Assembly: GCF_018128925.1 (NCBI RefSeq) | Contig: NZ_CP067007.1 | Span: 310,001 to 374,000 of the forward strand | Direction of reading: 5' to 3' | DNA: 64,000 nt | From: Nitrosopumilus sp. K4 | Lineage (GTDB): Archaea; Thermoproteota; Nitrososphaeria; Nitrososphaerales; Nitrosopumilaceae | Shown here: one piece after another, positions 1 through 64,000 of the stretch | Layout of the letters: every line of letters begins with the position of its first letter | Numbering within the stretch: the stretch's first letter is position 1 | Made by a program: the position numbers and the translations under genes | The notes under the pieces: model-generated | Seen by the model: the letters and a program-made list of their open reading frames with translations, nothing else | Told to the model about the DNA's origin: nothing | Databases searched by the model: none

Positions 1-359
1 TTTGTCATGGATTCGCCAAATTGTTTTCGTTCTCCTGCTGCAATTTCTGTTCTCTCTCCATTTGTCACCTCTGAAAATGTTGCTACTAATCCCCCTTTTG
101 TGTCGATTTTTCTTACGGCCTGGTAATTCCTATTGTTTACTGTGAACTCTATTTTTGCAAATCCTTGATTGGAGCCTCGTTTGATCAACCCTTTATTTGA
201 TTTTCTTGTATGTGAACCAAACAATGAAAATGTTATTGCATCAATTATGCTTGATTTTCCTGCACCATTGTGTCCTACAAATACTGTAACACCATTATCA
301 AAATCAAGTTTTGTTTCTGAATGTGATAAAAAATCTCCTAATTCAATTGATGTAATCAT
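1..359 (-). CDS. rad50: Rad50-type SMC ATPase, N-terminal part (cut by window edge)
   Basis: Only the first 119 codons are in the window; the gene runs off the left edge. Translation from the ATG at 359 gives an ABC/SMC ATPase head with Walker A GHNGAGKSS near residue 30, followed by the conserved IIDAITFSLFG helix. Rad50 is the ATPase partner of Mre11 in DNA double-strand-break end processing. Its ATG overlaps the TGA of the upstream Mre11 gene (ATGA), so the two are translationally coupled. The family assignment rests on the Walker A context and on the mre11 neighbour; the hook and Walker B are outside the window. Confidence 0.9.
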   Translation of the reverse strand, partial: MITSIELGDFLSHSETKLDFDNGVTVFVGHNGAGKSSIIDAITFSLFGSHTRKSNKGLIKRGSNQGFAKIEFTVNNRNYQAVRKIDTKGGLVATFSEVTNGERTEIAAGERKQFGESMT

Positions 360-1498
360 TTTTGTTTCTCCTTTTTGAATTTCTCAAAATTTTCCACAAT
401 AATTTGTGATGCCTCTTTAATCTGACCTGTTGATAATAGCGGAAGTAATTCCTTTACTGCAAAATTTGCATTCTCTTCAGATCCTAATGCATCAACTGAT
501 AATCGAAACATCTCATCATCGATAACATTTGGTCTGTCTAAAAATACTGATGATTCTGATATTTCCTTTGTCGTAATTCTCCAGAAACACCTCAAAGTTA
601 GTGCCTGTAGGCGTGAAATCTGAGCCTGAATATAGTCTGTTTCGATTTTCTCTCCTTGGATTTTTATTTCTAAAATTGGCTTTCTTTGAATATCTGAAAT
701 TTTCTTTGAAATTTCATCAATTGTTTCTGACAGTTTTTCATATTCTGTTTTGAATGAAAACTGTTGTCTTGTATCCAACTCTATCCAGTTTGGATTGGCT
801 TCTTGAGTTGAAATGTCTACTTCAAAAAACCCTTTTCTTGCTTCTTTAATTCCTTCACTTGTTGTTAATTCGATAGACCCTGGATATGCTACAGGTCCAT
901 TTAGATGATTAAATTGTTGAATATCTTTATCATGTAAATGTCCCATTGCATAATATGTGAAATCCTTTGGCAAGTCAGTTGATAATAACTCTCCTGCAAA
1001 TTTGTTAAATTCTGAAATTCCTTGATGCATTACCAAAATTTTGTGGCCTGAATGATCTTTTGCTATGCTATTGACTTCTGCAAACTTTTTTTCAAATTGA
1101 GGAATTTCTGCTTTTCTAATCTTGTCAAATCCTGCCAATAGAATTTTTTTGTATTCGATTGGTTTTCCTTGTCCTATGTATCTTGAAAATTCTAAGTTGT
1201 GATAAACATATGGAATTGGTGTGGTACGAATTCTACTGATATCGTGCTCTCCTAAAATAAAAAATGAATCGATATTGTTTTGTTTTAGTCTCTTTAGTGC
1301 ATTTGCCATTTGAACAATTGCTGTTCCATTTGGATTTGGAACGTGAAAAATATCTCCTGCAAATATTACAAAATCCACATGATCTTTTATTGAAGTATCA
1401 ATTGCCTGATTAAAAACATGATACACATCTTGTTCTCGCTCTTCAGAGCCATACTGGACTAAACCTAAATGCGTGTCTGAAATATGTGAAAATAACAT
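356..1498 (-). CDS. mre11: Mre11 DNA double-strand break repair nuclease
   Basis: 380 residues, a metallophosphoesterase. Visible motifs: SDTH at residues 7-10 (D8, H10), GD at 48-49, GEHD at 83-86, MHQG at 157-160 and GHLHD at 186-190. These are the metal-binding and catalytic blocks of Mre11, which with Rad50 resects broken ends. The usual Asn of GNHD is Glu here (E84). It is the third gene of an overlapping minus-strand run nurA, herA, mre11, rad50; its ATG is directly adjacent to the herA stop and its stop overlaps the rad50 start. Length is normal for archaeal Mre11. Confidence 0.95.
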   Translation of the reverse strand: MLFSHISDTHLGLVQYGSEEREQDVYHVFNQAIDTSIKDHVDFVIFAGDIFHVPNPNGTAIVQMANALKRLKQNNIDSFFILGEHDISRIRTTPIPYVYHNLEFSRYIGQGKPIEYKKILLAGFDKIRKAEIPQFEKKFAEVNSIAKDHSGHKILVMHQGISEFNKFAGELLSTDLPKDFTYYAMGHLHDKDIQQFNHLNGPVAYPGSIELTTSEGIKEARKGFFEVDISTQEANPNWIELDTRQQFSFKTEYEKLSETIDEISKKISDIQRKPILEIKIQGEKIETDYIQAQISRLQALTLRCFWRITTKEISESSVFLDRPNVIDDEMFRLSVDALGSEENANFAVKELLPLLSTGQIKEASQIIVENFEKFKKEKQK

Positions 1499-3031
1499 TT
1501 AATCTAACAACAAATCTTTCTGTACTAATCCTTGCGTGGATTCTACTGCTACTTCTGCCATCTTCTCTGCATTAGCCCATGCACTGACTGCACTTTGATC
1601 TGCTCCCATTGTCTTCTCTTTTACCTCATCTACGTGTACAAGTGATGGCAAATTCGTCCATTGACCAACAAGTACTGCATCTCCTACGTTTAGAGATGTT
1701 AATTGAGAGATTAATTCACGACTAGTGGACTCTGTTGCAGAGGCAATTTGCCTTTGATCGTCTTCTTGAATGATTTTCATGATTGCAAATGATCCTAATT
1801 GGCTTAGTACATTAAGATCAACACTTCTTGGTCTTTGTGAGACTATTCCCAGACCTAATCCAAACTTTCTTCCTTCCCTAGCGATTTTAGCAGCCCAGTA
1901 TTTTGCACTGGTGTCGTGATCTTTTGGAATAAAAACATGTGCTTCTTCTATTATTACAAATATTGGAGAATTAAATCTGAACACTCTTTCTTTTTTTGAT
2001 TTTCCGTGTTTTGCAATGCTTGCATCCTTTCTGTCTTTGAGAAGCTGTTGAAGATAAAATGCAACTGCAACATTAGCTTGTTTTTCAGAAAGTTCAGAAA
2101 TATTTAGGATGTTGGTTTTTCCTTCTTTGATAAAGCTGATTGGATCCCCCATGTCTGGATCTAAGATATCTTCGAATCTTCTTTGTGCTTCTTCAATAAT
2201 ATCTTGAACTCTATATGCTGATGTTCTGATCTCCTTGAGTTTTTTATCTTCAGAATTCACAATAAACTCTATTTCTGTTTCCAGTTTATTCCAAAATTCT
2301 TTTGATTCTTTGACTTGATTTGTAAATGCCATTCTTAGAACTCGTTGTTGCACATTTGCACCATCTCTGATTTCTAAAACCTCTGATAACTGATCTGCAT
2401 CTAAAAGTCTTGGATTGATTTTTGCATCAACTACATTGATGCGTGGAATGTTTAGTGTGGTGTAATCATTATGATAATCAAAAATTATTACTGTCCCTTT
2501 CAGTTTTCCAATTTGTTTTGTAACTAGTGAAACAAGATTACTCTTTCCCATTCCTGTCATTGCTAGAATCCCAAGATGTCTTGAAACTATTTTGTCTAGG
2601 TTGACTTTGGCATCTATTGTCTTGTTTCTTAACAGGCTTCCGATTTTTACCCATCCGTCTTTTGGTGAACTGAAAATTCCTTCTAGTTCCTCTCTAGTTG
2701 GCTGCGTAATCTCTGTGCCTGGAATTGGAGGAATTGCTGGAATTATTGATTGTCCTTTTTGTAAATTTTCTAAAAATCCTAAGATCCCTATATTTGCAGT
2801 AAATGTTTTATCTCGTTTGTTAATCTCTGCTATTTCTGTTGATTCTGCTGCCTCATCAAAATTTTTTACATCTGTAAATGCTGCACTTGAAACTTTGGAT
2901 TTTTCAACTAATCCTAAGATCTTCCCTTCATCTGTATCGATAATGATGTATTCGCCAACAGATAATGGCCTTGATGTTAACGCTGTAACAAATGTAGGTT
3001 TTGACTCTCCAATAACATATCCTAAACTCAT
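1499..3031 (-). CDS. herA: HerA hexameric DNA helicase/translocase
   Basis: 510 residues. An N-terminal beta-barrel (HAS-type) region of about 100 residues is followed by a RecA/FtsK-like ATPase with Walker A AMTGMGKSN at residues 157-165, FDYHND soon after, and Walker B VIIEEAHVFIP near residue 360. HerA is the bipolar helicase that works with NurA in 5' end resection, feeding Mre11-Rad50. Its ATG at 3031 overlaps the nurA stop by 4 nt, which fits co-translation. Assignment is firm from motifs and operon context. Confidence 0.95.
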   Translation of the reverse strand: MSLGYVIGESKPTFVTALTSRPLSVGEYIIIDTDEGKILGLVEKSKVSSAAFTDVKNFDEAAESTEIAEINKRDKTFTANIGILGFLENLQKGQSIIPAIPPIPGTEITQPTREELEGIFSSPKDGWVKIGSLLRNKTIDAKVNLDKIVSRHLGILAMTGMGKSNLVSLVTKQIGKLKGTVIIFDYHNDYTTLNIPRINVVDAKINPRLLDADQLSEVLEIRDGANVQQRVLRMAFTNQVKESKEFWNKLETEIEFIVNSEDKKLKEIRTSAYRVQDIIEEAQRRFEDILDPDMGDPISFIKEGKTNILNISELSEKQANVAVAFYLQQLLKDRKDASIAKHGKSKKERVFRFNSPIFVIIEEAHVFIPKDHDTSAKYWAAKIAREGRKFGLGLGIVSQRPRSVDLNVLSQLGSFAIMKIIQEDDQRQIASATESTSRELISQLTSLNVGDAVLVGQWTNLPSLVHVDEVKEKTMGADQSAVSAWANAEKMAEVAVESTQGLVQKDLLLD

Positions 3032-3864
3032 CCTAATACCTCTCTTGATCCAATTTCATTACTTAATCCCAATAAACTAACCATTTTTGCAAGTTCTTTG
3101 TCTGATATTTTACAGTTGTTGTGTGCAAGTTTAAGTGCATATGGATATCCTCCAACACTGTTTTTGTAAAGTTTGTTTAGGATCTGTTTTATTTCTTCCT
3201 CGGAATGATCAGGACCTAAAAATTCTAATTTGATAATTGGTGTTGAATCACTTAATCTTACAAACGTTGATGCGATGACTTTGTCTTGACCGTATTTTTT
3301 CTCGACAAATAATTTTGAAAATCCTGGCCCTTTTGTAACATGATTATAATAGAAAATATCTCCAGCTAGCGAACCAAGTTGTTCAAACTGTTTTTTTGTA
3401 TTTGAAGTCTTTGCAATGAAAATAACATTGTCTCTTTTTTTCATTGTCCTGACCATTGCTGCATCTAAAGATGATTGTCTGGTCATAAATTGAGAGTGAA
3501 GTGATCCATCCATTAATACTAAATCAACCTCGTCTACTGTTTTCTCACAAGCCTCAATTTCCATCCTACTTGCAATTCTTGATAGATCCATATCTGAACC
3601 TAGTCCTGAATCGTGCAAATCTGTCAAAACTTCTCCGTCTGTTTTGATAGATACTGCAGTTGTGGCCCATAATTCTATTCCTTGAAATTTTGTATTGTTA
3701 AAACTAGAATCAATACCTGCAGTTGTGGATTCTTCTTTTGTAGGCTCATATTCTATCCAATTTTCACGTGCTTTTTGCAAAATCTGTTCAAATTTTGGTC
3801 CCTTTAGTATGGAAAGCATTTTGTCTCTGTTGAGAATTGCATCCTTGTAGACTGTATTTAGCAC
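3028..3864 (-). CDS. nurA: NurA 5'-3' nuclease
   Basis: 278 residues, first gene of the repair operon. The NurA family signature GIDSSFN lies at residues 50-56, with the catalytic Asp at 52, and a second acidic motif, LMDGSL, is near residue 118. NurA is the nuclease activated by HerA, and the pair generates 3' overhangs at breaks. The ATG at 3864 follows an AT-rich upstream stretch. The 4-nt overlap with herA supports operon transcription toward mre11 and rad50. Confidence 0.92.
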   Translation of the reverse strand: MLNTVYKDAILNRDKMLSILKGPKFEQILQKARENWIEYEPTKEESTTAGIDSSFNNTKFQGIELWATTAVSIKTDGEVLTDLHDSGLGSDMDLSRIASRMEIEACEKTVDEVDLVLMDGSLHSQFMTRQSSLDAAMVRTMKKRDNVIFIAKTSNTKKQFEQLGSLAGDIFYYNHVTKGPGFSKLFVEKKYGQDKVIASTFVRLSDSTPIIKLEFLGPDHSEEEIKQILNKLYKNSVGGYPYALKLAHNNCKISDKELAKMVSLLGLSNEIGSREVLG

Positions 3865-3939
3865 AACAATACTTCGTAGTTTTGAATAAAATCTTTAGGT
3901 TATACTGATCCTTAACCAAAGTTTCACCAGAGTTTAACC

Positions 3940-4884
3940 CTAGCCAATTCTTCCATTGTAGACTACTTTTTCATCTGTGCCCGAAGGTGTGCTTCTATCA
4001 ATGTACCTGATCTCGTATTTGTCCCCGATGTGAATTGGTTTTCCATCGATTTCTCTAGGGATTTTGATCTTTACCTCAAATGTACTTGTATTAGGACCTG
4101 TCTCGATTAAAGAACTAGAATTTGCGTCAAATCGTGGATTTGCAAGAGTTGTTCTGATTCCACCCTCTGCTCTAAATTCAAAAGAACTAAGCGAAATTTT
4201 ATCTTCATTTTTTGAATCTCTGTTTGCATCTGGTTCGTAAATCCTAAATGTAAATTCATGACCAATTCTTGAACCGCCTCCTGATGTCTCAACTTTTGCA
4301 AATGTTTTTGTTAGTGGGATTGATTTTACCAAAATTCTCTTTTCTCCTGCATGATCTGATTGATCAAGATACTTTATCAAAACAATGTCATCTTGTTCTA
4401 GTGGTTCTCCGTTAATTGATTCTGGAAGTTGTAGTTTGACATAAAATTGTCCAGTATCAGGGCCTGTTTCAATCATGTTTTCTGGACCTTGTATCGTAAT
4501 ACCTTTTATTGAAAATTCCAACAACCCTTCTGTTGGAATCACTTCTATTCCACTATGGGCAATATTCAGATCCTGATCTGTGATGTAAAAGTTCACAAAA
4601 CTGTTACTTGATGCTGGGACTGTCTGAATTTCTTTATTTGATTTTGTTATGGGAGTGGGCGTAAATGCTGACCCCCTTTCTTTCATTTTTTCTGCTGTAC
4701 TTGCTTTTACACATGCAGGCATACCATTTGTTCTAATGATTAATTCCAAAGTAGCCTTACACAAAACCTCTTCTGCAGATACTCCTCTATGCATTTGTTT
4801 TTTTGGCGAATCTACCTCGGCAAATACTGGCACTGTTAAAACTAACACCAATGAAAATATGGCAAAAATTGTTTTTGCAATCAC
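3940..4884 (-). CDS. Secreted protein with two repeated beta-type domains, unknown function
   Basis: 314 residues with an N-terminal signal peptide (hydrophobic run FAIFSLVLVLTVPVFAEV). I do not recognise a named family. Two internal homologous modules are visible. Each contains ETGP(D/N)T followed by F-V-K, a charged segment, and KYLDQS or RYIDRS, with starts near residues 140 and 262. The pattern resembles beta-sandwich modules seen in archaeal surface proteins; this is inference. There is no C-terminal membrane segment, so it is probably released or cell-surface associated. It lies alone between nurA and a divergent gene for an anchored protein. Confidence 0.75.
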   Translation of the reverse strand: MIAKTIFAIFSLVLVLTVPVFAEVDSPKKQMHRGVSAEEVLCKATLELIIRTNGMPACVKASTAEKMKERGSAFTPTPITKSNKEIQTVPASSNSFVNFYITDQDLNIAHSGIEVIPTEGLLEFSIKGITIQGPENMIETGPDTGQFYVKLQLPESINGEPLEQDDIVLIKYLDQSDHAGEKRILVKSIPLTKTFAKVETSGGGSRIGHEFTFRIYEPDANRDSKNEDKISLSSFEFRAEGGIRTTLANPRFDANSSSLIETGPNTSTFEVKIKIPREIDGKPIHIGDKYEIRYIDRSTPSGTDEKVVYNGRIG

Positions 4885-5003
4885 ACTATTTCAACTGTAT
4901 TTTTATCATAAATAGATTAATCATAATTGCTACTTATTTTCAAACTAGAAAACCACTAATGAAAATTTGAATATTGGTTATATTTGATAAAATTTAACAA
5001 TAC

Positions 5004-5594
5004 ATGAATAAAATGAAAAAAATTCTGACTATATTTTCTCTTTTGGTTTTTCTAATGCCTATGTCAAATGTTTATGCAGAACATGTTTTAGATATTGAAG
5101 CATTTGGACAATATCTTGACATTTCTCAATTAGAGGCTGAAAAGTTTGAATTTGAATTTGACAAAACCTCCTATCCGATTTACTACGGTTATCATGGAAG
5201 TATGGATGATTCAATGACTGACACATTAGGTGATCCAACTGTAAAAGAAATGATCATAAATCAAGAAAGAAAATCAATTGAAGTAACTTTTGAACATGTT
5301 CCTAAAAAAACGGACTTTTGGGTAAGGATACCATTTGAAGTCCTCACAGCAGATAAGGAAAAATATCAACTTTTGATTGATGGGGTGGATACGGGATATG
5401 ATTTAATGAAAATGCCTGATGGTTATGTTATTGGTATGATTATTTCTGAGGATACAAAACATGTGGAAATTATGGGTACTACGGTAATTCCTGAATTTGG
5501 AACAATTGCGATTCTTGTCCTGGGTTTTTCCCTCCTTGGATTGGTTTATTTTGCAAGAAAAACATCTTTTGCAAACTGGACTAGAATTAATTAA
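5004..5594 (+). CDS. Secreted protein with PEFG-type C-terminal sorting anchor
   Basis: 196 residues. The N-terminal signal peptide ends near VYA-EH. The C-terminus has PEFG (residues 169-172), a hydrophobic helix and a basic tail (ARKTS). This tripartite tail matches the thaumarchaeal PEFG-CTERM signal, thought to be processed by an archaeosortase. The roughly 140-residue middle part is acidic and not recognised. The protein is probably displayed on the cell surface. A homologous-looking tail (PEFP plus helix) is on the protein encoded at 32345-33100. The start ATG was chosen because it immediately precedes the basic and hydrophobic signal. Confidence 0.75.
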   Translation: MNKMKKILTIFSLLVFLMPMSNVYAEHVLDIEAFGQYLDISQLEAEKFEFEFDKTSYPIYYGYHGSMDDSMTDTLGDPTVKEMIINQERKSIEVTFEHVPKKTDFWVRIPFEVLTADKEKYQLLIDGVDTGYDLMKMPDGYVIGMIISEDTKHVEIMGTTVIPEFGTIAILVLGFSLLGLVYFARKTSFANWTRIN

Positions 5595-5617
5595 GTGATG
5601 GATTCTAGTTATTTTAC

Positions 5618-6436
5618 TTGAAAAGGATAGGATTGTTAGGGTGTGGTGCTATAGGGACTCAAATAGCTCTTGCCATTGATACTGGAGAAATTCCTGCAAC
5701 TCTGACCCATGTATATGATGATTCCAAAGATGCGTCTTCTACGCTCGTTGAAAAGTTGAAAAATAAACCAGTTATAGTTGAAAATTCCCATCTGCTTTCT
5801 TCAAATCCTGTTGATATTGTTGTTGAAGCTGCATCGCAAAATGCTGTTAAAGATGCTGGACTCAGCATATTGCAAAATAAAAAAGACTTGATGATTATGA
5901 GTGTAGGTGCATTACTTGATGAATCTGTATATGATATTTTATCCGACGCGTGCAAAGATTTCAAAAAAACAATTTATCTTCCCTCTGGTGCAATCGCAGG
6001 ATTAGATGGAATCAAATCAATTAAAAAAGAATTAGAATCGTTATCCATTACTACTACAAAACATCCACGTTCTCTTAAGGGTGCAAAGTTTTTTGAAACT
6101 TCGTCTATTGATCTTGATTCTCTCAACTCTAAGACAACAATTTTTCAAGGAACTGCCAAAGAAGCCGTATCTTTGTTTCCTGCAAACATCAATGTGGCTG
6201 CATTACTTTCTTTGTGTGGGATAGGAAGTGAAAAAACAATGGTAAACATTGTTGCTGATCCAGACACTAACAAAAATACCCATCATATAGAAGCATGTGG
6301 AACCTTTGGAAAGATGACCTTTACCATAGAAAATTTTCCGGATCCTGCTAATCCTAAAACTAGCCGACTTGCAATACTTTCTGCCATTGAAACATTGAGA
6401 AAATACTGCTCAGATGAAATTCAAATTGGCACGTAA
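5618..6436 (+). CDS. nadX: L-aspartate dehydrogenase (NAD biosynthesis)
   Basis: 272 residues from a TTG start. The N-terminal Rossmann motif GLLGCGAIG is at residues 5-13. The C-terminal block contains the NadX signature ADPDTNKNTHHIEACGTFG followed by NPKTSRLA. The enzyme oxidises L-aspartate to iminoaspartate, the substrate of quinolinate synthase, replacing L-aspartate oxidase in many archaea. It lies 93 bp upstream of nadA on the same strand, and nadC follows further along, so the de novo pathway is grouped here. Confidence 0.9.
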   Translation: MKRIGLLGCGAIGTQIALAIDTGEIPATLTHVYDDSKDASSTLVEKLKNKPVIVENSHLLSSNPVDIVVEAASQNAVKDAGLSILQNKKDLMIMSVGALLDESVYDILSDACKDFKKTIYLPSGAIAGLDGIKSIKKELESLSITTTKHPRSLKGAKFFETSSIDLDSLNSKTTIFQGTAKEAVSLFPANINVAALLSLCGIGSEKTMVNIVADPDTNKNTHHIEACGTFGKMTFTIENFPDPANPKTSRLAILSAIETLRKYCSDEIQIGT

Positions 6437-6529
6437 TATGGCAATACTTGCCACTATTACAAACATATGTGAAAATTCTAGGCACGATCCCATTCTTTAA
6501 ATCCCTACAATCTCAATTTTCAATGGTTT

Positions 6530-7486
6530 ATGCTCGTACAACAAGCTTCCAAACTAAAAGAAGAGATTCTTAGACTAAAAAAAGAAAAAGATGTAGTGAT
6601 TCTTGCACATAATTATCAAATTCCTGAAGTACAAGATGTGGCTGATTTTACGGGTGATTCGCTTGGACTATCAAGACAAGCCGCTACCGTTGATCAAAAA
6701 ACAATCCTATTTTGTGGTGTTCATTTTATGGCCGAAACTGCAGCAATCATTAGTCCTCAAAAAAGAGTTTTAATTCCTGATCTGGAAGCAGGGTGCTCAC
6801 TATCTGACTCCATCACTGTTGATGAATTACGAAATTGGAAAAAACAACATCCAGGTGCAATTGCAGTTGGATATGTTAACACTACTGCAGAAATAAAGTC
6901 TGAACTAGATTATTGCTGTACTTCCTCAAATGCTGTCAATGTAGTAAAGGCAATTCCTGAAAATAAGGAAATTTTATTTTTGCCTGACATGTTTTTGGGT
7001 TCTTATGTTGCAAAAGTGACTGGAAGAAAAAATATGCATATCTGGGCAGGTGAATGTCATGTACATGCAGGAATTACTCCAGAAGATGTAACTAAAAAAT
7101 TAGATTCAATGAAAGATGCCGAATTTGTAATTCATCCTGAATGTAGTTGTACTACTCCTATGATGTATGATGTTGCAGATGGCAGCTATGATGATAGAAA
7201 GGTATCGATTCTTTCAACTGAGGGTATGCTTAATCATGTAAAGGATTCAAATGCAAAGAACTTTGTGGTTGCAACTGAAACAGGAATCTTGTATCGAATG
7301 AGACAACAAAATCCTGAAAAGAACTTTATTCCTGCATCCGAAAAGGCTGAATGTCAATACATGAAGATGATTACTCTCGATAAAGTATATGATGCATTAG
7401 TTAATGAAAAAAATGTAGTTACAGTACCAAAAAACATTGCTGATAAAGCTAGATTGGCAATTGATAGAATGCTTGCAATTAGTTAA
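6530..7486 (+). CDS. nadA: Quinolinate synthase NadA
   Basis: 318 residues, full length. It starts with the typical helix and VILAHNYQIPEVQDVADFTGDSL. Cysteines that can bind the [4Fe-4S] cluster are in FCGVHFMAET, GECHVHAG and KAECQYMK. The enzyme condenses iminoaspartate with dihydroxyacetone phosphate to quinolinate. The ATG at 6530 was chosen; a nearby upstream ATG at 6523 is out of frame. It lies between nadX and the convergent nadC. Confidence 0.95.
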   Translation: MLVQQASKLKEEILRLKKEKDVVILAHNYQIPEVQDVADFTGDSLGLSRQAATVDQKTILFCGVHFMAETAAIISPQKRVLIPDLEAGCSLSDSITVDELRNWKKQHPGAIAVGYVNTTAEIKSELDYCCTSSNAVNVVKAIPENKEILFLPDMFLGSYVAKVTGRKNMHIWAGECHVHAGITPEDVTKKLDSMKDAEFVIHPECSCTTPMMYDVADGSYDDRKVSILSTEGMLNHVKDSNAKNFVVATETGILYRMRQQNPEKNFIPASEKAECQYMKMITLDKVYDALVNEKNVVTVPKNIADKARLAIDRMLAIS

Positions 7487-7497
7487 ACTGTAATCTT

Positions 7498-7899
7498 GTG
7501 AAAAAATTGGTTGGTCTATTCAGTAGGAGTCAAAAAGATCCTCAAAAGAAAAAAAATGTTGAAAAACTAAAAGAACTGCGTAAATTAGTTAAAGAAAAGA
7601 AATATGATCAAGCACTTAGAGCAGGCACAGAATATCTCCAAAAAGTACCTGAAAACAATGATGTCTTATTTATTGTTGGAAGTATTTATTATATGAAAAA
7701 TAAATTCAAGACTGCAATCTCGTATTTTGAAAAATCGTTAGCAATTGGAACCTATGATACAGAGGTTCTAATTCTAAAAGCAAATGCTCACTACAAAATT
7801 GGTGAAAAAAAGAAAGCAATTCAATGTTGTGATAAAATTAAAGAAATTGATCCAAAAAATAAAGCAGTTGCTGAATTGTTAGAGAAACTTGAATCTTAA
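7498..7899 (+). CDS. TPR-repeat protein
   Basis: 133 residues from a GTG start, 11 nt after nadA. The N-terminus is strongly basic (KKLVGLFSRSQKDPQKKK). Then come about three tetratricopeptide helix pairs, seen in YDQALRAGTEYLQ, FKTAISYFEKSLAIG and KKKAIQCCDKIKEIDP. TPRs mediate protein-protein contacts; the partner is unknown. Close spacing suggests co-transcription with nadA. The stop overlaps the end of the convergent nadC by 4 nt. Confidence 0.8.
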   Translation: MKKLVGLFSRSQKDPQKKKNVEKLKELRKLVKEKKYDQALRAGTEYLQKVPENNDVLFIVGSIYYMKNKFKTAISYFEKSLAIGTYDTEVLILKANAHYKIGEKKKAIQCCDKIKEIDPKNKAVAELLEKLES

Positions 7900-8717
7900 A
7901 CTTCTAAACTCATGTCTATTCCCTTTACGGAATTTGTAATACTGCCAACTGAAATTATGTCTACTCCTGTTTTCCCATAATTTGCTATGTTTTTTGAGGT
8001 AATTCCTCCAGATGCCTCAAGCAATACTCTGTCTCTGAGCTTATTGCTCTTTAGTGTCGTAATTGTTTTTTTGATTTGTGTTGGGGTGAAATTGTCTAGC
8101 ATGATTATTGTTGCTCCTTCTTTTGCAGCCAAAACTGCGTCTTGTGTATTTTCAACTTCAACTTCAAATTTTTGATATCTTTTCTTTGTTTTTTTGATGA
8201 GTGATTCAAGAGAGTCACTTACAGCTATGTGGTTGTCTTTTATCATCACCATTTCGTCTAGCCTGAGTCGATGTTTTTCACCTCCTCCAATCTCTACTGC
8301 TTCTTTGTCAAAAATTCTAAGACCTGGAGCTGTTTTTCTTGTAGCGTAAAGCCTGGTTTTTTTATTTGGTATTTTTTTTACAAGATTGTTTGTTTGTGTC
8401 GCTATTCCACTCATCCTTGTAAGCAAATTGAGGGCTGTTCGCTCACACGTAAGAATTTTTCCTGCATTCCCTGTGATGGTCATTATGGTTTGATTTGGTT
8501 TAACATTACTGCCATCTTTTTTTAGAATTTTTACTTTGCATCCTTTGATTTCAAAAATCTGCTTTGCATATTTTATGCCTGCTACAATTGCGTTTTCTCT
8601 AGAAATTATTCTTGCAGTGATTCTTTTTTTAGATAATAATGAGCTTGTAATGTCTCCTTTTCCTATGTCTTCATCTAAAAATTGTGAAAGTATTTTCCTT
8701 GAATTAAATGACAACAT
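7896..8717 (-). CDS. nadC: Nicotinate-nucleotide (quinolinate) pyrophosphorylase NadC
   Basis: 273 residues. Hallmarks: LDEDIGKGDITSSL at the N-terminus, LNLLTRMSGIAT, ATRKTAPGLRIFDKEAV and the GGGEKHRLRLDEMVMIKDNH block that binds phosphoribosyl pyrophosphate and quinolinate. It makes nicotinate mononucleotide from quinolinate and completes the pathway begun by nadX and nadA. It is transcribed toward them on the other strand and overlaps the TPR gene end by 4 nt. Confidence 0.95.
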   Translation of the reverse strand: MLSFNSRKILSQFLDEDIGKGDITSSLLSKKRITARIISRENAIVAGIKYAKQIFEIKGCKVKILKKDGSNVKPNQTIMTITGNAGKILTCERTALNLLTRMSGIATQTNNLVKKIPNKKTRLYATRKTAPGLRIFDKEAVEIGGGEKHRLRLDEMVMIKDNHIAVSDSLESLIKKTKKRYQKFEVEVENTQDAVLAAKEGATIIMLDNFTPTQIKKTITTLKSNKLRDRVLLEASGGITSKNIANYGKTGVDIISVGSITNSVKGIDMSLEV

Positions 8718-8760
8718 TATGATAATGTGTTATGTAATTTTAAAGATTTAGAAATTTTTT

Positions 8761-8949
8761 CTATGTTACTTTAATTGCGTATTTGCCCTTTTGAGTAATT
8801 CCTAATGTTTTTGAAATCTCAGAATTTGTAGGATCTACTACTAGGACTACTCCGGTCCAATCAGGTGTTAAATCTGATGATTTACAAACTGGACAAACTT
8901 TTCCTGTTGTTACAAACTTGCATTTTCTACAAGCCATTTCTCTAGCCAT
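8761..8949 (-). CDS. spt4: Transcription elongation factor Spt4 (RpoE'')
   Basis: 62 residues with two CxxC zinc knuckles (ACRKC and CPVCK) and the Spt4 tail WTGVVLVVDP...SEISKTLGI...GKYAIKV. Archaeal Spt4 pairs with Spt5 to clamp RNA polymerase and raise processivity. It directly follows rpo7 with no gap, as in most archaea. Length is typical. Confidence 0.93.
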   Translation of the reverse strand: MAREMACRKCKFVTTGKVCPVCKSSDLTPDWTGVVLVVDPTNSEISKTLGITQKGKYAIKVT

Positions 8950-9546
8950 TTAACTTGCCTCTACTTTTGCTTCTTCTGTGGTGTCATCTGCACCACCACT
9001 TGCTTTTTTAATTTCTTCTTGAATCCATTCATCTGCACCAAGGAATGGTTGTCTGCATGTGATTCCAATTTTTCCCATTGCAGCTGCTTTACCTAATGAC
9101 ACAGCTGTAATTCTTGAACGAAGGGTAGAACCAACTTTTAATGTTCTTCCACTTTGGTTGGCAATGATCATTCCAGATTTTACATCACTTTTTAGATAAT
9201 CATCCATAACTTGTGACAAGTGTAACAATGCATCTGTAGGACCAATTCTTACAAATGCTCCAAAGTCTGTAATATCTACAATTTCTCCTTGAACAATTTC
9301 TTGTAATTTTGGATAAAATGTTAATGCTTCAAATTCAACTTTGTGAAATGTTCCGCCATCTCCGGCAATCATCTTTCCCATCTCGTCTACTTTGGCATCT
9401 AAAATCATAATGATATACCCCAAATCTGCATTAATCATACTCTCGTATTTTTCCTTGAGAATATTTACTGCAGCCTTTTTGAGTGTGGTTCCAAACAGGC
9501 TTGGTGGAATCCTAACAACATCAACTAGGGTAGATATAGAAAACAA
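8950..9546 (-). CDS. rpoE1: DNA-directed RNA polymerase subunit Rpo7 (E')
   Basis: 198 residues. The N-terminal RNP-like domain starts FSISTLVDVVRIPPSLFG. A central S1/OB domain reads EIVDITDFGAFVRIGPTDALLHLSQV around residues 95-120. Rpo7 forms the polymerase stalk with Rpo4, aiding open-complex formation and RNA exit. The C-terminal acidic extension (GGADDTTEEAKVEAS) is lineage-specific. It is the first gene of the rpo7-spt4 pair. In other archaea the DUF359 dephospho-CoA kinase often follows this pair; here it is on the opposite strand 1.3 kb away. Confidence 0.93.
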   Translation of the reverse strand: MFSISTLVDVVRIPPSLFGTTLKKAAVNILKEKYESMINADLGYIIMILDAKVDEMGKMIAGDGGTFHKVEFEALTFYPKLQEIVQGEIVDITDFGAFVRIGPTDALLHLSQVMDDYLKSDVKSGMIIANQSGRTLKVGSTLRSRITAVSLGKAAAMGKIGITCRQPFLGADEWIQEEIKKASGGADDTTEEAKVEAS

Positions 9547-9694
9547 CTGTGCTGTTTTTTTTGAATTTCAATTTATGAATCTTTGGGTATTTTACGCATT
9601 ATTTTCCAAAGATTTTCTTGATTTCTTCTATAATGCACAATTTCTCTAGATCTCTGACCTATGTTTAAATAATGTAAAAGGACTTTTTGACGCA

Positions 9695-10807
9695 ATGGTT
9701 GGAATAGACCAAGTCCTCGAGAAACTTAGCACCGTAATTGATCCAGACTTGAAAAAAGATATTGTTTCAATGGGAATGATTAAGGATTTAGAATTAAACG
9801 ACGGTAATCTCAAATTTACCCTGGAACTTACCACTCCGGCATGTCCATTTAATGTGGAAATAGAAGATGATGTAAGAAAGGTAATCGGTGAGATTGAGGG
9901 TCTCAAGAATTTTGACATGAATGTTACTGCTAAAGTGATGGAGGGACGTTCACTTGATGCAGATACTGGCATGGCTACCGTCAAAAACATTATTGGTGTA
10001 GCTAGTGGAAAAGGCGGTGTTGGAAAGTCTACTGTCTCTTTGAATTTAGCTTTAGCATTATCTCAAACAGGCGCAAAAGTTGGATTGTTAGATGCTGATA
10101 TCTATGGTCCAAGTATTCCGTTGATGCTTGGTATGAAAGATGGATACATGGAAGTAGAAGACAACAAATTACAACCAGCTGAATCTAATGGTCTTAAAGT
10201 AGTTTCTTTTGGTTTCTTTGCTGAACAAGCCCATCAAGCTGCAATTTACAGAGGTCCTATTATCTCTGGGATTTTAAAACAATTTTTAGTTGATACTGAT
10301 TGGTCTGACTTGGACTATCTAATTGTAGATCTTCCTCCAGGTACTGGTGATATTCCCTTAACACTTGCACAAACAATTCCAATTACTGGAATTTTGGTTG
10401 TAACAACTCCTCAAGATGTGGCAAGTAATGTTGCAGTAAAAGCAATTGGTATGTTTGAAAAACTGAACGTCCCTATTATTGGTGTTGTAGAAAACATGAG
10501 TCACTTCATATGTCCAAATTGTAATGACAAACATTACATTTTTGGTAATGGTGGTGCAAAGAAAATCTCTGAACAATTTAACATTCCATTCTTAGGCGAA
10601 ATTCCGTTAAATTCCGGAATTATGTCCGGCTCTGATACTGGCAAACCCATTATGATTTCAAATCCTGACTCTCCAAGTGCAGACGCGTTTAGAATTAGTG
10701 CCAAAAACATTGCTGCTCAGTGTAGTATTCTTGCAACAAAATTGCAACAAGAAATGGCCTCCGAAGAAAATTCTGAACCCACACCTGAGGCCAGCACTTC
10801 AAGTTAA
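9695..10807 (+). CDS. Mrp/NBP35-type iron-sulfur carrier P-loop ATPase
   Basis: 370 residues. The N-terminal MIP18/DUF59 domain covers about residues 1-95, with TTPACPFNVEIED. It is fused to a Mrp ATPase with the deviant Walker A ASGKGGVGKST near residue 111 and Walker B LDYLIVDLPPGTGD. A CPNC motif around residue 273 can hold a bridging Fe-S cluster. Known Mrp/NBP35 proteins assemble or deliver Fe-S clusters. The tail is acidic and low complexity. The next gene starts 11 nt downstream with GTG, suggesting an operon. Confidence 0.9.
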   Translation: MVGIDQVLEKLSTVIDPDLKKDIVSMGMIKDLELNDGNLKFTLELTTPACPFNVEIEDDVRKVIGEIEGLKNFDMNVTAKVMEGRSLDADTGMATVKNIIGVASGKGGVGKSTVSLNLALALSQTGAKVGLLDADIYGPSIPLMLGMKDGYMEVEDNKLQPAESNGLKVVSFGFFAEQAHQAAIYRGPIISGILKQFLVDTDWSDLDYLIVDLPPGTGDIPLTLAQTIPITGILVVTTPQDVASNVAVKAIGMFEKLNVPIIGVVENMSHFICPNCNDKHYIFGNGGAKKISEQFNIPFLGEIPLNSGIMSGSDTGKPIMISNPDSPSADAFRISAKNIAAQCSILATKLQQEMASEENSEPTPEASTSS

Positions 10808-10818
10808 TTTCGATTCTT

Positions 10819-11316
10819 GTGAAACTGCCTGATTCTCTTAGGGACGAACTCAAAATTCCTCTGGGGGTTTTATTGTTAGAAAAAGATGCTACAAAACAAA
10901 ACATTGTCAAACACATCCCTGAAAATTCTTTTGTGATTACTGTTGGTGACAGAACAACTGAAAAAATGATTGAATTTGGATTAACTCCTTCTTTGCAAAT
11001 TGTTGACAGTCAAGAAAAACGAGTTAGACGAGCACCTCCTAAAAATTCTGGCATTCAAACTGAGTTGACATGTGATAATCCTCCAGCTGAAATTACTTTG
11101 GAAAGCATAGAAACAATAAAGAAAGCATTTTCATCAAAACATCCAGTCCGATTAACCATTAATGGGGAAGAAGATCTATTGGTACTTCCAGTTTGTATCT
11201 ATGCCCCTGATAATTCAGTTGTTATGTATGGCCAACCAAACGAAGGGTTAGTTATAGTCCAAATAACTCCAGAAATTAGAAATAAAACACAAAGACTACT
11301 TGATTTAATGGAATAA
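10819..11316 (+). CDS. GTP-dependent dephospho-CoA kinase (DUF359)
   Basis: 165 residues from a GTG start. The DUF359 pattern is clear: LPDSLRDELKIPLGVLL, then ITVGDRTTEKM, LQIVDSQEKRVRR, and VRLTINGEEDLLVLP with an acidic pair, then YGQPNEGLVIV. DUF359 proteins were shown in archaea to phosphorylate dephospho-CoA with GTP, the last CoA step. Rpo7/Spt4 neighbours are common for this family and are present nearby. A C/D-box RNA candidate follows immediately. Confidence 0.85.
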   Translation: MKLPDSLRDELKIPLGVLLLEKDATKQNIVKHIPENSFVITVGDRTTEKMIEFGLTPSLQIVDSQEKRVRRAPPKNSGIQTELTCDNPPAEITLESIETIKKAFSSKHPVRLTINGEEDLLVLPVCIYAPDNSVVMYGQPNEGLVIVQITPEIRNKTQRLLDLME

Positions 11317-11318
11317 TC

Positions 11319-11378
11319 GGGGAATGATGAGACGGTGGCTGTATGACTCGTGATTACACTACTAAAAACTCTGACCCT
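11319..11378 (+). ncRNA. Candidate C/D-box sRNA
   Basis: In the gap after the DUF359 gene, ATGATGA (11324-11330) matches box C and CTGA (11371-11374) matches box D. They are flanked by GGGG and CCC, which can form the terminal stem. Inside, ATGA (11343) and TGATTA (11351) are imperfect D' and C' candidates, spacing two guide stretches of about 12 nt. The total of about 55-60 nt is typical of archaeal 2'-O-methylation guides. Targets were not checked, so this is a motif call only. Confidence 0.45.
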
Positions 11379-11468
11379 ATTAATTCATATTTTTACAGAA
11401 TCAAAATAAACCAAATTTTGCACAACAATTGACATTTCAAGATAAACACAAACTGTCTGAAAAAAATT

Positions 11469-11846
11469 ATGAAACTTGATCCTGAAATACGATTACAAAT
11501 TCTAGAAAAAGTGGGTGTGTATTCTAATAGGTTTTCAATTCCCGAACCTACCCTTCTTTTGACCACAAAAGAAGTGTTGGATGCGCCAAAAGAGATGACT
11601 GAGGGAAGACGAACTTCTGCTTACAAATATTACGGTGTTTCTTATCTTCAGCACAATTTGGTATTTATCAATGTGAGAAAGATCCCAGATGAAAAAACTC
11701 TGGAAAACACAATTGTCCATGAATTGATCCATATGAGATTTCCATATTTGGCTCATGGTAAAAGATTCAACAAACTGGTAAGGCAGGGACTGAGAGGGAA
11801 AACATTTTTGCCTTATAGAAAAAGAAGCAAAGTTTCTCCACTTTGA
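11469..11846 (+). CDS. Small zinc metallopeptidase-like protein (HELIH motif)
   Basis: 125 residues with IVHELIHMRFPYLAHGKRF, a HExxH zinc site plus a downstream His, as in SprT/M48-like minigluzincin folds. The remainder is basic, ending in a Lys/Arg-rich tail (YRKRSKV). Small archaeal proteins of this type are usually annotated as putative metallopeptidases; the substrate is unknown. The ATG at 11469 follows an AT-rich leader and no other start is closer to the conserved part. Confidence 0.75.
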   Translation: MKLDPEIRLQILEKVGVYSNRFSIPEPTLLLTTKEVLDAPKEMTEGRRTSAYKYYGVSYLQHNLVFINVRKIPDEKTLENTIVHELIHMRFPYLAHGKRFNKLVRQGLRGKTFLPYRKRSKVSPL

Positions 11847-11882
11847 TTTATATTTCCTCAATTTAGGCAAGCTGAGTATAGC

Positions 11883-13919
11883 ATGGAACTACAGGAAATT
11901 CTGCCTATTGGGGCAGGCATTGCATCATTTCTAGTTGCAGCAGGACTTGTTGCCTGGATCTCAAAACAACCCTCTGGAACAAAAGAAATGATGGAAATCT
12001 CAAATGCAGTCAAAGTAGGTGCAGCAGCATTTCTTAAAAGAGAAATGAAAATTATTGTTCCAGTAGCTATAGCATTGTCAGTAATTATAGGTGCATTCTT
12101 GGAATTATCTAACGGTATTGCATTTGCAGTTGGGGCAACTTTATCTGCAGTTGCAGGACTTATCTCATTAAAAATTACAGTAAAGGCAGCAGTTAGAGCA
12201 GCTCATTTGAGTAGCTCCGGATTGGGAAAAACATTTGCAATGGCCTTTAGAGGTGGAGCCACAGTTGGCCTTGCAGTTCCAGCAATGGCATTATTGGCAA
12301 TTACTGGTTTGTACTTAATTTATCCAGACCCAATCACTATTGCAGGTGTTGGTATTGGTGCCAGTCTAATTGCACTATTCATAAGAATTGGTGGTGGTAT
12401 CTTCACCAAAGCTGCAGATATGGGTGCAGACTTGGTAGGAAAAGTTGAAGCTAATATTCCTGAAGATGATCCAAGAAACCCTGCAACAATTGCAGACAAT
12501 GTTGGTGATAATGTTGGTGATGCAGCAGGAATGGGTTCTGATGTTTACGAATCTTATATTGTAACTATTTTGGCAGCACTCTTAATTGCAGCACTTATTG
12601 GAGCACCTGATTTGTTCTTGTATCCAATTTTAATTGGAGCATCTGGAATGATTGCATCTATTATTGGAGTTGTAATTGTTGGCTCTAAAGGCGTGACTGA
12701 TGTTATGAAACCACTAAATCGTTCATTTTATGTCTCAGCTGCAATTGCTATTGGATTAAACTATGTATTTACAACACAATTTCTCAACTCAAGTGCATCT
12801 TATGCATTATTTGGTGCAACTGTAATTGGTGTCATTTTAGTTCCAGTCATTCAAAAGATTACTGATAGATATACAAATTACAAATATGGTCCAGTAAAAG
12901 AGATTGCAGACTCTGCAAAATGGGGTTATGCATCATTAGTTTTAATGGGAATTATCAAAGGATTGCAATCTACTGGTCCTTTCATGATTGCACTAGTTGT
13001 TGCAATTATTATTTCATTTAGTATCTCCTCAGCTGCTGCCCCCGAAGGTGCAGATCCTGTCTTATACGGAATATTTGGAACATCGTTGACTGCCATGGCA
13101 ATGCTGAGTCTTGCAGGGATTGTTCTAAGCATTGATGCATTTGGACCTATTGCAGATAATGCAGGAGGTATTGTTGAGATGACTGGGATGGGTGAAGAAA
13201 ATCGTAAAGTAACTGATGAAATTGATGCCGTAGGAAATACTACTAAAGCAGTAACAAAGGGATTTGCAATTGCCAGTGCTGCATTAGCTGCATTGGCCAT
13301 GATTCAAGCTTTCCAATTTGAGGCATCTCATGTCTTTGAAGGTATTTTAGAATTAGATTACAGCTTAACAAATCCCGCAGTAGTAGTTGGATTGTTAGTT
13401 GGTGGTTTGATTCCATTCATCATTACTGGTCAATTGATTAATGGTGTATCTAGAGCAGCAGGAAAAATGGTGGATGAGGTTAGAAGACAATTCAAATCAG
13501 ATCCAGAGATACTGACAGGAAAATCCAAACCCGATTATGCAAAATGTGTTGATATTGCAACCGTTGCATCTATCAAAGAACTTTACAAACCGGCATTAAT
13601 TGCAATTATTGCACCTATTATCCTGGGTGTTATTTTGGGACCTACTGCAGTTGCAGGATTGTTGATGGGTTCTGTAGTTACTGGAATCTTCTTGGCGTAC
13701 CACTTGGCAAATACTGGTGGTGCATGGGATAATGCAAAGAAACTTGTTGAAATGAAAGGTCAAAAAGGTTCTGAGGAACACAAAGTTGCAGTAGTTGGTG
13801 ATATCATTGGTGACCCTTACAAAGACACCGCAGGGCCTGCACTAAACACTGTAATTAAACTGCTCAACACAATTGCAATCGTGTTTGTCTCTGCATTTGT
13901 AGCAATTCTTGCAATCTGA
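11883..13919 (+). CDS. hppA: Membrane-bound proton-pumping pyrophosphatase, K+-independent type
   Basis: 678 residues with about 16 membrane helices. The pyrophosphate-binding signature DNVGDNVGDAAGMGSDVYESY is near residues 204-224 and a second acidic site, GDPYKDTAGPA, is near the C-terminus. The diagnostic GNTTKAVTKG carries Lys where K+-dependent enzymes have Ala (GNTTAA), so this should be a K+-independent H+ pump. It couples pyrophosphate hydrolysis to proton export. A soluble pyrophosphatase is also in this window (45.8-46.3 kb), so the two compete for pyrophosphate. Confidence 0.95.
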   Translation: MELQEILPIGAGIASFLVAAGLVAWISKQPSGTKEMMEISNAVKVGAAAFLKREMKIIVPVAIALSVIIGAFLELSNGIAFAVGATLSAVAGLISLKITVKAAVRAAHLSSSGLGKTFAMAFRGGATVGLAVPAMALLAITGLYLIYPDPITIAGVGIGASLIALFIRIGGGIFTKAADMGADLVGKVEANIPEDDPRNPATIADNVGDNVGDAAGMGSDVYESYIVTILAALLIAALIGAPDLFLYPILIGASGMIASIIGVVIVGSKGVTDVMKPLNRSFYVSAAIAIGLNYVFTTQFLNSSASYALFGATVIGVILVPVIQKITDRYTNYKYGPVKEIADSAKWGYASLVLMGIIKGLQSTGPFMIALVVAIIISFSISSAAAPEGADPVLYGIFGTSLTAMAMLSLAGIVLSIDAFGPIADNAGGIVEMTGMGEENRKVTDEIDAVGNTTKAVTKGFAIASAALAALAMIQAFQFEASHVFEGILELDYSLTNPAVVVGLLVGGLIPFIITGQLINGVSRAAGKMVDEVRRQFKSDPEILTGKSKPDYAKCVDIATVASIKELYKPALIAIIAPIILGVILGPTAVAGLLMGSVVTGIFLAYHLANTGGAWDNAKKLVEMKGQKGSEEHKVAVVGDIIGDPYKDTAGPALNTVIKLLNTIAIVFVSAFVAILAI

Positions 13920-13939
13920 TTTATTTTCAAAATTTTGTT

Positions 13940-14041
13940 CTAATTTTCAAACTCTTCTTCTATACTTCTACCACATTCTGGACATTCAATTTGATCATCC
14001 CATAACTCCTTTCCACAGTTTCTACATGATTTTGGTTTCAT
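13940..14041 (-). CDS. Mini zinc-ribbon protein (33 residues)
   Basis: A 33-codon ORF below the usual length cutoff, with two CxxC knuckles (SCRNCGKEL and ECPECGRSI) and an acidic tail (EEEFEN). This is a complete rubredoxin-like or zinc-ribbon unit. Function is unknown. It is in tandem with two other small minus-strand genes (14059 and 14312). The Cys spacing makes chance unlikely. Confidence 0.6.
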   Translation of the reverse strand: MKPKSCRNCGKELWDDQIECPECGRSIEEEFEN

Positions 14042-14058
14042 GATGTTTCTCTTGGTAT

Positions 14059-14247
14059 CTAATTTTCATCTTCAATAACCAAAGTCATGTCTAACTCATC
14101 AATTTGAGCTTGAATTGCTCTTTTCAAAGTTTCATTATGTGTCTCACAGAATTTAAAATAATCATCTGCAGTTTGAAAACAACCACAAATCCATTTTGTC
14201 TTTTTGTCTCCTTCGACTGTCCACTTTGAATATTTCTGTTCGGTCAT
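14059..14247 (-). CDS. Small hypothetical protein
   Basis: 62 residues from the ATG at 14247; a TTG four codons upstream is an alternative. Composition is soluble with mixed charge and a conserved-looking core, WICGCFQTADDYFKFCETH, with three Cys and one His, possibly metal binding. I do not recognise the family. It lies in a run of three small minus-strand genes after the pyrophosphatase. Confidence 0.6.
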   Translation of the reverse strand: MTEQKYSKWTVEGDKKTKWICGCFQTADDYFKFCETHNETLKRAIQAQIDELDMTLVIEDEN

Positions 14248-14311
14248 ACTTATTGGCAATATATGCTATAAAAAAATCTAGTTCTTCTTTATTGAAAAAG
14301 GAAAAAAGTGT

Positions 14312-14569
14312 TTAAGGACAGCCTTCCATTTTTTGGATAAAATAGCCGTTTTCCTTAATTGCCTGTTCTACAGGCTCTGGTGCACCTTGGGAATGACAGA
14401 ATTGACATTCATTTTGTGTCATCACTGCATTTTCTTCACCAATAGATTTTAACCACTCTTTACCATATGCAATGGCTTTCTCATGGTCTTTTTCACCAGT
14501 AATTACATCAAAGTGCATGGTATGACCATCAGCTGCTTTGACATAGGTGTCGTATACGTGAATTTCCAT
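14312..14569 (-). CDS. DUF2024-family protein
   Basis: 85 residues starting MEIHVYDTYVKAADGHTMHFD, which matches the start of DUF2024 proteins as I remember them. A CQFCHSQG motif sits near residue 55. DUF2024 has no assigned function and occurs in bacteria and thaumarchaea. It is divergent from the cyclophilin-like gene at 14619 with a 49-bp gap that must hold both promoters. Confidence 0.7.
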   Translation of the reverse strand: MEIHVYDTYVKAADGHTMHFDVITGEKDHEKAIAYGKEWLKSIGEENAVMTQNECQFCHSQGAPEPVEQAIKENGYFIQKMEGCP

Positions 14570-14618
14570 AATTATAATCTGCCAAAGGGATATTTAATTC
14601 AAAGATCATCTAAAACGC

Positions 14619-15005
14619 ATGACTCTTGTAGAAATTGAAATTCCAAACTCATCAAACATAATTATAGAATTAAATGAAAAAACTTCTCCAAACACAGTAG
14701 AACAATTCATTTCAAACCTTCCTTTCTCTTTGACTCTGAATGTTTGGGGTGAGGAAATTTACACAAGTGAATCTCCTATTGATGTTTCAGAAGAAAATGC
14801 AAAATCTCCTGTATCGATAAATGATGTTGCCTATTGGCCATCTGGAAAAGCAATTTGTCTTTTCTTTGGTCCTACTCCTATTGGCAAAAAAGGGGATATT
14901 ACCCCTGCATCTCCTGTAAATGTTATTGGAAAAATAATCTCCCCAGACAAATCTATACTGAATATTGCAGATGGTGCACAAGCAACTTTTAGATTAAAAT
15001 CATAG
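14619..15005 (+). CDS. Cyclophilin-like fold protein (TM1367/DUF369 type)
   Basis: 128 residues. The sequence runs through the hallmark pattern of small archaeal cyclophilin-like proteins: LNEKTSPNTVEQFISNLP, then LNVWGEEIYTSESP, DVAYWPSGKAICLFFGPTPIG and SPVNVIGKI. The fold resembles peptidyl-prolyl isomerases but activity is not established. It converges on the JAMM gene, overlapping 6 nt at the stops. Confidence 0.75.
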   Translation: MTLVEIEIPNSSNIIIELNEKTSPNTVEQFISNLPFSLTLNVWGEEIYTSESPIDVSEENAKSPVSINDVAYWPSGKAICLFFGPTPIGKKGDITPASPVNVIGKIISPDKSILNIADGAQATFRLKS

Positions 15006-15404
15006 AAATTCTATTGGAATTTCAATGATCTCTGAATCTAATACAAATGCCTTGAACTCCTTTGAAATTCCTGAATAAATTATCCAAACAACTGGATTGC
15101 TTTGCATGAATTTTTTGTCCGTATTAGATGGGTATGAAATTGATTTTGGGTGTGAATGAAATATGCCTACCACATCCATCTTTTTTTGTTCTGCAGCCTT
15201 GTACCCTTCGATTAATTGCTCATTTGAAATTGTAAAATTCACTGGCGACTCTTCAATGTTTTTTGCAAGAAATACCTCCTTCACGATACTGCTTTCTCCT
15301 TCAATTTTTCCAAAAAGAATAGCACAAGATTCATTGGGTTTTTCATTCTCAGCGTGATTTGAAAGAAATTGTTTTTGCGACTCTGATAAGAAAATTTTTT
15401 CCAA
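15000..15404 (-). CDS. JAMM/MPN+ metallopeptidase
   Basis: 134 residues. The JAMM zinc motif HSHPKSISYPSNTD (H-x-H-x10-D) is complete, with an upstream Glu in NESCAILFGK. Related enzymes remove ubiquitin-like modifiers or cut C-terminal extensions of sulfur carriers. Here the substrate could be a small archaeal modifier or a MoaD/ThiS-like carrier, but no such gene is seen in the window. It ends next to the cyclophilin-like gene and starts 3 nt after the stop of the cupredoxin gene. Confidence 0.85.
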   Translation of the reverse strand: MEKIFLSESQKQFLSNHAENEKPNESCAILFGKIEGESSIVKEVFLAKNIEESPVNFTISNEQLIEGYKAAEQKKMDVVGIFHSHPKSISYPSNTDKKFMQSNPVVWIIYSGISKEFKAFVLDSEIIEIPIEFL

Positions 15405-15406
15405 GT

Positions 15407-16504
15407 TTATTCTACATTAACAGTTCCAACCATCCAAGGATGGACAATACAATAGTAGTCTACTTTTCCAGATTCTGTAAATGTGTATTCAAATGAATCT
15501 CCTGCAGCAACTAAATCTGAATCAAATAATCCGTCTGGTCCTATATCTGGTGTACCTGATGTAACTGTGTGAATTGTTGTGTCTTCATTATTCCAAATAA
15601 CTTTGGTCCCTGCAGCAATATCGATTACTTCAGGATCATAATAGATTTGTCCAATCTGTTGAATTCCTGCCCCTTCTGGCATCGTTACTACTACGTTCTC
15701 TTTTGGCTCTTCAACAATCAAAGTAGAAACCATCCATGGATGTACAACACACATGTATTCGTATTCGCCAATTTCTAATTCACTTGTGTCCAATCTAAAA
15801 ATTTCACCCGACTCGAAAAGACTTGAATCAAAAGTTTCTCCAAAGTCTGCAGAACTGGTAACTGTATGAGCCATTGCATCTTGATTGACCCATTCAACAA
15901 TGTGTCCTTTTGGAACTTTAGATACATCTGGCTCATAATCTGGGCTTCCTTGCTCTGCTGAACCTTCTAATACATTAATTGTAAACACAGGTCCTGTTGG
16001 GGTAATTTCTGCATCTGATGGTTCTTCTATTTGTGTTGCTGATTCATCAATCAAATATGTGTCTGGAGATACAAATCCAAACGCAATCCACATAATAATT
16101 CCTGTTGCCCCTGCTATTGCAACAATTGCACCAAATGGTTTTGTAATTTCAGGCTTTTTCATTGCAATGTAAGCAATTAAAATTGCTGGGAATGCAATTG
16201 CCATTAAAATTCCTGCAATTGTGACTGTGTAGTTTGATGAGTTCATAGTAAATGCAAAAGTACCGAATCCTAGCGCAATTGAGACAATCACCAAAGTAGT
16301 TGCTTTTGCTCTATTGCTGGTAGAAACACCTCCATCTAAAATACCTGTTGCAAGAAAGATTAGTCCAACAAACATAGTTAGACCTGTCAATGCATGCATC
16401 CCATCAATGAAAGTATGTGCAATTCCTGAGTATGAAAGAACAACACCTGCTAATCCTATGGATGTTAGTCCCATTCCTGGCATCATGAGGTCCCAATTAC
16501 TCAT
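15407..16504 (-). CDS. Membrane protein with two plastocyanin-like cupredoxin domains
   Basis: 365 residues. About five membrane helices (residues 1-150) precede two tandem blue-copper domains facing outside. Each domain has the upstream His (MAHTVTS, TIHTVTS) and the C-x3-H-x3-M-type loop (CVVHPWM, CIVHPWM), so both type-1 copper sites look complete. In thaumarchaea such proteins replace cytochrome c as electron carriers between ammonia oxidation, the bc1-like complex and the terminal oxidase; the specific role is inferred. Heme o synthase is divergent next door. Confidence 0.85.
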   Translation of the reverse strand: MSNWDLMMPGMGLTSIGLAGVVLSYSGIAHTFIDGMHALTGLTMFVGLIFLATGILDGGVSTSNRAKATTLVIVSIALGFGTFAFTMNSSNYTVTIAGILMAIAFPAILIAYIAMKKPEITKPFGAIVAIAGATGIIMWIAFGFVSPDTYLIDESATQIEEPSDAEITPTGPVFTINVLEGSAEQGSPDYEPDVSKVPKGHIVEWVNQDAMAHTVTSSADFGETFDSSLFESGEIFRLDTSELEIGEYEYMCVVHPWMVSTLIVEEPKENVVVTMPEGAGIQQIGQIYYDPEVIDIAAGTKVIWNNEDTTIHTVTSGTPDIGPDGLFDSDLVAAGDSFEYTFTESGKVDYYCIVHPWMVGTVNVE

Positions 16505-16597
16505 TCAAGCTAGCTGGTATGACTGAGATACTTATTCCTTTTGAAATTATAGGGATCATCAAAGAAATTAAATGGCTTCTCTCTAGGATAGAGTAGA

Positions 16598-17476
16598 TTG
16601 GGCTTTAACGAAATAATGGAGATATCTAAACCAAGAATTGTTGTACTCTTGGTAATCACTGCTGTAACTTCTATGTACGCTGCTAGTAAACTAGTGGATG
16701 GTACTCCTGAACTGGGTTATTGGTCGTACTTGCATATCATTATTGCAGGTGCTCTGGCATCGGCTGGTTCTAGTGCTTTGAATCATTATTATGACAAAGA
16801 CATCGATCCAAAGATGAGCAGAACAAGTAAACGACCCATTCCTTCTGGAAGGATGGCAGCATCACATGTCTTGATTTATGGTTTGGTTGTGAGCTGTATT
16901 TCTGTTATCTATGGATTCTTTACATTAAATCCTGTTTCTGCATTTTTTATTGCATTAGGAATTTTCTCATATGTTATCATCTATACTGTTTGGCTAAAAC
17001 GATTAAACACGTCAAATATTGTAATTGGTGGAATTGCTGGAAGTGCAGCTGCCTGGGCCGGATGGTCTGCGGCTACTGGTAGTATGGACTTGCTTGGATT
17101 CTTAGTTGGCTTTTTGGTTTTTGTATGGACTCCATCTCACTTTTGGTGTCTTGCAATGAAGATTAAGGATGAATATGCTCAAGCTGAAGTTCCGATGCTT
17201 CCTGTAGTTATTGGAATGCAAAAAACCTCAAAGTATATTTTGGCAAATACTATAATTTTACTTCCGTACTCTCTTATGCTTTATGCATTTGGTATGGGAA
17301 TTGTGTATACTGCAATAGCTGCTGTGTCTGGAGGTCTGATGCTTGCATATCATTACAAATTAACAAAGACACCTACTTCTGAATTTGCATGGAAGGCATA
17401 CAAAGTAACGGCTCCGTATCTTACAATCATTTTTGTAGCAGTGGCATTAGATGCCGCATTTCATTTTAGAATTTAG
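16598..17476 (+). CDS. ctaB: Protoheme IX farnesyltransferase (heme o synthase)
   Basis: 292 residues, UbiA prenyltransferase family. KPRIVVLLVITAVTSM begins the first helix. The first Asp-rich motif NHYYDKDIDPKMSRTSKRP near residue 67 binds prenyl diphosphate and magnesium. Around eight to nine helices follow. It adds a farnesyl (or geranylgeranyl) group to heme b for heme-copper oxidases. The start used is TTG at 16598; an ATG six codons on is an alternative. The neighbour is the cupredoxin membrane protein. Confidence 0.92.
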   Translation: MGFNEIMEISKPRIVVLLVITAVTSMYAASKLVDGTPELGYWSYLHIIIAGALASAGSSALNHYYDKDIDPKMSRTSKRPIPSGRMAASHVLIYGLVVSCISVIYGFFTLNPVSAFFIALGIFSYVIIYTVWLKRLNTSNIVIGGIAGSAAAWAGWSAATGSMDLLGFLVGFLVFVWTPSHFWCLAMKIKDEYAQAEVPMLPVVIGMQKTSKYILANTIILLPYSLMLYAFGMGIVYTAIAAVSGGLMLAYHYKLTKTPTSEFAWKAYKVTAPYLTIIFVAVALDAAFHFRI

Positions 17477-17773
17477 TTATTTTTCAAAACCTGGAAAACT
17501 AGCTTCATAATCTTTTTCCATCATTTCTTTATTTTGTTGATCAACTTCGTCAATTTCTTCTTCAACTGAAAATACCTCTATTCGTCTATCGTCTTTTGTA
17601 ATCCATGCTACTTTGATTAAACCTAAAATCTCTAAATCTAATAGAATTTTGTTAAATTTATCCTCAGAAATAATATGGTCATCTTTAGTTAGTGCCTTGT
17701 ATAATTCTGAATCTGTCAGAGATCCTGATTCTGAAATCTTGTCCAATACAACATTTTTGAGTGGAATTGTCAT
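17477..17773 (-). CDS. Small hypothetical protein, winged-helix-like
   Basis: 98 residues. The helical first half (ISESGSLTDSELYKALT, then DLEILGLIKVAWITKDDRRIEVF) has the helix-turn-helix-wing outline of archaeal winged-helix domains, but no catalytic residues. The acidic C-terminus ends ASFPGFEK. It lies 2 nt after the stop of cdc48 on the same strand and is probably co-transcribed. Function unknown. Confidence 0.65.
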   Translation of the reverse strand: MTIPLKNVVLDKISESGSLTDSELYKALTKDDHIISEDKFNKILLDLEILGLIKVAWITKDDRRIEVFSVEEEIDEVDQQNKEMMEKDYEASFPGFEK

Positions 17774-17775
17774 GT

Positions 17776-19944
17776 CTATCCGTAAAATGATTTATCTCCT
17801 GACTTGGGTACGACGTTAGATATACTTTCCTTTACTGAATTATACCATTGATCAACTTCGTTTGTGATGGATGGTTTAATTTGTTTCAAACTGTTTGCAA
17901 AGTCTGAACTTGTGATTTTTGAGGCATTATTTTTCATTGCGTGTACTGCTGCTTCTCTACATAGTGCAGCCAAATCAGCTCCTGTATAGTTTTGTGTGGC
18001 AACTGCAATTTCCTGTAGTTTTACATCATTTGCCAATGGCATTTTTTTTGTTAAAATTTTGATAATCTCTAATCTTCCTTTTTCATCTGGTGGTGGAACA
18101 TATAACACCAAATCTAATCTACCTGTTCTTAATAATGAATTGTCTAATACGTCAGGTCTATTTGTAATTCCGACTACTACTACTCTTGATGAAATCCCTT
18201 CTTCAATCTCCGTTAATAATTGACTAAGTACTGTTTCGCTAACTCCTCCTTCTCCTGATTTGAATTTTGCAAGTGAGTCTAATTCATCAAATATGACAAC
18301 ACACGGCGAAGATGCTTTTGCTTTTCTAAAAATTTCTCTTATTGCTTTTTCTGACTCTCCAATCCACTTTGATAGAATTTCTGGACCTCTGACTAAGATC
18401 ATATTTGCCCCTGTCTCTGTTGCTAATGCTCTTGCTATCAATGTCTTACCGCATCCTGGTGGTCCATAAATCAATGCACCTTTTGGTGGTCTAATTCCCA
18501 TTTTTGTAAACTTTGTAGGCTCTTTCATTGCCAAAATTAGATTATCTGTTAATGCGTTTTTCACATCATCTAATCCTCCAACGTCTTGCCACCACACCTT
18601 TGGTCGTTCAACATAGAACTCTCTCATTGCAGTTGGAACAACTTCTTGCATGGCATCGTAAAAATCGATTAATTTTATTTGCATTGCTTGTAATACTTCA
18701 GATGGAATTTTTTCAGTTTCTAAATCAATTTCTGGGAGGTATCTTCTGATTGATTTCATAGCTGCTTCTCTGCATAGTGATTTGATGTCTGCACCTGTGT
18801 ATCCATGTAATTCTGAAGCTAGATCTTTAAGATCTACATCATCTGCAATTGGCATTCCTCTGGTATGAATAAGCAAAATATCTAATCGCCCATCTTCGTT
18901 TGGAACTGAAATCTCGAATTCTCTATCAAATCTACCTGGTCTTCTTAGTGCTGGATCCACACTGTCGGGCCTATTTGTTGCACCAAGTACAATGACATTT
19001 CCTCTGTCGTTTAGACCATCCATTAATGCAAGAAGCTGAGCAACAACTCTTTTTTCTACATCTCCGTAAGCCTCTTCTCTTTTTGGCGCAATGGCATCAA
19101 TTTCATCTACAAAAATTATACTTGGTGAGTTGTCTTTTGCTTCTTTGAAAATCTCTCTAAGCTTTGCTTCTGTCTCTCCATAATATTTATTCATTATCTC
19201 TGGACCGTTAATTGAATACATGTTTGCTTCTGATTCACTTGCCAAAACTTTTGCAATGAGTGTCTTGCCGCATCCTGGTGGACCATAAAGTAAAATTCCA
19301 CTATGTGGTTCTACGCCTAACCTTGCAAATAATTCCGGATGCCTTAATGGAAGCTCTACTATTTCTCTCATTGCTTTGATTTCTTGTCTAAGCCCCCCTA
19401 CCTCTTCGTATGTTACTCTGACTTTTCGGTCAACTGCTGTGTCTGTTGATATTGTAAGGGTAGTTGAACGGTCTATTTTTACAACTCCTTTTGGAGTTGT
19501 TTTTGTTATCTTAAAATCCATCGAGTTTCCAAGTATCATTACAGATATTTCATCACCATGAGTAATTGGCAATCCTTTCAATCTGTTTTTTACAAAATCT
19601 GTAAATTCTTTGTCTACTGTTACTGAATCATTTACTGGAATTAATGAAATTGTTTTTGCAATTTTTGATGTGACTTTTCTAATCTTTACAATGTCGTTTA
19701 GTGATGCACCAACATTTTTCCTTGTTTGACCGTCGATTCTTACAATGTCTGGAAATTTCTCATCTTCATCCACTGGCCACACTACTGCACAACTTGATCT
19801 TGAACCCATGATTTCAATAATGTCTCCTGGTGTAACTTTTAGAAAATCCATGGCTTCGGGTCCGATTCGAGCTCGCTTCTTTCCAACGTCTCTTTGTTTT
19901 GCTTCCCCGATTCTCATCTGCAAAGGTTCTTCTTTGCGTGCCAA
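17776..19944 (-). CDS. cdc48: Cdc48/VCP-type AAA+ ATPase
   Basis: 722 residues: N-domain (double-psi barrel, about 1-180), D1 with Walker A GPPGCGKT at 221-228 and Walker B IIFVDEIDA, and D2 with a second GPPGCGKT near 495 and VVIFDELDS. It unfolds proteins using ATP. The last three residues FYG fit the hydrophobic-Tyr-X tail that docks AAA+ rings onto the 20S proteasome, so it likely feeds the archaeal proteasome. It sits downstream of aEF-1 beta. Confidence 0.96.
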   Translation of the reverse strand: MARKEEPLQMRIGEAKQRDVGKKRARIGPEAMDFLKVTPGDIIEIMGSRSSCAVVWPVDEDEKFPDIVRIDGQTRKNVGASLNDIVKIRKVTSKIAKTISLIPVNDSVTVDKEFTDFVKNRLKGLPITHGDEISVMILGNSMDFKITKTTPKGVVKIDRSTTLTISTDTAVDRKVRVTYEEVGGLRQEIKAMREIVELPLRHPELFARLGVEPHSGILLYGPPGCGKTLIAKVLASESEANMYSINGPEIMNKYYGETEAKLREIFKEAKDNSPSIIFVDEIDAIAPKREEAYGDVEKRVVAQLLALMDGLNDRGNVIVLGATNRPDSVDPALRRPGRFDREFEISVPNEDGRLDILLIHTRGMPIADDVDLKDLASELHGYTGADIKSLCREAAMKSIRRYLPEIDLETEKIPSEVLQAMQIKLIDFYDAMQEVVPTAMREFYVERPKVWWQDVGGLDDVKNALTDNLILAMKEPTKFTKMGIRPPKGALIYGPPGCGKTLIARALATETGANMILVRGPEILSKWIGESEKAIREIFRKAKASSPCVVIFDELDSLAKFKSGEGGVSETVLSQLLTEIEEGISSRVVVVGITNRPDVLDNSLLRTGRLDLVLYVPPPDEKGRLEIIKILTKKMPLANDVKLQEIAVATQNYTGADLAALCREAAVHAMKNNASKITSSDFANSLKQIKPSITNEVDQWYNSVKESISNVVPKSGDKSFYG

Positions 19945-19952
19945 AAAACCAC

Positions 19953-20234
19953 CTATTTCATGTCAACTGACATTCTACTCATATTGAGAACTTCAAATTC
20001 ACTAACGCCCTCAACTGATCTTACAGCTTCTTCTAAAGAATCCATTTGACCTTCTTTGTCATCTAAAATGAATTCTGCTTTGATGAATTCTAATCCAAAT
20101 GCAAGTGGTTCTTTTGCATGTCTTTTCATAGAAATCCCTTCTGCAAGTTTGCCTTTGATAGTTTCTGCCAATTTATCTAGATCAATGTCTGTTCCTTCTG
20201 GAAGAATTTTTGTAACTAGTAATAACTGAGCCAT
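19953..20234 (-). CDS. ef1b: Elongation factor 1-beta (aEF-1B)
   Basis: 93 residues, the usual size. It begins [22 protein letters not shown] and contains [19 protein letters not shown] and the [13 protein letters not shown] end, all typical of the archaeal guanine-nucleotide exchange factor for aEF-1A. It follows the zinc-finger gene by 3 nt, an arrangement commonly seen in archaea. Confidence 0.93.
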
Positions 20235-20237
20235 TTT

Positions 20238-20417
20238 CTAAGGTCCCTGAAAGTTGCATGAACTACAAGTATAGCTTCTTGCTGCTTCTCTGCAACTTTC
20301 ACATCTCCAAATTAGATCCACACCACAATTTGGGCAATTGAATTTTACACATTTATCGTTAGGCATAATGTGTCTGTGGCAACAACTGCATGTTGGTAAT
20401 GAAATTGTGGATGACAT
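20238..20417 (-). CDS. Small zinc-finger protein (HVO_2753-like, four CxxC)
   Basis: 59 residues from the ATG at 20417 (MSSTISLP); an in-frame upstream ATG at 20441 would add eight residues. It contains CSCCH, CPNCG, CESCR and CSSCNFQGP, i.e. two zinc sites with the conserved -GP end of this archaeal family. A haloarchaeal member binds two zincs and affects swarming and biofilm formation; the role here is unknown. It sits directly upstream of aEF-1 beta, hinting at a link to translation. Confidence 0.85.
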   Translation of the reverse strand: MSSTISLPTCSCCHRHIMPNDKCVKFNCPNCGVDLIWRCESCREAARSYTCSSCNFQGP

Positions 20418-20470
20418 ACCACGATTTTCTGCAAACATCATTTATACCTTCCTTAGAATTTGTGCACGAT

Positions 20471-21607
20471 TTAACTCAATAATTTCTTAAGTTCACCACT
20501 GATTAATGTTTGAGCTGTTCTGATGGATCCTCTCATTCCAAGTAATTTAACAATTGAACTAGTATGAAAATCAAAATCTTCTTTTTCAGAAATTTCTTTT
20601 GTGATCTCAGGTGTTACTGATTCAAACAGTTTGTTTATTGTGCTGTTGTCTAGTCTTTCTAAAAGTTTTCTAACCAATAATTGCTTTTCAAATTCTTTTC
20701 CAAATTTTTCAATCCATTTTTTTTGATATTCTTCTAGATCTTTTGGATTGTCTGATTTTAAGAAATTAGAAATTGCTTGACCTGCTAACAATCCTCCCAT
20801 TCCACTTGAATATATCCCTCCGGCAGTAGTTGGTTTTGCCTGACCTGCCGCATCGCCAACAATGACTGCCTTTCCTTCTACAAATTTTTCAATTGGGCCC
20901 TTAATCCAAATTGGAGCAAAAATTTTTCTAATTATGGAATAATTATTTTTTGTACTGAGGAATTTTTCCATTGTCTCAGATGCATTAATCCCTCTGCCTG
21001 CAATTCCTATTTTCCCTTTTCCTTCCCCTGAAGGAATTATCCATGCAAAAAACTCTGGATACTTTTTTTGATCAAAAAATACCTTTACTTCTCCTTTTTT
21101 TATCCAATCTGCAAATATTTCATATTGTGCTGAAGACAAAATCCCTGTCCTGTCTTTTTGAATCAGTGATGATACTCCCCTTGCATCAACAAAAATTTTG
21201 CATTTTACTTCTCCATCATTTGTCCTAATTCCGTCTTTTGTAATTTCTTGAAAACTTGTTCTGACTTTGATAACTGCTCCGTTTTTCTGTGCTTGAAAAG
21301 CTAATTGCTTGTCTAATTCACGTCTGCTGATTTCAGCAACTTTTTGTTTTTTTGAATTAATGGAAAAACTTTTGCCGTTTGGGGCAAAAATTTCAGCAGT
21401 CTCTATTAGATGATCAAATGTTTTTCTAAATGGAATGACTCCTAACTCCTCTAACCCTGTTGTGCTTACAAGACCTCCGCAATGCTCAGGGGTTCCAATT
21501 TCATAATCCTCTTCAATTACTAGTACGCTGTTTTTATTTCGGGCAATCTCTCTGGCACAAATTAATCCTGCAATACTTCCTCCTGCAATTACTACATCAA
21601 AGTACAC
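20471..21607 (-). CDS. Geranylgeranyl reductase family flavoprotein
   Basis: 378 residues. The FAD dinucleotide site YFDVVIAGGSIAGL opens the protein, followed by EHCGGLVS, the FVDARGV block and VIVGDAAGQAKPTTAGGI, all diagnostic of archaeal geranylgeranyl reductases. These saturate the isoprenoid chains of membrane lipids (digeranylgeranylglycerophospholipid reductase). It has no clear operon partner; the next gene upstream, pth2, is divergent. Confidence 0.9.
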   Translation of the reverse strand: MYFDVVIAGGSIAGLICAREIARNKNSVLVIEEDYEIGTPEHCGGLVSTTGLEELGVIPFRKTFDHLIETAEIFAPNGKSFSINSKKQKVAEISRRELDKQLAFQAQKNGAVIKVRTSFQEITKDGIRTNDGEVKCKIFVDARGVSSLIQKDRTGILSSAQYEIFADWIKKGEVKVFFDQKKYPEFFAWIIPSGEGKGKIGIAGRGINASETMEKFLSTKNNYSIIRKIFAPIWIKGPIEKFVEGKAVIVGDAAGQAKPTTAGGIYSSGMGGLLAGQAISNFLKSDNPKDLEEYQKKWIEKFGKEFEKQLLVRKLLERLDNSTINKLFESVTPEITKEISEKEDFDFHTSSIVKLLGMRGSIRTAQTLISGELKKLLS

Positions 21608-21675
21608 GAATTTTGTTACTTTGTCAATTATTTAATTCAAAAGTTTTTCATTAAGCCTGCTTTCATGATATCTAC

Positions 21676-22029
21676 ATGGGAGAAATAAAACAGGTAATTG
21701 TTGTACGAACTGATCTTGATATGGGCAAAGGAAAGATTGCCGCACAAGTAGGACATGCATGTGTTCTTGGTGCTGAACATGTAAGAAAATCTCATCCTGA
21801 ATGGTTTAACGAATGGTGGGGAGGTCAAGAAAAAGTTGTTGTAAAAGTTTCTGGAATTAAAGAATTACAAGAAATTAAGAGGCATGCAATTGACTTGGAT
21901 CTTCCTTGGTCTGAAGTAACTGATGCTGGTCATACTCAAATCGCACCTGGCACCACTACCTGTATTTCAATTGGACCTGCGCCTGAAAATTTGATTGATA
22001 GAATCACTGGTGATTTAAAATTGCTATGA
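21676..22029 (+). CDS. pth2: Peptidyl-tRNA hydrolase Pth2
   Basis: 117 residues, full family length. Motifs: IKQVIVVRTDLDMGKGKIAAQVGHA at the N-terminus, SEVTDAGHTQIAPGTTT and AIGPA-like SIGPAPENLIDRITG at the end. It releases peptides from peptidyl-tRNA. It is divergent from the geranylgeranyl reductase and followed by a secreted propeller gene on the same strand. Confidence 0.96.
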   Translation: MGEIKQVIVVRTDLDMGKGKIAAQVGHACVLGAEHVRKSHPEWFNEWWGGQEKVVVKVSGIKELQEIKRHAIDLDLPWSEVTDAGHTQIAPGTTTCISIGPAPENLIDRITGDLKLL

Positions 22030-22080
22030 AAATACAATTCTTCTAGAAAAGATATAATGAGGATATTTAATTTTTAATTT

Positions 22081-23664
22081 GTGAAGAAAAAAGGAATTAT
22101 TGTTACTGTGTTTTTTGCTGTTCTTCTTTTAGCGTCGACTGTTGCAATTGCTATACCTGGAATTGCACCTGATGATGAGTCTGCTGATATTACAATTACT
22201 GGAACCCCTGCTGACAATTTTCCAGATGAACAACGTCCTCAATTTTGTGGTTCAAGCAATGCTAAATCTACTCCCTACGTTCAAGAATTCTCAATTCCAA
22301 CAGAATGTACAAGTCCTTTAGCTATTGTTGCTGATTATGATGGAAATGTGTGGTTTGCACAAACCAATACTGGCAAAGTCGCAAAATTTGATCCAAAGAC
22401 TGAAATTTTTTCTGAATATGAAAACCCATCCTGGCCTAAAGGCGGACGCTCAATGATGTGGGGAATTGATTTTTCACCTGATGGTTATGTTTGGTTTACT
22501 GATGAGGCCTATGATTCTCTTTGGAGATTCTCGCCTGAGACACAAAAATACCAACGTGTTGCATATCCTTCGGAAGGAAATTCTTTACCCCAAAGATTAC
22601 AGATCGATGGTTCACAAATTATTGTAAATGATTTTACTGGAAACAAAGTAACATTTTTGGATCCTACTCAAACAGGTGAGGATCTAAACTATCTTAGCTT
22701 ACCTTCCCCTGTAGATAATTCAGTTACTGGGGATTTTGCAGTTGATAGAGATGATAACCTATGGTACACAAACTGGTTGTTTCAAGAAAGTGGTGTGCTT
22801 GTAAAATATGATCATACTGGATTTCAAAAATCTGTTGCAAATTCAGAAGAAGATTCACTCCCTTTGTTTGACTTTATAGAAATTTTTGAATTACCTGATT
22901 CTGTTCTTACTCCAAATGGAGCTGTAGTGTCACCTGATGGAAGAGTATGGCTTGCAGACACTTCGAGTTCTCATTTTTTCAGTTTTGATCCTCAAACAGA
23001 ACAGTTTACACAATATGTGACATCTGATCCTCAATTGATGACGTATGGTAATTTCTCTGGTGTCATCAAGACTCCTATATCTAGACCTTATTGGATAGAT
23101 GTTGATCCTGTGGGGAGATTGGTTTTCAATGAACAAACTGCAAACAGTATTGCTGTTATGGATCCTACCACTGAATCTCTTGTAGAGTACTCTATTCCTT
23201 CAAGAAATCCATTTTGGGGTGATTGTGGAGATGCTACTAATTGTGGAATAGCCCAAGTGTTTGATTTTGCAATTGATGGCCAAAAAATTTGGTTTACAGA
23301 ATGGGTTGAAAACAACATTGGAGTAATTGACACCTCAAAGAAATTACCTCTATCAGTTGATTTAGAATCAAATACATTATCTATGAAAACAGGTGAATCA
23401 AAGAGTGTAACTTTTACACTGTCTCCTCAATCTCAAAATGATGTTTCTGATGTTTCTCTCATAATGTCTGACACTCATGATTTTATCGATGTTGTGACAA
23501 ACTATCCAAAAACATTCCAATTGGATTTTGATGGTCCTAGACCTGTTGAGACAACAATATTTGTTGATGGTTCTGCTATTCCAGGAACTTACAAAATACT
23601 TCTAGGTGCACAAACAGAGCACGTATCAATTAGTAAATATTTAACATTAAAAATAGAGCCGTGA
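22081..23664 (+). CDS. Secreted beta-propeller protein (virginiamycin B lyase-like)
   Basis: 527 residues from a GTG start. The N-terminal hydrophobic signal (VTVFFAVLLLASTVAIAIPG) directs export. About six repeated strands read like NHL/Vgb blades: GNVWFAQTNTGKVAKFDP, GYVWFTDEAYDSLWRFSP, DNLWYTNW, GRVWLADTSSSHFFSFDP, QKIWFTEWVENNIGVID. The C-terminal 100 residues form a separate beta domain. Streptogramin lyase itself is cytoplasmic, so the activity is unproven and the role is more likely an extracytoplasmic binding or lyase function. It overlaps truD by 4 nt. Confidence 0.8.
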   Translation: MKKKGIIVTVFFAVLLLASTVAIAIPGIAPDDESADITITGTPADNFPDEQRPQFCGSSNAKSTPYVQEFSIPTECTSPLAIVADYDGNVWFAQTNTGKVAKFDPKTEIFSEYENPSWPKGGRSMMWGIDFSPDGYVWFTDEAYDSLWRFSPETQKYQRVAYPSEGNSLPQRLQIDGSQIIVNDFTGNKVTFLDPTQTGEDLNYLSLPSPVDNSVTGDFAVDRDDNLWYTNWLFQESGVLVKYDHTGFQKSVANSEEDSLPLFDFIEIFELPDSVLTPNGAVVSPDGRVWLADTSSSHFFSFDPQTEQFTQYVTSDPQLMTYGNFSGVIKTPISRPYWIDVDPVGRLVFNEQTANSIAVMDPTTESLVEYSIPSRNPFWGDCGDATNCGIAQVFDFAIDGQKIWFTEWVENNIGVIDTSKKLPLSVDLESNTLSMKTGESKSVTFTLSPQSQNDVSDVSLIMSDTHDFIDVVTNYPKTFQLDFDGPRPVETTIFVDGSAIPGTYKILLGAQTEHVSISKYLTLKIEP

Positions 23665-24857
23665 TTCCAACAATAGACTCGCAAATAGGAATAACTGTTT
23701 ACAGTACTATCTTTGACGGCATTGGTGGCACCATAAGAAAAAACCCTGAAGACTTTGTTGTATCTGAAATCATTTCACACAAATCTCAAAAATCAATAAA
23801 TGATCAAGATGGCTATGCCGTATACAAACTAAAAAAGAAAAAAATTGACACAAACCATGCATTATCTGATGTTTTTAAAAAGAAAGGACTACGCCTCAAA
23901 GCTTTGGGATTAAAAGATGCATCTGCAGTAACTGAGCAATTTGTTTGCTCAAACAACAAAGGAAAATCAATTACTGATTTTTCCACAGAAAAATACTCTC
24001 TTCAGAAAATTGGATATGTGAAAAAACCATTGTCAAAAAAAGACATGATTGCCAATCATTTTAAAATCAAAATCTCTGACTGTGAGAAACGACTGTCTGA
24101 ATTTAATGAATATGACAAAATTTTGAATTTTTATGGATATCAGAGATTTGGCTCAAAAAGACCCGTAACTCATCTAATTGGCAAAGCAATTTTGCAACAC
24201 AACTTCAAAAAAGCACTTGATCTAATTTTGTCTTTTACATCACCTTATGACTCTAAAGAAAATACTGAGATTAGAGAAAAATTAGTAGATAAATCCAATC
24301 TCAAACAATATTTTGATCAAGTTCCTGTTCAAATGGATATTGAACGAATGGTAATGCGTGAGATGATTGAGCATGATGATGAACAAAAGGCAATTAGGAT
24401 AGTTCCTTTGAAATTAAGACGCTTTTACATCCAGGCATATCAATCCTTTATTTTCAATCATTCTTTGAGTATGGCTTTTTCTGATGGTGAAAATTTGTTT
24501 GAACCTCAAGAGGGTGATGTTTGTTATGATGAGAACGGAAACATTGGAAAATATGTAAATGGTCTTAATCAATTTCTTGCTTTGCCGTTTGTAGGGTATT
24601 CATATTACAAAAAAACCCGATTTGATTACCAAATTTCAAAAATTTTAAAAAATGAAGAAATTACCCCAAAAGAATTTTTCATAAAAGATATGCAAGAAGT
24701 TAGCAGTGAGGGTGGATTTAGACAGGCTGCAATAAAATGCTCCGATTTTTCTAGTTATGATGATGTTGTTGAATTTTCTTTATCTAGGGGATCTTTTGCC
24801 ACTGTTTTATTACGTGAAATAATGAAACCCCAAGATCCAATTAGTGCTGGATTTTAA
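23661..24857 (+). CDS. truD: tRNA pseudouridine synthase D (TruD)
   Basis: 398 residues from a GTG overlapping the previous stop (GTGA). The catalytic motif is LGLKDASAVTEQF, with its Asp near residue 83, and RFGSKRPVTHLIGKAI and the C-terminal REIMKP are also TruD-like. The enzyme makes pseudouridine 13 in tRNA and other sites. Coupling to a secreted propeller gene looks coincidental. Confidence 0.92.
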   Translation: MIPTIDSQIGITVYSTIFDGIGGTIRKNPEDFVVSEIISHKSQKSINDQDGYAVYKLKKKKIDTNHALSDVFKKKGLRLKALGLKDASAVTEQFVCSNNKGKSITDFSTEKYSLQKIGYVKKPLSKKDMIANHFKIKISDCEKRLSEFNEYDKILNFYGYQRFGSKRPVTHLIGKAILQHNFKKALDLILSFTSPYDSKENTEIREKLVDKSNLKQYFDQVPVQMDIERMVMREMIEHDDEQKAIRIVPLKLRRFYIQAYQSFIFNHSLSMAFSDGENLFEPQEGDVCYDENGNIGKYVNGLNQFLALPFVGYSYYKKTRFDYQISKILKNEEITPKEFFIKDMQEVSSEGGFRQAAIKCSDFSSYDDVVEFSLSRGSFATVLLREIMKPQDPISAGF

Positions 24858-24920
24858 TTGTGCTCTGATGTTTTTTGAGATGTCTTTAAGTTACTGTGTG
24901 TTTTAGAAATTTTGTTAGAT

Positions 24921-25151
24921 TTGGAAAAAGCATTCATGTTAATTAGTTGTGAAATTGGACAAGAACAATCACTGTTTTCTGAGTTAAACAAAATTCCTGA
25001 AATCAAATACTGCTTGATTACATATGGGAGTTATGATATTGTTGCAGAATTTGAAACAGAAACTGCTCAAGAAATGAATGATGTAATTACATCGAAGATT
25101 AGAAAATTAAGTAAAATTAGAAGTACAATAACTCTAAGATCTATAAATTAA
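24921..25151 (+). CDS. Stand-alone Lrp/AsnC effector-binding (RAM) domain protein
   Basis: 76 residues from a TTG at 24921, chosen because it aligns with the paralogue at 37569-37802 (MEKAFMLIS beside MHKGFILLN). The TTG at 24912 is an alternative. The alpha/beta RAM fold is visible: AFMLISCEIG, then PEIKYCLITYGSYDIVAEFET, then IRKLSKIRSTITL. No DNA-binding helix-turn-helix is present. Such proteins may sense amino acids or co-assemble with full-length Lrp regulators. Confidence 0.8.
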   Translation: MEKAFMLISCEIGQEQSLFSELNKIPEIKYCLITYGSYDIVAEFETETAQEMNDVITSKIRKLSKIRSTITLRSIN

Positions 25152-25354
25152 TTCTTTACAAATATGAGTAAAAACCCAATACCTGTAATTACTACTCCTG
25201 CAATTGAAATTTCTAATCCGTATGTAATCCAATCAGGATTTGAATACATAAATGATGATTCTGGACCTACTATTGAGTTGCCCTGAAGATGAAATATGAT
25301 TCCCATGATTAGGGGTATAATGCCTACAAAAATGACGATTTTTGCACACTTCAA
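25148..25354 (-). CDS. Small two-helix membrane protein
   Basis: 68 residues with two hydrophobic helices (CAKIVIFVGIIPLIMGIIFHL and GLEISIAGVVITGIGFLLIF) joined by a polar loop. The family is not recognised. It converges on the RAM-domain gene with 4 nt overlap at the stops. Confidence 0.55.
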   Translation of the reverse strand: MKCAKIVIFVGIIPLIMGIIFHLQGNSIVGPESSFMYSNPDWITYGLEISIAGVVITGIGFLLIFVKN

Positions 25355-25458
25355 TGTCTCTCAAAGCCTATTGTATGTAAAAAGGGTAAAGAGAATTGAT
25401 AATTTGACCAAATGATTTTTTGATTTGGTCTTTAATCATTTTCTTTAGATTCTCAAAA

Positions 25459-26148
25459 ATGTACAACTGGGAATATGGGGAGTCACAACCTAGAGGTTTC
25501 AAATATCTGAATCTGACTTTATTTTCAATTTCTGCCCTTTCTTCACTTGTAATATTTTTAATATTTCATCCTCAAATTGATGCAATTAATCGTGAATCGC
25601 CCATTTTGATAAATATCATGTTTGTTCCTGCTATGGCAGTTGGATTCCTTTACGGGATAAAAATTACTGAGCGAGCAGTTAGACCAACAGAAATTCGCAG
25701 TCCTTTTAAACGCTCAATTGTAAAAATTTTCTTGTTCTTTTTTGTTATAGGTGGGATGTTTAGTTCTGTAAATTTTGCAATAAATGGAGGAAGCATAATG
25801 CCTGAAATGAGTATCCTAGATGATGGTCTTTTGGCATATGCTCATGAGTTTATCACTGCAAACGGTGGAGCGACATTTCTTATAATCACAAGTATTACAT
25901 TGATGGCTGCTGCAACCAAACGAATTGTTGGAATGAACACTGGATTTCTTAACCGTGTAGTTACCTTTGTTGGAACTTTTGTTTTCTTTACAATGCTTGC
26001 ATTGAGTTTTACAAAGTCTGATCCTACTTCATCAGGTGTATTTTTGTATACTTTTTACCAAGCAGGAATTGTTGGTGGAGCCTTCTTTGCAATGAATAGG
26101 TTGACAAGAAATCTTAACACTATGGAAGACTTTGCAAACGGTTTCTAA
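25459..26148 (+). CDS. Polytopic membrane protein, unknown function
   Basis: About 229 residues from the ATG at 25459; a TTG at 25420 would add 13. There are six or seven hydrophobic helices. No catalytic motif is recognised. GMNTGFL and the terminal FLYTFYQAGIVGG recur in the protein at 43026-43601 (GMNTGFL, FLYFLYQLGITIG), so the two are probably distant paralogues. It stands alone; the next gene is convergent with a 1-nt gap. Confidence 0.7.
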   Translation: MYNWEYGESQPRGFKYLNLTLFSISALSSLVIFLIFHPQIDAINRESPILINIMFVPAMAVGFLYGIKITERAVRPTEIRSPFKRSIVKIFLFFFVIGGMFSSVNFAINGGSIMPEMSILDDGLLAYAHEFITANGGATFLIITSITLMAAATKRIVGMNTGFLNRVVTFVGTFVFFTMLALSFTKSDPTSSGVFLYTFYQAGIVGGAFFAMNRLTRNLNTMEDFANGF

Positions 26149-26149
26149 A

Positions 26150-26398
26150 TCACTCGTCTAAATCTACATAAATTCCGGAGATTTCGTTGTTAATTCTGTC
26201 CCAGTATTTTTCACAGCCATCTGATTTGAAATCATTGGCTTTGCATTCGTTAAAATGAGCTGTATTTTCTCTTTGAATTTTGTCTGCATATAACACATCA
26301 GATCCAATTGCTAGGGCTAAAAGCGCTATAACTGTAAGACTTGCAGCGACTACAATCATTGACTGTCCTACTTTTGCATGATTGTGCGGATCTTTCAT
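26150..26398 (-). CDS. Single-helix membrane protein
   Basis: 82 residues. A cytoplasmic start (MKDPHNHAKVGQ) is followed by one membrane helix (SMIVVAASLTVIALLALAIG) and a charged outer part with two Cys (FNECKANDFKSDGCEKYW) that could form a disulfide. Family unknown. It converges with the preceding membrane gene. Confidence 0.6.
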   Translation of the reverse strand: MKDPHNHAKVGQSMIVVAASLTVIALLALAIGSDVLYADKIQRENTAHFNECKANDFKSDGCEKYWDRINNEISGIYVDLDE

Positions 26399-26483
26399 TT
26401 AATCAAAAATCCATTCTCCTTGAATTTAATCTTTTCAAGGTTCTCTTATCGATCATTTTTGGCACTATTGGAATTTGGTAATA

Positions 26484-27014
26484 ATGTTGAAAAGAAAGTA
26501 CACAAATTCTATTTTATTGAGTATTCAGATTCTTCAATATGAATTTCTAGGGCCAATCAAACTTGATGAATGGGGTCCCCCGATGGAAAAGGTCGTTTAT
26601 TTGATCATGTCTCGTAGCAAGGACACTTTCAATATTCTATATGTCTCTGACTGTGAAAAAACGGAAGATGCTGGATTTTTTACTAAAAATCCTAATTTTA
26701 AACCCTGGATTGACAAATCAGGATCTGAAAAATTCCTCTATTTGGCAATATATCCCATGTTTGACTCTCCTCCTGAACATAGAAAATTGGTTGTTTCAAA
26801 AATCATTTCCCATTACAAGCCATTATGTAATGTGCAAGAAATTCCTGAAGACAAGCCAGATTATATTATAAAACCACAATTTGATTCTGAAAACAATCCT
26901 CCATTTTCTTGTCCTTGTTGTGGTTCTGAAATGAAACTGGAAAAAACTTTGGAGAAATCCAGTATTTTCAAATGTCCTGAATGCGGCCTAAGTGATTCTA
27001 AGCTTAACTCTTGA
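26484..27014 (+). CDS. Hypothetical protein with C-terminal zinc ribbon
   Basis: About 176 residues from the ATG at 26484; a TTG at 26475 is possible. The front half has ordinary alpha/beta composition with EKVVYLIMSRSKD and KFLYLAIYPMF. The end holds two knuckles, CPCCGSEM and CPECGLSD, a zinc ribbon. Function unknown. The stop slightly overlaps the end of the convergent gene at 27004. Confidence 0.7.
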   Translation: MLKRKYTNSILLSIQILQYEFLGPIKLDEWGPPMEKVVYLIMSRSKDTFNILYVSDCEKTEDAGFFTKNPNFKPWIDKSGSEKFLYLAIYPMFDSPPEHRKLVVSKIISHYKPLCNVQEIPEDKPDYIIKPQFDSENNPPFSCPCCGSEMKLEKTLEKSSIFKCPECGLSDSKLNS

Positions 27015-27237
27015 CTTTATTTTGAACATCAAATAACTGCAATGTAAGTAAATCAATTGCTTTTTTCAGGTGCTCAAACTCGTTGATTGAGTGGATTTGT
27101 CCTTCCACTAATGCTCTGAGCACTTTGACTGACCCCTTTTGAAATTCATCTGATGCTACTATCTCCATAGCGTTTAATTTTGAAAGCAAATTGTCCAACT
27201 CTTGTTTCATTTCATCGGCTGGAACATGCTTTTTCAT
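27004..27237 (-). CDS. Small helical protein
   Basis: 77 residues, entirely helical in composition, with hydrophobic heptad spacing (LDNLLSKLNAMEIV, VKVLRALVEGQIHSI, LKKAIDLLTLQLFDV), probably a coiled coil. No known family. It converges with and overlaps the zinc-ribbon gene by 11 nt. Confidence 0.6.
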   Translation of the reverse strand: MKKHVPADEMKQELDNLLSKLNAMEIVASDEFQKGSVKVLRALVEGQIHSINEFEHLKKAIDLLTLQLFDVQNKVKS

Positions 27238-27273
27238 ACTATGTCTAAAATTGAATTAGTATATGAATTATAA

Positions 27274-27426
27274 TCACATTAAATCTTCGTCAATTTTTTG
27301 AATTGGATCTAAATATTGCTGGCAAGTGCAGTTTGGGATTTGACATTTTCCCATTTTTATTAATGATGAACTCTCCTCAGCTGGAATGTGTGCTTCATCT
27401 GTATGGTGACATCGTTTGCAATTCAT
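27274..27426 (-). CDS. Mini Cys/His-rich protein (50 residues)
   Basis: ATG at 27426 to TGA at 27274. The sequence opens MNCKRCHHTDEAH and later has GKCQIPNCTCQQY, giving five Cys and three His in patterns suited to one or two metal sites. It is on the same strand and just upstream of the helical 77-residue gene, with a 36-nt gap. Unknown function. Confidence 0.5.
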   Translation of the reverse strand: MNCKRCHHTDEAHIPAEESSSLIKMGKCQIPNCTCQQYLDPIQKIDEDLM

Positions 27427-27468
27427 TATCGTGATTTTTTTTGTCTGTTATTTATTCTAGATCAAAAA

Positions 27469-28503
27469 TTATGGTATGAGTACTGCCCTTGCCTCAATTT
27501 CTGAATTTTTCAGTTTTTTCAAAACTTCGTTTGCTTCTTCTAGTGGATATGTCTCTGTAATTACCTCTAAGTTTTTTTCATTACAAATCTTGATCACTTG
27601 CTCCATGTCTTTAGTAGAACCAATCAATGTTCCCCTGATGGTTTTTTCCTCAAATGCCATGAATTCCGGATTTTTTCCTACAGTTGCAATTACGATTAGA
27701 CCTCCTTTCTTTACTGCTTTTATCGCAGTATCGGTGACTATGTCTGCTGGTGCAAAAACAATTGCAGCATCAAGCATACCGTGTTTGGCTTTAATTTCTT
27801 GTAAAAACTCATCTTGGCTATCTGAAAAAACCATGGTGTCTTTTGCCCCCAATCTCTTTGCAACATTGAGGTGATTTTTTGAACGTGAAAATGCAATAAC
27901 ATCTACTCCCTCGACTTTTGCAAATTGCACTGCCATGTGTCCTACTCCTCCAATTCCAAAAATTCCAATCTTCTTGTGAGTCTGAGGCTCTGCTGCTTTT
28001 ACTGCCTTGTATGCAGTAATTCCTGCACAAAATAATGGGGCTGCATATTCAGCTTTCATATCTTGAGGGACTTTTGTTGCAAAATCTTCTGAAACTGTAA
28101 TGTATTCTGTGTATCCTCCCCTGAATGATTCTCCTGTAACTGTTGACGATTCACAAAGGTATTCTTTACCCTCTTTACAATACTGGCAGGTTTTGCATGC
28201 CTCTAATAATGGGGTCACCCCAGCTCTGTCTCCTACTTTGAATTTTGTTACATCTTTTCCAATCTCGACTACTTTCCCGACTACTTCGTGACCTGGAACA
28301 GTAGGAAGAAATGGTGGGATACCGATATCTTTCCAATCTCCTTCAATTCCGTGAAGCTGAGAATGGCAAACACCACACGCTTCAATTTCAAGTAAAATTT
28401 CATTTGGTTTTTTTATTTCATGTTTGTCAATATGAGATAATTTCAGCGGATTTGATTCAACAGGGGCACACTCAGATAATACCATGGCACGCATTTTTTC
28501 CAT
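27469..28503 (-). CDS. Zinc-dependent alcohol dehydrogenase
   Basis: 344 residues, medium-chain dehydrogenase. Catalytic zinc ligands are in CGVCHSQLHG and GHEVVGKVVEIG. The structural zinc loop CKTCQYCKEGKEYLC is intact. The NAD(P) motif GIFGIGGVGHMAVQFAK lies at mid-protein. It oxidises alcohols or reduces aldehydes; the substrate is not predictable. A stretch of about 90 bp separates it from the divergent gene at 28596. Confidence 0.92.
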   Translation of the reverse strand: MEKMRAMVLSECAPVESNPLKLSHIDKHEIKKPNEILLEIEACGVCHSQLHGIEGDWKDIGIPPFLPTVPGHEVVGKVVEIGKDVTKFKVGDRAGVTPLLEACKTCQYCKEGKEYLCESSTVTGESFRGGYTEYITVSEDFATKVPQDMKAEYAAPLFCAGITAYKAVKAAEPQTHKKIGIFGIGGVGHMAVQFAKVEGVDVIAFSRSKNHLNVAKRLGAKDTMVFSDSQDEFLQEIKAKHGMLDAAIVFAPADIVTDTAIKAVKKGGLIVIATVGKNPEFMAFEEKTIRGTLIGSTKDMEQVIKICNEKNLEVITETYPLEEANEVLKKLKNSEIEARAVLIP

Positions 28504-28595
28504 GACTTTCTCTTGTTCATATGAAATTTTAATATTCGCACTGCTCTGAATCTTGGATAATTAGAGAAATAAAGGTCCGTATTCTATATCTACAC

Positions 28596-28829
28596 ATGAC
28601 TGGTATCTCTGATGATGATAGGGAAAGAGTAGAACTTTTACATCGTGTATCTAGCTCAAAAAATGAATTTAAGAAATTGACTCTTCAAGAACTAAAAAGG
28701 CTACAAGAATTGATAGAGAAAAAAGATTACAGCCATGACAAAAAAGCTCACAAATCTAAAGTAAAATTACTGGGAAAAATAAATGTGAGAATTTATGAGC
28801 TAGAAGAAGGCAGAGGCATCTGGGGATAG
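28596..28829 (+). CDS. Small charged hypothetical protein
   Basis: 77 residues, highly charged and helical (VSSSKNEFKKLTLQELKRLQ, HKSKVKLLGKINVRIYELEEG). No known family. It lies 38 bp upstream of the DUF255 gene on the same strand. Confidence 0.6.
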   Translation: MTGISDDDRERVELLHRVSSSKNEFKKLTLQELKRLQELIEKKDYSHDKKAHKSKVKLLGKINVRIYELEEGRGIWG

Positions 28830-28867
28830 TCAATTAGGTACAAATATTATAACAGACGTTAACAACT

Positions 28868-30895
28868 GTGACAAAAAATAATCTGATTCATGAGTCTAGC
28901 CCTTATCTGCTACAGCATGCACATAATCCTGTAAATTGGTATGCTTGGAATGATGAAGCACTACAAAAGGCAAAAGATGAAAACAAACCAATTTTTCTTA
29001 GTATTGGCTATAGCTCTTGCCATTGGTGTCATGTTATGGCTCATGAATCTTTTGAAAATGAAGAACTTGCTGAATTTATGAATGAAAATTTTGTTAACAT
29101 AAAAGTTGACCGTGAGGAAAGACCTGATATTGATGATATTTATCAAAAAGTTTGCCAGATTGCAACTGGTCAAGGCGGTTGGCCATTGAGCATTTTCCTT
29201 ACGCCTGATCAAAAACCATTCTATGTGGGAACTTATTTTCCCATTTTTGATTCACATGGTAGGCCTGGATTTGGTAGTATAACTAGACAATTGGCACAAG
29301 CTTGGAAGGAAAAACCACAAGACATTGAAAAAACTGCTGAAAATTTTCTTGATGCATTACAAAAAACTGAAAAAGTTTCTACTGCTTCAGATCTGGATCG
29401 AAGTATTTTAGATGAAGCGGCCATGAATCTGTTTCAACTGGGTGATTATTCTTATGGTGGGTTTGGGTCAGCACCTAAATTTCCAAATGCAGCAAACATC
29501 TCCTTTTTGTTTCGTTATGCAAAACTGACTGGTCTTTCAAAGTTTAACGAATTTGCGCTCAAAACTCTAAACAAAATGGCAAAAGGCGGAATTTTTGATC
29601 AAATTGGAGGGGGATTTCATAGGTACTCTACAGATGCAAAATGGCTTGTGCCTCATTTTGAAAAAATGCTTTATGATAATGCGTTAATTCCTGTAAACTA
29701 TGCCGAAGCATTCCAAATTACAAAAGACCCTTTTTACCTTGATGTTTTAACAAAAACACTTGATTTTGTATTACGTGACATGGCTTCTGATAACGGTGGG
29801 TTCTATTCTGCATATGATGCAGATTCTGAAGGCATAGAGGGAAAGTTTTACGTTTGGAAAAAAAGTGAAATAAAAGATATTTTGGGTGATGACGCTGAAC
29901 TGTTTTGCCTGTTTTATGATGTCACAGATGGGGGTAACTGGGAAGGGAACAACATCTTGTGCAATAATGTCAACGTGTCTACGGTGGCATTTAATTTTGG
30001 AATCTCAGAAAATAAAGTACGAGAAATTCTTCGATCTTGTGAAAAAAAATTATTGGATGTTCGCTCAAAAAGAGTTTGGCCGGGACTAGATGATAAAATT
30101 TTAACTTCTTGGAATGCTTTGATGATCACTGCATTTGCAAAAGGCTACCGTGTTACAAATGATCCGAGATATTTAGATGCCTGCACCAATTGCATTTCTT
30201 TTATTGAAAAAAATCTCCTATCCGATGAACAATTACTTCGAACTTTTAAAAATGGTAATGCCAAAATTGATGGTTATTTAGAAGATTATGCTTATTTTAC
30301 AAATGCGCTGTTAGATGTATTTGAAGTAAAACCTGACTCAAAATACCTGAATTTAGCAAAAAAATTAGGACTGCATTTGGTATCTCATTTTTGGGATGAG
30401 TCTAGTGGCAGTTTCTACATGACCTCTGATACTCATGAACAACTAATCATACGACCAAAAAACAACTATGATTTGTCACTGCCTTCTGGAAATTCTGTAT
30501 CTGCTTTTGTTATGCTAAGGTTGTTTCATCTTACACATGAGCACAAGTTCCTTGAAATTTCTACCAAAATCATGGAATCTCAGGCTCAAATGGCTGCTGA
30601 AAATCCCTTTGGGTTTGGTTATCTTTTAAATACAATCCACACGTATTTGCAAAAACCTGTTGAAATCACTATAATCAATGATGAAAATTCTGACATTTGC
30701 AAATCTCTGGATGCAAAATTTATTCCAGAATCCATTATGGTAAAAATTCACGATAAAACCCAACTGGAATCTCTTTCTGAGTTTCCATTCTTTAAAGGAA
30801 AAGAATTTGAAGAAAAAACATCTGTCTTTGTTTGTAAAGATTTTACTTGCTCTCTTCCCTTGCACACAATTGATGAGATTGAATCTAATCTCTAG
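28868..30895 (+). CDS. DUF255 / YyaL-type thioredoxin-domain protein
   Basis: 675 residues from a GTG. The N-terminal thioredoxin-like domain has [13 protein letters not shown] and [15 protein letters not shown] near residues 48-62, and [11 protein letters not shown] follows. The large remainder is an alpha/alpha toroid like N-acylglucosamine epimerases and cellulases, with [13 protein letters not shown] and [12 protein letters not shown]. The family is widespread (human SPATA20); the reaction is unknown and a redox or sugar-related role is only suggested. Length is normal. Confidence 0.88.
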
Positions 30896-31336
30896 GTTTT
30901 TTTCAAGTTGATTTCAAGAGTACTGCCAACTTGAGGCCTGCCGATATTTTCATATCTAGATCTTGGCATTGCAATTGTAATTTGGGTTTGTTGATATGAC
31001 TTTATGTTTACTGTGGGCTGAGCTTGTAAAATTGCTTCTAACAATGGCATTACTTGCTCTTTTGTTTCTGCGTCTAGTTTTTTTGAAACATTTTCAATAA
31101 TCATTTGTTTTTGAGAAATCGGTTCTGTTGAAACATTTTCAATTAATGTTAATTGAACCATTTGGCCATTATCAACAATTTGAGTAATTTTGAATTCATT
31201 TGTTGCAGACAATGTTTTGAGTGAACTGTTAGATGATTTATCTTTATTGTATTGCAAAAAACAATGCAATAATCATAGTTGCAACTGCTGAAGCAACACC
31301 TAGGCCAAAGATAATCTTACTGCCATCTAATTTCAT
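30892..31336 (-). CDS. Hypothetical membrane-anchored protein, apparent 1-nt frameshift
   Basis: The open part (30892-31269) encodes about 125 soluble residues with no good start (TTG inside a membrane segment). Upstream, an ATG at 31336 opens a 30-residue peptide, a perfect signal-anchor helix ([20 protein letters not shown]), that stops in the other frame. Removing one T from the six-T run at 31256-31261 joins helix and domain. The body ends in beta-like [19 protein letters not shown]. It is either a real frameshift, a sequence error or recoding. The end overlaps the DUF255 stop by 4 nt. Confidence 0.55.
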
Positions 31337-31499
31337 AAATTGAGTTGCTTGAGATTAAATTAAACTGTAACGTTATTGCCTCTAATCGGCACTGATGATT
31401 TCTACGTAAGTGTTTTAATACAAACTACCGTATCCTAAACATCGCAACCAGACCCATTGTATTCATAATGCGATATTCGACCGTGTCCTACGAAGAATT

Positions 31500-31525
31500 G
31501 GAGAGTGTCTGTTTGGGCACTCTCC
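31500..31525. other. 8-bp inverted repeat (hairpin)
   Basis: GGAGAGTG and CACTCTCC flank a 10-nt loop in the 200-bp gap between two minus-strand genes, 9 nt past the stop of the 106-residue gene. It could be a processing or termination-linked hairpin, or the end of a small RNA covering 31430-31525. The rest of the gap shows nothing recognisable. Confidence 0.4.
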
Positions 31526-31533
31526 ATCAAAAA

Positions 31534-31854
31534 TTAATCTTCTTTTTCAGGCTCTTTTTTGGATTCGGTTTGCTGATTTGGCTCTAAGATTGACTTTTTG
31601 ATTAATGGAGCCCTTTGCTTGATTATCTGGTTGAATTCTCTCATGTCTTCTAGGCTTGGAGTCTGCTGTTGATTTTGATATGCCTGCAAAAACCCTGAAT
31701 ACACACATCCTGTAATAATTCCAAACGCAGTATCTGCAACTGACTCTATCTCAGGAACAAAATTTTCTGCAATTTGTCTATATGATTCAGACTCGTTGAT
31801 GTAATAATCCACCAAACTGTCTATGAAATCTTTATTTTCTTTTGATATGGCCAT
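31534..31854 (-). CDS. Hypothetical protein
   Basis: 106 residues, helical, with a small hydrophobic middle (VADTAFGIITGCVYSGFLQAY) and a charged tail ending KKEPEKED. Not recognised. It is divergent from the gene at 31927 with a 72-bp gap. Confidence 0.6.
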   Translation of the reverse strand: MAISKENKDFIDSLVDYYINESESYRQIAENFVPEIESVADTAFGIITGCVYSGFLQAYQNQQQTPSLEDMREFNQIIKQRAPLIKKSILEPNQQTESKKEPEKED

Positions 31855-31926
31855 GTATCTTCACTGTTACTTTATTATTTAATTTCATTAGTAACTTGTT
31901 TATTTATTCATGCTTATTCGCAGTTA

Positions 31927-32382
31927 TTGTGGAAACTAGATTTAGATGAAGAATTCTTTCGAATTTATGATTCTAAAAAGATGATAGCTGGTTATTTTGA
32001 TCCTGATTATGGCGAAATTTATCCAAAAGAAAACTCTGCAGATATCATTTCTCAAATGTTAAAAAACCATGATAAAATTTTGGGTGGCTTCTTGATGGTT
32101 CCATTGGTAAAATTTCGTTTGTTTGATACTGATCTTAATGTAAACATATCTGAATTAGAATCTCAAATAGACAGAGTTAAAACCCATTTAGATAAATGGA
32201 AAGACTTTATCTCCAAAACAAATAATCACACTCATTCAATTGGAATTTCTCACACAGATCAAGATATGCTGACAATTACATTTCCAATAAAATTTTCAGA
32301 GCCGACTGCATTATCTAAAGATGCTATTCTAAAAGAAATAGGAACTACTTTGGATTTGCTGCAGAAACTAAGTTTGTTATGA
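31927..32382 (+). CDS. Hypothetical protein
   Basis: 151 residues from a TTG. Soluble, with DEEFFRIYDSKKMIAGYFDPDYGEIYP at the start and a helical middle (ISELESQIDRVKTHLDKW). No family recognised. It converges on the FxLYD-type gene and the two coding ends overlap by 38 bp, so one stop lies inside the other gene. Confidence 0.65.
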   Translation: MWKLDLDEEFFRIYDSKKMIAGYFDPDYGEIYPKENSADIISQMLKNHDKILGGFLMVPLVKFRLFDTDLNVNISELESQIDRVKTHLDKWKDFISKTNNHTHSIGISHTDQDMLTITFPIKFSEPTALSKDAILKEIGTTLDLLQKLSLL

Positions 32383-33100
32383 TCCTTCCTGAAAACCTTG
32401 TAATTCCTACATATGCAGATAATGAACCTCCCAATAAAACAAGTGAACCAATTGGAAATTCTGGAACTGCTGCATACTCCTCTGACTCGGCCACTAGGGA
32501 ATAATCTTCTATGTTTATTGTCTGTGTTTTGTCTGGTATTGTGACAAGAAAAAATGTTTCATCATCTGTTCTGAGATAATCCGGTTCTGGATGGACTCTT
32601 GATACTGCTGCCACATTTCCTTCCTTATCGTAAAGAGTTGCAATTACTGCTATCGTGTTTGCAGTAATTTCTCCTCTGTTCACAACAGTACCTGTTATCA
32701 TCAGGTTATCTAGATTGTCTCTTGATAGTTTTGATGACGTAATGTCGATTACTTGGTTTTTTGGTGAACTTACCTTGTATTTTAAATCTAAAGAATAGCT
32801 TTTTGTCTTTTTTGATTCAGAGTCTGTTAAAATAAAATCAAACGGTCCTTTCATTTCTGGCATGATGATGTTGACTAGAGAGCTAGTTTCCTCGACTCCT
32901 ATTACTTGGTTGTTTTTGTCATAAAGAGTTGCATGTATGCTAATCTGATTTAGTGGTGTGTTCAAATCATTTTGTATTTCACCCACTATGTGCAATGCTC
33001 CATCATCTCCCAAATACGTCTGATCATTTTGTATTGACACTTCTGCAAATACTGCTGGTGTCATTCCAACAAAAACAAGTAAAATTAAGAAAATCTTCAC
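32345..33100 (-). CDS. Surface protein with two FxLYD-like domains and PEF-type C-terminal anchor
   Basis: 251 residues. The signal peptide (FLILLVFVGMTPAVFAEV) precedes two copies of a small beta domain with the ATLYDKNNQVIGV and ATLYDKEGNVAAV pattern (FxLYD-like). The tail is PEFPIGSLVLLGG...helix...FSGR, an archaeosortase-like sorting signal similar to PEFG-CTERM. It is probably surface displayed. It is followed upstream by two further minus-strand genes at 33141 and 33833. Confidence 0.75.
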   Translation of the reverse strand: MKIFLILLVFVGMTPAVFAEVSIQNDQTYLGDDGALHIVGEIQNDLNTPLNQISIHATLYDKNNQVIGVEETSSLVNIIMPEMKGPFDFILTDSESKKTKSYSLDLKYKVSSPKNQVIDITSSKLSRDNLDNLMITGTVVNRGEITANTIAVIATLYDKEGNVAAVSRVHPEPDYLRTDDETFFLVTIPDKTQTINIEDYSLVAESEEYAAVPEFPIGSLVLLGGSLSAYVGITRFSGRIITNLVSAANPK

Positions 33101-33140
33101 AGTTCTTTTTCTAAATTATTCTTTAAAGAAGTTTCCTTAG

Positions 33141-33830
33141 TCAAGGCAAGTGCTCAATCTTCCATTTCTCTGCTTCATTAACGCAATTAAACCACTCTAC
33201 TTCCATTTTGTCTGACTCAAACTCTCCGTCTTGATTTTTGAATTCATTGTCACATTGCATTTTTTTGGTTTCTGTTATCTCTAGAACTTTTTTTGTCAAT
33301 CCGCTTTGTGGGGCCTGAAATTCTTCTGGTTCGTCATAATTTTTTATTCCTGTTTTTGCTGAATAGAATTCAACAAGACCTAACATTTCATACTCTAAGG
33401 ATTCTTGGAGTTGAGCATCGGATCTTACCTTTGCTGCATTATTTCCTGTTTTAATCCAGTCTATGAATTCTGAATCGCTTTCTAATTGTTTTTCAGATGA
33501 CAGTTTTAGCAATTCAACTGAACTTTTGAATAATTCAGGAGGATCTAATGTGTCATATCTAGAAATGATTTCTTTGAATTTTTTCAAATGTTCGTCATAA
33601 TATTTGATCAGATCTTCTTTTGAAATGTCTCCTTCTTCCCACTTTGTTTTTTCAGAATAAAATTTTGTTTGCAATTCTTTGACATCTTCTTGAATTTGTT
33701 CTAATTCTATTCCGAATTGAAGTCCTTTTTGTTTTGTTTGTTCAACTGAAAAATTATAGCTTATGATTGCACTGACAATAGTTATTGCAACTGCTGCTAT
33801 GATGATATTTTGCTTCTTACTTTTTTTCAA
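33141..33830 (-). CDS. Membrane-anchored helical protein, unknown function
   Basis: 229 residues. An N-terminal signal-anchor (NIIIAAVAITIVSAIISYNF) leads to an extracytoplasmic helical region with coiled-coil-like stretches (LEQIQEDVKELQTKFYSEK) and two Cys near the end (MQCDNEF, WFNCVNEA). Family not recognised. It starts 2 nt after the stop of the 95-residue gene, so co-transcription is likely. Confidence 0.65.
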   Translation of the reverse strand: MKKSKKQNIIIAAVAITIVSAIISYNFSVEQTKQKGLQFGIELEQIQEDVKELQTKFYSEKTKWEEGDISKEDLIKYYDEHLKKFKEIISRYDTLDPPELFKSSVELLKLSSEKQLESDSEFIDWIKTGNNAAKVRSDAQLQESLEYEMLGLVEFYSAKTGIKNYDEPEEFQAPQSGLTKKVLEITETKKMQCDNEFKNQDGEFESDKMEVEWFNCVNEAEKWKIEHLP

Positions 33831-33832
33831 AA

Positions 33833-34120
33833 CTAATCTGTATATTCGCCTTCTGCATCCAATTTTAATTCGATTGTCATTACTGTTCCACTGATAAATG
33901 ATTCATTTCTAATTGTTCTTACCCTTGCAACATCAAGATGGTATGGCCAAATCTCAACTACAATAGCTCCTACCTTCACATTTTCAGGTGCATCAGTGAG
34001 TACGATGTCTTCTTTTTTCACTCCATGTAGTTCTAATTGATGTAATGCATGTTCTACAAGTGGTTCTGGGTTGTTGTGATTTATTGCCCAGACTGTACCC
34101 TCGTACTCAATTTTTTCCAT
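33833..34120 (-). CDS. Hypothetical alpha/beta protein
   Basis: 95 residues, soluble: EGTVWAINHNNPEPLVEHALHQ, then VGAIVVEIWPYHLDVARVRTI. No family recognised. A 41-bp repeat (34149-34189) lies 28 bp upstream, in its promoter region. It is the first gene of a minus-strand run with 33141. Confidence 0.65.
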   Translation of the reverse strand: MEKIEYEGTVWAINHNNPEPLVEHALHQLELHGVKKEDIVLTDAPENVKVGAIVVEIWPYHLDVARVRTIRNESFISGTVMTIELKLDAEGEYTD

Positions 34121-34148
34121 TTTATTGAACCTAAATTATCTCATATAA

Positions 34149-34189
34149 CAATTATGCGCCTGTAGATTCTGCTTGAATTTTTTGTAAAG
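34149..34189 (+). repeat. 41-bp direct repeat, copy D (left of antiporter)
   Basis: Matches 35593-35633 in 37 of 41 positions, in the same orientation. The two copies bracket the antiporter gene. On the minus strand both spell the end of a reading frame, QK(I/F)QAES(T/S)GA followed by TAA, with stops nearby upstream, so this may be a coding remnant. Confidence 0.7.
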
Positions 34190-34252
34190 ACTAAGTTATG
34201 CTCTCAACTATTCATAGTTGTTTTTTATTAAGTCAATAATTTCGTTAAGAGT

Positions 34253-35473
34253 ATGGTTACAGAATTTGATGTAATACCCACAATTGTGGGAATATTATTT
34301 TTGATTTTACCAGCTATGCTATTTGGTAGGATCTTTAAACATTTCAAAATTTCAGAAATTGTAGGGTTTGTTTTAGCTGGAGTACTTTTAGGACCTTTTG
34401 CACTAGGAGGCATAATCCCCTTCTTTGAGAATCCTATAGTGGTTCTAAATGATGTAATGTTGTCTCTTTGGCAGATTTCAGGAATTATTATTTTGTTCTC
34501 AGCCGGACTCCACTTTACATTTCATAATTTGATAAAAGCAGGGTACAAGTCTGCTGTGGTGGGAATCATGGGAGTTATAGTTCCGCTAGCCTCCGGGTAT
34601 TATGTTTCTGTTCTGTTTGGTTTTGATTGGATGGTGTCTGTGATTATCGGTGCAGCATTAAGTGCAACTAGCATTGTAGTTGCAGTAACAATTCTAGAGG
34701 AGATCAGAAAGGAAAAATCAGAGGAAGGAAATATTTTGGTAAATGCTGCGGTTTTAGACGACATACTCGGATTAGCTGTACTTTCAGCCATAATTTCACT
34801 AATTGCTCTTCATTCACTGCCAAGTGTTGAATCAATAACTGTCACCATTGCAAAAGATATCGGTCTTTGGTTTTTAATTTTAATGGGGGCAGTGTTTTTG
34901 CTCCCTAAGATAGTTCACAGTGTAGCTATGACAAAACCTTCCTCTTTGGAAGCAAGAGGGGCCAAAGAGGCAGCATCCTTGGGTTCAGCGTTTGGATTTG
35001 CAGCTATTGCTTCAACTGTAGGATTGAATCCCATCGTCGGTGCATTTGCTGCAGGGATGGGCCTTGCAGGATCAAAACTTGCAGGCCAGGTAAAGGAATT
35101 TGTAGGTAGGCTGAAGGTAATAGTAGAACCCTTATTTTTTGTGATTATCGGCGCCCATGTCAATCTTGTTCAAATCAATGAAATGAATTTAGTTTTCTTT
35201 ATAGTGATTTTAACAGTAGCCGTTTTTAGCAAAATTATCGGCTGTGGTGTACCATCGATATTTATGCTAAAAAACAGATCCAAGGGATTGCGTATTGGAT
35301 ATGGGATGGTTGGCAGAGGAGAAGTAGCATTTATCACGATTGGTGTTGGATTATCCGCTGGTGTGTTTGGTGATGTAATTTATTCTACAATGGTTTTGGT
35401 TATTTTGGCAACCATATTCATAACTCCTATCTTGCTTCAGAATTCATATAAAAAAGAATTACAAAGAAAATAA
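34253..35473 (+). CDS. CPA2-family cation/proton antiporter (KefB/NapA-like)
   Basis: 406 residues with about 12 to 13 membrane helices. The first half shows VGFVLAGVLLGPFALGG, SAGLHFTF and LDDILGLAVLS, typical of monovalent cation:proton antiporter-2 proteins. The second half has NPIVGAFAAGMGLAGSK, and GYGMVGRGEVAFITIGVGLSAG near the end. No C-terminal TrkA domain is present. It likely exchanges Na+ or K+ for H+. It is flanked by 41-bp direct repeats, and the surrounding DNA holds gene remnants, so it may be an acquired gene. Confidence 0.9.
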   Translation: MVTEFDVIPTIVGILFLILPAMLFGRIFKHFKISEIVGFVLAGVLLGPFALGGIIPFFENPIVVLNDVMLSLWQISGIIILFSAGLHFTFHNLIKAGYKSAVVGIMGVIVPLASGYYVSVLFGFDWMVSVIIGAALSATSIVVAVTILEEIRKEKSEEGNILVNAAVLDDILGLAVLSAIISLIALHSLPSVESITVTIAKDIGLWFLILMGAVFLLPKIVHSVAMTKPSSLEARGAKEAASLGSAFGFAAIASTVGLNPIVGAFAAGMGLAGSKLAGQVKEFVGRLKVIVEPLFFVIIGAHVNLVQINEMNLVFFIVILTVAVFSKIIGCGVPSIFMLKNRSKGLRIGYGMVGRGEVAFITIGVGLSAGVFGDVIYSTMVLVILATIFITPILLQNSYKKELQRK

Positions 35474-35553
35474 CTTCATAACCCAATGGAGGCATTGCAA
35501 TATTAGGTTGATGCCAATATCAGTTAATCGATGTTAACTGACTAATATCCGAG

Positions 35554-35633
35554 TAGTTTCTACAAAAATTTAGTTGATAACCTAGCTTAGATCAATTATG
35601 CGCCACTAGATTCTGCTTGAAATTTTTGGAAAG
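35554..35633 (+). repeat. Composite repeat copy C (right of antiporter)
   Basis: 35554-35599 resembles the tail half of the 79-bp repeats at 36635 and 37496. 35593-35633 matches the 41-bp repeat at 34149. The plus strand reads SFYKNLVDNLA-stop and the minus strand reads QKFQAESSGA-stop, so the copy looks like the junction of two convergent gene ends, now decayed. Confidence 0.65.
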
Positions 35634-35765
35634 TATTCCACTTGACCAATGTTCGCAAAATGGCAGTTGGTCTGTGAGCCAAACTTTCACTCCTTATGGT
35701 TCAGGCCTTCAAAGAATCTAATGTACTATTAACACAGGACATTGTGCATTTTCTGAAATAACAAA

Positions 35766-35876
35766 TCAACAACTTGAGCAAATAATCTCCCCCGTAATTT
35801 GATCAGTTACAAATTTTGATGCATGACAATAATCACAAAATATCTTTATTTTTTTAATTATCTGTACTATGGTCAA
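35766..35876 (-). pseudogene. Decayed TFB-like zinc-ribbon fragment
   Basis: From a TTG at 35876 the minus strand encodes 36 residues including CDYCHASKFVTDQ and GEIICSSC, then TGA, then FVISENA in the same frame. This is the N-terminal TFIIB/TFB zinc ribbon; the stop falls exactly where the conserved Gly of CG(L/F)V should be (GGA to TGA). No cyclin repeats follow, since only about 130 bp remain before the repeat. It is probably a truncated extra TFB copy. The rest of the 450-bp gap (35474-35927) holds repeat C and nothing else clear. Confidence 0.6.
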
Positions 35877-35927
35877 TAAATTTCCCTAAACTGTTACAGG
35901 AATTTTTTCAATGATGCAAAAGTAAGA

Positions 35928-36056
35928 ATGGCAGGGCTCAAGGACATGTATGAATGCACAGACTGTCACAAATTTATCCCTCTGATTAAAGCAAAAGAGA
36001 TCGATTATAGAGCTCCACAATATTTGGAGAATAGTTGGGAAGATGACGAAAATTAG
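35928..36056 (+). CDS. Mini protein with CxxC knuckle (42 residues)
   Basis: The ATG at 35928 gives MAGLKDMYECTDCHKFIPLI, a short charged middle and an acidic end (SWEDDEN). One CxxC knuckle is visible. It lies in a segment rich in gene remnants, so it could itself be a remnant. No other evidence. Confidence 0.35.
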   Translation: MAGLKDMYECTDCHKFIPLIKAKEIDYRAPQYLENSWEDDEN

Positions 36057-36139
36057 AATGTTATTGTAAAACACTAAACATTTCTAATAAAATATGTTTC
36101 TGCAGTCTACATCAGACTAAGCATAATGATATAATGTTT

Positions 36140-36430
36140 TTAGATGTCCGTAATGTTGGAAAGAATTCTTTCAAGATCTTGTTTTTCATATCTTAGGCTT
36201 TTGACTGTTGTATTGTCTTGCACTAAAGTAGTTGAAAATTTCTGCAACATCAATTTGTTTTCATTAGAAAGTTCAGAGATCATAATTATATCATTGAGAG
36301 TCTTTGACTGGTGGAAAAGTTGCCTTGCATCTATTTTTGTATCTGTATTTTTTGCCAAAGAAATCTGGTTGATCAATTCATTATTAATCTCATCTAATAT
36401 TTTTATGAGTGTATTTGAAACAAGTGCCAT
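36140..36430 (-). CDS. Helical hypothetical protein
   Basis: 96 residues, soluble and helical with leucine spacing (NTLIKILDEINNELINQISLA, LRYEKQDLERILSNITDI). The plus strand is open over the same span but would give an implausible Cys/Ser/Ile-rich product, so the minus-strand frame is preferred. Unknown function. Confidence 0.5.
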   Translation of the reverse strand: MALVSNTLIKILDEINNELINQISLAKNTDTKIDARQLFHQSKTLNDIIMISELSNENKLMLQKFSTTLVQDNTTVKSLRYEKQDLERILSNITDI

Positions 36431-36634
36431 ACAGTACTAGGGTCGTTCTAGTTAATTAAGCTGTAACAATCATTATTACATATTACATCAAAATCTAAAA
36501 TATTTCGAATCCAAATTTTGTAAAATTACGAATTTAATTTTTTTACTTAATAAGCAGTATTGAGGCACACAAGTAATCTGTGATACAATGATATGGCAAC
36601 TAAAGTTCAGCGAAGATTTGCAGCGAGAAACCCA

Positions 36635-36713
36635 CTTCTTGGCGTGCAAATCAATGATATTTTGATAGTTTTTACAAAATAATAACTGACAATCTAGCTT
36701 AGATCAATTATTC
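36635..36713 (+). repeat. 79-bp direct repeat, copy A (left of H1-like gene)
   Basis: About 71 of 79 positions match 37496-37574, in the same orientation and with no indels. The two copies bracket the histone-H1-like gene. One frame reads DSFYKIITDNLA-stop. Apart from this repeat and the mini-ORF below, the 518-bp gap 36431-36948 holds nothing recognisable. Confidence 0.75.
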
Positions 36714-36719
36714 TCTTGG

Positions 36720-36839
36720 TTATTTTAGTTGGCTAGATGATTTATCATATCTAAACCTCACATGACTAAATCCTAGAAAATAAGAAATTCCAATTAGAAA
36801 AACAGTTAATGAATTTGCGAAAATATCAAATTCACTCAA
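36720..36839 (-). CDS. Possible 39-residue single-helix membrane peptide
   Basis: A TTG-initiated ORF with an amphiphilic start, one hydrophobic helix (LTVFLIGISYFLGF) and a basic tail (VRFRYDKSSSQLK). It is too short to judge, and weak without homologues. Confidence 0.25.
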   Translation of the reverse strand: MSEFDIFANSLTVFLIGISYFLGFSHVRFRYDKSSSQLK

Positions 36840-36948
36840 AATTCAAAAACCCCTGAAGTAAACATGAAGAATTTTGTGATCGAAATCCCTCCAAATACAC
36901 AGAATCCTGATAAGAAAAGCATAATATCTTAGAATTTGTGTACTATAC

Positions 36949-37353
36949 ATGACAACAAAAAAGAATTCAGGATATCTTTCAAAATTTCTTAAAAGAGCTG
37001 ACAAAGCAATTGTTGATGGCATCAAACGAGCTGATGAGATATTAGATGATGCAGTGGAGTTTGGGCATCTGACCTATGATGAAGCAAAAAATGCACGTGA
37101 CGAACTGAAAAAAAAATCTTCAAAAATGACTGCAAAGAAAACAGTCAGAAAAGCTGCCAAAAAGACTGCACCTAAAGTCAAACGTGCTGTAAAAAAAGTA
37201 AAGCGTACAGGTAAAAAATCTGTAAAAAATACTAAACAATCGATGAAGAAAACTGTGCCTAAACCTAAACGTTCTGCAAAAAATACCTCATCAAAAGTAA
37301 AGCGTACAGCAAAGACCAAAACATCAAATGCTAAAAGAAAAGCAAGCCGTTAA
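36949..37353 (+). CDS. Lysine-rich histone H1-like protein
   Basis: 134 residues. The first 60 form a short amphipathic helical domain (YLSKFLKRADKAIVDGIKR, EILDDAVEFGHLTYDEAKN). The remaining 75 are almost only Lys, Ala, Thr, Ser, Pro and Arg in KKTxxKxK/PKVKRxxKK repeats, like the tail of histone H1 or bacterial Hc1/AlgP. Such tails bind DNA or RNA by charge. It is probably a nucleoid or chromatin-compacting protein; this is inference. The ATG follows a TATA-like TAATATC stretch. It is bracketed by 79-bp direct repeats. Confidence 0.75.
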   Translation: MTTKKNSGYLSKFLKRADKAIVDGIKRADEILDDAVEFGHLTYDEAKNARDELKKKSSKMTAKKTVRKAAKKTAPKVKRAVKKVKRTGKKSVKNTKQSMKKTVPKPKRSAKNTSSKVKRTAKTKTSNAKRKASR

Positions 37354-37495
37354 TAGTATTTTGACTGATTCTTCTATTTTATTTTTAACCTCTTTTTTAT
37401 TTTCTAAAAATTAATTCTCATTAGGGGCTTTGCCTGATTGGTGAAAATCCATGTGCTCCTAAAGGGTTTAGTAATTTGCACCATCTCAAAAACCG

Positions 37496-37574
37496 CTTCT
37501 TGGCGTGCAAACCATTCTGATTTTGATAGTTTCTACAAAAGAATTACTGACAATCTAGCTTAGATCAATTATTC
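37496..37574 (+). repeat. 79-bp direct repeat, copy B (right of H1-like gene)
   Basis: About 90% identical to 36635-36713. The plus strand reads SWRANHSDFDSFYKRITDNLA-like in one frame, split here as SWRANHSDF then DSFYKRITDNLA-stop. Its right end covers the stop codon of the Lrp-like gene on the minus strand. Confidence 0.75.
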
Positions 37575-37802
37575 GGGATTTATGATGTTTAATGTCATTG
37601 TACTCACTACTCTGGACAGCTGTCTGATTTGTGCTATTGCTTTTTCAAATCCGTCTTGATTTTCTGTTTGTATTTCTCCAATTACATCATATGCTCCAAA
37701 CGTAAGATATGCATTTTTGACATTTTCCATTTGTTTTAATTCTTCAACGATGTATTCTTCGGCCCCAAGATCACAATTTAATAAAATGAATCCTTTGTGC
37801 AT
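37569..37802 (-). CDS. Stand-alone Lrp/AsnC effector-binding (RAM) domain protein
   Basis: 77 residues: GFILLNCDLGAEEYIVEELKQ, then VKNAYLTFGAYDVIGEIQTEN, then IRQLSRVVSTMTLNII. It has a RAM fold without a DNA-binding domain. It is clearly paralogous to 24921-25151. Its last codons and stop lie inside the 79-bp repeat B. It may oligomerise with full Lrp proteins or bind small ligands. Confidence 0.8.
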   Translation of the reverse strand: MHKGFILLNCDLGAEEYIVEELKQMENVKNAYLTFGAYDVIGEIQTENQDGFEKAIAQIRQLSRVVSTMTLNIINPE

Positions 37803-37850
37803 TGTTTTTTCTTAAATGAATAATGTTTTGGTCGTCTTTAAGTCTTGCAC

Positions 37851-39167
37851 TTACCATCTACTGCGACCGCCGTATCGGTTTCTTCCACCACCACGGTCAC
37901 TGTATTTTCTTCTTCCTCTTCTTTCATCTCTTGGATCTCCTCTGTCTGAACTACCATATCTGCCTGAACGTCCTCCTCTAGAGTAACCTGATCTTGATTG
38001 ACCTCCAAACCTTCTAGATGGGACTTGTCTCTTTAGAGGATCTGGGATTGAAATTTCAATTCCCATCTCTTTGTTTAAATCAGTCAAACTAACTTTGATT
38101 TGACGTTTGATTAAATTCCAATCTCCTACTGATGAATATGATACAAATGTGATTGCTTTGCCTTTTGCCCCTGCTCTGGCAGTTCTTCCAATTCTGTGAA
38201 AGTATGCCATTTCTTGATTAGGTACATCGTAATTAATTACAAGCTCTACTCTTGGAACATCTATTCCTCTTGATGCAACATCTGTTGCAACTAGGATGTC
38301 TGCCTTTCCACTTCTAAATTTAGCCATTGATTGCTCTCTTCTGTGCTGTGACATGTCTCCTTCTATTGCCACTGCATCAAATTTCTCTTGATGAAGGAAT
38401 TTTGCAACATCTCTTGTTCGATACTTTGTTGAACAAAATACAATGCATTGTCCTTTTGTCTGTTTAATAAAATCCACTAAATATTTTGATTTGTCTCTGT
38501 CCTTAATCACTAGATACCCTTGGTCGATTCCTTCGCCGCTAAGATCATCTGCATCAAGCAAAAATTGTTTTGGATTTTTCAAATATTCTTCAGATAATCT
38601 GAGGATCTCTGTTGGCATTGTTGCTGAAAATAATGACATAACCCTGTCTTCAGGTGCTAAATCTAAAATGAACTGAATATCGTCTATGAATCCCATGTCT
38701 AGCATAGTGTCTGCTTCGTCTAGCACGATATGGGAAATATCTCTTAGCTCAATTGAACCTCTCTTCAGATGATCTATTAATCTTCCAGGTGTGGCAACGA
38801 CAATCTCTACTCCTCTTTCTAATGCATCTAATTGAAGGCCCATTCCTTGACCCCCGTAAACTGTTGCTACTTTGATTCCTGTGTGTTTTCCAAATTTCTT
38901 TATCTCCTCAGTAATTTGCATTGCGAGTTCTCTCGTTGGAGCCATTACAAGTCCTTGAATCCCTTTTTTTGGTTGAATCTCCTGTAACATTGATAATGAA
39001 AATGCAGCTGTTTTTCCAGAACCTGTGTGAGCTTGACCTACTACGTCTCTACCTGTAAGTAAAACTGGAATTACTGCTTCTTGGATGGGAAAAGCTTCTT
39101 GGAATCCCAACTCTTCTAACCCCTTCAGTATTTCTTCTTTTAATCCTAAATCTTGAAATTTTGTCAT
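37851..39167 (-). CDS. DEAD-box RNA helicase with RGG-like tail
   Basis: 438 residues. The complete set of motifs is visible: Q motif with FPIQ, AHTGSGKT, PTRELA, TPGRL, DEAD, SAT and HRIGRTARAG. The last 60 residues are Arg/Gly/Ser rich (SRGGRSGRYGSSDRGDP) and likely bind RNA. It probably unwinds structured RNA, perhaps in ribosome assembly or cold adaptation. The upstream leader can fold into two alternative hairpins. Confidence 0.95.
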   Translation of the reverse strand: MTKFQDLGLKEEILKGLEELGFQEAFPIQEAVIPVLLTGRDVVGQAHTGSGKTAAFSLSMLQEIQPKKGIQGLVMAPTRELAMQITEEIKKFGKHTGIKVATVYGGQGMGLQLDALERGVEIVVATPGRLIDHLKRGSIELRDISHIVLDEADTMLDMGFIDDIQFILDLAPEDRVMSLFSATMPTEILRLSEEYLKNPKQFLLDADDLSGEGIDQGYLVIKDRDKSKYLVDFIKQTKGQCIVFCSTKYRTRDVAKFLHQEKFDAVAIEGDMSQHRREQSMAKFRSGKADILVATDVASRGIDVPRVELVINYDVPNQEMAYFHRIGRTARAGAKGKAITFVSYSSVGDWNLIKRQIKVSLTDLNKEMGIEISIPDPLKRQVPSRRFGGQSRSGYSRGGRSGRYGSSDRGDPRDERRGRRKYSDRGGGRNRYGGRSRW

Positions 39168-39185
39168 TTTGTTTTCTTCTCTTAA

Positions 39186-39220
39186 GCAATGACGATAAAG
39201 CTCATTGCTTACCCGTCATT
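39186..39220 (-). promoter_or_regulatory. Candidate alternative-hairpin leader of the DEAD-box gene
   Basis: On the minus strand the order is AATGACG, then GCAATGA, then CGTCATTGC. The last segment can pair with either of the first two, giving mutually exclusive hairpins of 7 bp each about 20 nt before the ATG. This could modulate translation with temperature or helicase level. The idea is from pairing alone. Confidence 0.3.
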
Positions 39221-39271
39221 ATTCCGATAATCACAAATGCCATTTTAGGTCTAATAAACGCTTGTTATTTT

Positions 39272-40075
39272 TTACGACATTAACTGTGAATCTAGAACTT
39301 TTTTAAAACTTTCAAATGGCTGAGCCCCCTTTAATTCAATATATCCGAGTTTGTCATTTCCTATAAAAAATCCTGGTGTGCCTGACACTCCGTATTCTCT
39401 TCCATCATCAAGATCTTTTTTAATCTCATTGACATATTTTCCACCATTAAGACAAGTATTGAATTCTTGTTGATTTAATTCTAAATCCAGTGCATATTGA
39501 CCAAACACTGCAATAGCATCGATTGTATCTAACCCACTCCACTGGTTCTGATTTTCAAATAATCTGTCATGATATTGCCAGTATTTACCTTGATCATCGG
39601 CACACTCTGCTGCAACTGCTGCTGGCATGGCATTTGGATGTATGCTCTGAATTGGAAAATCCCTGTAAACTAATTTTACTTTACCTGAATCAATGTAGTT
39701 TTCTAATAACAATGGGAGTGTCTGAACATGGAATCTTGCACAAAAGGGACATTGAAAATCTGAAAATTCTATTATTGTTATTGGTGCATCTGGATTTCCT
39801 CTTACTGGATCATCATCGGCTGAAATTTGAACTGGTTGTTTTTGTTGTTCTGTTGGGAGCCTGCTCTGAAGAATCTTTAATTCCAGTTTTGCTATGGCAT
39901 CATCAAGATCTTTTTGAGTAATCTGCTCAGAATTAAGGTTGGAAGTGTAAGAACCTGCAAAAAATGCAGCGATTGCAACAACTATGATAATCCCTATTAC
40001 AACTGCATTAAAACTAGATTTTTTTATAATGATTTTCTCATTGGTGTTGATCTGGTTTGATTCTTCTGGCTCCAA
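39272..40075 (-). CDS. Membrane-anchored DsbA-like thiol oxidoreductase
   Basis: 267 residues from a TTG start. The N-terminal anchor (AVVIGIIIVVAIAAFFAGSY) is followed by a coiled linker and a thioredoxin_4/DsbA-like domain. The active site is FSDFQCPFCARFH near residue 110, the cis-Pro block is VSGTPGFFIGN, and FPIQSIHPNAMPAAVAAECA lies between. It probably forms or isomerises disulfides in exported proteins. It lies downstream of tRNA-Thr on the same strand. Confidence 0.9.
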   Translation of the reverse strand: MEPEESNQINTNEKIIIKKSSFNAVVIGIIIVVAIAAFFAGSYTSNLNSEQITQKDLDDAIAKLELKILQSRLPTEQQKQPVQISADDDPVRGNPDAPITIIEFSDFQCPFCARFHVQTLPLLLENYIDSGKVKLVYRDFPIQSIHPNAMPAAVAAECADDQGKYWQYHDRLFENQNQWSGLDTIDAIAVFGQYALDLELNQQEFNTCLNGGKYVNEIKKDLDDGREYGVSGTPGFFIGNDKLGYIELKGAQPFESFKKVLDSQLMS

Positions 40076-40136
40076 TACTTTGATCGAAGTTCTAGCATAC
40101 TTATTCGTATTGCCAAATTTGATAAAAATTAAAAAA

Positions 40137-40211
40137 AGCCAATGGCGGGATCTGAACCCACGACCTTTCGCTTACAAGGCGAATGCTCTAGCCAGGCTGA
40201 GCTACATTGGC
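40137..40211 (-). tRNA. tRNA-Thr (anticodon TGT)
   Basis: Minus-strand cloverleaf: acceptor GCCAATG/CATTGGC, D-stem GCTC/GAGC, anticodon stem TTCGC/GCGAA with loop CTTGTAA (anticodon TGT), variable AGGTC, T-arm GTGGG TTCAGAT CCCGC, and discriminator T as usual for archaeal Thr. No intron and no encoded CCA. Confidence 0.95.
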
Positions 40212-40323
40212 ACGAAGTAAAATGAATTTTTTGAAGCTTTAAAGTGTTACCTGAATCTGTTTTTTAAAATTGGATCTGCTCTAATTCCTGTCAATTTATA
40301 ATGTCAAATTAAAAATCCTATAT

Positions 40324-40551
40324 GTGAAACGTATAGCACGTACCAAAATCAAAGTTTTAATGATGATGTTTTTTGGAACTGGAGTTCTTGGTATGATTAT
40401 GGGACTCTATGTTGCCCCTCCTTCACAAACTGTGATGATCACCTTTATGGGTGTGATAAATTTTGGTTTAGGTGCATTTTTCACTTATCTCTTTCTTACA
40501 CAAAAACCACAATCAGATGATAAAAGAAAGAAAAAGCGTAAGAACCACTAG
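40324..40551 (+). CDS. Small two-helix membrane protein
   Basis: 75 residues from a GTG. Two hydrophobic helices (VLMMMFFGTGVLGMIMGLYV and MITFMGVINFGLGAFFTYLFL) and a basic tail (DDKRKKKRKNH). Unknown family. Its end overlaps the convergent CPBP-like gene by 39 bp. Confidence 0.55.
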   Translation: MKRIARTKIKVLMMMFFGTGVLGMIMGLYVAPPSQTVMITFMGVINFGLGAFFTYLFLTQKPQSDDKRKKKRKNH

Positions 40552-41061
40552 AATATTAGTTGCAAAATGCATTGCATATGAATCGTTTATGCCTTTTTTA
40601 TCATAAATATATTTAAACAAAAATCCTATTGGCAACAAGATGATTGCCATGTGTACCTTTACTCCCATGGCAATATGTACAAATGCCCAAGCGATTACCA
40701 TTTTTTTTGATTTTCTAAAATACAATTCTTCTACATAATTGATATGAATAAACATGTATAGCAATAATGGCACAAATGGAATAATTCCCCACATTCCTTC
40801 ATCGGCAAAGGGACCAAATGCTATATTGTATCCAAGCCAACTCCAATTTAGAAATGGAATTGTTTCTACAAAATCATATGCAAAAATAACATATGCAGCT
40901 AATATACCAAAAGCAATAGGTGCATACTTTATGGATCTTATCCCATTTTTGAGATCTTGTATTCGTTTTTTGGTTTCTTTTACCAGAAGAAGTGATGCTC
41001 CCACTGTTAGTGCATAATATCCAATCACAAAACCATCTGACTGGAAAAATTCTTCAAACAC
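40513..41061 (-). CDS. CPBP (Abi/CAAX-like) intramembrane protease family protein
   Basis: 182 residues with five to six helices. The three conserved CPBP elements are present in order: VEELYFR (EExxxR), WAFVHIAMG (aromatic-x3-H) and HFATN (HxxxN). The family includes Rce1-like and bacteriocin-immunity proteases. Active-site residues look intact, so a protease is plausible, substrate unknown. The 3' end overlaps the small membrane gene on the other strand. Confidence 0.7.
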   Translation of the reverse strand: MFEEFFQSDGFVIGYYALTVGASLLLVKETKKRIQDLKNGIRSIKYAPIAFGILAAYVIFAYDFVETIPFLNWSWLGYNIAFGPFADEGMWGIIPFVPLLLYMFIHINYVEELYFRKSKKMVIAWAFVHIAMGVKVHMAIILLPIGFLFKYIYDKKGINDSYAMHFATNILVVLTLFLSFII

Positions 41062-41174
41062 GAGATATGATTTATGATATTCTACTAAAGTCTAGCGAAT
41101 AATTAGTTGGGTGTATTGTGTCTTGAATAATCTCTCAAAGTATAAATAGTAAAAATCTTTTCAACAAAAAAGAA

Positions 41175-41726
41175 TTGTTAGATCTGGTTGCCAAAAAATT
41201 ATTCCTCACAAAAGGAAAGGGTGTACATGAAGATAGGCTGACTAGTTTTGAATATGCTCTAAGGGATGCAGGGATTGCTGGAACTAATTTGGTCTTGATT
41301 TCAAGTATATTTCCACCTTGTGCAAAACTAATTTCAAGAAATGAAGGGTTGAAACAAATCAAACCTGGACAGATATTGTTTACAATTTATTCAAAAAATC
41401 AAACAAATGAACCCCACAGATTATGTTCTGCGTCTGTTGGAATTGCAAGACCAAAAGACACTGAAAGATATGGGTATCTCTCAGAATACGAATCATTTGG
41501 ACAAAATGAAAGACAGTCTGGCGATTATGCTGAAGATATTGCTGCCCAAATGCTTGCATCTTCCTTGGGAATACCTTTTGATTTGGATAAAAGCTGGGAT
41601 GAAAAAAGACAACAATGGACAATTTCTGGTCAAATTTACAAAACACAAAACATTACACAATCTGCAAAAGGTGATAAAGACGGTAAATGGACAACTGTGT
41701 TTGCAGCAGCTGTGCTTCTAGTTTGA
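41175..41726 (+). CDS. pdaD: Pyruvoyl-dependent arginine decarboxylase
   Basis: 183 residues from a TTG. The self-cleavage serine pair lies in LVLISSIFPPC (S43-S44), where cleavage makes the pyruvoyl group on the alpha chain. The C-terminal half has CSASVGIARP, LGIPFD and TTVFAAAVLL typical of PvlArgDC. It converts arginine to agmatine for polyamines. Divergent from the CPBP-like gene; convergent with the next gene with no gap. Confidence 0.9.
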   Translation: MLDLVAKKLFLTKGKGVHEDRLTSFEYALRDAGIAGTNLVLISSIFPPCAKLISRNEGLKQIKPGQILFTIYSKNQTNEPHRLCSASVGIARPKDTERYGYLSEYESFGQNERQSGDYAEDIAAQMLASSLGIPFDLDKSWDEKRQQWTISGQIYKTQNITQSAKGDKDGKWTTVFAAAVLLV

Positions 41727-42881
41727 TTATTTTTTGTATCCTTTAAGATAAAATATTGCAGCAGCAATTGCCACAATTGTTATGATTGCAACAACTATGA
41801 TTGATTCATCATACTCTTTACCGATTTCTGCTGATTGCAATCTTTCACCTCCTAATGAAAACATCAATTCATTTGCTTTCACTTTGGTAGATTCTCCAAA
41901 AATGTATTTGCCTTGAATTCTCATTCCTTGTTCTGGATCAAAAATCCATCCTGCCTTTGTAATTTCGGTTGGAATTTTTTCGCCATCTATGATCTGGGTT
42001 TCAAGAATGTTTCCTCTCACATCTGATACATTTGTTTCTTCAGTTGATAATACTACTACTTGGATGATTGAATTTAATGGGTAAAATCCTGATGAAAAAT
42101 ATTTGGATCTTTTTAATTCATCTGTCTTCAAAAATTCTAACATGTTAACCTGATTGATTTCAGGTGCTGCTTGTGGATAGTCTGTTGACAATCTTAATTG
42201 AAGCAATGATCTGTTTTCAGTTGGAATGATTGAAAATGTAACTTTTGCATTTTCATGTAGCGATAAATTTTTTGCTACATTATAAAACCCATCTGAATCT
42301 CTAATTACTTTTGGAAGAAGAATTGCAGAAATTTTTTCATACATTGAATGTGTGTCTTCCATTGGCATTGTATATACTGCTGAAACTGTGCCTTTTCCTG
42401 AAATAACTCCTGATGTTTCTAATGCAACACTGGTTTGGTCATTACCGTGAATGAATGTTGAATGTAACTCTGCATTTGTATCAAAGAATTCATTTAATTC
42501 ATCTATGAATTGCTCTGATACCTTTAGAGTGGAGTTTTGAATTTGTAGAAAATTCTTATCTTTTGGGTCTCTTGCTACGTTTATCATGATGCATGATTCA
42601 TTATTTACTCCCAGGATGCATTGGTTTTGATTAGTCAATGTGATGGCAGATATTTTTCCGTTCTCTCTAATTTTTTGTTCTAGTTCTGCTGGAAATTTAA
42701 TCTCCTGAATACTCGTGCTTTGTAATGTTATGGATGCAGTTACATTCTGTGAAATACTTTTGTCAATTATCACTTGGGCAGTTTCCTGAAATGTTGCCAA
42801 ACTCATCTCTTGTGAATAAACTCCATTTGTAGACAGTATGACTAATGCTGAAATCATCATTAACCCAAAAACTTTCCACAT
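41727..42881 (-). CDS. Secreted, C-terminally anchored protein of unknown function
   Basis: 384 residues. The signal peptide (GLMMISALVILSTNGVYSQE) precedes an extracytoplasmic beta-rich region of about 330 residues with two Cys (QCILGVNNESCIMI). A terminal helix (IIVVAIITIVAIAAAIFYL) is followed by KGYKK. No named domain is recognised. It is similar in layout to other thaumarchaeal surface proteins in this window, but has no PEF motif. Confidence 0.7.
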   Translation of the reverse strand: MWKVFGLMMISALVILSTNGVYSQEMSLATFQETAQVIIDKSISQNVTASITLQSTSIQEIKFPAELEQKIRENGKISAITLTNQNQCILGVNNESCIMINVARDPKDKNFLQIQNSTLKVSEQFIDELNEFFDTNAELHSTFIHGNDQTSVALETSGVISGKGTVSAVYTMPMEDTHSMYEKISAILLPKVIRDSDGFYNVAKNLSLHENAKVTFSIIPTENRSLLQLRLSTDYPQAAPEINQVNMLEFLKTDELKRSKYFSSGFYPLNSIIQVVVLSTEETNVSDVRGNILETQIIDGEKIPTEITKAGWIFDPEQGMRIQGKYIFGESTKVKANELMFSLGGERLQSAEIGKEYDESIIVVAIITIVAIAAAIFYLKGYKK

Positions 42882-43025
42882 GGTTTGCTCCCTTGTGATG
42901 AAATTATTAAATTTATTCTTGTTTTGTAACTTTCTTTTTCATGGATTATGTGAAAAAATTTGATAAATCATGAACAATCTTGTACTATTCACTAATATTG
43001 AGAACAAGTTCTCATATGTTGTCAT

Positions 43026-43601
43026 ATGGCCTTGATACCTTTCCTTGTGGATGTTTTTCAAGATCCGGTATTTTCTATTGTTTCTGTTTTGGGCGCTTTT
43101 GGCATTGGGGTTTTTCAGGGAATCATTTTGGGAAGGGCCATCTTGATTCGATTTCCTAGACTGCAAAATCATGTAAAAACTGTATCTGTATCTCTTTTTG
43201 TTTTGTTTTTAGCAAATGCCATTCTTAGCGTACCGAGATTTGCATCTCCTGAAAAAATTGACTTATCAAATGTTCTTCAAACTGGCAGTCCGGCTGATAT
43301 TGCATCTTTACTATTTTTGTTGTTTGGGATGAACACTGGATTTCTAACTGTATTAGCTATATCTGTAACTATTATGACATTTGTTTTACTAAAATTTACT
43401 CAGATTCATGGTGTTGCAAAAGCGTTTGTTTTCTTTTTCAGTGTATTCATTTTGGTATTGACTGGAATCAGCCGTTTTACAGAATTGACCCCTAGCACTT
43501 TTGAAGTATTCCTGTATTTTCTTTATCAGTTGGGAATTACTATAGGGATCCTGCTTGGTTCTGTTAGGAAGATAAGCCCGAAAAAATTGGATCTAAAATG
43601 A
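43026..43601 (+). CDS. Polytopic membrane protein, unknown function
   Basis: 191 residues with five or six hydrophobic helices. It shares GMNTGFL and FLY(F/T)xYQxGI with the membrane protein at 25459-26148. No catalytic residues. It is divergent from 41727-42881 and followed by a strong hairpin at 43661-43701. Confidence 0.65.
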   Translation: MALIPFLVDVFQDPVFSIVSVLGAFGIGVFQGIILGRAILIRFPRLQNHVKTVSVSLFVLFLANAILSVPRFASPEKIDLSNVLQTGSPADIASLLFLLFGMNTGFLTVLAISVTIMTFVLLKFTQIHGVAKAFVFFFSVFILVLTGISRFTELTPSTFEVFLYFLYQLGITIGILLGSVRKISPKKLDLK

Positions 43602-43660
43602 TTCAAAGGTTTAAATCTGATATTTTATGAAAATGTATTGACATCGAATTCAAACCGTTC

Positions 43661-43701
43661 GGGGGACAAGCCGACAGCCCATGCGTTGGGCTGTCGGCCC
43701 C
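43661..43701 (+). ncRNA. GC-rich structured RNA candidate or hairpin
   Basis: CCGACAGCCC and GGGCTGTCGG pair perfectly (10 bp) over a 7-nt loop, and flanking GGGG and CCCC extend the stem across a 6-nt bulge. This is far above background GC. A TATA-like TTTAAAT lies about 45 nt upstream on the plus strand. It sits between two convergent coding ends, so it may be a small RNA or a shared termination/processing hairpin. Confidence 0.4.
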
Positions 43702-43718
43702 ATTATCATTCAAAATTT

Positions 43719-45491
43719 CTAGTTTAGTGATGCTAGCGCTTTTACTTGACTGTCAATATAGTCAAAGCCTTCCTTCCAGAATTTTGGTGAAGTGATATCA
43801 AATCCGTGCTCTGATAGTAATTTTTCTGGTTTCTTTGAACCTCCAGCTGCAAGTATGTTGATATAAGATGGAACAAAGTCTTTGCCTTCTTTTTTATATC
43901 TCTGAAAAAGAGACAATGCCAACAAATTGCCAAAAGAATATGCATAACAGTAAAACGGTGTGTGATAAAAGTGTGGAATGCAACTCCACTCAATTGAAAA
44001 GTCATCTGATAGGACCACTGATCTACCAAACTGTTCTTTGAGATTTTCTAGATATGTTTTTGATATCTCATCTACTGTTGTACCTTTTCCAATTTGTTCA
44101 TGTACTGCTACTTCAAAAATTGTAAAAAATGATTGCCTCATTATAGTTGCATATAGGTCATCTATTTTCTCAGATAACATGATCTTTTTCTCATCATCTG
44201 AAATTTTTTCCGAAATGTTATCGTACAATAATAATTCTGAGAATGTTGAAGCAGTTTCTGCTAATGGCAGAGGTGCATCTTGCACAAGTATTGATCTATC
44301 TTGTGCTGCTTGGCTGTGGACTGCATGTCCTAATTCATGTGCAAGTGTAAACACATCTCTTGACTTTCCTGTAAAGTTTACAAGTACATATGGTGTAATT
44401 TTTGGTGAAAGTGTACTGCAAAATGCACCATCTCTTTTTCCAGGCCTGATTGAAGAATCTATGTGTTTTTCATCAAAGACTTGCCTTGCATAATCTCTGA
44501 GTTTTGGACTAAACTTCTCTAATGATTCAAAAACTAATTTTACTGATTTGTTGTATTGATAGTTTTTTTCTTTAATGTTTGCAGCAGCCGGCGCATAAAG
44601 ATCATAGCGTCTTAGTTTTTTTATCTTGAGCATCTTTGCTTTTTGTAAGAAGAATTTTTGAAATACTGGTGAGTTTTTTCTACATGCTGAAAGCAGTGAT
44701 TCTATGGTTTTATCCTCTACATCATTTCCGATGTTTCTCATAGAAATAGGTGATTTGTAGCCACGAATTTCAATTCCTTCGTCTTTCCAATTCAGAACAA
44801 TATTTTGATAAATTTCTCCTAAGACTCCTTTGTTTTCAGAATATTTTGTTAGGATTGTTTTGTATGCTGTCTCTCTGATCTTTGGATTCGTGTTTCTGAC
44901 ATAATTTGTTAATTCCTCTCTTGTCATTTTTTTTGTTTTGTTTCCGATCTTCATTTTGTACTTGTATGCATTTGTGATTTTGTCATACAATTTTACCAAA
45001 GCTGAGATTCCTGTAACGTCAAGTGTATTGATGATTCTCTCTTCGGGTTCTGACAAAGAGTATTTCGCTACTAGTCTTTTGTGGCTTAGGTATTCTGACA
45101 ATTCACCTGCATCCTTGATTAACCTCTTGGCGTTTTTATCATCAACTTGTGTCTTCCACCACAAATCAAAAAACAAAATCTTGTTTGAAATCTCAGAACC
45201 TAATTTTGAAATCTTCGTCATAAGTGATGTGGCCTCATCAGATTGAGTGTCTGCTGAATACGCTAATGATGCATACCCTCCAACCTTGCTCATTTTTTCA
45301 GAAATACCTTCCAATTCGTGTAAAATTGATATGAATTTTTTTGATGATATGTTTGGTGTGAGGCTATTTTTAATTTTTTCAAATTTTCTAGCGGATGTTT
45401 CTAGTTCTTTTACTTGTCTTTGAAATGCTGGACTTTTTGGATCTTTTGCAAGTTCTGATAAATCCCACTTGTCAAGTTTGTACTGAGACAT
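43719..45491 (-). CDS. pepF: Oligoendopeptidase F (M3 peptidase)
   Basis: 590 residues, full length. The zinc site is FTLAHELGHAVHS near residue 380, with a downstream Glu in LAETASTFSELLL, and the substrate-side block PHFYHTPFYCYAYSFGNLLALSL. M3 peptidases cut short peptides and probably act after the proteasome in the cytoplasm. The gene stands alone. Confidence 0.95.
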   Translation of the reverse strand: MSQYKLDKWDLSELAKDPKSPAFQRQVKELETSARKFEKIKNSLTPNISSKKFISILHELEGISEKMSKVGGYASLAYSADTQSDEATSLMTKISKLGSEISNKILFFDLWWKTQVDDKNAKRLIKDAGELSEYLSHKRLVAKYSLSEPEERIINTLDVTGISALVKLYDKITNAYKYKMKIGNKTKKMTREELTNYVRNTNPKIRETAYKTILTKYSENKGVLGEIYQNIVLNWKDEGIEIRGYKSPISMRNIGNDVEDKTIESLLSACRKNSPVFQKFFLQKAKMLKIKKLRRYDLYAPAAANIKEKNYQYNKSVKLVFESLEKFSPKLRDYARQVFDEKHIDSSIRPGKRDGAFCSTLSPKITPYVLVNFTGKSRDVFTLAHELGHAVHSQAAQDRSILVQDAPLPLAETASTFSELLLYDNISEKISDDEKKIMLSEKIDDLYATIMRQSFFTIFEVAVHEQIGKGTTVDEISKTYLENLKEQFGRSVVLSDDFSIEWSCIPHFYHTPFYCYAYSFGNLLALSLFQRYKKEGKDFVPSYINILAAGGSKKPEKLLSEHGFDITSPKFWKEGFDYIDSQVKALASLN

Positions 45492-45534
45492 CTGAAACTA
45501 CCTATTTTTGACTATTAAAAAATGAAACTAGTAA

Positions 45535-45798
45535 TCAATAATATTCTTCATGGATATAGCACCACTTCCATGAATTTTCCTGAACCGCAATCATTACTGG
45601 ATGTCTAGTTTCTTTGAAATGTTTTGTAGCGTGTTTGCCTACTGATGAATCGCAACATCCTACGTGGCCACAAGTAAGACACATTCTAAGCGCCACTGTG
45701 GGGAGATGCTCTTTCTCGCACTCTTCACATCCTTTGGTATTTGGTAACATGCCTTTGTTTTCCTCGGAAAAATGTTCACATTCTTTTGGCATGTTCAA
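45535..45798 (-). CDS. UBP-type zinc-finger protein
   Basis: 87 residues, essentially one zf-UBP domain: KECEHF, KGCEECEKE, RMCLTCGHVGCCDSSVGKHATKHFKETRHPVM and WKWCYIHEEYY. In eukaryotes the domain binds the free C-terminus of ubiquitin. In prokaryotes its ligand is unknown. It follows the soluble pyrophosphatase by 3 nt on the same strand. Confidence 0.88.
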   Translation of the reverse strand: MNMPKECEHFSEENKGMLPNTKGCEECEKEHLPTVALRMCLTCGHVGCCDSSVGKHATKHFKETRHPVMIAVQENSWKWCYIHEEYY

Positions 45799-45801
45799 AA
45801 T

Positions 45802-46341
45802 CTAGTATTTTTTGAGAGTGTCTTTGTATCTTTTTATTGATTCTATGATTACTTCTTTGGCTTCTTTGGCTGACTTCCATCCTAAGATCTCTACTTTTTT
45901 TCCTTCGAGATCTTTGTAAACTTGGAAAAAATGTGCAATCTCTGAACGATAATGGTCCTCAATATCTGAAATATCTGCTGTGTGTAAGTATCTGGGATCA
46001 TTTGTTGATACACAAATAATTTTGTCATCTAGCTTTCCATCGTCTTTCATTTGCAGCAATCCTATTGGTCTTGCTTCAATTAAGATCCCCGGATATGTGG
46101 GGTTTGTTACAAGTGCAAGGGCATCTAATGGGTCTCCATCATCAGATAGTGTTTGAGGCACAATCCCGTAATCTCCTGGATAATGAAATGGTGAAAACAA
46201 AACTCTGTCTAGTTTTATCATGTTGTGTTTTTTATCATATTCATATTTGTTCATTGAACCTTTTGGAATTTCAACAATCACATTGATGATCTCAGGAATA
46301 TCCACGCCGGGTTCAATATCATGCCAAAAATTTTTACTCAT
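45802..46341 (-). CDS. ppa: Inorganic pyrophosphatase (soluble, family I)
   Basis: About 179 residues from the ATG at 46341 (MSKNFWHDIEPG); an ATG at 46356 would add five. Family motifs are clear: VEIPKGSMNKYEYDK, FHYPGDYGIVPQT, and the metal-binding DDGDPLDAL. It hydrolyses pyrophosphate from biosynthesis. The membrane pyrophosphatase at 11883-13919 offers an energy-saving alternative. Confidence 0.95.
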   Translation of the reverse strand: MSKNFWHDIEPGVDIPEIINVIVEIPKGSMNKYEYDKKHNMIKLDRVLFSPFHYPGDYGIVPQTLSDDGDPLDALALVTNPTYPGILIEARPIGLLQMKDDGKLDDKIICVSTNDPRYLHTADISDIEDHYRSEIAHFFQVYKDLEGKKVEILGWKSAKEAKEVIIESIKRYKDTLKKY

Positions 46342-46399
46342 GTTATAATTCATCAATCATTCCATTCGATATATGAATTCTATGAAAAAGAAGAAAAAT

Positions 46400-46828
46400 T
46401 TAGATGGTCTGGTCTTGGTTTGGAACTACTTTGAAAATCATTACGGTATATTGACCGTCGAATATTTTTTCAGTTTCTCCACTCTCGTCTACGTTTAAGA
46501 CTCTGAATTTGTATTCATAGGATCCATCTCCTTTTACATCCACTTGTGCAACATGAACCATTTCTTCAGATTCATCAAAGAATTGAATGATTACTGGATA
46601 CCTTTCAACATATTCTGATGCAGACCCTCTGACTGAACCCCATGGCAAAGTATTGCCTTCGGGAACTGTCATTGTTGTTATTGTCTTTTGCAAGCTAATC
46701 TCTTCGTTAATTGGAGTGACAGTTGTGGTATTTTCTGGTGTTTGTGTCTCTGCGACAATTTCTGATGGGAACATTAGGATTGTTAATGATGCAATCATTG
46801 CAAAGACTATGCTTGAAGTTACTTTCAT
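46400..46828 (-). CDS. Small secreted protein
   Basis: About 142 residues from the ATG at 46828, which directly opens a signal peptide (SIVFAMIASLTILMFPSEIVAET). The body looks like one beta-sandwich (PVIIQFFDESEEMVHVAQVDVKG-type start, KIFDGQYTVMIFK end). No named family. An upstream in-frame ATG at 46894 would add 22 basic residues and is less likely. Confidence 0.65.
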   Translation of the reverse strand: MKVTSSIVFAMIASLTILMFPSEIVAETQTPENTTTVTPINEEISLQKTITTMTVPEGNTLPWGSVRGSASEYVERYPVIIQFFDESEEMVHVAQVDVKGDGSYEYKFRVLNVDESGETEKIFDGQYTVMIFKVVPNQDQTI

Positions 46829-46897
46829 TTTAATCCCAAATCTTTGTCCTGATTTAAAAAATTTTTTACTAATTTGTACTGGTTTTTGTCCCATTTG

Positions 46898-47029
46898 CTA
46901 CGGTAGTTCTTCTTCTAAATCAGAGCAAGCCTTGTGCACCCATTGATCCTTTGAATTTTTGAGAATCTCTTTTCCAACCTTGATTGCCTCTCCGCATTCT
47001 ACACATTTTCCATTGAATCTTGCTTTCAT
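46898..47029 (-). CDS. Mini zinc-binding protein (43 residues)
   Basis: ATG at 47029 to TAG at 46898: GKCVECGEAIKVGKEIL, then WVHKACSDLEEE. The C-x2-C...H-x3-C pattern suits one zinc ion, like treble-clef knuckles. It lies upstream of the small secreted protein gene on the same strand. Unknown role. Confidence 0.55.
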   Translation of the reverse strand: MKARFNGKCVECGEAIKVGKEILKNSKDQWVHKACSDLEEELP

Positions 47030-47171
47030 TGATTAATTGATTTTTTAATGTTATTTTAAGTAGGGTTTTTTCTATTTTGATTTCAAAATTCTACATTCTG
47101 AACAAAAAATATGCAGTATTTATCAAAAATAATATGTCTATCCACTTTTGTGCTAGTTATAAAGAAAAGAT

Positions 47172-47789
47172 GTGATTGATTTGTTGAGTGAAGAGGATCT
47201 ATTTGGAAGAATTTTGAAGGTAAAAAACCTCAAAGAAAATTGCTTCAAATATCTTGAAGATGGCTCAAAGGATCTTCTCACACACAAAATACTCTTTGCT
47301 ATTGCTGATCTATCTTCTGAAAAAATGGGCCCCGTAAAACTTTCTGAAATCGCAAAAATTGCAACGGGCGAAAATGACAAATCAAAACAGGATCTGATTC
47401 GTCTGACCCTTGAAAAATCTCTTTTAAAATGCGGTTTGGTTGAGAAATTAAAATATGCTGCAAATGATGTACGGTATATTTTGACTGCATATAGATTTCA
47501 AAAGATTAAAGAAATTGACAGTTTTCGTGGAGAGAGCTCCGAGCCAATTGGAGAAATTTTTGAGTTGCCAAAATTAAACTGGCCTATTCCTGATGAATTT
47601 TATTTGCTTTTGGCAAAAAAGACAGGATGTGAAAAAACTCTAAAAAAAATAAATTCTGATTTTGATGATGAAAAAATCCCTCGAGGAAAATATGAGAGTT
47701 TAATTAGCGATTATACTAAAAATTTGAATCAAATCCAATCAAAACTTGATTCAAAATATTCTGGACTCGAAGAATTGGTGGTTGGATAG
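47172..47789 (+). CDS. Hypothetical protein with winged-helix-like N-terminus
   Basis: 205 residues from a GTG. The first 110 residues look helical with a possible winged helix (LTHKILFAIADLSSEKMGPVK, LTLEKSLLKCGLVEKL, DVRYILTAYRFQK). The second part ends in a coiled segment. Family not recognised. It is followed immediately by the gene for a membrane protein, probably in one operon. Confidence 0.6.
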   Translation: MIDLLSEEDLFGRILKVKNLKENCFKYLEDGSKDLLTHKILFAIADLSSEKMGPVKLSEIAKIATGENDKSKQDLIRLTLEKSLLKCGLVEKLKYAANDVRYILTAYRFQKIKEIDSFRGESSEPIGEIFELPKLNWPIPDEFYLLLAKKTGCEKTLKKINSDFDDEKIPRGKYESLISDYTKNLNQIQSKLDSKYSGLEELVVG

Positions 47790-47790
47790 T

Positions 47791-48882
47791 TTGAATCTTA
47801 AACTCTTTGTATTTTTGTTTATTTTCAGTTCTTTTCTATTTGGAACATCTTTTGATGATACTGCCTTTTCTCAAACATCTAATCTTTTTGTAATTTTTGA
47901 AGATGATGTTTCTGAATCTTATGAGGTACCTTTATCTTCAGATGGGAAGTATGTTCTGAACCAAAACCATTCATGGGTACGTGATGAATCAAGCAGATTT
48001 AATCTTGTTTCTTATTCTGTTGATGGAAAAGACTCTGTTTCTATAGACCGAACACCTCGTGGAGTAATTCATCTTGAAATCCCTGGTGGTGTTTCTCAAA
48101 TTGTTTTCTCTGCAGTGCCCCAATATCCTCTTGTGATATCTGGAACTGATGAATACTCTTTTTTGCCTACTTCACCAACAAATGACAATTGGTTTGATGC
48201 AGGTTCAGAAATATCTGTAACTGTTCCTACTACTATTCCTGTTGAAAAAAATAAAGTTAGACAAGAAATTACAGGATGGGCTCTTGATAAACATGATTTT
48301 AGGAATTTGCCTGAAAACGAATCCAATTTTTTTATCACTCCTCCAATAACAATGTCTCAACCCCATGTGATTGACTTTGTTTCCCAAACTCAGTACAAGC
48401 TAAATGTTGTCTCTGATATTGGGACAACTACTGGAAGTGGTTGGTATAAACAAGATGATGAGGTATCCATTAGTGCATCTGCTCCTATGGAAGGATTTAC
48501 AATGAATGTGTTGATTGGATGGGATGGCCCTGTTATAGAATCTGATGGAGATTCTGCTAAGGTGATAATTGACGGTCCTACAACGATCACTGCAAAATGG
48601 GAAAAGAACTCGAGTCTTGGAATTGTTTTAGTTGTAATTCCTGCAGTGATTGTTGCCGGAATTGTTGTGAAAAAATTCAAGAAACCAAAAAAATCTCCAT
48701 CAGAATCAGAACTTGCATATGTAACAAAACCTGAAATATCTGAAAAAAAATCTAACAACAAAAACTTTGAAAAAGAATTCTCTGAATATTTTTCAAAACA
48801 AGTCTTGGATCATCTTGAATCCTTACATAATTCAAAGTTGATTTCAGATTCAAAATATTCAAAAATTAAAAAACGTTTGTAA
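47791..48882 (+). CDS. Membrane-anchored surface protein with InlB-type repeat domain
   Basis: About 363 residues from the TTG at 47791, just past the previous stop; an upstream TTG at 47746 also reads. A signal peptide (LFVFLFIFSSFLFGTS) precedes beta-rich segments. One resembles the InlB B-repeat fold (KLNVVSDIGTTTGSGWYKQD, ending ITAKWEKN). A membrane helix (LGIVLVVIPAVIVAGIVV) precedes a basic cytoplasmic tail ending in a short SHOCT-like helix (LHNSKLISDSKYSKIKKRL). Function unknown. Confidence 0.65.
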   Translation: MNLKLFVFLFIFSSFLFGTSFDDTAFSQTSNLFVIFEDDVSESYEVPLSSDGKYVLNQNHSWVRDESSRFNLVSYSVDGKDSVSIDRTPRGVIHLEIPGGVSQIVFSAVPQYPLVISGTDEYSFLPTSPTNDNWFDAGSEISVTVPTTIPVEKNKVRQEITGWALDKHDFRNLPENESNFFITPPITMSQPHVIDFVSQTQYKLNVVSDIGTTTGSGWYKQDDEVSISASAPMEGFTMNVLIGWDGPVIESDGDSAKVIIDGPTTITAKWEKNSSLGIVLVVIPAVIVAGIVVKKFKKPKKSPSESELAYVTKPEISEKKSNNKNFEKEFSEYFSKQVLDHLESLHNSKLISDSKYSKIKKRL

Positions 48883-51798
48883 CTATTTCTTTTTGCCATT
48901 TCCTTTATCTGGGGTATCGCCGCCACCCTGACCTGGGGTATCGCCGCCACCCTGACCTGGGGTATCGCCGCCACCCTGACCTGGGGTATCGCCGCCACCC
49001 TGACCTGGGGTATCGCCGCCACCCTGACCTGGTTGTCCATCAGTACATCTTTGATGGGATGGATGCTCATCACAGAAACTCTGAAGTCTGTTGTTTATCT
49101 TAGCTGCAGCAGCCTCTCTGGCTTCCTGTGCTTTTTGGCGTGCATCTAGCTGTTTTTCTAGACTCTTAAGATATCCTGGGTTGACTGTTCTATCATAATC
49201 TGAGTTAACAGGATCATCTTCCCAATCATCATCATAATTGAAATCTATGCTTTCAAAAATTGCTGCAAGTCCTGGTGGGATTTTTCCTAATCCTACTCCC
49301 TGACCATTTTCAAATGCTTCTTCTGAAGGATTTTCTCCTGCAGCTCCAAATCCTGGAATCTCACTTGGTCCTCCACCATTGTTTACTGCTTCAGTATATC
49401 CAAATAACTCTGCAAGTCCTGGTGGGATTTTTCCTAATCCTACTCCCTGACCATTTTCAAATGCTTCTTCTGAAGGATTTTCTCCTGCAGCTCCAAATCC
49501 TGGAATCTCACTTGGTCCTCCACCATTACCACTGTTTCCTGGTGTCTCGTCACCTTGACCTGGTGGTGCATTACCACTGTTTCCTGGTGTCTCGTCACCT
49601 TGACCTGGTGGTGCATTACCACTGTTTCCTGGTGTCTCGTCACCTTGACCTGGTGGTGCATTACCACTGTTTCCTCTTGATTCTCTAATCTCTTTTGCAT
49701 ATTCACTATTGCCTTTGGTAATCTCTAATGCTGCATCCGTATCACCACTTTCTAGAACTTCTAATGCATTTTGTAATTCTCTGATTGCTTTTTGAGTTAA
49801 TCCTAGATTTTCTCTATTTTCTAACATTTGATTAATTTCAGCAATTGTGTTTTCAATGAATTCTTCTTCTTGTGGATTATCCTCGGAAATTTGTTCTTGC
49901 ATTTGCTGAATAAGTTCATCTTTAATTTGTTCAGCTGCTGCTAATTGATTTTTAGCATTTGGAATGTCACCTGCAGCCAATAATGCTTTTGCTTGATTAA
50001 CTGAATTTTGATATGGTGTAAAATCTAAATTAACATTGTTAGATGATGCCAAATTCTGAAGGTTTTCAACATCAAAATCACTTTCCACTATTTCATTTTG
50101 AATGTTAAAAATATCCTGAGCCAATAATTGCTTCATTATTCCTGGCGGAATTGACCCTACTCCTAGACCCTGTCCCTGGATATTCTCATTGTCTGCTGTA
50201 CTGTCAACTGCAGCCCCAAAACCTGGTGGCAGTTGGTCTAACACTAATTGTTCTGAATCTCCACCTGCTGTTTCTGTTGCATCCTCAAACAATGCCATTG
50301 CAACTAGTGCTGATTCTTCTGCTCCATCAACATCTCCTGAATTTAGAGCATCTATTGCCTTTTGATATTCTAATTCTGCCATTTCAAGCAACGTAGATGC
50401 TGTTGATGAGGAGTCGTCTCCTACTGCTTCATTTGCACTTTCTTGTGCCATATCTAGAATTGCTTGGATTGGATGGAGTTCCTCTGGATCTTCAGATGGT
50501 GCCTCTTGAGCAAAAGCTGAATTTACACTAATAATTAAAACCGTAAGGACAATGAGGCCGAAAAGGCTGTATTTCAATGCTGTATTTATGGTATATTTCG
50601 ATATAATTGACTGGTTCGAATGAGGCCTTATTGAGGTTCGAATGGACTGAACCTTGTAAATTATTGCCGCAGGAATGAAAATATACATTCCAATATTCAT
50701 CATAATTGCTACAACACCGTATCCAATCATATCTTGTTCAGAGTTAATCTCTACATGGTCTAGTATTGATAGTGAGAAAAGCATTGGTGTGATTGAAATT
50801 CTTACTGTCTCTTTGAAAATCGGATTTTGGCGCTCAAAATCTGCAATTATGGGTGAGAACGAATAGTAAATCTGGTTAAAACCGCTCATAAATGATGTGC
50901 CTGATTCTGTTGAAAGCACGGTACTGTCTCTTAACTCCCGTAATTGCTGGACTTGTGGCGCCATTTCAGTGCCAAATGTGGCTGTGGCAATAAGACACCC
51001 TCCACCTTCTGGTGTCTTTTCTGGGATTTTATTGAATATTTTGATTGTTCCTTTCTCATGAGGATCAATTCTTATCCATGAATGGGTAGAATTTTGAAAG
51101 AATTTTTGAAAATCTACTTTTTCCTCATTTAATGAAGCGTCTTGGATATCTAAGAACAGTGATGTTGGGATTATTCCTAGAATTACAGCCTTGTCTTTGA
51201 TATTGAATCTGATTTCGTTGCTATCTGCAGAAAGTTCCTCTATTTTTGCACCTGTGATAAACTCAATTAGGTATTCAGCATCGTTTTGTGATATTGAGAA
51301 TTCCTGGGATGTTACCTGCCTAATTGAATAACTGAGCACAATCTCGCCTGGAGGCAAAACAAATTCTCTCTCATTTACCTCCATTGGTATTGTATTGAGA
51401 GAAACAAGTTTTGAGAGTGGTGGTAATATGACCTTTGATTGCTCATCGCTATGATAATTTATCTTGAAAATACCTGATTTGTATGAAATGATATTTGCAT
51501 TATAGGTTAAATCCACTTTTGTCGCGCCTAATGATGCTATATTTAGCATGTCTTTGTCTTGAGTAGTTACAAGTAGTATGTTGTCTTCATCTAAAGCCAA
51601 TATGCCTGAAATCTGGTCAGAAATTAGATTTACATCCACTGATGATACAAATGGTTCTGGAAATAGCGTGTGTGCTACCTTTGCTTTTGCATCAGATGTA
51701 ACTGTGATTATGATGCCTTCTTGTTCTGGGATTTGAGCAATTGCAGAAATAGGGATTAATGTAACTGACAGTATGAGAAAGACCCATTTTGTTTTCAT
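48883..51798 (-). CDS. Giant repeat-rich CFI-box surface protein with internal second signal-like segment
   Basis: 971 residues. Residues 1-21 are a signal peptide, and about 22-260 a beta-rich domain. GGGCLIATATFGTEMAPQVQ (265-284) starts the archaeal CFI-box region, which ends in a membrane helix near 358-382. Then SLFGLIVLTVLIISVNSAFA-QE (411-432) looks like a second cleavable signal. It leads into helical, acidic modules and three repeat blocks: a GFGAA...GQGxGxGxIPPG unit (three copies), GNSGNAPPGQGDETP (x3) and PGQGGGDT (x5). It is possibly a fusion of two secreted proteins. It is second in the operon after 51808-52494. Confidence 0.75.
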   Translation of the reverse strand: MKTKWVFLILSVTLIPISAIAQIPEQEGIIITVTSDAKAKVAHTLFPEPFVSSVDVNLISDQISGILALDEDNILLVTTQDKDMLNIASLGATKVDLTYNANIISYKSGIFKINYHSDEQSKVILPPLSKLVSLNTIPMEVNEREFVLPPGEIVLSYSIRQVTSQEFSISQNDAEYLIEFITGAKIEELSADSNEIRFNIKDKAVILGIIPTSLFLDIQDASLNEEKVDFQKFFQNSTHSWIRIDPHEKGTIKIFNKIPEKTPEGGGCLIATATFGTEMAPQVQQLRELRDSTVLSTESGTSFMSGFNQIYYSFSPIIADFERQNPIFKETVRISITPMLFSLSILDHVEINSEQDMIGYGVVAIMMNIGMYIFIPAAIIYKVQSIRTSIRPHSNQSIISKYTINTALKYSLFGLIVLTVLIISVNSAFAQEAPSEDPEELHPIQAILDMAQESANEAVGDDSSSTASTLLEMAELEYQKAIDALNSGDVDGAEESALVAMALFEDATETAGGDSEQLVLDQLPPGFGAAVDSTADNENIQGQGLGVGSIPPGIMKQLLAQDIFNIQNEIVESDFDVENLQNLASSNNVNLDFTPYQNSVNQAKALLAAGDIPNAKNQLAAAEQIKDELIQQMQEQISEDNPQEEEFIENTIAEINQMLENRENLGLTQKAIRELQNALEVLESGDTDAALEITKGNSEYAKEIRESRGNSGNAPPGQGDETPGNSGNAPPGQGDETPGNSGNAPPGQGDETPGNSGNGGGPSEIPGFGAAGENPSEEAFENGQGVGLGKIPPGLAELFGYTEAVNNGGGPSEIPGFGAAGENPSEEAFENGQGVGLGKIPPGLAAIFESIDFNYDDDWEDDPVNSDYDRTVNPGYLKSLEKQLDARQKAQEAREAAAAKINNRLQSFCDEHPSHQRCTDGQPGQGGGDTPGQGGGDTPGQGGGDTPGQGGGDTPGQGGGDTPDKGNGKKK
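48913..49032 (+). repeat. 24-bp tandem repeat (5 units)
   Basis: Five units of GGTATCGCCGCCACC plus TGACCTGG, in frame inside the giant gene and encoding PGQGGGDT. The GC content is much higher than its surroundings, so it is prone to copy-number change. Confidence 0.9.
49265..49527 (+). repeat. 116-bp identical duplication (period 147 bp)
   Basis: 49265-49380 and 49412-49527 are identical. They encode the GGGPSEIPGFGAAGENPSEE-type unit with KIPPGL. A diverged third copy is at protein residues 526-551. The identity suggests a recent duplication. Confidence 0.9.
49525..49675 (+). repeat. 45-bp tandem repeat (3.4 units)
   Basis: Three exact units (49525, 49570, 49615) and a partial one encode GNSGNAPPGQGDETP in the giant gene. 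Confidence 0.9.
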
Positions 51799-51807
51799 GA
51801 TTTATGA

Positions 51808-52494
51808 CTATCTTTGAATTTTTGGACCGCCTTTCCCGCTAATGTCGACCCATTGCCCATCTTCATATCTTTGAAGCGTATTTGTCATTGAATTGTATTG
51901 CAAATCTCCCTCATTTGGTTCGATATCTGGTTTTTCAAACACTATTTCTTCATTTAGATTTTTTCCAAACCTGTCTAATGAAAGGGTAAATGATTGACAG
52001 AAAAATTTTGTAACTTCTCTAATCTCTATGTTATCTTTTCCTTCAATAAATTGAATTTTGCCCAGAGAATCCACCGCATGAACAAAATATTCGCCTAAAC
52101 TACACTTGTCATATTCTAATGTCTCAATTAATTTGCCATTTCCTGAATAGATGTCAATTGATATGTTGATTTGCTCTTTTTTTAATGGATTTTTATCATC
52201 TAGTGAATCTTTGATAAACTGGTAGAACTCCTTTTTGTCTAGACTGGGTACTGATTCTAAGAGAAAATTTCCCTCGCCTGATACAAATCCTATTCTTGAG
52301 AATGAATCGTAGGTTCGAATCTCATATTCGCCCTCTCTTTGCGTATGGACAATTATGGAATTGGCTGCATTGTCAGGGTCAAGTGTGATTCCTCCGTGTG
52401 CCTGTAGCATATCTGGATTGATTATCGAAATTCCTGAAAATAATGCTAAACTGGTAGTAACTATGGTTAATGTAAGTAAAACCCATGTTTTCAT
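51808..52494 (-). CDS. Secreted protein, first gene of the repeat-protein operon
   Basis: About 228 residues from the ATG at 52494. An upstream ORF extension to 52593 runs through the promoter and is rejected. The signal peptide is WVLLTLTIVTTSLALFSGIS. The body has beta-type segments (GGITLDPDNAANSIIVHTQRE) and ends RYEDGQWVDISGKGGP, a motif often seen in extracellular coat proteins. A TATA-like CTTTATAAGG lies about 25 nt before the ATG, so the mRNA is probably leaderless. It precedes the 971-residue gene by 9 nt. Confidence 0.7.
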   Translation of the reverse strand: MKTWVLLTLTIVTTSLALFSGISIINPDMLQAHGGITLDPDNAANSIIVHTQREGEYEIRTYDSFSRIGFVSGEGNFLLESVPSLDKKEFYQFIKDSLDDKNPLKKEQINISIDIYSGNGKLIETLEYDKCSLGEYFVHAVDSLGKIQFIEGKDNIEIREVTKFFCQSFTLSLDRFGKNLNEEIVFEKPDIEPNEGDLQYNSMTNTLQRYEDGQWVDISGKGGPKIQR

Positions 52495-52518
52495 ATCTCT
52501 GTTTTTTGCCACGGTTCC

Positions 52519-52526
52519 CTTATAAA
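52519..52526 (-). promoter_or_regulatory. TATA box of the secreted-protein operon
   Basis: TTTATAAG on the minus strand, about 26 nt upstream of the ATG at 52494, gives a leaderless transcript. The 23-bp palindrome lies about 40 bp further upstream. Confidence 0.6.
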
Positions 52527-52563
52527 GACTCAGAATTATTTTTTCATTCAGACACAAATGGGG

Positions 52564-52586
52564 GTAGTTCGATTCAATCGAACTAC
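52564..52586. promoter_or_regulatory. Perfect 23-bp palindrome, candidate TrmB operator
   Basis: GTAGTTCGATT-C-AATCGAACTAC: 11-bp arms around one base. It lies between the divergent promoters of the secreted-protein operon and of the TrmB-like regulator, upstream of both TATA boxes. The perfect dyad symmetry and position suit a dimeric regulator; binding is not shown. Confidence 0.6.
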
Positions 52587-52599
52587 TTTCCATTCAGGC

Positions 52600-52646
52600 T
52601 CGAAATCCTTGGTTATATTGAAAGTTACCTAACTATCCTATAGAAA
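52600..52646 (+). promoter_or_regulatory. Promoter P1 of the TrmB-like gene
   Basis: TCGAAAT, then TTGGTTATATTG (TATA) about 35 nt before the ATG, then ACCTAAC. Nearly the same sequence occurs before the mini-ORF at 53861 (P2). Confidence 0.6.
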
Positions 52647-53492
52647 ATGAATACAACACAAGAACTTACCCTGTTTGACAATGAATCTGAAGTTGAATTG
52701 TTCAAACATAAGATTACTCTGGAGAAAATAAAAAATGAATTAATCAATTTTGGCTTGACCTCAAACCAAAGTAAGGTGTTTATCTATCTTGGAAAGTACG
52801 GATCGAAGACGGCCTCAGAGATAGCAAAAGCACTCCAATTGCCACGAACTGAGACATATCATCTGGTAAACTCACTCCAAAACATGGGTCTTGTGACTGC
52901 AGAACTGTCACATCCTACAAAATACACTTCGTTGGAGATGAAAAAGGCAATTGCGACACTCGTAAAACAAGAACAGCAAAGAATTGAATATCTTGCTGGC
53001 AAAGAAGAGTCTTTATCTCAAATGTGGAATGAACTACCATTCTTTGTAGTTGAGACTGATGAGTCAAAATCTGAAAAAATGCAGTTATTGCATGGATTGG
53101 CAGCCATCACAAACAAAATCAAAGAGATGGTAGGATCCAGTACTGAAAACATCCGGGTATTTGGAAGCATGGCAGATGTGTTGCGTCTGTATCATTCAGA
53201 TGTCTTTGATTGGATTGATAATGCTCCAACTGAACTAAAAATGGTCATTTCTCCAATGACAAAAAAGCCTGAATTTGTTTCTGACCTGGATCAGGACAAG
53301 ATTCGTTCATTGGTATCTGGTTCGGACAAAAAGTGCTTTGTAATTAATGATTCAAAAGAGATACTCATCTTTATGAGAAATGCAAACCATCCAACAAGAC
53401 AGACCTTCGCATGGTGGTCTGACTCTGAAACCCTAGTCGAAATGATGAGTATGTTATTTGACTTGTCTTGGGAAAAAGGAGAGATGGTATAG
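52647..53492 (+). CDS. TrmB-like transcriptional regulator
   Basis: 281 residues. The helix-turn-helix (FGLTSNQSKVFIYLGKYGSK, then TASEIAKALQLPRTETYHLV) and the following wing (VTAELSHPTKYTSLEMKKAI) match archaeal TrmB/sugar-specific regulators. A coiled linker and an effector or oligomerisation domain follow (GSSTENIRVFGSMADVLRLY). No sugar-binding residues can be claimed. It is divergent from the secreted-protein operon and directly upstream of mini-ORFs at 53494 and 53657. It is likely the regulator of both sides. Confidence 0.85.
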   Translation: MNTTQELTLFDNESEVELFKHKITLEKIKNELINFGLTSNQSKVFIYLGKYGSKTASEIAKALQLPRTETYHLVNSLQNMGLVTAELSHPTKYTSLEMKKAIATLVKQEQQRIEYLAGKEESLSQMWNELPFFVVETDESKSEKMQLLHGLAAITNKIKEMVGSSTENIRVFGSMADVLRLYHSDVFDWIDNAPTELKMVISPMTKKPEFVSDLDQDKIRSLVSGSDKKCFVINDSKEILIFMRNANHPTRQTFAWWSDSETLVEMMSMLFDLSWEKGEMV

Positions 53493-53493
53493 T

Positions 53494-53664
53494 ATGAGCG
53501 TTATGGCAATACAGGCATTGCATAATGAAGTGGGACAAATTGCAAGACATTCGATTCATGAGGGTCGTGATCACCTAGATAACTTGGAGATTGAGCATTT
53601 GATAAAGATGACCGATGATGTCGTAATGAAGATCAAAAAACAATTGGGTGGTTACTGTGACTAA
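53494..53664 (+). CDS. Mini protein 1 of the TrmB locus (56 residues)
   Basis: The ATG at 53494 is 1 nt after the regulator stop. The C-terminal half, EIEHLIKMTDDVVMKIKKQ, shares its motif with the mini-ORFs at 53657 and 53861, and the protein ends GGYCD. It is predicted as an amphipathic helix. Tight spacing implies co-transcription and coupling with the regulator. Unknown function. Confidence 0.6.
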   Translation: MSVMAIQALHNEVGQIARHSIHEGRDHLDNLEIEHLIKMTDDVVMKIKKQLGGYCD

Positions 53665-53743
53665 GTCAGAACTTGATAATCTTCTTCAGATGACTGATGC
53701 AGTATTTGCAAAAATTAAACAATCTGCAAGTGAAAACTTCTAA
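53657..53743 (+). CDS. Mini protein 2 of the TrmB locus (28 residues)
   Basis: A GTG start overlaps the previous stop by 8 nt; a GTG at 53648 would add three residues. SELDNLLQMTDAVFAKIKQS repeats the motif of mini protein 1. It is very short, so support comes mainly from the shared motif. Confidence 0.45.
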   Translation: MTKSELDNLLQMTDAVFAKIKQSASENF

Positions 53744-53811
53744 ACCTTATATTCTCTGATTTTTCTTTTGATTTTTCATTTTATGTGATTCGAACCAATT
53801 CTTACACATAT

Positions 53812-53860
53812 TCGAAATACTTGGTTATATTGCAAGTAACCTAACAGATACTGTAGAAAG
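53812..53860 (+). promoter_or_regulatory. Promoter P2, near-copy of P1
   Basis: TTCGAAATACTTGGTTATAT followed by TGCAAGTAACCTAAC is almost identical to P1 (52600-52646), with the ATG at the same distance within 2 nt. A further TTCGAA lies 23 bp upstream, at 53790. A common regulator is likely. Confidence 0.6.
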
Positions 53861-53995
53861 ATGGGCATGGAAAACCAAACAACACATGAAATAATGACAA
53901 ATGAAGTTTTTGATCTCGAACTGTCAAATCTATTGCAAATAACAGATAATGTATTGATGAAAATCAAGGGTAGTGTTAGAGGGGGATGCTCTTGA
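53861..53995 (+). CDS. Mini protein 3 of the TrmB locus (44 residues)
   Basis: Read from the ATG at 53861; the ATG at 53867 is an alternative. The end ELSNLLQITDNVLMKIKGS is the third copy of the shared motif, and it closes RGGCS with a Cys near the tip as in mini protein 1. It is driven by P2. Unknown function. Confidence 0.6.
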   Translation: MGMENQTTHEIMTNEVFDLELSNLLQITDNVLMKIKGSVRGGCS

Positions 53996-54138
53996 AAACC
54001 TGTTTGGTCTGTGTAAAACCATTTGTGGTAGGTAAAAAAGACTGTTGCTCTGAGATTTGTTATTTTACTCACCTGCAACGCAAATTAGATCTTGCTTTTG
54101 CAAGAGATGACAGTCATACACGTGTGCTTACTACTTAG
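53986..54138 (+). CDS. Mini Cys-rich protein of the TrmB locus (50 residues)
   Basis: The ATG at 53986 overlaps mini protein 3 by 10 nt. CLVCVKPFVVGKKDCCSEIC gives a C-x2-C...CC-x3-C array fit for a metal site, followed by a basic His-containing tail (YFTHLQRKLDL). Coupled translation with mini protein 3 is likely. Unknown function. Confidence 0.5.
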   Translation: MLLKTCLVCVKPFVVGKKDCCSEICYFTHLQRKLDLAFARDDSHTRVLTT

Positions 54139-54161
54139 GTTGGATTCTTTCTTAATTTTTT

Positions 54162-54377
54162 TTATGATTTTGACAAAATTTCAAAAATTTTGTTTTTTTC
54201 ATACTTGTATTTATCGTGATTTCTGAGATATTCTTTGATGGCAACAGATACTGATTCTGTGTCTAATGACTCTCTGTTTTTCAGAATTGCCTTGAGCAAA
54301 TTTTCCTTTGATGATTCAAATTCAAACTTTGCCTGATTTAGATCCACGTAACTTTTTCTTTTTTTAGATTTTAACAA
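54162..54377 (-). CDS. Small charged helical protein
   Basis: 71 residues, Lys/Glu rich and helical (DLNQAKFEFESSKENLLKAI, AIKEYLRNHDKYKYEKNKIF). Family not recognised. It is convergent to the TrmB-locus mini-ORFs. Confidence 0.55.
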   Translation of the reverse strand: MLKSKKRKSYVDLNQAKFEFESSKENLLKAILKNRESLDTESVSVAIKEYLRNHDKYKYEKNKIFEILSKS

Positions 54378-54426
54378 TTACTATTGATCAAACACTGGAT
54401 TGAAATTTTTCAAATCAGACAAAAAT

Positions 54427-54828
54427 CTAGTATTTGTTTTGGGCGACAAGATTTACAATGTCAGTAGATGTGATAATTCCTACGACTTTTCCATTTTCTA
54501 CTACTACTAACTTTCTAATTTTTGATGCTGACATTGATGCTGCCGCATCAAACACTGATTCATCAGGAGAGATTGTTTTGAGAGGATATGATGCTACATT
54601 TTCTACTGGAGTATCTAGCAAAATTCTGTTTGCAGCAGTCAGTATGGCAAAATCTCTATCTGTGATTATACCTGCTGGCACTCCGTCTTTTTTTATTAGG
54701 ATTGCTCCCACTCCTTGTTCCATCATTTTTGCAATCTGAAACAACGTAGTTGTTGGATCCGCTGAAATGAGTTCTTTTGACATAATTTCCCGTACTGGCG
54801 TTTCAGATAATGTCTTTCCTAATCCCAC
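54427..54828 (-). CDS. CBS-domain pair protein
   Basis: 133 residues with two CBS motifs: PVREIMSKELISADPTTTLF with GAILIKKDGVPAGIITDRDF, and VENVASYPLKTISPDESVFD with LVVVENGKVVGIITSTDIV. CBS pairs bind adenosine nucleotides and act as energy sensors. The partner is unknown. It is close to the tRNA-Val on the same strand. Confidence 0.9.
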   Translation of the reverse strand: MGLGKTLSETPVREIMSKELISADPTTTLFQIAKMMEQGVGAILIKKDGVPAGIITDRDFAILTAANRILLDTPVENVASYPLKTISPDESVFDAAASMSASKIRKLVVVENGKVVGIITSTDIVNLVAQNKY

Positions 54829-54902
54829 AAAAAACCCTAATTTTTTTAATATTTAAGTTTGAGAATTCATCCAAGTGTGAATGTTATTTTTCAAAAATTT
54901 AG

Positions 54903-54995
54903 TGGACCGGATGGGATTTGAACCCACGACCTTTGCGGGAAAAATTCCTTACGCAGTGTGAGTGCGTCATCCAAACCAAACTAGACGACCGGTCC
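54903..54995 (-). tRNA. tRNA-Val (anticodon CAC) with an 18-nt non-canonical intron
   Basis: The minus strand has acceptor GGACCGG/CCGGTCC, anticodon stem ACGCA/TGCGT with loop CTCACAC (CAC) and T-arm GTGGG TTCAAAT CCCAT, with discriminator A. Between anticodon stem and T-arm are 23 nt instead of 5. TGCG pairs CGCA, with 3-nt bulges TAA and AAG, giving a bulge-helix-bulge. Splicing there leaves variable loop AGGTC, as in tRNA-Thr of this window. The D-arm holds a TTTGG duplication and its stem is weak. Confidence 0.85.
54932..54949 (-). other. Predicted tRNA-Val intron
   Basis: 18 nt, with an inner hairpin GGAA-TTT-TTCC closing on TGCG/CGCA. Cut sites in the two 3-nt bulges place the intron between positions 44 and 45, not at the common 37/38 site. 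Confidence 0.6.
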
Positions 54996-55047
54996 ATCAG
55001 ATTTACCATGCAAGAAGCTTTTTTGTCTTTAGTTTGTCAAAACACAT

Positions 55048-55185
55048 TTACTCAAATGCATGCTTCCACATTTTTGCCAATTTATTTTGGCATTCGTCAC
55101 AATTTTCTAGATGTTCATAGAACTTCTTTGTATTTTGCGCATACTGCTTTACCATCCCTTCCTGAATTTTGTCAAAATTAAACAT
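55048..55185 (-). CDS. Mini protein with HxxxCxxC motif (45 residues)
   Basis: ATG at 55185 to TAA at 55048. FYEHLENCDECQNKLAKM has H-x3-C-x2-C, the zinc pattern of ZAS anti-sigma-like proteins. It is divergent from ileS. Unknown role. Confidence 0.5.
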   Translation of the reverse strand: MFNFDKIQEGMVKQYAQNTKKFYEHLENCDECQNKLAKMWKHAFE

Positions 55186-55243
55186 GAACTCATTCAGTTA
55201 GTGTGATTTAATAGAATTTCCAAAACTTCAATTTAGCTTTATA

Positions 55244-58200
55244 ATGCCACATCCACACCAAATTTTGATGGAATTATCTTCCAAATTTGATGCAAAATCC
55301 ATTGAAAATCAGATAAGAGAATACACAAAATCAATTGATGTTGAAAGGCTGATCTTTGATTCAGACAAACCTGAAAAAATTATGTTTATTGAAGGACCTC
55401 CTACAATGAATGGTATTCCACATGCAGGTCATCTGAGAGGTAGAGTCATCAAAGACTTATGGTATAGATACAATACATTACAAGGAAAAAAAATTGTTTT
55501 TAATGGGGGGTGGGATACTCAAGGACTGCCAGTTGAACTGCAAGCTGAAAAAGAATTGGGAGTTACAGGTGGAAAATCTGAAGTTATTCAAAAAGTAGGA
55601 ATTGAAAAATTAGTTGCAGAATGCAAAAGTCTTGTAAAAAAATTCAATTCCAAATGGGTTGAAGTTGATAATTTACTTGGAATGTCATTTAATCATGAAA
55701 AAGCATACTGGACCTATAGGGATAGTTTCATTGAACGAGAGTGGCAAATTCTTAAAAAAGCCCATGAAAATGGAATCTTGGAAGAAGACTATACTGTCAT
55801 TGCGTATTGTCCTCACTGTCAAACATCTCTTAGTCATGCAGAAGTTAACCAAGGATATGAAGAAGTAAAAGATCCATCGTTATACTACAAAGTCAAATTA
55901 CAAGATGAGGATGCATATCTGATTGTTTGGACAACAATGCCTTTTACTTTGGTTACAGATGCAATGGTTGGACTCCAACCTGAAGAAGATTATGTTTATG
56001 CAAAAATTGAAAATGAAACCTGGGTTATTGGAAAAACAAGATTTGAAGAATTTTTGCAAGAATTAAAAATTGAAGATTACAAAATTGAAAAAACTGTAAA
56101 GGGGTCGGAATTTGAAGGCAAAAAATACATCCATCCTCTTTTAGATTTGATTCCTGGATTAGATGAGTGCTCTAAAGAAAAAAATTTCCATGTTGCAGTT
56201 TCAGAAGAATTTGTAGATGCCACTGCCGGTAGCGGATTGGTTCATCTATCTCCTGCAAATGGTGAAGATGACATTGGAATTGCAAATAAACGCAAAGTCA
56301 AAGTATTCAATCCCATTAATGATGAGGTCAAATTCACATCTCAGGCAGGAAAGTATGAAGGAATGTTTGTTCGAGATGCTGATAGGCCGATTGTTGAGGA
56401 CCTTAAAGAGCGAAATGCTTTGGTAAAAATTGGGAAAATCAAGCACAAATATCCCCTGTGTTGGAGGTCACACCATCCAATTGTTTGGCTTGCAAGAAAA
56501 GGATGGTTTTACAAACTGGATCGATTAGATGACAAGGCAATTAATGCTGCAGAAAGCGTAGAGTATTTTTTTGATCAACCAAAAAATAGATTCTTGGGAA
56601 TAATAAAAGAAAAACATCCTTGGTGTATTTCTCGTGAGAGATTTTGGGGCTGCCCATTGCCTGTTTGGATTTGTGACGATTGTGGAAAACAAAATTGGTT
56701 CTTTACTAGAAAAGACATTGTAGATAATGCAGTAGAATTACCTGATGGTCCTGATTTTGAGTTACATCGTCCTTGGATTGATAGGATTACAATAAAGTGC
56801 AAACATTGCCAAAGTACAAAAACAAAAAGAGAGGAATATGTTCTTGATACGTGGCACAACAGTGGTTCTGCCCCTTACTCTTCACTATCTGATGAAGAAT
56901 ATTCTAAAGAAATTCCAGCTCCGTTTTTTACAGAAGGAATTGATCAAACTAGGGGATGGGCATATACATTACTAATTGAAAATGTAATTTTAAACAACGG
57001 TCCAATTCCCCCTTACAAGTCATTTTTGTTTCAAGGACATGTGCTTGATGAAAAAGGTGGCAAGATGAGTAAAAGCCTTGGAAATGTAATTGATGGCGGA
57101 GAATTATTGGAGAAATACCCTGTTGACCTTGTAAGATTTTATTTTATTTGGAAGGCAAGTCCTATTGAACCGCTAAGCTTTAGCACTGATGAACTAATGT
57201 CAAGACCCTATCAGGTCATCAATACCTTGTTTAATTTGCATCTGTACTTTAAACAAAACAGTGAATACGATAATTTTGATAAAACAAAGTCCCTTGCATG
57301 GGCAAAAGAAAATTCCTTGCTGACATCACCTGATATTTGGTTATTGTCAAAACTTCAAAAATTAATCAGAAAAATCTCAGAAAGAAATAATGCGTGCAAA
57401 TTCCATGAAGCCGCAAAGGCAATTGATGACTATATAATAAATAATCTTAGCCAAATTTACATTCCTATTACTAGGGGGGAACTATGGGATGAGGATGAAT
57501 CCAAAAAGAATCGAAGACTGGCAATCTATGCAATTCTAAATGAAGTTCTAAAAACACTGGATATTTTGATTCATCCTTTGTGCCCATTTACCAGCGAGTA
57601 TCTATATTGTTCTGTCTTTGGTATGCAAAAAAGCATCCTTCTTGAAAAATGGCCCAAATATCAGGAATCCTTAGTAAATGAAGAAATTGAAGAATCATTT
57701 GACATTATGAAAGATGTAGTGTCTGTTTCTGCTGCTGCAAGAATGAAAGGGAAGTTGAAGAGAAGATGGCCATTAAATGAAGCACTCATCTGCGTTTCAA
57801 AAGGACAAAAAGAAAAACTCGAAACTTTGTCTGACTTGCTAATCTCACAACTAAATGTTGAAAAAGTTTCAATAACTGAAATTGAATCTGATTCGGGATT
57901 TGAACAATTACGAGAATTACAAAATAATGATTTGCCTGTTACTGCGGTTATTGAGTTGGAAAGAAAGAAAATTGGCCCTAAAGCAAAACAACACATGGGA
58001 GAACTTGTCCAAATTTTTTCAGAGACAGATCCTGAAGAAATTTTTGCAACCCTTCAAAAAGAATCAAAATTTGATTTTCAAATTGATGGAAAAACAATCT
58101 CGTTGGAACTTGAAGACTTTGTGATTGACTTTGATGCAAAAGAAGGATTTGCAGTTTCAAAAAGGGACAACTATGTTGTGTTTATTTCAACCACTAGGAA

Positions 58201-58465
58201 CAAAGAGATGATGGCAAGAGGACTAATCAAAGACGTTGCAAGACGATTACAAACACTGCGAAAAGAAAGAGGGTATAATCCAACAGATGTTTTAGGTGTT
58301 GCATCCATTCTTGATTTGGATGAAGAATCCCTTGAAATGCTAAAAGAAAAATCTCAAGACCTGGCATTTCTTGTCAGAGTAAAACAAGTAAACTTTGAGC
58401 AAACTTGCAAGGAATACAAAGACGATGATATTGATGGTCAGAAGATTAGAATTTCCGTAGAATAA
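55244..58465 (+). CDS. ileS: Isoleucyl-tRNA synthetase
   Basis: 1073 residues, class I. HIGH-type PHAGHLRGRVIKD is near residue 60, and the editing domain reads YLIVWTTMPFTLVTDA. AHHPIVW-like SHHPIVWLARKGWFYKLD, then FFTEGIDQTRGWAYTLL and KMSKSLGNV follow. The C-terminal ends with the archaeal anticodon-binding region. It charges tRNA-Ile. A second in-frame ATG eight codons downstream (MELSSKFD) fits other archaeal starts and may be used. Confidence 0.97.
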   Translation: MPHPHQILMELSSKFDAKSIENQIREYTKSIDVERLIFDSDKPEKIMFIEGPPTMNGIPHAGHLRGRVIKDLWYRYNTLQGKKIVFNGGWDTQGLPVELQAEKELGVTGGKSEVIQKVGIEKLVAECKSLVKKFNSKWVEVDNLLGMSFNHEKAYWTYRDSFIEREWQILKKAHENGILEEDYTVIAYCPHCQTSLSHAEVNQGYEEVKDPSLYYKVKLQDEDAYLIVWTTMPFTLVTDAMVGLQPEEDYVYAKIENETWVIGKTRFEEFLQELKIEDYKIEKTVKGSEFEGKKYIHPLLDLIPGLDECSKEKNFHVAVSEEFVDATAGSGLVHLSPANGEDDIGIANKRKVKVFNPINDEVKFTSQAGKYEGMFVRDADRPIVEDLKERNALVKIGKIKHKYPLCWRSHHPIVWLARKGWFYKLDRLDDKAINAAESVEYFFDQPKNRFLGIIKEKHPWCISRERFWGCPLPVWICDDCGKQNWFFTRKDIVDNAVELPDGPDFELHRPWIDRITIKCKHCQSTKTKREEYVLDTWHNSGSAPYSSLSDEEYSKEIPAPFFTEGIDQTRGWAYTLLIENVILNNGPIPPYKSFLFQGHVLDEKGGKMSKSLGNVIDGGELLEKYPVDLVRFYFIWKASPIEPLSFSTDELMSRPYQVINTLFNLHLYFKQNSEYDNFDKTKSLAWAKENSLLTSPDIWLLSKLQKLIRKISERNNACKFHEAAKAIDDYIINNLSQIYIPITRGELWDEDESKKNRRLAIYAILNEVLKTLDILIHPLCPFTSEYLYCSVFGMQKSILLEKWPKYQESLVNEEIEESFDIMKDVVSVSAAARMKGKLKRRWPLNEALICVSKGQKEKLETLSDLLISQLNVEKVSITEIESDSGFEQLRELQNNDLPVTAVIELERKKIGPKAKQHMGELVQIFSETDPEEIFATLQKESKFDFQIDGKTISLELEDFVIDFDAKEGFAVSKRDNYVVFISTTRNKEMMARGLIKDVARRLQTLRKERGYNPTDVLGVASILDLDEESLEMLKEKSQDLAFLVRVKQVNFEQTCKEYKDDDIDGQKIRISVE

Positions 58466-58531
58466 TTCAAAAACGAGTGCATTGCAATCTTACTTTTTAT
58501 TTATTCTTTTTTCAAATAAATTTTAAACACC

Positions 58532-58587
58532 TTTCCAGAGGAGAATGGCTAGGTCCCCAAACGCTATTTTCCCTACTCCTCTGGAAA
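58532..58587 (+). ncRNA. Structured RNA candidate with 12-bp closing stem
   Basis: TTTCCAGAGGAG and CTCCTCTGGAAA pair perfectly around a 32-nt loop, in the gap between ileS and the ferritin-like gene. A TTTTAAAC TATA-like element lies just upstream, about 10 nt before the stem. It may be a small RNA or a termination/processing hairpin of ileS. Confidence 0.4.
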
Positions 58588-58654
58588 ATTATTCTCATCC
58601 TATTATCATAAAATCAGAATAAGCTTTTTATGACAACCAAAAAGTTAGAGCATA

Positions 58655-59239
58655 ATGTCAGATTCTAAACCACATCATGTTGTAGGTGTAGAGTTTCTCA
58701 AGCAAAACGGCGTAGACGTTGATGAATTAATTGAAGAATTAAAAAAGAACGCCGCAGTCGAATTTGTGGCATATTATTACTTCACAAATCTCAGATCATT
58801 CTGTACAGGAATGGATGGAGAGGGAATCAAAGGAGTAATTGAAGATGCAAGGCTTGAGGATTTGAGTCACTTTGAATCATGCATTGACAGAATCTTCCAA
58901 CTTGGAGGAGAGTTTCCAAAAGATATTGTAGATTTTTGCAAATCTGCAGGTGCAGATTTCTTACAATCTGATAAGAGCACTACTCTAAATGAGATTTTAG
59001 AAAAATGTCTCAAAGCAGAACAAGGTGCTATCATCAATTGGAACAAAGTCTGCCAAATGACTCATGGAAAAGATCCTATGACATATGACATAGCTGCAAG
59101 TATTCTTGCAGAGGAAATTGAACATGAATCTTGGTTCTTAGAATTGCTTGACGGAAGACCATCAGGACATATGAGAAGAAGATATTCTGGTGAAAGACCA
59201 CATACAAGCAAACATTCTAGATCTCTAGATAGTCTCTAG
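58655..59239 (+). CDS. Ferritin-like (Dps-like) diiron protein
   Basis: 194 residues, four-helix bundle. Iron ligands are suggested by AVEFVAYYYF, DLSHFESCIDR, KAEQGAIINWNKVC and LAEEIEHESWFLE. The tail is basic (HMRRRYSGERP). DpsL-like proteins of archaea oxidise and store iron and protect DNA from peroxide. It has its own promoter; not in an operon. Confidence 0.85.
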   Translation: MSDSKPHHVVGVEFLKQNGVDVDELIEELKKNAAVEFVAYYYFTNLRSFCTGMDGEGIKGVIEDARLEDLSHFESCIDRIFQLGGEFPKDIVDFCKSAGADFLQSDKSTTLNEILEKCLKAEQGAIINWNKVCQMTHGKDPMTYDIAASILAEEIEHESWFLELLDGRPSGHMRRRYSGERPHTSKHSRSLDSL

Positions 59240-59333
59240 TTCTTTTCTTTCTTATTTTTTTGAGTCAAATTTCCTAATCTAAAATCAACAAATTAGCTAG
59301 CTTTTAGCTAAACTGGCATAATAAATAGAAAAA

Positions 59334-59678
59334 ATGCGTATTAGAATTATGGTAAAACAGATCAGCCTTGATTCGTGGCAGATTCAGCATTTGACTGATC
59401 TTCTAAAAAAGGGCTCAGATATTGTTACTCGAACTAATAGACCTATTGTGTTGTATAGGCAGACATTAGAAGAAGAAGAAGATTCGTATGAAGAAATTGT
59501 ATGCACTCTTACCCAAGGATATGTGATTGAACAACTAGTCACATCAGGAGGAGTCTTGGTTCCAAGTTTTCATCAGCAGATTGTTTTTTCAATTGAAGAT
59601 TTTCCTCAGGAATTATTGAGAAAAAGCCGTGATCGATTTTTGCAGATAATTGATTTTCTTGAAGAACAACTAAACTAA
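59334..59678 (+). CDS. Hypothetical protein
   Basis: 114 residues; the ATG at 59334 or, five codons later, at 59349 (MVKQISLD). QIQHLTDLLKKGSDIVTR, RPIVLYRQ and PSFHQQIVFSIEDFPQ suggest a compact alpha/beta protein. No known family. It lies 39 bp upstream of sucC on the same strand. Confidence 0.6.
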   Translation: MRIRIMVKQISLDSWQIQHLTDLLKKGSDIVTRTNRPIVLYRQTLEEEEDSYEEIVCTLTQGYVIEQLVTSGGVLVPSFHQQIVFSIEDFPQELLRKSRDRFLQIIDFLEEQLN

Positions 59679-59717
59679 CTCATAATTAATAAAGACCGTA
59701 ATTTTCATGATTTTTGC

Positions 59718-60824
59718 ATGCGATTATTAGAATTTCAGGCAAAAGAATTGTTTAGAGAATATGGTATTAATCTTCTTCCTAGCAAATCTTGTACTACTAT
59801 TGAAGAAGGACGTGAACGTGCAAAAGAATTAGGGTATCCATTTGTGATAAAAATTCAGGTTCCTGTGGGAGGACGAGGAAAAGCAGGAGGAATCCAGAAA
59901 TGTCAAAATGATGATGAATTTGAGTTAAAATTCCCTCAAGTTTTGGGGTTAACAATCAAAGGTGAAAAGGCAAGGGCCATTCTTCTTGAGAAAATGGCCG
60001 ATATCAAAAAAGAACTGTATCTTTCCTTATTTTTGAATCGTTCCAAAAGATGCTACACAATTATCGCATCTGCTGAAGGTGGAGTGGAAATAGAGTCAGT
60101 AAAAAACCAAATCATCAAAGAGGTTGGTTTAGGTGACGTATCTGATGAGATTGCCCAAGAAGTTGCAAAAGAAATGGGACTGGAAGGTAAAACTGCAGAT
60201 GGATTTGTTGATACCTTAAAAAAATTATCAAAACTTACAATTGAAAAAGAAGCCGAATTAGCTGAAATCAATCCACTTGCAATTATGCAAGATGATTCCA
60301 TTATGGCACTTGATGGAAAATTTGTTACTGATGATAATAGTAACTTTAGACATCCTGAGCTAGAAAAATATCAAGAAAAAACAGAGATTGAAGAAAGAGC
60401 AGAAAAAAGTGGATTCTCTTTAGTTGAATTAGATGGTGATATTGCAGTGGTTGGAAATGGTGCGGGACTTGTAATGTCAACACTTGATATGTTATCTGAC
60501 AATGGTGGAAAGCCTGCATGTTTTCTTGATGTTGGTGGCGGTGCTACAACAGAATCAGTTTATGAGGCATTGACATTGATCAGCAAAATGAATAGAGTAA
60601 AAGGAATTTTGGTAAACCTCTATGGAGGAATTGTAAAAACAACAGTGGTTGCAGAAGCGTTTCTAAAAGCATATGAAGACAATTTAATTGATCTTCCTGT
60701 ATTTTCAAGACTAAAAGGAACAGAATCAGACAAAGCAAAAGAAATGCTTCAAGGTTCAAGAACAAAGATTTTTGATTCAGTTGAAGAGGCAATTAATGCT
60801 GCAGTGTTGGGGGTAAAGAAATGA
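59718..60824 (+). CDS. sucC: Succinyl-CoA synthetase beta subunit
   Basis: 368 residues. An ATP-grasp domain (residues 1-230) with IQVPVGGRGKAGGIQ and AEINPLAI is followed by a CoA-ligase domain with GNGAGLVMSTLDM and LVNLYGGIVKTTVVAEAF. It interconverts succinate and succinyl-CoA with ATP or GTP. It overlaps sucD by 4 nt (ATGA). In thaumarchaea it works within the partial citrate cycle, next to the 3-hydroxypropionate/4-hydroxybutyrate carbon path. Confidence 0.95.
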   Translation: MRLLEFQAKELFREYGINLLPSKSCTTIEEGRERAKELGYPFVIKIQVPVGGRGKAGGIQKCQNDDEFELKFPQVLGLTIKGEKARAILLEKMADIKKELYLSLFLNRSKRCYTIIASAEGGVEIESVKNQIIKEVGLGDVSDEIAQEVAKEMGLEGKTADGFVDTLKKLSKLTIEKEAELAEINPLAIMQDDSIMALDGKFVTDDNSNFRHPELEKYQEKTEIEERAEKSGFSLVELDGDIAVVGNGAGLVMSTLDMLSDNGGKPACFLDVGGGATTESVYEALTLISKMNRVKGILVNLYGGIVKTTVVAEAFLKAYEDNLIDLPVFSRLKGTESDKAKEMLQGSRTKIFDSVEEAINAAVLGVKK

Positions 60825-61738
60825 TAGATATTTTTGATATTTTAAAGGGAAAACCTGGCGAATCTGATTATGAAAAGAAAGGTGTTGTTGTTCAGGGAAT
60901 TACTGGCGCATATGGTTCACTTCATGCAAGAAACATGATTTCATATGGAACCAATGTTGTAGCTGGAGTTACTCCTGGAAAGGGTGGTCAGAAGTTTGAA
61001 GACAAGGTTCCAATTTACAATACAATGCAAGAAGCAGTTGATGCAACAGGTGCAAAAATCTCGATTATTTTTGTTCCAGCAAAATTCTTCTTGGGTGCAG
61101 CAAAAGAAGCATTAGAGGCAGGCATTAAACTCCTTGTTGCAATTCCTGAACATGTTCCTGTAAGAGATACTATGGAGGTTTTGAATTTAGCAAATGAAAA
61201 AGGTGCAGTGATTATTGGTCCAAACACTCCTGGAATCATGATTCCTGAACTAATAAAAATTGGAATTATGCCCCCAACACCATTTAAAGCCGGAAAAATT
61301 GCTGTATTGTCAAAAAGCGGTACATTACTTTATGAGATTTCTGATGCATTGACGAATGCTGGATTTGGACAATCAATTACCATAGGAATTGGTGGTGATC
61401 CGATTAATGGAACAAGAATGATTGATGCATTTGATATGGTGAAAGACATTCCTGATTTAGAAGGAATGGTTGTTGTTGGAGAAATTGGTGGTGATTCTGA
61501 AGAAATATTAGCTCAGAGAATTATTGATAGTGGATTTAACAAACCTACTGTTGCATATATTGCTGGAAGGGCAGCACCTAAGGAAAAAAGAATGGGGCAT
61601 GCAGGTGCAATTGTGATGGGAACTTATGGTTCTGCTGAATCCAAAGTATCCATGTTCAACAAGGCCAACATTCCTGTTGCAAAAAGACCTGCTGAGGTAC
61701 CTGTACTACTAGCAGGAAAAATGGAAAAATCCGATTAG
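60821..61738 (+). CDS. sucD: Succinyl-CoA synthetase alpha subunit
   Basis: 305 residues. The Rossmann-type CoA-binding part has GITGAYGSLHARNMISYGT and PGKGGQKF, and IIGPNTPGIM follows. The active His is in AGRAAPKEKRMGHAGAIV. It pairs with the sucC product. The 4-nt overlap and order are classic. Confidence 0.95.
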   Translation: MIDIFDILKGKPGESDYEKKGVVVQGITGAYGSLHARNMISYGTNVVAGVTPGKGGQKFEDKVPIYNTMQEAVDATGAKISIIFVPAKFFLGAAKEALEAGIKLLVAIPEHVPVRDTMEVLNLANEKGAVIIGPNTPGIMIPELIKIGIMPPTPFKAGKIAVLSKSGTLLYEISDALTNAGFGQSITIGIGGDPINGTRMIDAFDMVKDIPDLEGMVVVGEIGGDSEEILAQRIIDSGFNKPTVAYIAGRAAPKEKRMGHAGAIVMGTYGSAESKVSMFNKANIPVAKRPAEVPVLLAGKMEKSD

Positions 61739-61770
61739 AATAAAAGAGAGAGATTTAGGAAGTTAGTCAA

Positions 61771-61938
61771 ATGCCAATCACAGACCCAGAAAAAAAACGA
61801 ATTGCTCAACATGCTAGGCTTGTTATGAGAATTTGCTTTAATTGTGGGTGCAGAAATGACATTGATGCAACAAGATGCAGAAAATGTAGAAATCCCTACT
61901 TGAGATTAAAGAACAGAAATCTGGGCGCTAAGAAATAG
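61771..61938 (+). CDS. rpl40e: Ribosomal protein L40e
   Basis: 55 residues: MPITDPEKKRIAQHARLV, then ICFNCGCRN and TRCRKCRNPYLRLKN. Four Cys form the zinc site and the end is basic. In eukaryotes it is fused to ubiquitin; here it stands alone. It lies 32 bp after sucD on the same strand. Confidence 0.93.
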   Translation: MPITDPEKKRIAQHARLVMRICFNCGCRNDIDATRCRKCRNPYLRLKNRNLGAKK

Positions 61939-61942
61939 CATT

Positions 61943-62191
61943 CTAATAATTCATCAATCTATGTCTGTATTCTGCTATTGCTGATTTTATCAAGGGTTTG
62001 AATTCTGAGATGAATTGCTTTACAGCACTTTCATTTTCTAATTCTTCTAAATCTAATTGCATGTCTTCTGGTAATTGTTCATTCATTTGATAAAGAACTT
62101 TTGCCGCTTCAATTGACTGTCCCAAGTTTAATGCGTATTCAAAAGCCAATTGCATTCTATCAATAACTGCATCAAATTCTTGTAATGACAT
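61943..62191 (-). CDS. Small helical hypothetical protein
   Basis: 82 residues, helical and acidic (FDAVIDRMQLAFEYALNLGQ, LDLEELENESAVKQFI) with a basic end (AEYRHRLMNY). Unknown family. Convergent with L40e and divergent from purD. Confidence 0.6.
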   Translation of the reverse strand: MSLQEFDAVIDRMQLAFEYALNLGQSIEAAKVLYQMNEQLPEDMQLDLEELENESAVKQFISEFKPLIKSAIAEYRHRLMNY

Positions 62192-62293
62192 GTTTGATTT
62201 TTTCCTAAAGAGTGTAAAAGGAGAGGGTTATGATGATATATTTTGAAACATACAATACTTTGGATTATATATTTGAAAAAACTGGTTTTCTTA

Positions 62294-63556
62294 TTGGTTA
62301 ACATTCTTGTCGTGGGTTCTGGTGGACGAGAACATGCATTATCTTGGAAACTATCTCAAAGCCCAAAGGTTGACAAAGTCTTTACCGCTCCTGGCAATGG
62401 TGGAACTAAAAATAACATTCCAATTGATGTTGATGATTTAGATGCTCTTGCTGATTTTGCCCAAAAAAATAATTGTTTCACCGTAGTTGGACCAGAAGCT
62501 CCTCTTGCAGCAGGCATAGTGGATAAATTCAATCAACTTGGCTTGAAAATTTTTGGCCCATCGAAAAATGCAGCACAATTAGAATCTAGCAAAATTTGGG
62601 CAAAAAATTTCATGAAAAGAAATGAGATTCCTACTGCAAGATTTGAAATTTTTGATGATGCAAAAAAAGCAGAAGATTATGTAAAATCTCTTGATTACAA
62701 TGTAGTAGTGAAAGCAGATGGCCTTGCTGCTGGAAAAGGAGTTATAGTTTGCAATAGCTCAGACGAGGCAATTTCTGCAATTAACACAATTTTGATAAAA
62801 AAAACATTTGGTGATGCAGGAAACAGGATAATTGTTGAAGAACGCATCGATGGCATAGAGGCATCATATATTGCACTTTCTGATGGAAACATTGCAATCC
62901 CTATGGCATCTAGTCAGGATCATAAGAGAATTTTTGACAATGACAAGGGTCCAAACACTGGAGGTATGGGTGCATATTCTCCAACGCCAATAGTTGATGA
63001 CTCTCTTGCAAAAAAAATCCATGAAAAAATTATCAACAAAACCATTGATTCTATGAACAAAGAGGGAATTTCATTTAAAGGGTTTCTCTATGCTGGAATA
63101 ATGATTAAAGATAATCGACCTTATGTTTTAGAGTATAATGTTAGAATGGGGGATCCTGAGTGCCAACCAATTACTATGCGGATGGACTTTGACTTGTATG
63201 ATTATTTTCAAGCAAGTGTAGATGGAAATCTTTCATCATTACCTGAACCTTCTTGGAAGAACCAATCTGCAGTCTGTATTGTTCTTGCATCTGAAGGTTA
63301 TCCTGAATCATACCCAAAAAATGAAGAAATTACTGGATTTGAAAATATTTCTGGGGATGCAATTGTTTTTCATGCCGGTACAAAAAATCAGGACGGTAAA
63401 ATTCTCTCAAACGGTGGTAGGGTTCTGGGAGTTACCGCATTGGGTGATTCTCTGCAAGATGCAATAACTAATGCATATTCTGCAACTGAAAAAATCTCTT
63501 GGCCACACAAATACTGCAGAACTGATATTGGGCAAAAGGGTTTATCTTATCTTTGA
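62294..63556 (+). CDS. purD: Phosphoribosylamine-glycine ligase
   Basis: About 420 residues from a TTG at 62294, giving VNILVVGSGGREHALSWKL as the true N-terminus; the ORF itself is open from 62243. The ATP-grasp core includes VVKADGLAAGKGVIVC, GPNTGGMGAYSPTP and YNVRMGDPECQ. It catalyses the second step of purine synthesis. The stop overlaps the convergent cyclo-ligase gene by 15 nt. Confidence 0.94.
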   Translation: MVNILVVGSGGREHALSWKLSQSPKVDKVFTAPGNGGTKNNIPIDVDDLDALADFAQKNNCFTVVGPEAPLAAGIVDKFNQLGLKIFGPSKNAAQLESSKIWAKNFMKRNEIPTARFEIFDDAKKAEDYVKSLDYNVVVKADGLAAGKGVIVCNSSDEAISAINTILIKKTFGDAGNRIIVEERIDGIEASYIALSDGNIAIPMASSQDHKRIFDNDKGPNTGGMGAYSPTPIVDDSLAKKIHEKIINKTIDSMNKEGISFKGFLYAGIMIKDNRPYVLEYNVRMGDPECQPITMRMDFDLYDYFQASVDGNLSSLPEPSWKNQSAVCIVLASEGYPESYPKNEEITGFENISGDAIVFHAGTKNQDGKILSNGGRVLGVTALGDSLQDAITNAYSATEKISWPHKYCRTDIGQKGLSYL

Positions 63557-64000
63557 TGTTTGAATAACTCTATCTTCAGTAACTATCCAATCAACTAAAA
63601 CATCATGTTTTGATTTTGGGATGTTCTTTACGATTTGTTTTTCTAGAGTTATTGAAATGGTTTCTATTTTATTTTTTGATAGAAACTTGTCATAATACCC
63701 GTGACCGTATCCTATTCTCACCCCTATTGGTGAAACCCCTACTGTTGGAACAATTATGATGTCAAGGCTGTTGTTTACTGGACAATCTTCCCGTGGCTCC
63801 ATTATGTCAAATCTTCCTGTCTCTAGGCTTGAAAAGTTAGTAATCTGTCTAAACTCCATTTCATCCTTGATAACTTTTGGCAAAAATACTTGTTTTCCTT
63901 TACTTAACGCTTCTTGCATGATATCTTGAGTTAAAATCTCACTGCCTATTGGATAATAACATCCTATTTTTTGTGCATTTCTAAATGATGCAATTTTTTT
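63542..64000 (-). CDS. 5-formyltetrahydrofolate cyclo-ligase (5' end outside window)
   Basis: 153 codons are visible; the frame is open to the right edge, so the start lies beyond it. Upstream of the internal Met, SFRNAQKIGCYYPIGSEILT is a clear part of the family. VFLPKV, then PTVGVSPIGVRIGYGHGYYDKFL, is the ATP/folate site. It converts 5-formyl-THF to methenyl-THF. Confidence 0.88.
   Translation of the reverse strand, partial: KKIASFRNAQKIGCYYPIGSEILTQDIMQEALSKGKQVFLPKVIKDEMEFRQITNFSSLETGRFDIMEPREDCPVNNSLDIIIVPTVGVSPIGVRIGYGHGYYDKFLSKNKIETISITLEKQIVKNIPKSKHDVLVDWIVTEDRVIQTSKIR

Follow-up and report, generated by a model that had tools for sequence, protein, structure and literature searches.

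Very short proteins of Methanosarcina mazei, such as sP26, are proposed to work through contact with a larger partner molecule; their sequences and their targets, which are metabolic enzymes and transporters, are unrelated to those described here. The closest working analogue of the locus that we analysed is the Bat-Brz-Brb system of the Halobacterium salinarum bop regulon, in which the helix-turn-helix (HTH) activator Bat is tuned by a small zinc-finger protein, Brz, and a co-transcribed small basic protein, Brb (PMC2253796, PMC3184054). Homologues of Bat are also accompanied by small zinc proteins (PMC2253796, PMC3184054), and Brz-type proteins are defined by a CPxCG-like pattern with a second Cys/His pair 7–40 residues away (PMC2253796). 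The locus lies in a window of 64,000 nucleotides (bases 310001–374000 of a 1.65 Mb Nitrosopumilaceae genome assembled as one contig) and shares with Bat-Brz-Brb an HTH regulator and very small, apparently co-transcribed proteins, one of them of probable zinc-finger type, beside a membrane-protein gene that may be under its control. In contrast to Bat, the regulator is TrmBL2-like; the mini-proteins are helical, slightly acidic and of a different family from the basic Brb, a separation made by charge; and several paralogous helices are found per locus. Because the helical family matched nothing known in the searches made, the zinc-type protein (ORF4) has no CPxCG and the longest mini-protein (ORF1) is not basic, the module is not a member of Bat-Brz-Brb. 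The mini-proteins probably act as helper proteins for the TrmB-like regulator; the fuller proposal, that together with ORF4 they form an accessory module working on it as Brz and Brb do on Bat, has in our judgement about an even chance of being correct. Ammonia-oxidising archaea are abundant and biogeochemically central, and their transcription control is little known. The locus combines a regulator, its promoter, a candidate operator, partner mini-proteins and a candidate target surface operon in one defined module, which is conserved in Nitrosopumilus and relatives; Nitrosopumilus salaria BD31 and Nitrosarchaeum sp. BD3 are among the genomes that have it. It opens the question of dedicated micro-protein partners of archaeal regulators to direct testing.

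The regulator gene (52647–53492, forward strand) encodes 281 residues, with a winged HTH at residues 34–97 that matches the TrmB DNA-binding domain PF01978 (E = 1e-14; 54.5 bits against a cutoff of 25.6). A profile of the protein aligned with the TrmBL2 structure 5bpd (residues 34–279 against 13–262, E = 1e-7), so that it shares both the winged HTH and the full-length TrmBL2-like body with the TrmBL2/TrmB family; it differs from TrmBL2 in an extra N-terminal extension of about 22 residues. As a further difference from the family at large, the match to PF11495, the effector-binding domain with the sugar-binding residues, fell below the cutoff (13.7 bits against 22.2, profile positions 50–135 of 233), and members of the TrmBL2 type are likewise without this domain (PMC4158304). 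TrmBL2 equivalog status was rejected, at 30 bits against an NCBIfam cutoff of 530. Orthologues that are 70–78% identical occur in Nitrosopumilus and Nitrosarchaeum.

Three small ORFs follow on the forward strand, with the positions and lengths reported in an initial annotation made by a model from the sequence: ORF1 (53494–53664, 56 residues), ORF2 (53657–53743, 28 residues, GTG start) and ORF3 (53861–53995, 44 residues). That annotation had described the first two as tightly coupled to the regulator, and indeed ORF1, which has a GGAG site ahead of it, begins 1 nt after the TrmB stop and shares its last 8 nt with ORF2. ORF3 lies 117 nt beyond ORF2, and its stop is overlapped by the Cys-rich ORF4 (53992–54138, forward strand), which had been overlooked; a mechanical call places the ORF4 start at an ATG at 53986, but the TTG at 53992 is likelier by alignment with relatives. 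The reading frames are coupled, with ATGA-type overlaps among the cassette genes. The unit is wider than the three ORFs, taking in two divergent genes (48883–52494) and a convergent ORF of 71 residues (54162–54377, reverse strand) that has a 51% identical homologue in the same place in Nitrosopumilus genome G124 and others at seven further loci of relatives. Both divergent genes are on the reverse strand. The first encodes an exported protein of about 228 residues (51808–52494; the mechanical ORF reaches 52593) and the second a 971-residue surface-type CFI-box-CTERM protein (48883–51798; NCBIfam NF041770, E = 2e-19), with 49% and 46% identity, respectively, to their counterparts in a syntenic Nitrosopumilus block. 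The 971-residue protein carries the C-terminal repeat blocks GNAPPGQGDETPGNS and GQGGGDTP and is conserved along with the TrmB operon.

The motif that the initial annotation saw in all three ORFs was recovered by a profile built from other genomes only. Searched against the 936 ORFs of 20 residues or more in the window, this profile placed exactly ORF1 (E = 2.3e-24), ORF3 (5.4e-7) and ORF2 (1.1e-6) at the top, whereas the fourth-ranked window ORF had E = 1.1 and none of 8,890 shuffled ORFs did better than E = 0.37; all window members were left out of it, its seeds having been chosen with an earlier profile that contained them. Taken singly, the E-values of forms of 28–34 residues are modest, and they are strengthened by position, promoter and frame conservation. 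The exact DNA pattern of the motif had no match in its own genome because the codons differ, and ORF3 proved too short and divergent a query for a single-sequence search, which found almost no matches in 61 genomes, so that a profile was needed. With the profile, matches at E ≤ 1e-3 were found in 46 of 250 Nitrosopumilaceae genomes, many of them as tight clusters of four to five copies, which establishes the conservation of the motif in related genomes, many of which are draft metagenome-assembled genomes. A class-wide draw of 400 genomes also gave 46 with a match at this threshold, all Nitrosopumilaceae, a count that includes one weak and probably false match within a long frame (in G019). 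Short forms of 30–34 residues follow the long form at four loci of relatives, and ORF3 is the counterpart of the Nitrosopumilus p2a genes by promoter and position. The family has no significant match in Pfam, NCBIfam or the PDB, and the literature searched held no earlier account of small proteins linked to TrmB in Nitrosopumilus. All three ORFs are short and coding, carry the amphipathic helix ExxxLLxMTxxVxxKIK and are under purifying selection. The suggestion of a new family of short paralogues thus holds: the three ORFs are real members of a previously unnamed short helical protein family, confined to Nitrosopumilaceae and without an entry in the family databases searched.

Selection was assessed from codon substitutions. 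The orthologue groups had pN/pS of 0.22–0.51 in frame against 0.76–2.1 in shifted frames; the ORF1 group stood at 0.27 and trmB, in the same analysis, at 0.10. The closest pair of genomes (G034 and G080), for which numbers are small, gave 0.30 for the long form and an undefined value for the short form. AlphaFold2 (26 sequences, monomer) predicts ORF1 to be a hairpin of two helices (residues 2–22 and 30–50) with a turn around GRDHLDN, at a mean pLDDT of 90; of these two helices, ORF2 and ORF3 have just the second, the motif helix. The short-form helix is amphipathic, marginally so in ORF3 (a fraction of 0.058 of shuffles reach its value), and the additional N-terminal helix of ORF1 is conserved. 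ORF1 is net acidic, with D+E exceeding K+R. A fold search with the hairpin gave chance-level matches only, the best being a CsoR protein at E = 1.5. The predicted common element of the family is an amphipathic helix of about 20 residues, in a hairpin version in ORF1 and single-helix versions in ORF2 and ORF3. The Cys-containing tails pointed out earlier (GGYCD and GGCS) are present but not conserved in relatives, and the predicted fold is an amphipathic helical hairpin of cytosolic type; neither the suggested signal peptides nor secreted effectors are supported.

These data also bear on whether the ORFs act as proteins at all. They might serve as leader or coupling peptides, or be copies of the trmB 5′ end in decay: promoter and leader are duplicated, trmB of G034 is a remnant of 34 codons, and some relatives carry broken mini-protein copies with internal stops. 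We regard this as very improbable, given that every orthologue group is under purifying selection in its frame, that the fold is predicted with high confidence and that conservation extends across genera. An RNA element was likewise rejected, with no Rfam match and no excess folding (z = 0.85).

The statement that the regulator's promoter is copied before ORF3 proved correct. The core promoter that serves TrmB-ORF1-ORF2 (52600–52633, forward strand) consists of a BRE/TATA box, TCGAAATCCTTGGTTATATTG, and downstream sequence, and it is identical at 31 of 34 bases to a second copy ahead of ORF3-ORF4 (53812–53845, forward strand). Nowhere else in the 1.65 Mb genome does this pattern occur, even when three mismatches are allowed. 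The element stands ahead of both transcription units in the window genome and in six others (G124, G127, G129, G174, G176 and G198), where it was likewise found exactly twice, at places preceding the ‘a’ forms described below (p1a and p2a); G152 has one promoter copy and one such transcription unit. The divergent genes for the exported and CFI-box proteins have their own TATA box (52520–52527, reverse strand; conserved TTTATAAG in relatives). Between it and the TrmB promoter lies a near-perfect palindrome, GTAGTTCGATTCAATCGAACTAC (52564–52586), with zero expected by chance, where relatives carry the conserved GGTTCGnnnnGTTCGAACC. This candidate operator is a conserved site upstream of both TATA boxes, and a half-operator, TTCGAACC (53789–53796, forward strand), which matches the conserved operator half of relatives, lies upstream of ORF3. 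The site is of TTCGAA type, unlike the TACTN3AGTA or TATCACN5GTGATA operators of the TrmBL2/TrmB family. The promoter/operator element was not found in six genomes that all have TrmB and mini-proteins, and the operator logic is therefore not universal.

TrmB-family members that bind upstream of the BRE/TATA are activators (PMC4158304). We propose that TrmB may bind the palindrome, which separates its own operon from that of the divergent secreted proteins and lies upstream of the TATA box of each, and that it may also bind the operator copy before ORF3; with both sites occupied, regulator, mini-proteins and surface-protein operon would respond as one. The helices, made at the same time, would assemble with each other and with TrmB, the small zinc partners or both, and would then tune the action of TrmB at these promoters, much like Brz and Brb acting on Bat in Halobacterium. 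Coding capacity, family membership, gene coupling, the shared promoter, synteny and operator conservation are observed, whereas the helical fold is predicted; we infer binding of TrmB to this operator, binding of the mini-proteins to TrmB or among themselves, and the direction in which control runs.

Comparison with relatives shows that the cassette in the window is a shortened one. In its full Nitrosopumilus order, the first unit runs from the promoter through an ‘a’ form of 44 residues, a ‘b’ form of 33–34 residues, TrmB and the long form to a small Cys/His protein, Zn1 (CxDRH...WxVCxxC), and the second from its promoter through an ‘a’ form of 45 residues and a ‘b’ form of 34 residues to Zn2 (CxxC...CSxxC...SHT), followed by a convergent gene of about 62 residues. 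In the window, the corresponding units are promoter-TrmB-ORF1-ORF2 and promoter-ORF3-ORF4, ORF4 being a Zn2, followed by the convergent gene. The first 15 nt of the window trmB are identical to the leader DNA of an ‘a’ form at locus L071, which suggests that the first ‘a’/‘b’ pair was deleted from the window cassette by recombination between leaders.

The leaders raise the possibility that the mini-proteins antagonize TrmB, as the initial annotation had also considered: single-helix ‘a’ forms, ORF3 among them, would copy the TrmB N-terminal leader and act as decoys that sequester a partner or disrupt TrmB oligomers. The ‘a’-form leader resembles the N-terminal extension of TrmB (MNTTQKTVMFDSSSE and MNTTQELTLFDNESE), and in 7 of 11 ‘a’ forms no more than 3 of 300 shuffled sequences matched as well; the same promoter would make feedback possible. 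However, the leader is weakly constrained (pN/pS of 0.7–0.8 against 0.36–0.38 for the helix), the identity of 15 nt between the window trmB and the L071 leader is what a recent duplication or recombination event would leave, the likeness of ORF3's own leader is not significant (52 of 300 shuffles), and the long forms have no leader. Mini-proteins also persist where TrmB is missing from the locus (L073, L094 and L240) and where a close TrmB is missing from the genome (24 of the 46 family-bearing genomes), which argues against a pure TrmB antagonist. We consider this explanation unlikely.

The window and Nitrosopumilus G124 share the order pyrophosphatase, secreted protein of 164 residues, proteins of 205 and 378 residues, CFI-box protein, exported protein, cassette and ileS, and the matching ORF order and flanks therefore identify an old syntenic locus. 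The mini-protein family and a close TrmB were not detected in the congeners G001, G003 and G004, and the sampled relatives G034 and G017 have a reduced version or none at the syntenic place. Horizontal transfer, considered because of the absence from congeners, was ruled out by the whole-block synteny with G124, and repeated loss fits the patchy distribution better. This distribution, together with small coupled genes and an autoregulated promoter pattern, could also recall a toxin-antitoxin-like or phage-related addiction module. Such a module has only a slim chance of being the answer: no toxin or antitoxin domain was found, all partners are alike helices, no instance was found in viral contigs with TrmB as bait, and the chromosomal location is fixed and syntenic in two genera. 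A defence or phage link was rejected, the mini-proteins having no Pfam or PADLOC match and only weak, isolated PHROG matches. At L073, an internal in-frame deletion cuts trmB to 34 codons (6207–6311) and leaves the coupled mini-protein ORFs intact, and G080 (L074) has an intact trmB at the place of this remnant.

Across genomes, TrmB and the mini-proteins are associated asymmetrically. Close TrmB places (E ≤ 1e-150) number 28; compared by hand, not by script, 17 of them adjoin a mini-protein gene, one weakly (L106), and three further places are cut by contig ends. A family member occurs in 22 of the 23 genomes with a close TrmB (Fisher p = 8e-18, uncorrected for phylogeny), but 24 of the 46 family-bearing genomes have no close TrmB. 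TrmB has been lost and the mini-protein kept at L073, L094 and L240; the genomes of L073 and L240 have another TrmB copy elsewhere, and that of L094 has no close TrmB. A strict TrmB partnership is therefore not required, and the asymmetry is in keeping with a dependence of TrmB on the mini-proteins, not of the mini-proteins on TrmB.

ORF4 and its relatives bring in the zinc proteins. ORF4 is 44–48% identical to Zn2 of four cassettes of relatives, with invariant CxxC...CSxxC and HT (genome search E = 5e-24), and the ORF4/Zn2 orthologue group (g11) has pN/pS of 0.22. From their Cys/His patterns, both ORF4 and Zn1 may be expected to bind zinc. The Cys pairs of ORF4 are CLVC and CSEIC, neither CPxC nor CxxCG, which places it outside the Brz-type definition; the G034 homologue has CMHCG. 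In size and paired Cys motifs, ORF4 and Zn1 recall the haloarchaeal one-domain zinc-finger micro-proteins, such as HVO_0758, but they share no sequence family match with them, ORF4 lacks CPxCG, and the cassette adds helical mini-proteins. At least 34 of 44 Zn1 places (E ≤ 1e-14) lie within about 300 bp of a mini-protein gene, by hand comparison. Loci of a second class encode a fusion of Zn1 with a motif-type helix, for which the predicted structure is a small beta ribbon followed by a C-terminal helix (pLDDT 81).

These neighbourhoods are compatible with a function of the mini-proteins around the small zinc proteins, in a small helical/zinc complex that acts on another target, with TrmB controlling only their expression. 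We hold this to be possible but doubtful. It would account for family members in seven second-class and four third-class loci that have no TrmB, for the loci at which TrmB was lost and the mini-protein kept, and for Zn1 as the most consistent neighbour, even fused to the motif helix. On the other hand, genomes with a close TrmB nearly always have a mini-protein, the window genome has no Zn1, and the neighbours of unlinked Zn1 copies are other HTH regulators, a further pointer to transcription. Inspection of eight seemingly unlinked Zn1 copies showed that one (L240) has a mini-protein after all and that five come directly after small winged-HTH regulator genes, by HTH calls that are near or just below the Pfam cutoffs. 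Extending the helper reading beyond the window, we suggest only tentatively that in ammonia-oxidising archaea interchangeable micro-proteins (single helices, hairpins and zinc ribbons) assemble variably on winged-helix regulators such as TrmB; if so, they would provide combinatorial control of cell-surface operons.

The pairing of an HTH gene with a small zinc-protein gene is recurrent in Nitrosopumilus. At five loci (L241, L242, L244, L246 and L247), a CxDRH Zn1 gene lies directly downstream of a winged-HTH gene of about 116–121 residues, outside the TrmB cassette. Second-class loci of Nitrosopumilus (L084, 5809–6272; L092, 5851–6317) lie between DUF6659-type and YHS-type genes and have a long mini-protein in ATGA overlap with a Zn1 protein that bears a further C-terminal motif helix. 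Beside the mini-protein locus of Nitrosarchaeum (L082, 5328–5558; L077, 6788–7138), duplicated segments around VERMLEDQRNIVDLDLSIKKLKFQRK occur in small ORFs next to bio genes.

Follow-up and report, generated by a model that had tools for sequence, protein, structure and literature searches.

The valine tRNA gene with anticodon CAC in Nitrosopumilus sp. K4 carries extra nucleotides between its anticodon and T arms. Are these nucleotides removed as an intron, or do they belong to the mature tRNA? We analyzed the gene in the window (the whole stretch of DNA studied, 64,000 nucleotides), in the host genome (G000, a single contig of 1,645,909 bases), and in relatives within and beyond the family. 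We put the probability that the insert is a non-canonical archaeal bulge-helix-bulge tRNA intron at about 0.96, judging from sequence comparison.

The tRNA-Val(CAC) Gene

ARAGORN calls a tRNA-Val with anticodon CAC at 54902-54995 on the minus strand, and the Rfam family RF00005 matches 54903-54995 of the same strand with 50 bits against a gathering score of 29 bits. The sequence shows no break in the acceptor, D, anticodon (ACGCA/TGCGT), or T stem. Positions 43 to 49 are separated by 23 nt as opposed to the usual 5, an excess of 18. The first-pass annotation had described a tRNA-Val that is 18 nt over length at position 44/45, and ARAGORN, Rfam, and the sequence bear this out. The inserted letters at 54932-54949 are AGGAATTTTTCCCGCAAA. 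The gene is divided as follows.

54903-54995, minus strand: tRNA-Val(CAC) gene, 93 nt, CCA not encoded (ARAGORN, Rfam RF00005, sequence)
54950-54995, minus strand: 5' exon, positions 1-44, 46 nt (limits set by the bulge-helix-bulge and by intronless relatives)
54958-54960, minus strand: anticodon CAC (ARAGORN and sequence)
54932-54949, minus strand: predicted intron, 18 nt, between positions 44 and 45 (sequence, shuffle control, same site in 103 distinct sequences of relatives)
54903-54931, minus strand: 3' exon, positions 45-73, 29 nt (limits set by the bulge-helix-bulge and by intronless relatives)

The host genome has 42 tRNA matches to RF00005, and its valine genes are TAC, GAC, and CAC. 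The Rfam scores of Val-TAC and Val-GAC are 63.2 and 59.8 bits, and the lower score of Val-CAC is what might be expected of a pseudogene, a tRNA in decay that took up random letters. Against decay stand the intact exon stems, a pattern of the CAC exons that matches the host genome once, so that this is the sole Val-CAC copy found there, and the recurrence of the insert site, with compensatory change, in 144 of 250 genomes of the family. A pseudogene is scarcely credible on these grounds.

The D arm (TTTGGTTTGG) contains the letters of a TTTGG repeat, which had been taken for a duplication in the D-loop. These letters span G18G19 and the GG of the D stem at 22-23, and relatives differ at that place, for example with AGTTGGTTAGG or AGTGGCTAGG. 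By its letters the D-loop is an ordinary one with an extra T and a T for A at position 21, and the duplication was dropped. We know of no effect of this variant.

A Predicted Bulge-Helix-Bulge at the Insert

The insert and its surroundings can be read as a bulge-helix-bulge motif with these elements.

54952-54955, minus strand: 5' strand of the central helix, TGCG at positions 39-42, which also belongs to the anticodon stem (pairs with 54934-54937; its pair H1 covaries)
54949-54951, minus strand: 5' bulge TAA, predicted cut TA^A (fixed-register reading of 103 sequences)
54945-54948, minus strand: 5' strand of the inner helix, GGAA (pairs with 54938-54941; compensatory changes in relatives)
54938-54941, minus strand: 3' strand of the inner helix, TTCC, with a 3-nt loop at 54942-54944 (comparison of relatives)
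54934-54937, minus strand: 3' strand of the central helix, CGCA (comparison of relatives)
54931-54933, minus strand: 3' bulge AAG, predicted cut AA^G (fixed-register reading of 103 sequences)

From the outside in, the motif runs through AC/GT, the AA^G bulge, TGCG/CGCA, the TA^A bulge, GGAA/TTCC, and the 3-nt loop. The window gene has the 4-bp central helix, two 3-nt bulges on opposite strands, and the inner helix that characterize such a motif. The outer helix (AC/GT) is just 2 bp long, which puts the motif near the relaxed HBh' type. When the 18 letters were shuffled, a 4-bp central helix together with a 4-bp inner helix in that register appeared in 133 of 400,000 shuffles (0.03%). A bulge-helix-bulge with reversed strand order was also tried and did not fit; the 5' exon pairs with the 3' end of the intron.

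Removal of the intron in silico gives a 75-nt product that folds as a cloverleaf with the variable loop AGGTC. Native intronless relatives have 5-nt variable loops that read AGGTC or GGGTC in genes read out singly and in the narrower intronless pattern, where the R was preset, and also TGGTC and others by a wider pattern. The bulge-helix-bulge of TGCG/CGCA, the inner hairpin, and the AGGTC product had all been proposed in the first-pass annotation, and they are supported both by this fit and by the comparative tests below.

The pair TGCG/CGCA takes up the 3' strand of the anticodon stem, and the central helix and the cloverleaf are therefore mutually exclusive. Computed energies are -26.9 kcal/mol for the cloverleaf with a retained hairpin, and -25.3 and -23.4 kcal/mol for the bulge-helix-bulge without and with the outer helix. 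Such nearest-neighbor energies slightly favor the retained hairpin, and alone they do not predict splicing. In a second explanation, the 18 nt are a long variable arm that stays in a class II-like tRNA-Val. The GGAA/TTCC hairpin would then lie in the variable region, and the cloverleaf with this hairpin has the lowest energy of the four folds scored. As with the class II arm of Ser and Leu, there would be an extra hairpin between positions 44 and 48. Class II arms are given for Ser, Leu, and bacterial Tyr in the part of the source drawn on here (PMC4033280), which speaks against one in a tRNA-Val. The evidence from relatives bears on this arm more directly.

Covariation in Relatives

We compared 103 intron versions, which comprise 102 distinct strings out of 148 rows found with the intron pattern and one further sequence (L056). 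Identical rows were merged by eye, and two variants that differ in one T-loop base (one in G303, G405, and G407, the other in G167) were omitted. The search pattern preset GCGTA at positions 40-44, CG in the 3' strand of the central helix, and, in the 3' bulge, the A and the G. A single register was used to read all 103 rows. That these letters and the bulge length do not vary is thus no evidence. The 5' bulge, with its T and A preset and its third base free, is TAA in 87 and TAT in 16 of the 103 sequences. The 3' bulge, with its A and G preset, is AAG in 81, AGG in 14, ATG in 7, and ACG in 1.

The first central pair, H1, is the one that varies freely. It is T-A in 86 sequences, A-T in 9, G-T in 4, G-C in 2, T-G in 1, and A-C in 1. 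It is kept in 102 of 103, and the single A-C break occurs in G010 (L051). All four central pairs are kept in 102 of 103 sequences and at least three contiguous inner pairs in 103 of 103, in a register that is partly preset; H2 to H4 are not informative on covariation. The inner pairs I1 to I3 are G-C or A-T with one G-T, they are broken in 0 of 103 sequences, and they include compensatory changes. Observed pairing at H1, I1, I2, and I3 is 0.990, 1, 1, and 1, compared with permutation means of 0.735, 0.869, 0.891, and 0.849. At each of these pairs 0 of 2000 permutations reached the observed value, in a control that ignores relatedness and with few independent changes. By these alignments, the structure is maintained by compensatory change in relatives.

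The length of the predicted intron ranges from 16 to 25 nt, with one of 48 nt (G016), next to exons that are near constant. Length that varies while exons stay constant is unlike a retained arm, and so is the covariation at H1 between the anticodon stem and the 3' portion of the insert.

Presence and Absence of the Insert

In 60 of 61 near genomes a nucleotide search found matches; many cover a whole tRNA-Val gene and many just one tRNA arm. In the tRNA-Val(CAC) genes of relatives the insert is variable or absent, the exons changing little. A covariance model (R1) built on the mature form matched in 299 of 300 genomes of the order. Among the matches listed for the host genome it found Val-TAC and Val-GAC and the intron form was absent, which makes R1 unfit to count introns. 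Sequence patterns were used instead.

Across 250 genomes of the same family, 144 match the intron-form pattern, 43 the intronless pattern, none both, and 63 neither. The neither-form group includes two genomes that do carry the intron (G016 with a longer gap and G024 with a masked end) and several that are intronless by the wider pattern, such as G008, G029, G202, and G261. By genus, the intron pattern is found in 20 of 22 and the intronless pattern in 2 of 22 (g8 and g19); the wider intronless pattern brings in members of g5 and g8. Another member of the family, G011, is intronless in Val-CAC. The gene was also scored at 72 named loci around isoleucyl-tRNA synthetase (IleRS), where 46 have the intron form, 5 are intronless (four of these named Nitrosopelagicus), and 21 have neither. 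Many of the relatives at the IleRS locus are named Nitrosarchaeum or Nitrosopumilus.

The flanks of the gene match on both sides in G386 and G410, which have the intron, and in G387 and G008, which have none. This provides two with/without pairs at the same locus, G386/G387 and G410/G008. In the intronless G011 the flank matches on one side. A tRNA of class II would keep its arm in orthologues; here the insert varies in length and is absent from 43 of the 250 family genomes and, at the same locus, from G387 and G008. Relatives that lack it have a 5-nt variable loop. Together with its pairing to the anticodon stem, these differences from a class II arm make a retained arm highly improbable.

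The empty sites also bear on where the intron would be cut. In G410 the gene reads ...CTCACACTGCGTA[TGGATTTAAAATCCCGCAAG]GGTCAAGGGTTCAA and in G387 it reads ...CTCACACTGCGTAGGTCAAGGGTTCAA, so that the two tRNA genes differ by one D-loop base and by exactly the 20-nt intron. The standard cut in a bulge-helix-bulge falls after the second base of each bulge, as in TA^T/AG^G. In the window gene a cut one base off, at 43/44 (T^AA with A^AG), would yield an identical mature tRNA, and the window alone cannot decide between the two. The bulges of G410 are TAT and AGG, and the sequence of G387 is obtained only by TA^T with AG^G, which fixes the cuts. An intron at 43/44 is therefore very unlikely, and the intron is placed at 44/45.

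History of the Locus

A tree of IleRS was built from 36 of 38 genomes; G010 and G013 were dropped because their IleRS is split, and G256 and G410 are partial. Support is 49-76 at nine of its inner nodes. The tree pairs G387 with G386 (support 92) and places G410 as the sister of G008/G029 (support 100). On this tree, with several nodes weak, a single gain in the ancestor of the family must be followed by five losses, and unordered parsimony needs six changes. The exons of G387 are closer to those of G410 than to those of its sister G386. Furthermore, within matching flanks the tRNA-Val gene, and it alone, has opposite orientations in G386/G387 and in G410/G008/G011 (L289-L292, L296). The exon likeness and the inversion make gene exchange or movement at the tRNA-Val locus possible.

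Larger rearrangements were seen nearby. A 7.2-kb block with IleRS, at about 55036-62240 of the window, is inverted compared with the four relatives examined (L218, L219, L235, L271), and the 5' end of the tRNA-Val gene is some 40-50 bases away from one of its breakpoints. Among the 25 of 49 pairs listed, no inverted repeat was seen that connects both ends of the inverted block near the tRNA. A stretch of about 7.4 kb (window about 47029-54449) has no blastn match in L271, where its flanks are about 0.2 kb apart, and it includes a repeat-rich open reading frame of 971 aa (48883-51798, minus strand).

Outside the family, the intron pattern was found in 4 of 300 genomes of the order sample: G156, G165, and G180 (f10) and G134 (f8). 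By eye, the motif of G180 is weaker, as A-G would be one of its central pairs. G134 has an intronless gene as well, and its intron copy sits on a 5.8-kb contig; both forms and the short contig make contamination or transfer the likely source of that copy. Within f10, G162 lacks by eye the 16 nt that G156 of the same genus has at 44/45, and the anticodon arm of both appears to hold another insert, about 15 nt long.

Predicted Splicing

In the proposed process, positions 39-42 of the transcript would exchange their partners in the anticodon stem for the CGCA that lies toward the intron's 3' end. In each 3-nt bulge the splicing endonuclease would cut between the second and third base, and a ligase, presumably of the RtcB type, would join 44 to 45. 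The anticodon stem would then re-form, giving an ordinary tRNA-Val with the variable loop AGGTC. The host genome has two EndA-family (PF01974) genes above the cut-off, with their domain matches at C1:454493-454744 and C1:1023635-1023886. Residues 6-180 of the 181 of one protein (L079) align with PDB 2cv8, and the triad Tyr, His, and Lys is kept. The other (L080), compared with 1a79, keeps Tyr and Lys and has Gly opposite the catalytic His. The catalytic triad was located in these alignments by eye. A complete triad in one protein and an incomplete one in the other are consistent with an (alpha-beta)2 EndA, the form stated for Thaumarchaeota in the portion of the source used (PMC4090602).

Other Interrupted tRNA Genes

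Inserts were also observed in other tRNAs of this genome. An initiator-like tRNA-Met outside the window (L066, G000 C1:1368561-1368605) has 15 extra nucleotides in its D-loop, ACTATTTAGGGCTAG, which may form a central helix AGCC/GGCT. A pattern for this tRNA matched 14 of 61 family genomes, 10 with a 15-nt insert and 4 without any, and the genus g11 shows both states (G121 and G135). The gene at G000 C1:1151755-1151860 (L065) is by eye probably a tRNA-Gln(CTG) with inserts in the D arm and the anticodon loop. ARAGORN reports further introns in tRNAs for Met (40 nt), Tyr (49 nt), Leu-CAA (21 nt), and Ser-GGA (14 nt). None of tRNA-Trp, Glu-TTC, and Leu-TAA was read among the 42 RF00005 matches; these may be more heavily interrupted, or missed.

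Relation to Known Archaeal tRNA Introns

The finding is real and ordinary in kind. Non-canonical introns of Thaumarchaeota are already published. A thaumarchaeal non-canonical intron model was trained for tRNAscan-SE 2.0, and the part of that article consulted puts the number of non-canonical introns in its thaumarchaeal genomes at 107 (PMC8450103). Those introns come from the same phylum and share the bulge-helix-bulge and the non-canonical position, so no difference in kind is apparent from that part; its main text, as far as it was covered, does not name an intron of Val-CAC at 44/45. The first-pass annotation was right in its main point. Its remark that such introns are rarely this short does not hold, because archaeal tRNA introns are given as 11-129 nt with medians mostly of 12-25 nt in the part of PMC4090602 used here, which makes 18 nt typical.

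Non-canonical introns are also attributed to the Thermoproteales (Sugahara et al. 2008, as cited in parts of PMC4033280, PMC3218864, and PMC8450103). There, too, bulge-helix-bulge introns occur at scattered positions in archaea with an (alpha-beta)2 endonuclease, as these parts describe. Thermoproteales genes hold up to three introns, whereas tRNA-Val(CAC) here holds one, at a single site across much of the family. The related ammonia oxidizer Ca. Nitrosotalea devanaterra likewise has putative introns in various tRNAs, according to a part of its description (PMC4836417). No PMC paper among the matches listed names a Val-CAC intron in its title or the start of its abstract; supplements and GtRNAdb may well list it.

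Implications

A tRNA finder that lacks archaeal intron models may mishandle this gene, and ARAGORN gave wrong anticodons for intron-bearing relatives (L055, L057, and L058). The clean with/without pairs at one conserved locus would be useful for learning how archaeal tRNA introns get lost. The family also shows an intron site that is preserved by its structure while letters and length drift. That position 44/45 of tRNA-Val(CAC) is a recurrent intron site is a tentative idea and rather doubtful. If true, it would point to repeated gain by transposition between tRNAs or, alternatively, to an intron precisely and repeatedly lost through recombination, either with another tRNA gene or with a copy of the spliced RNA.
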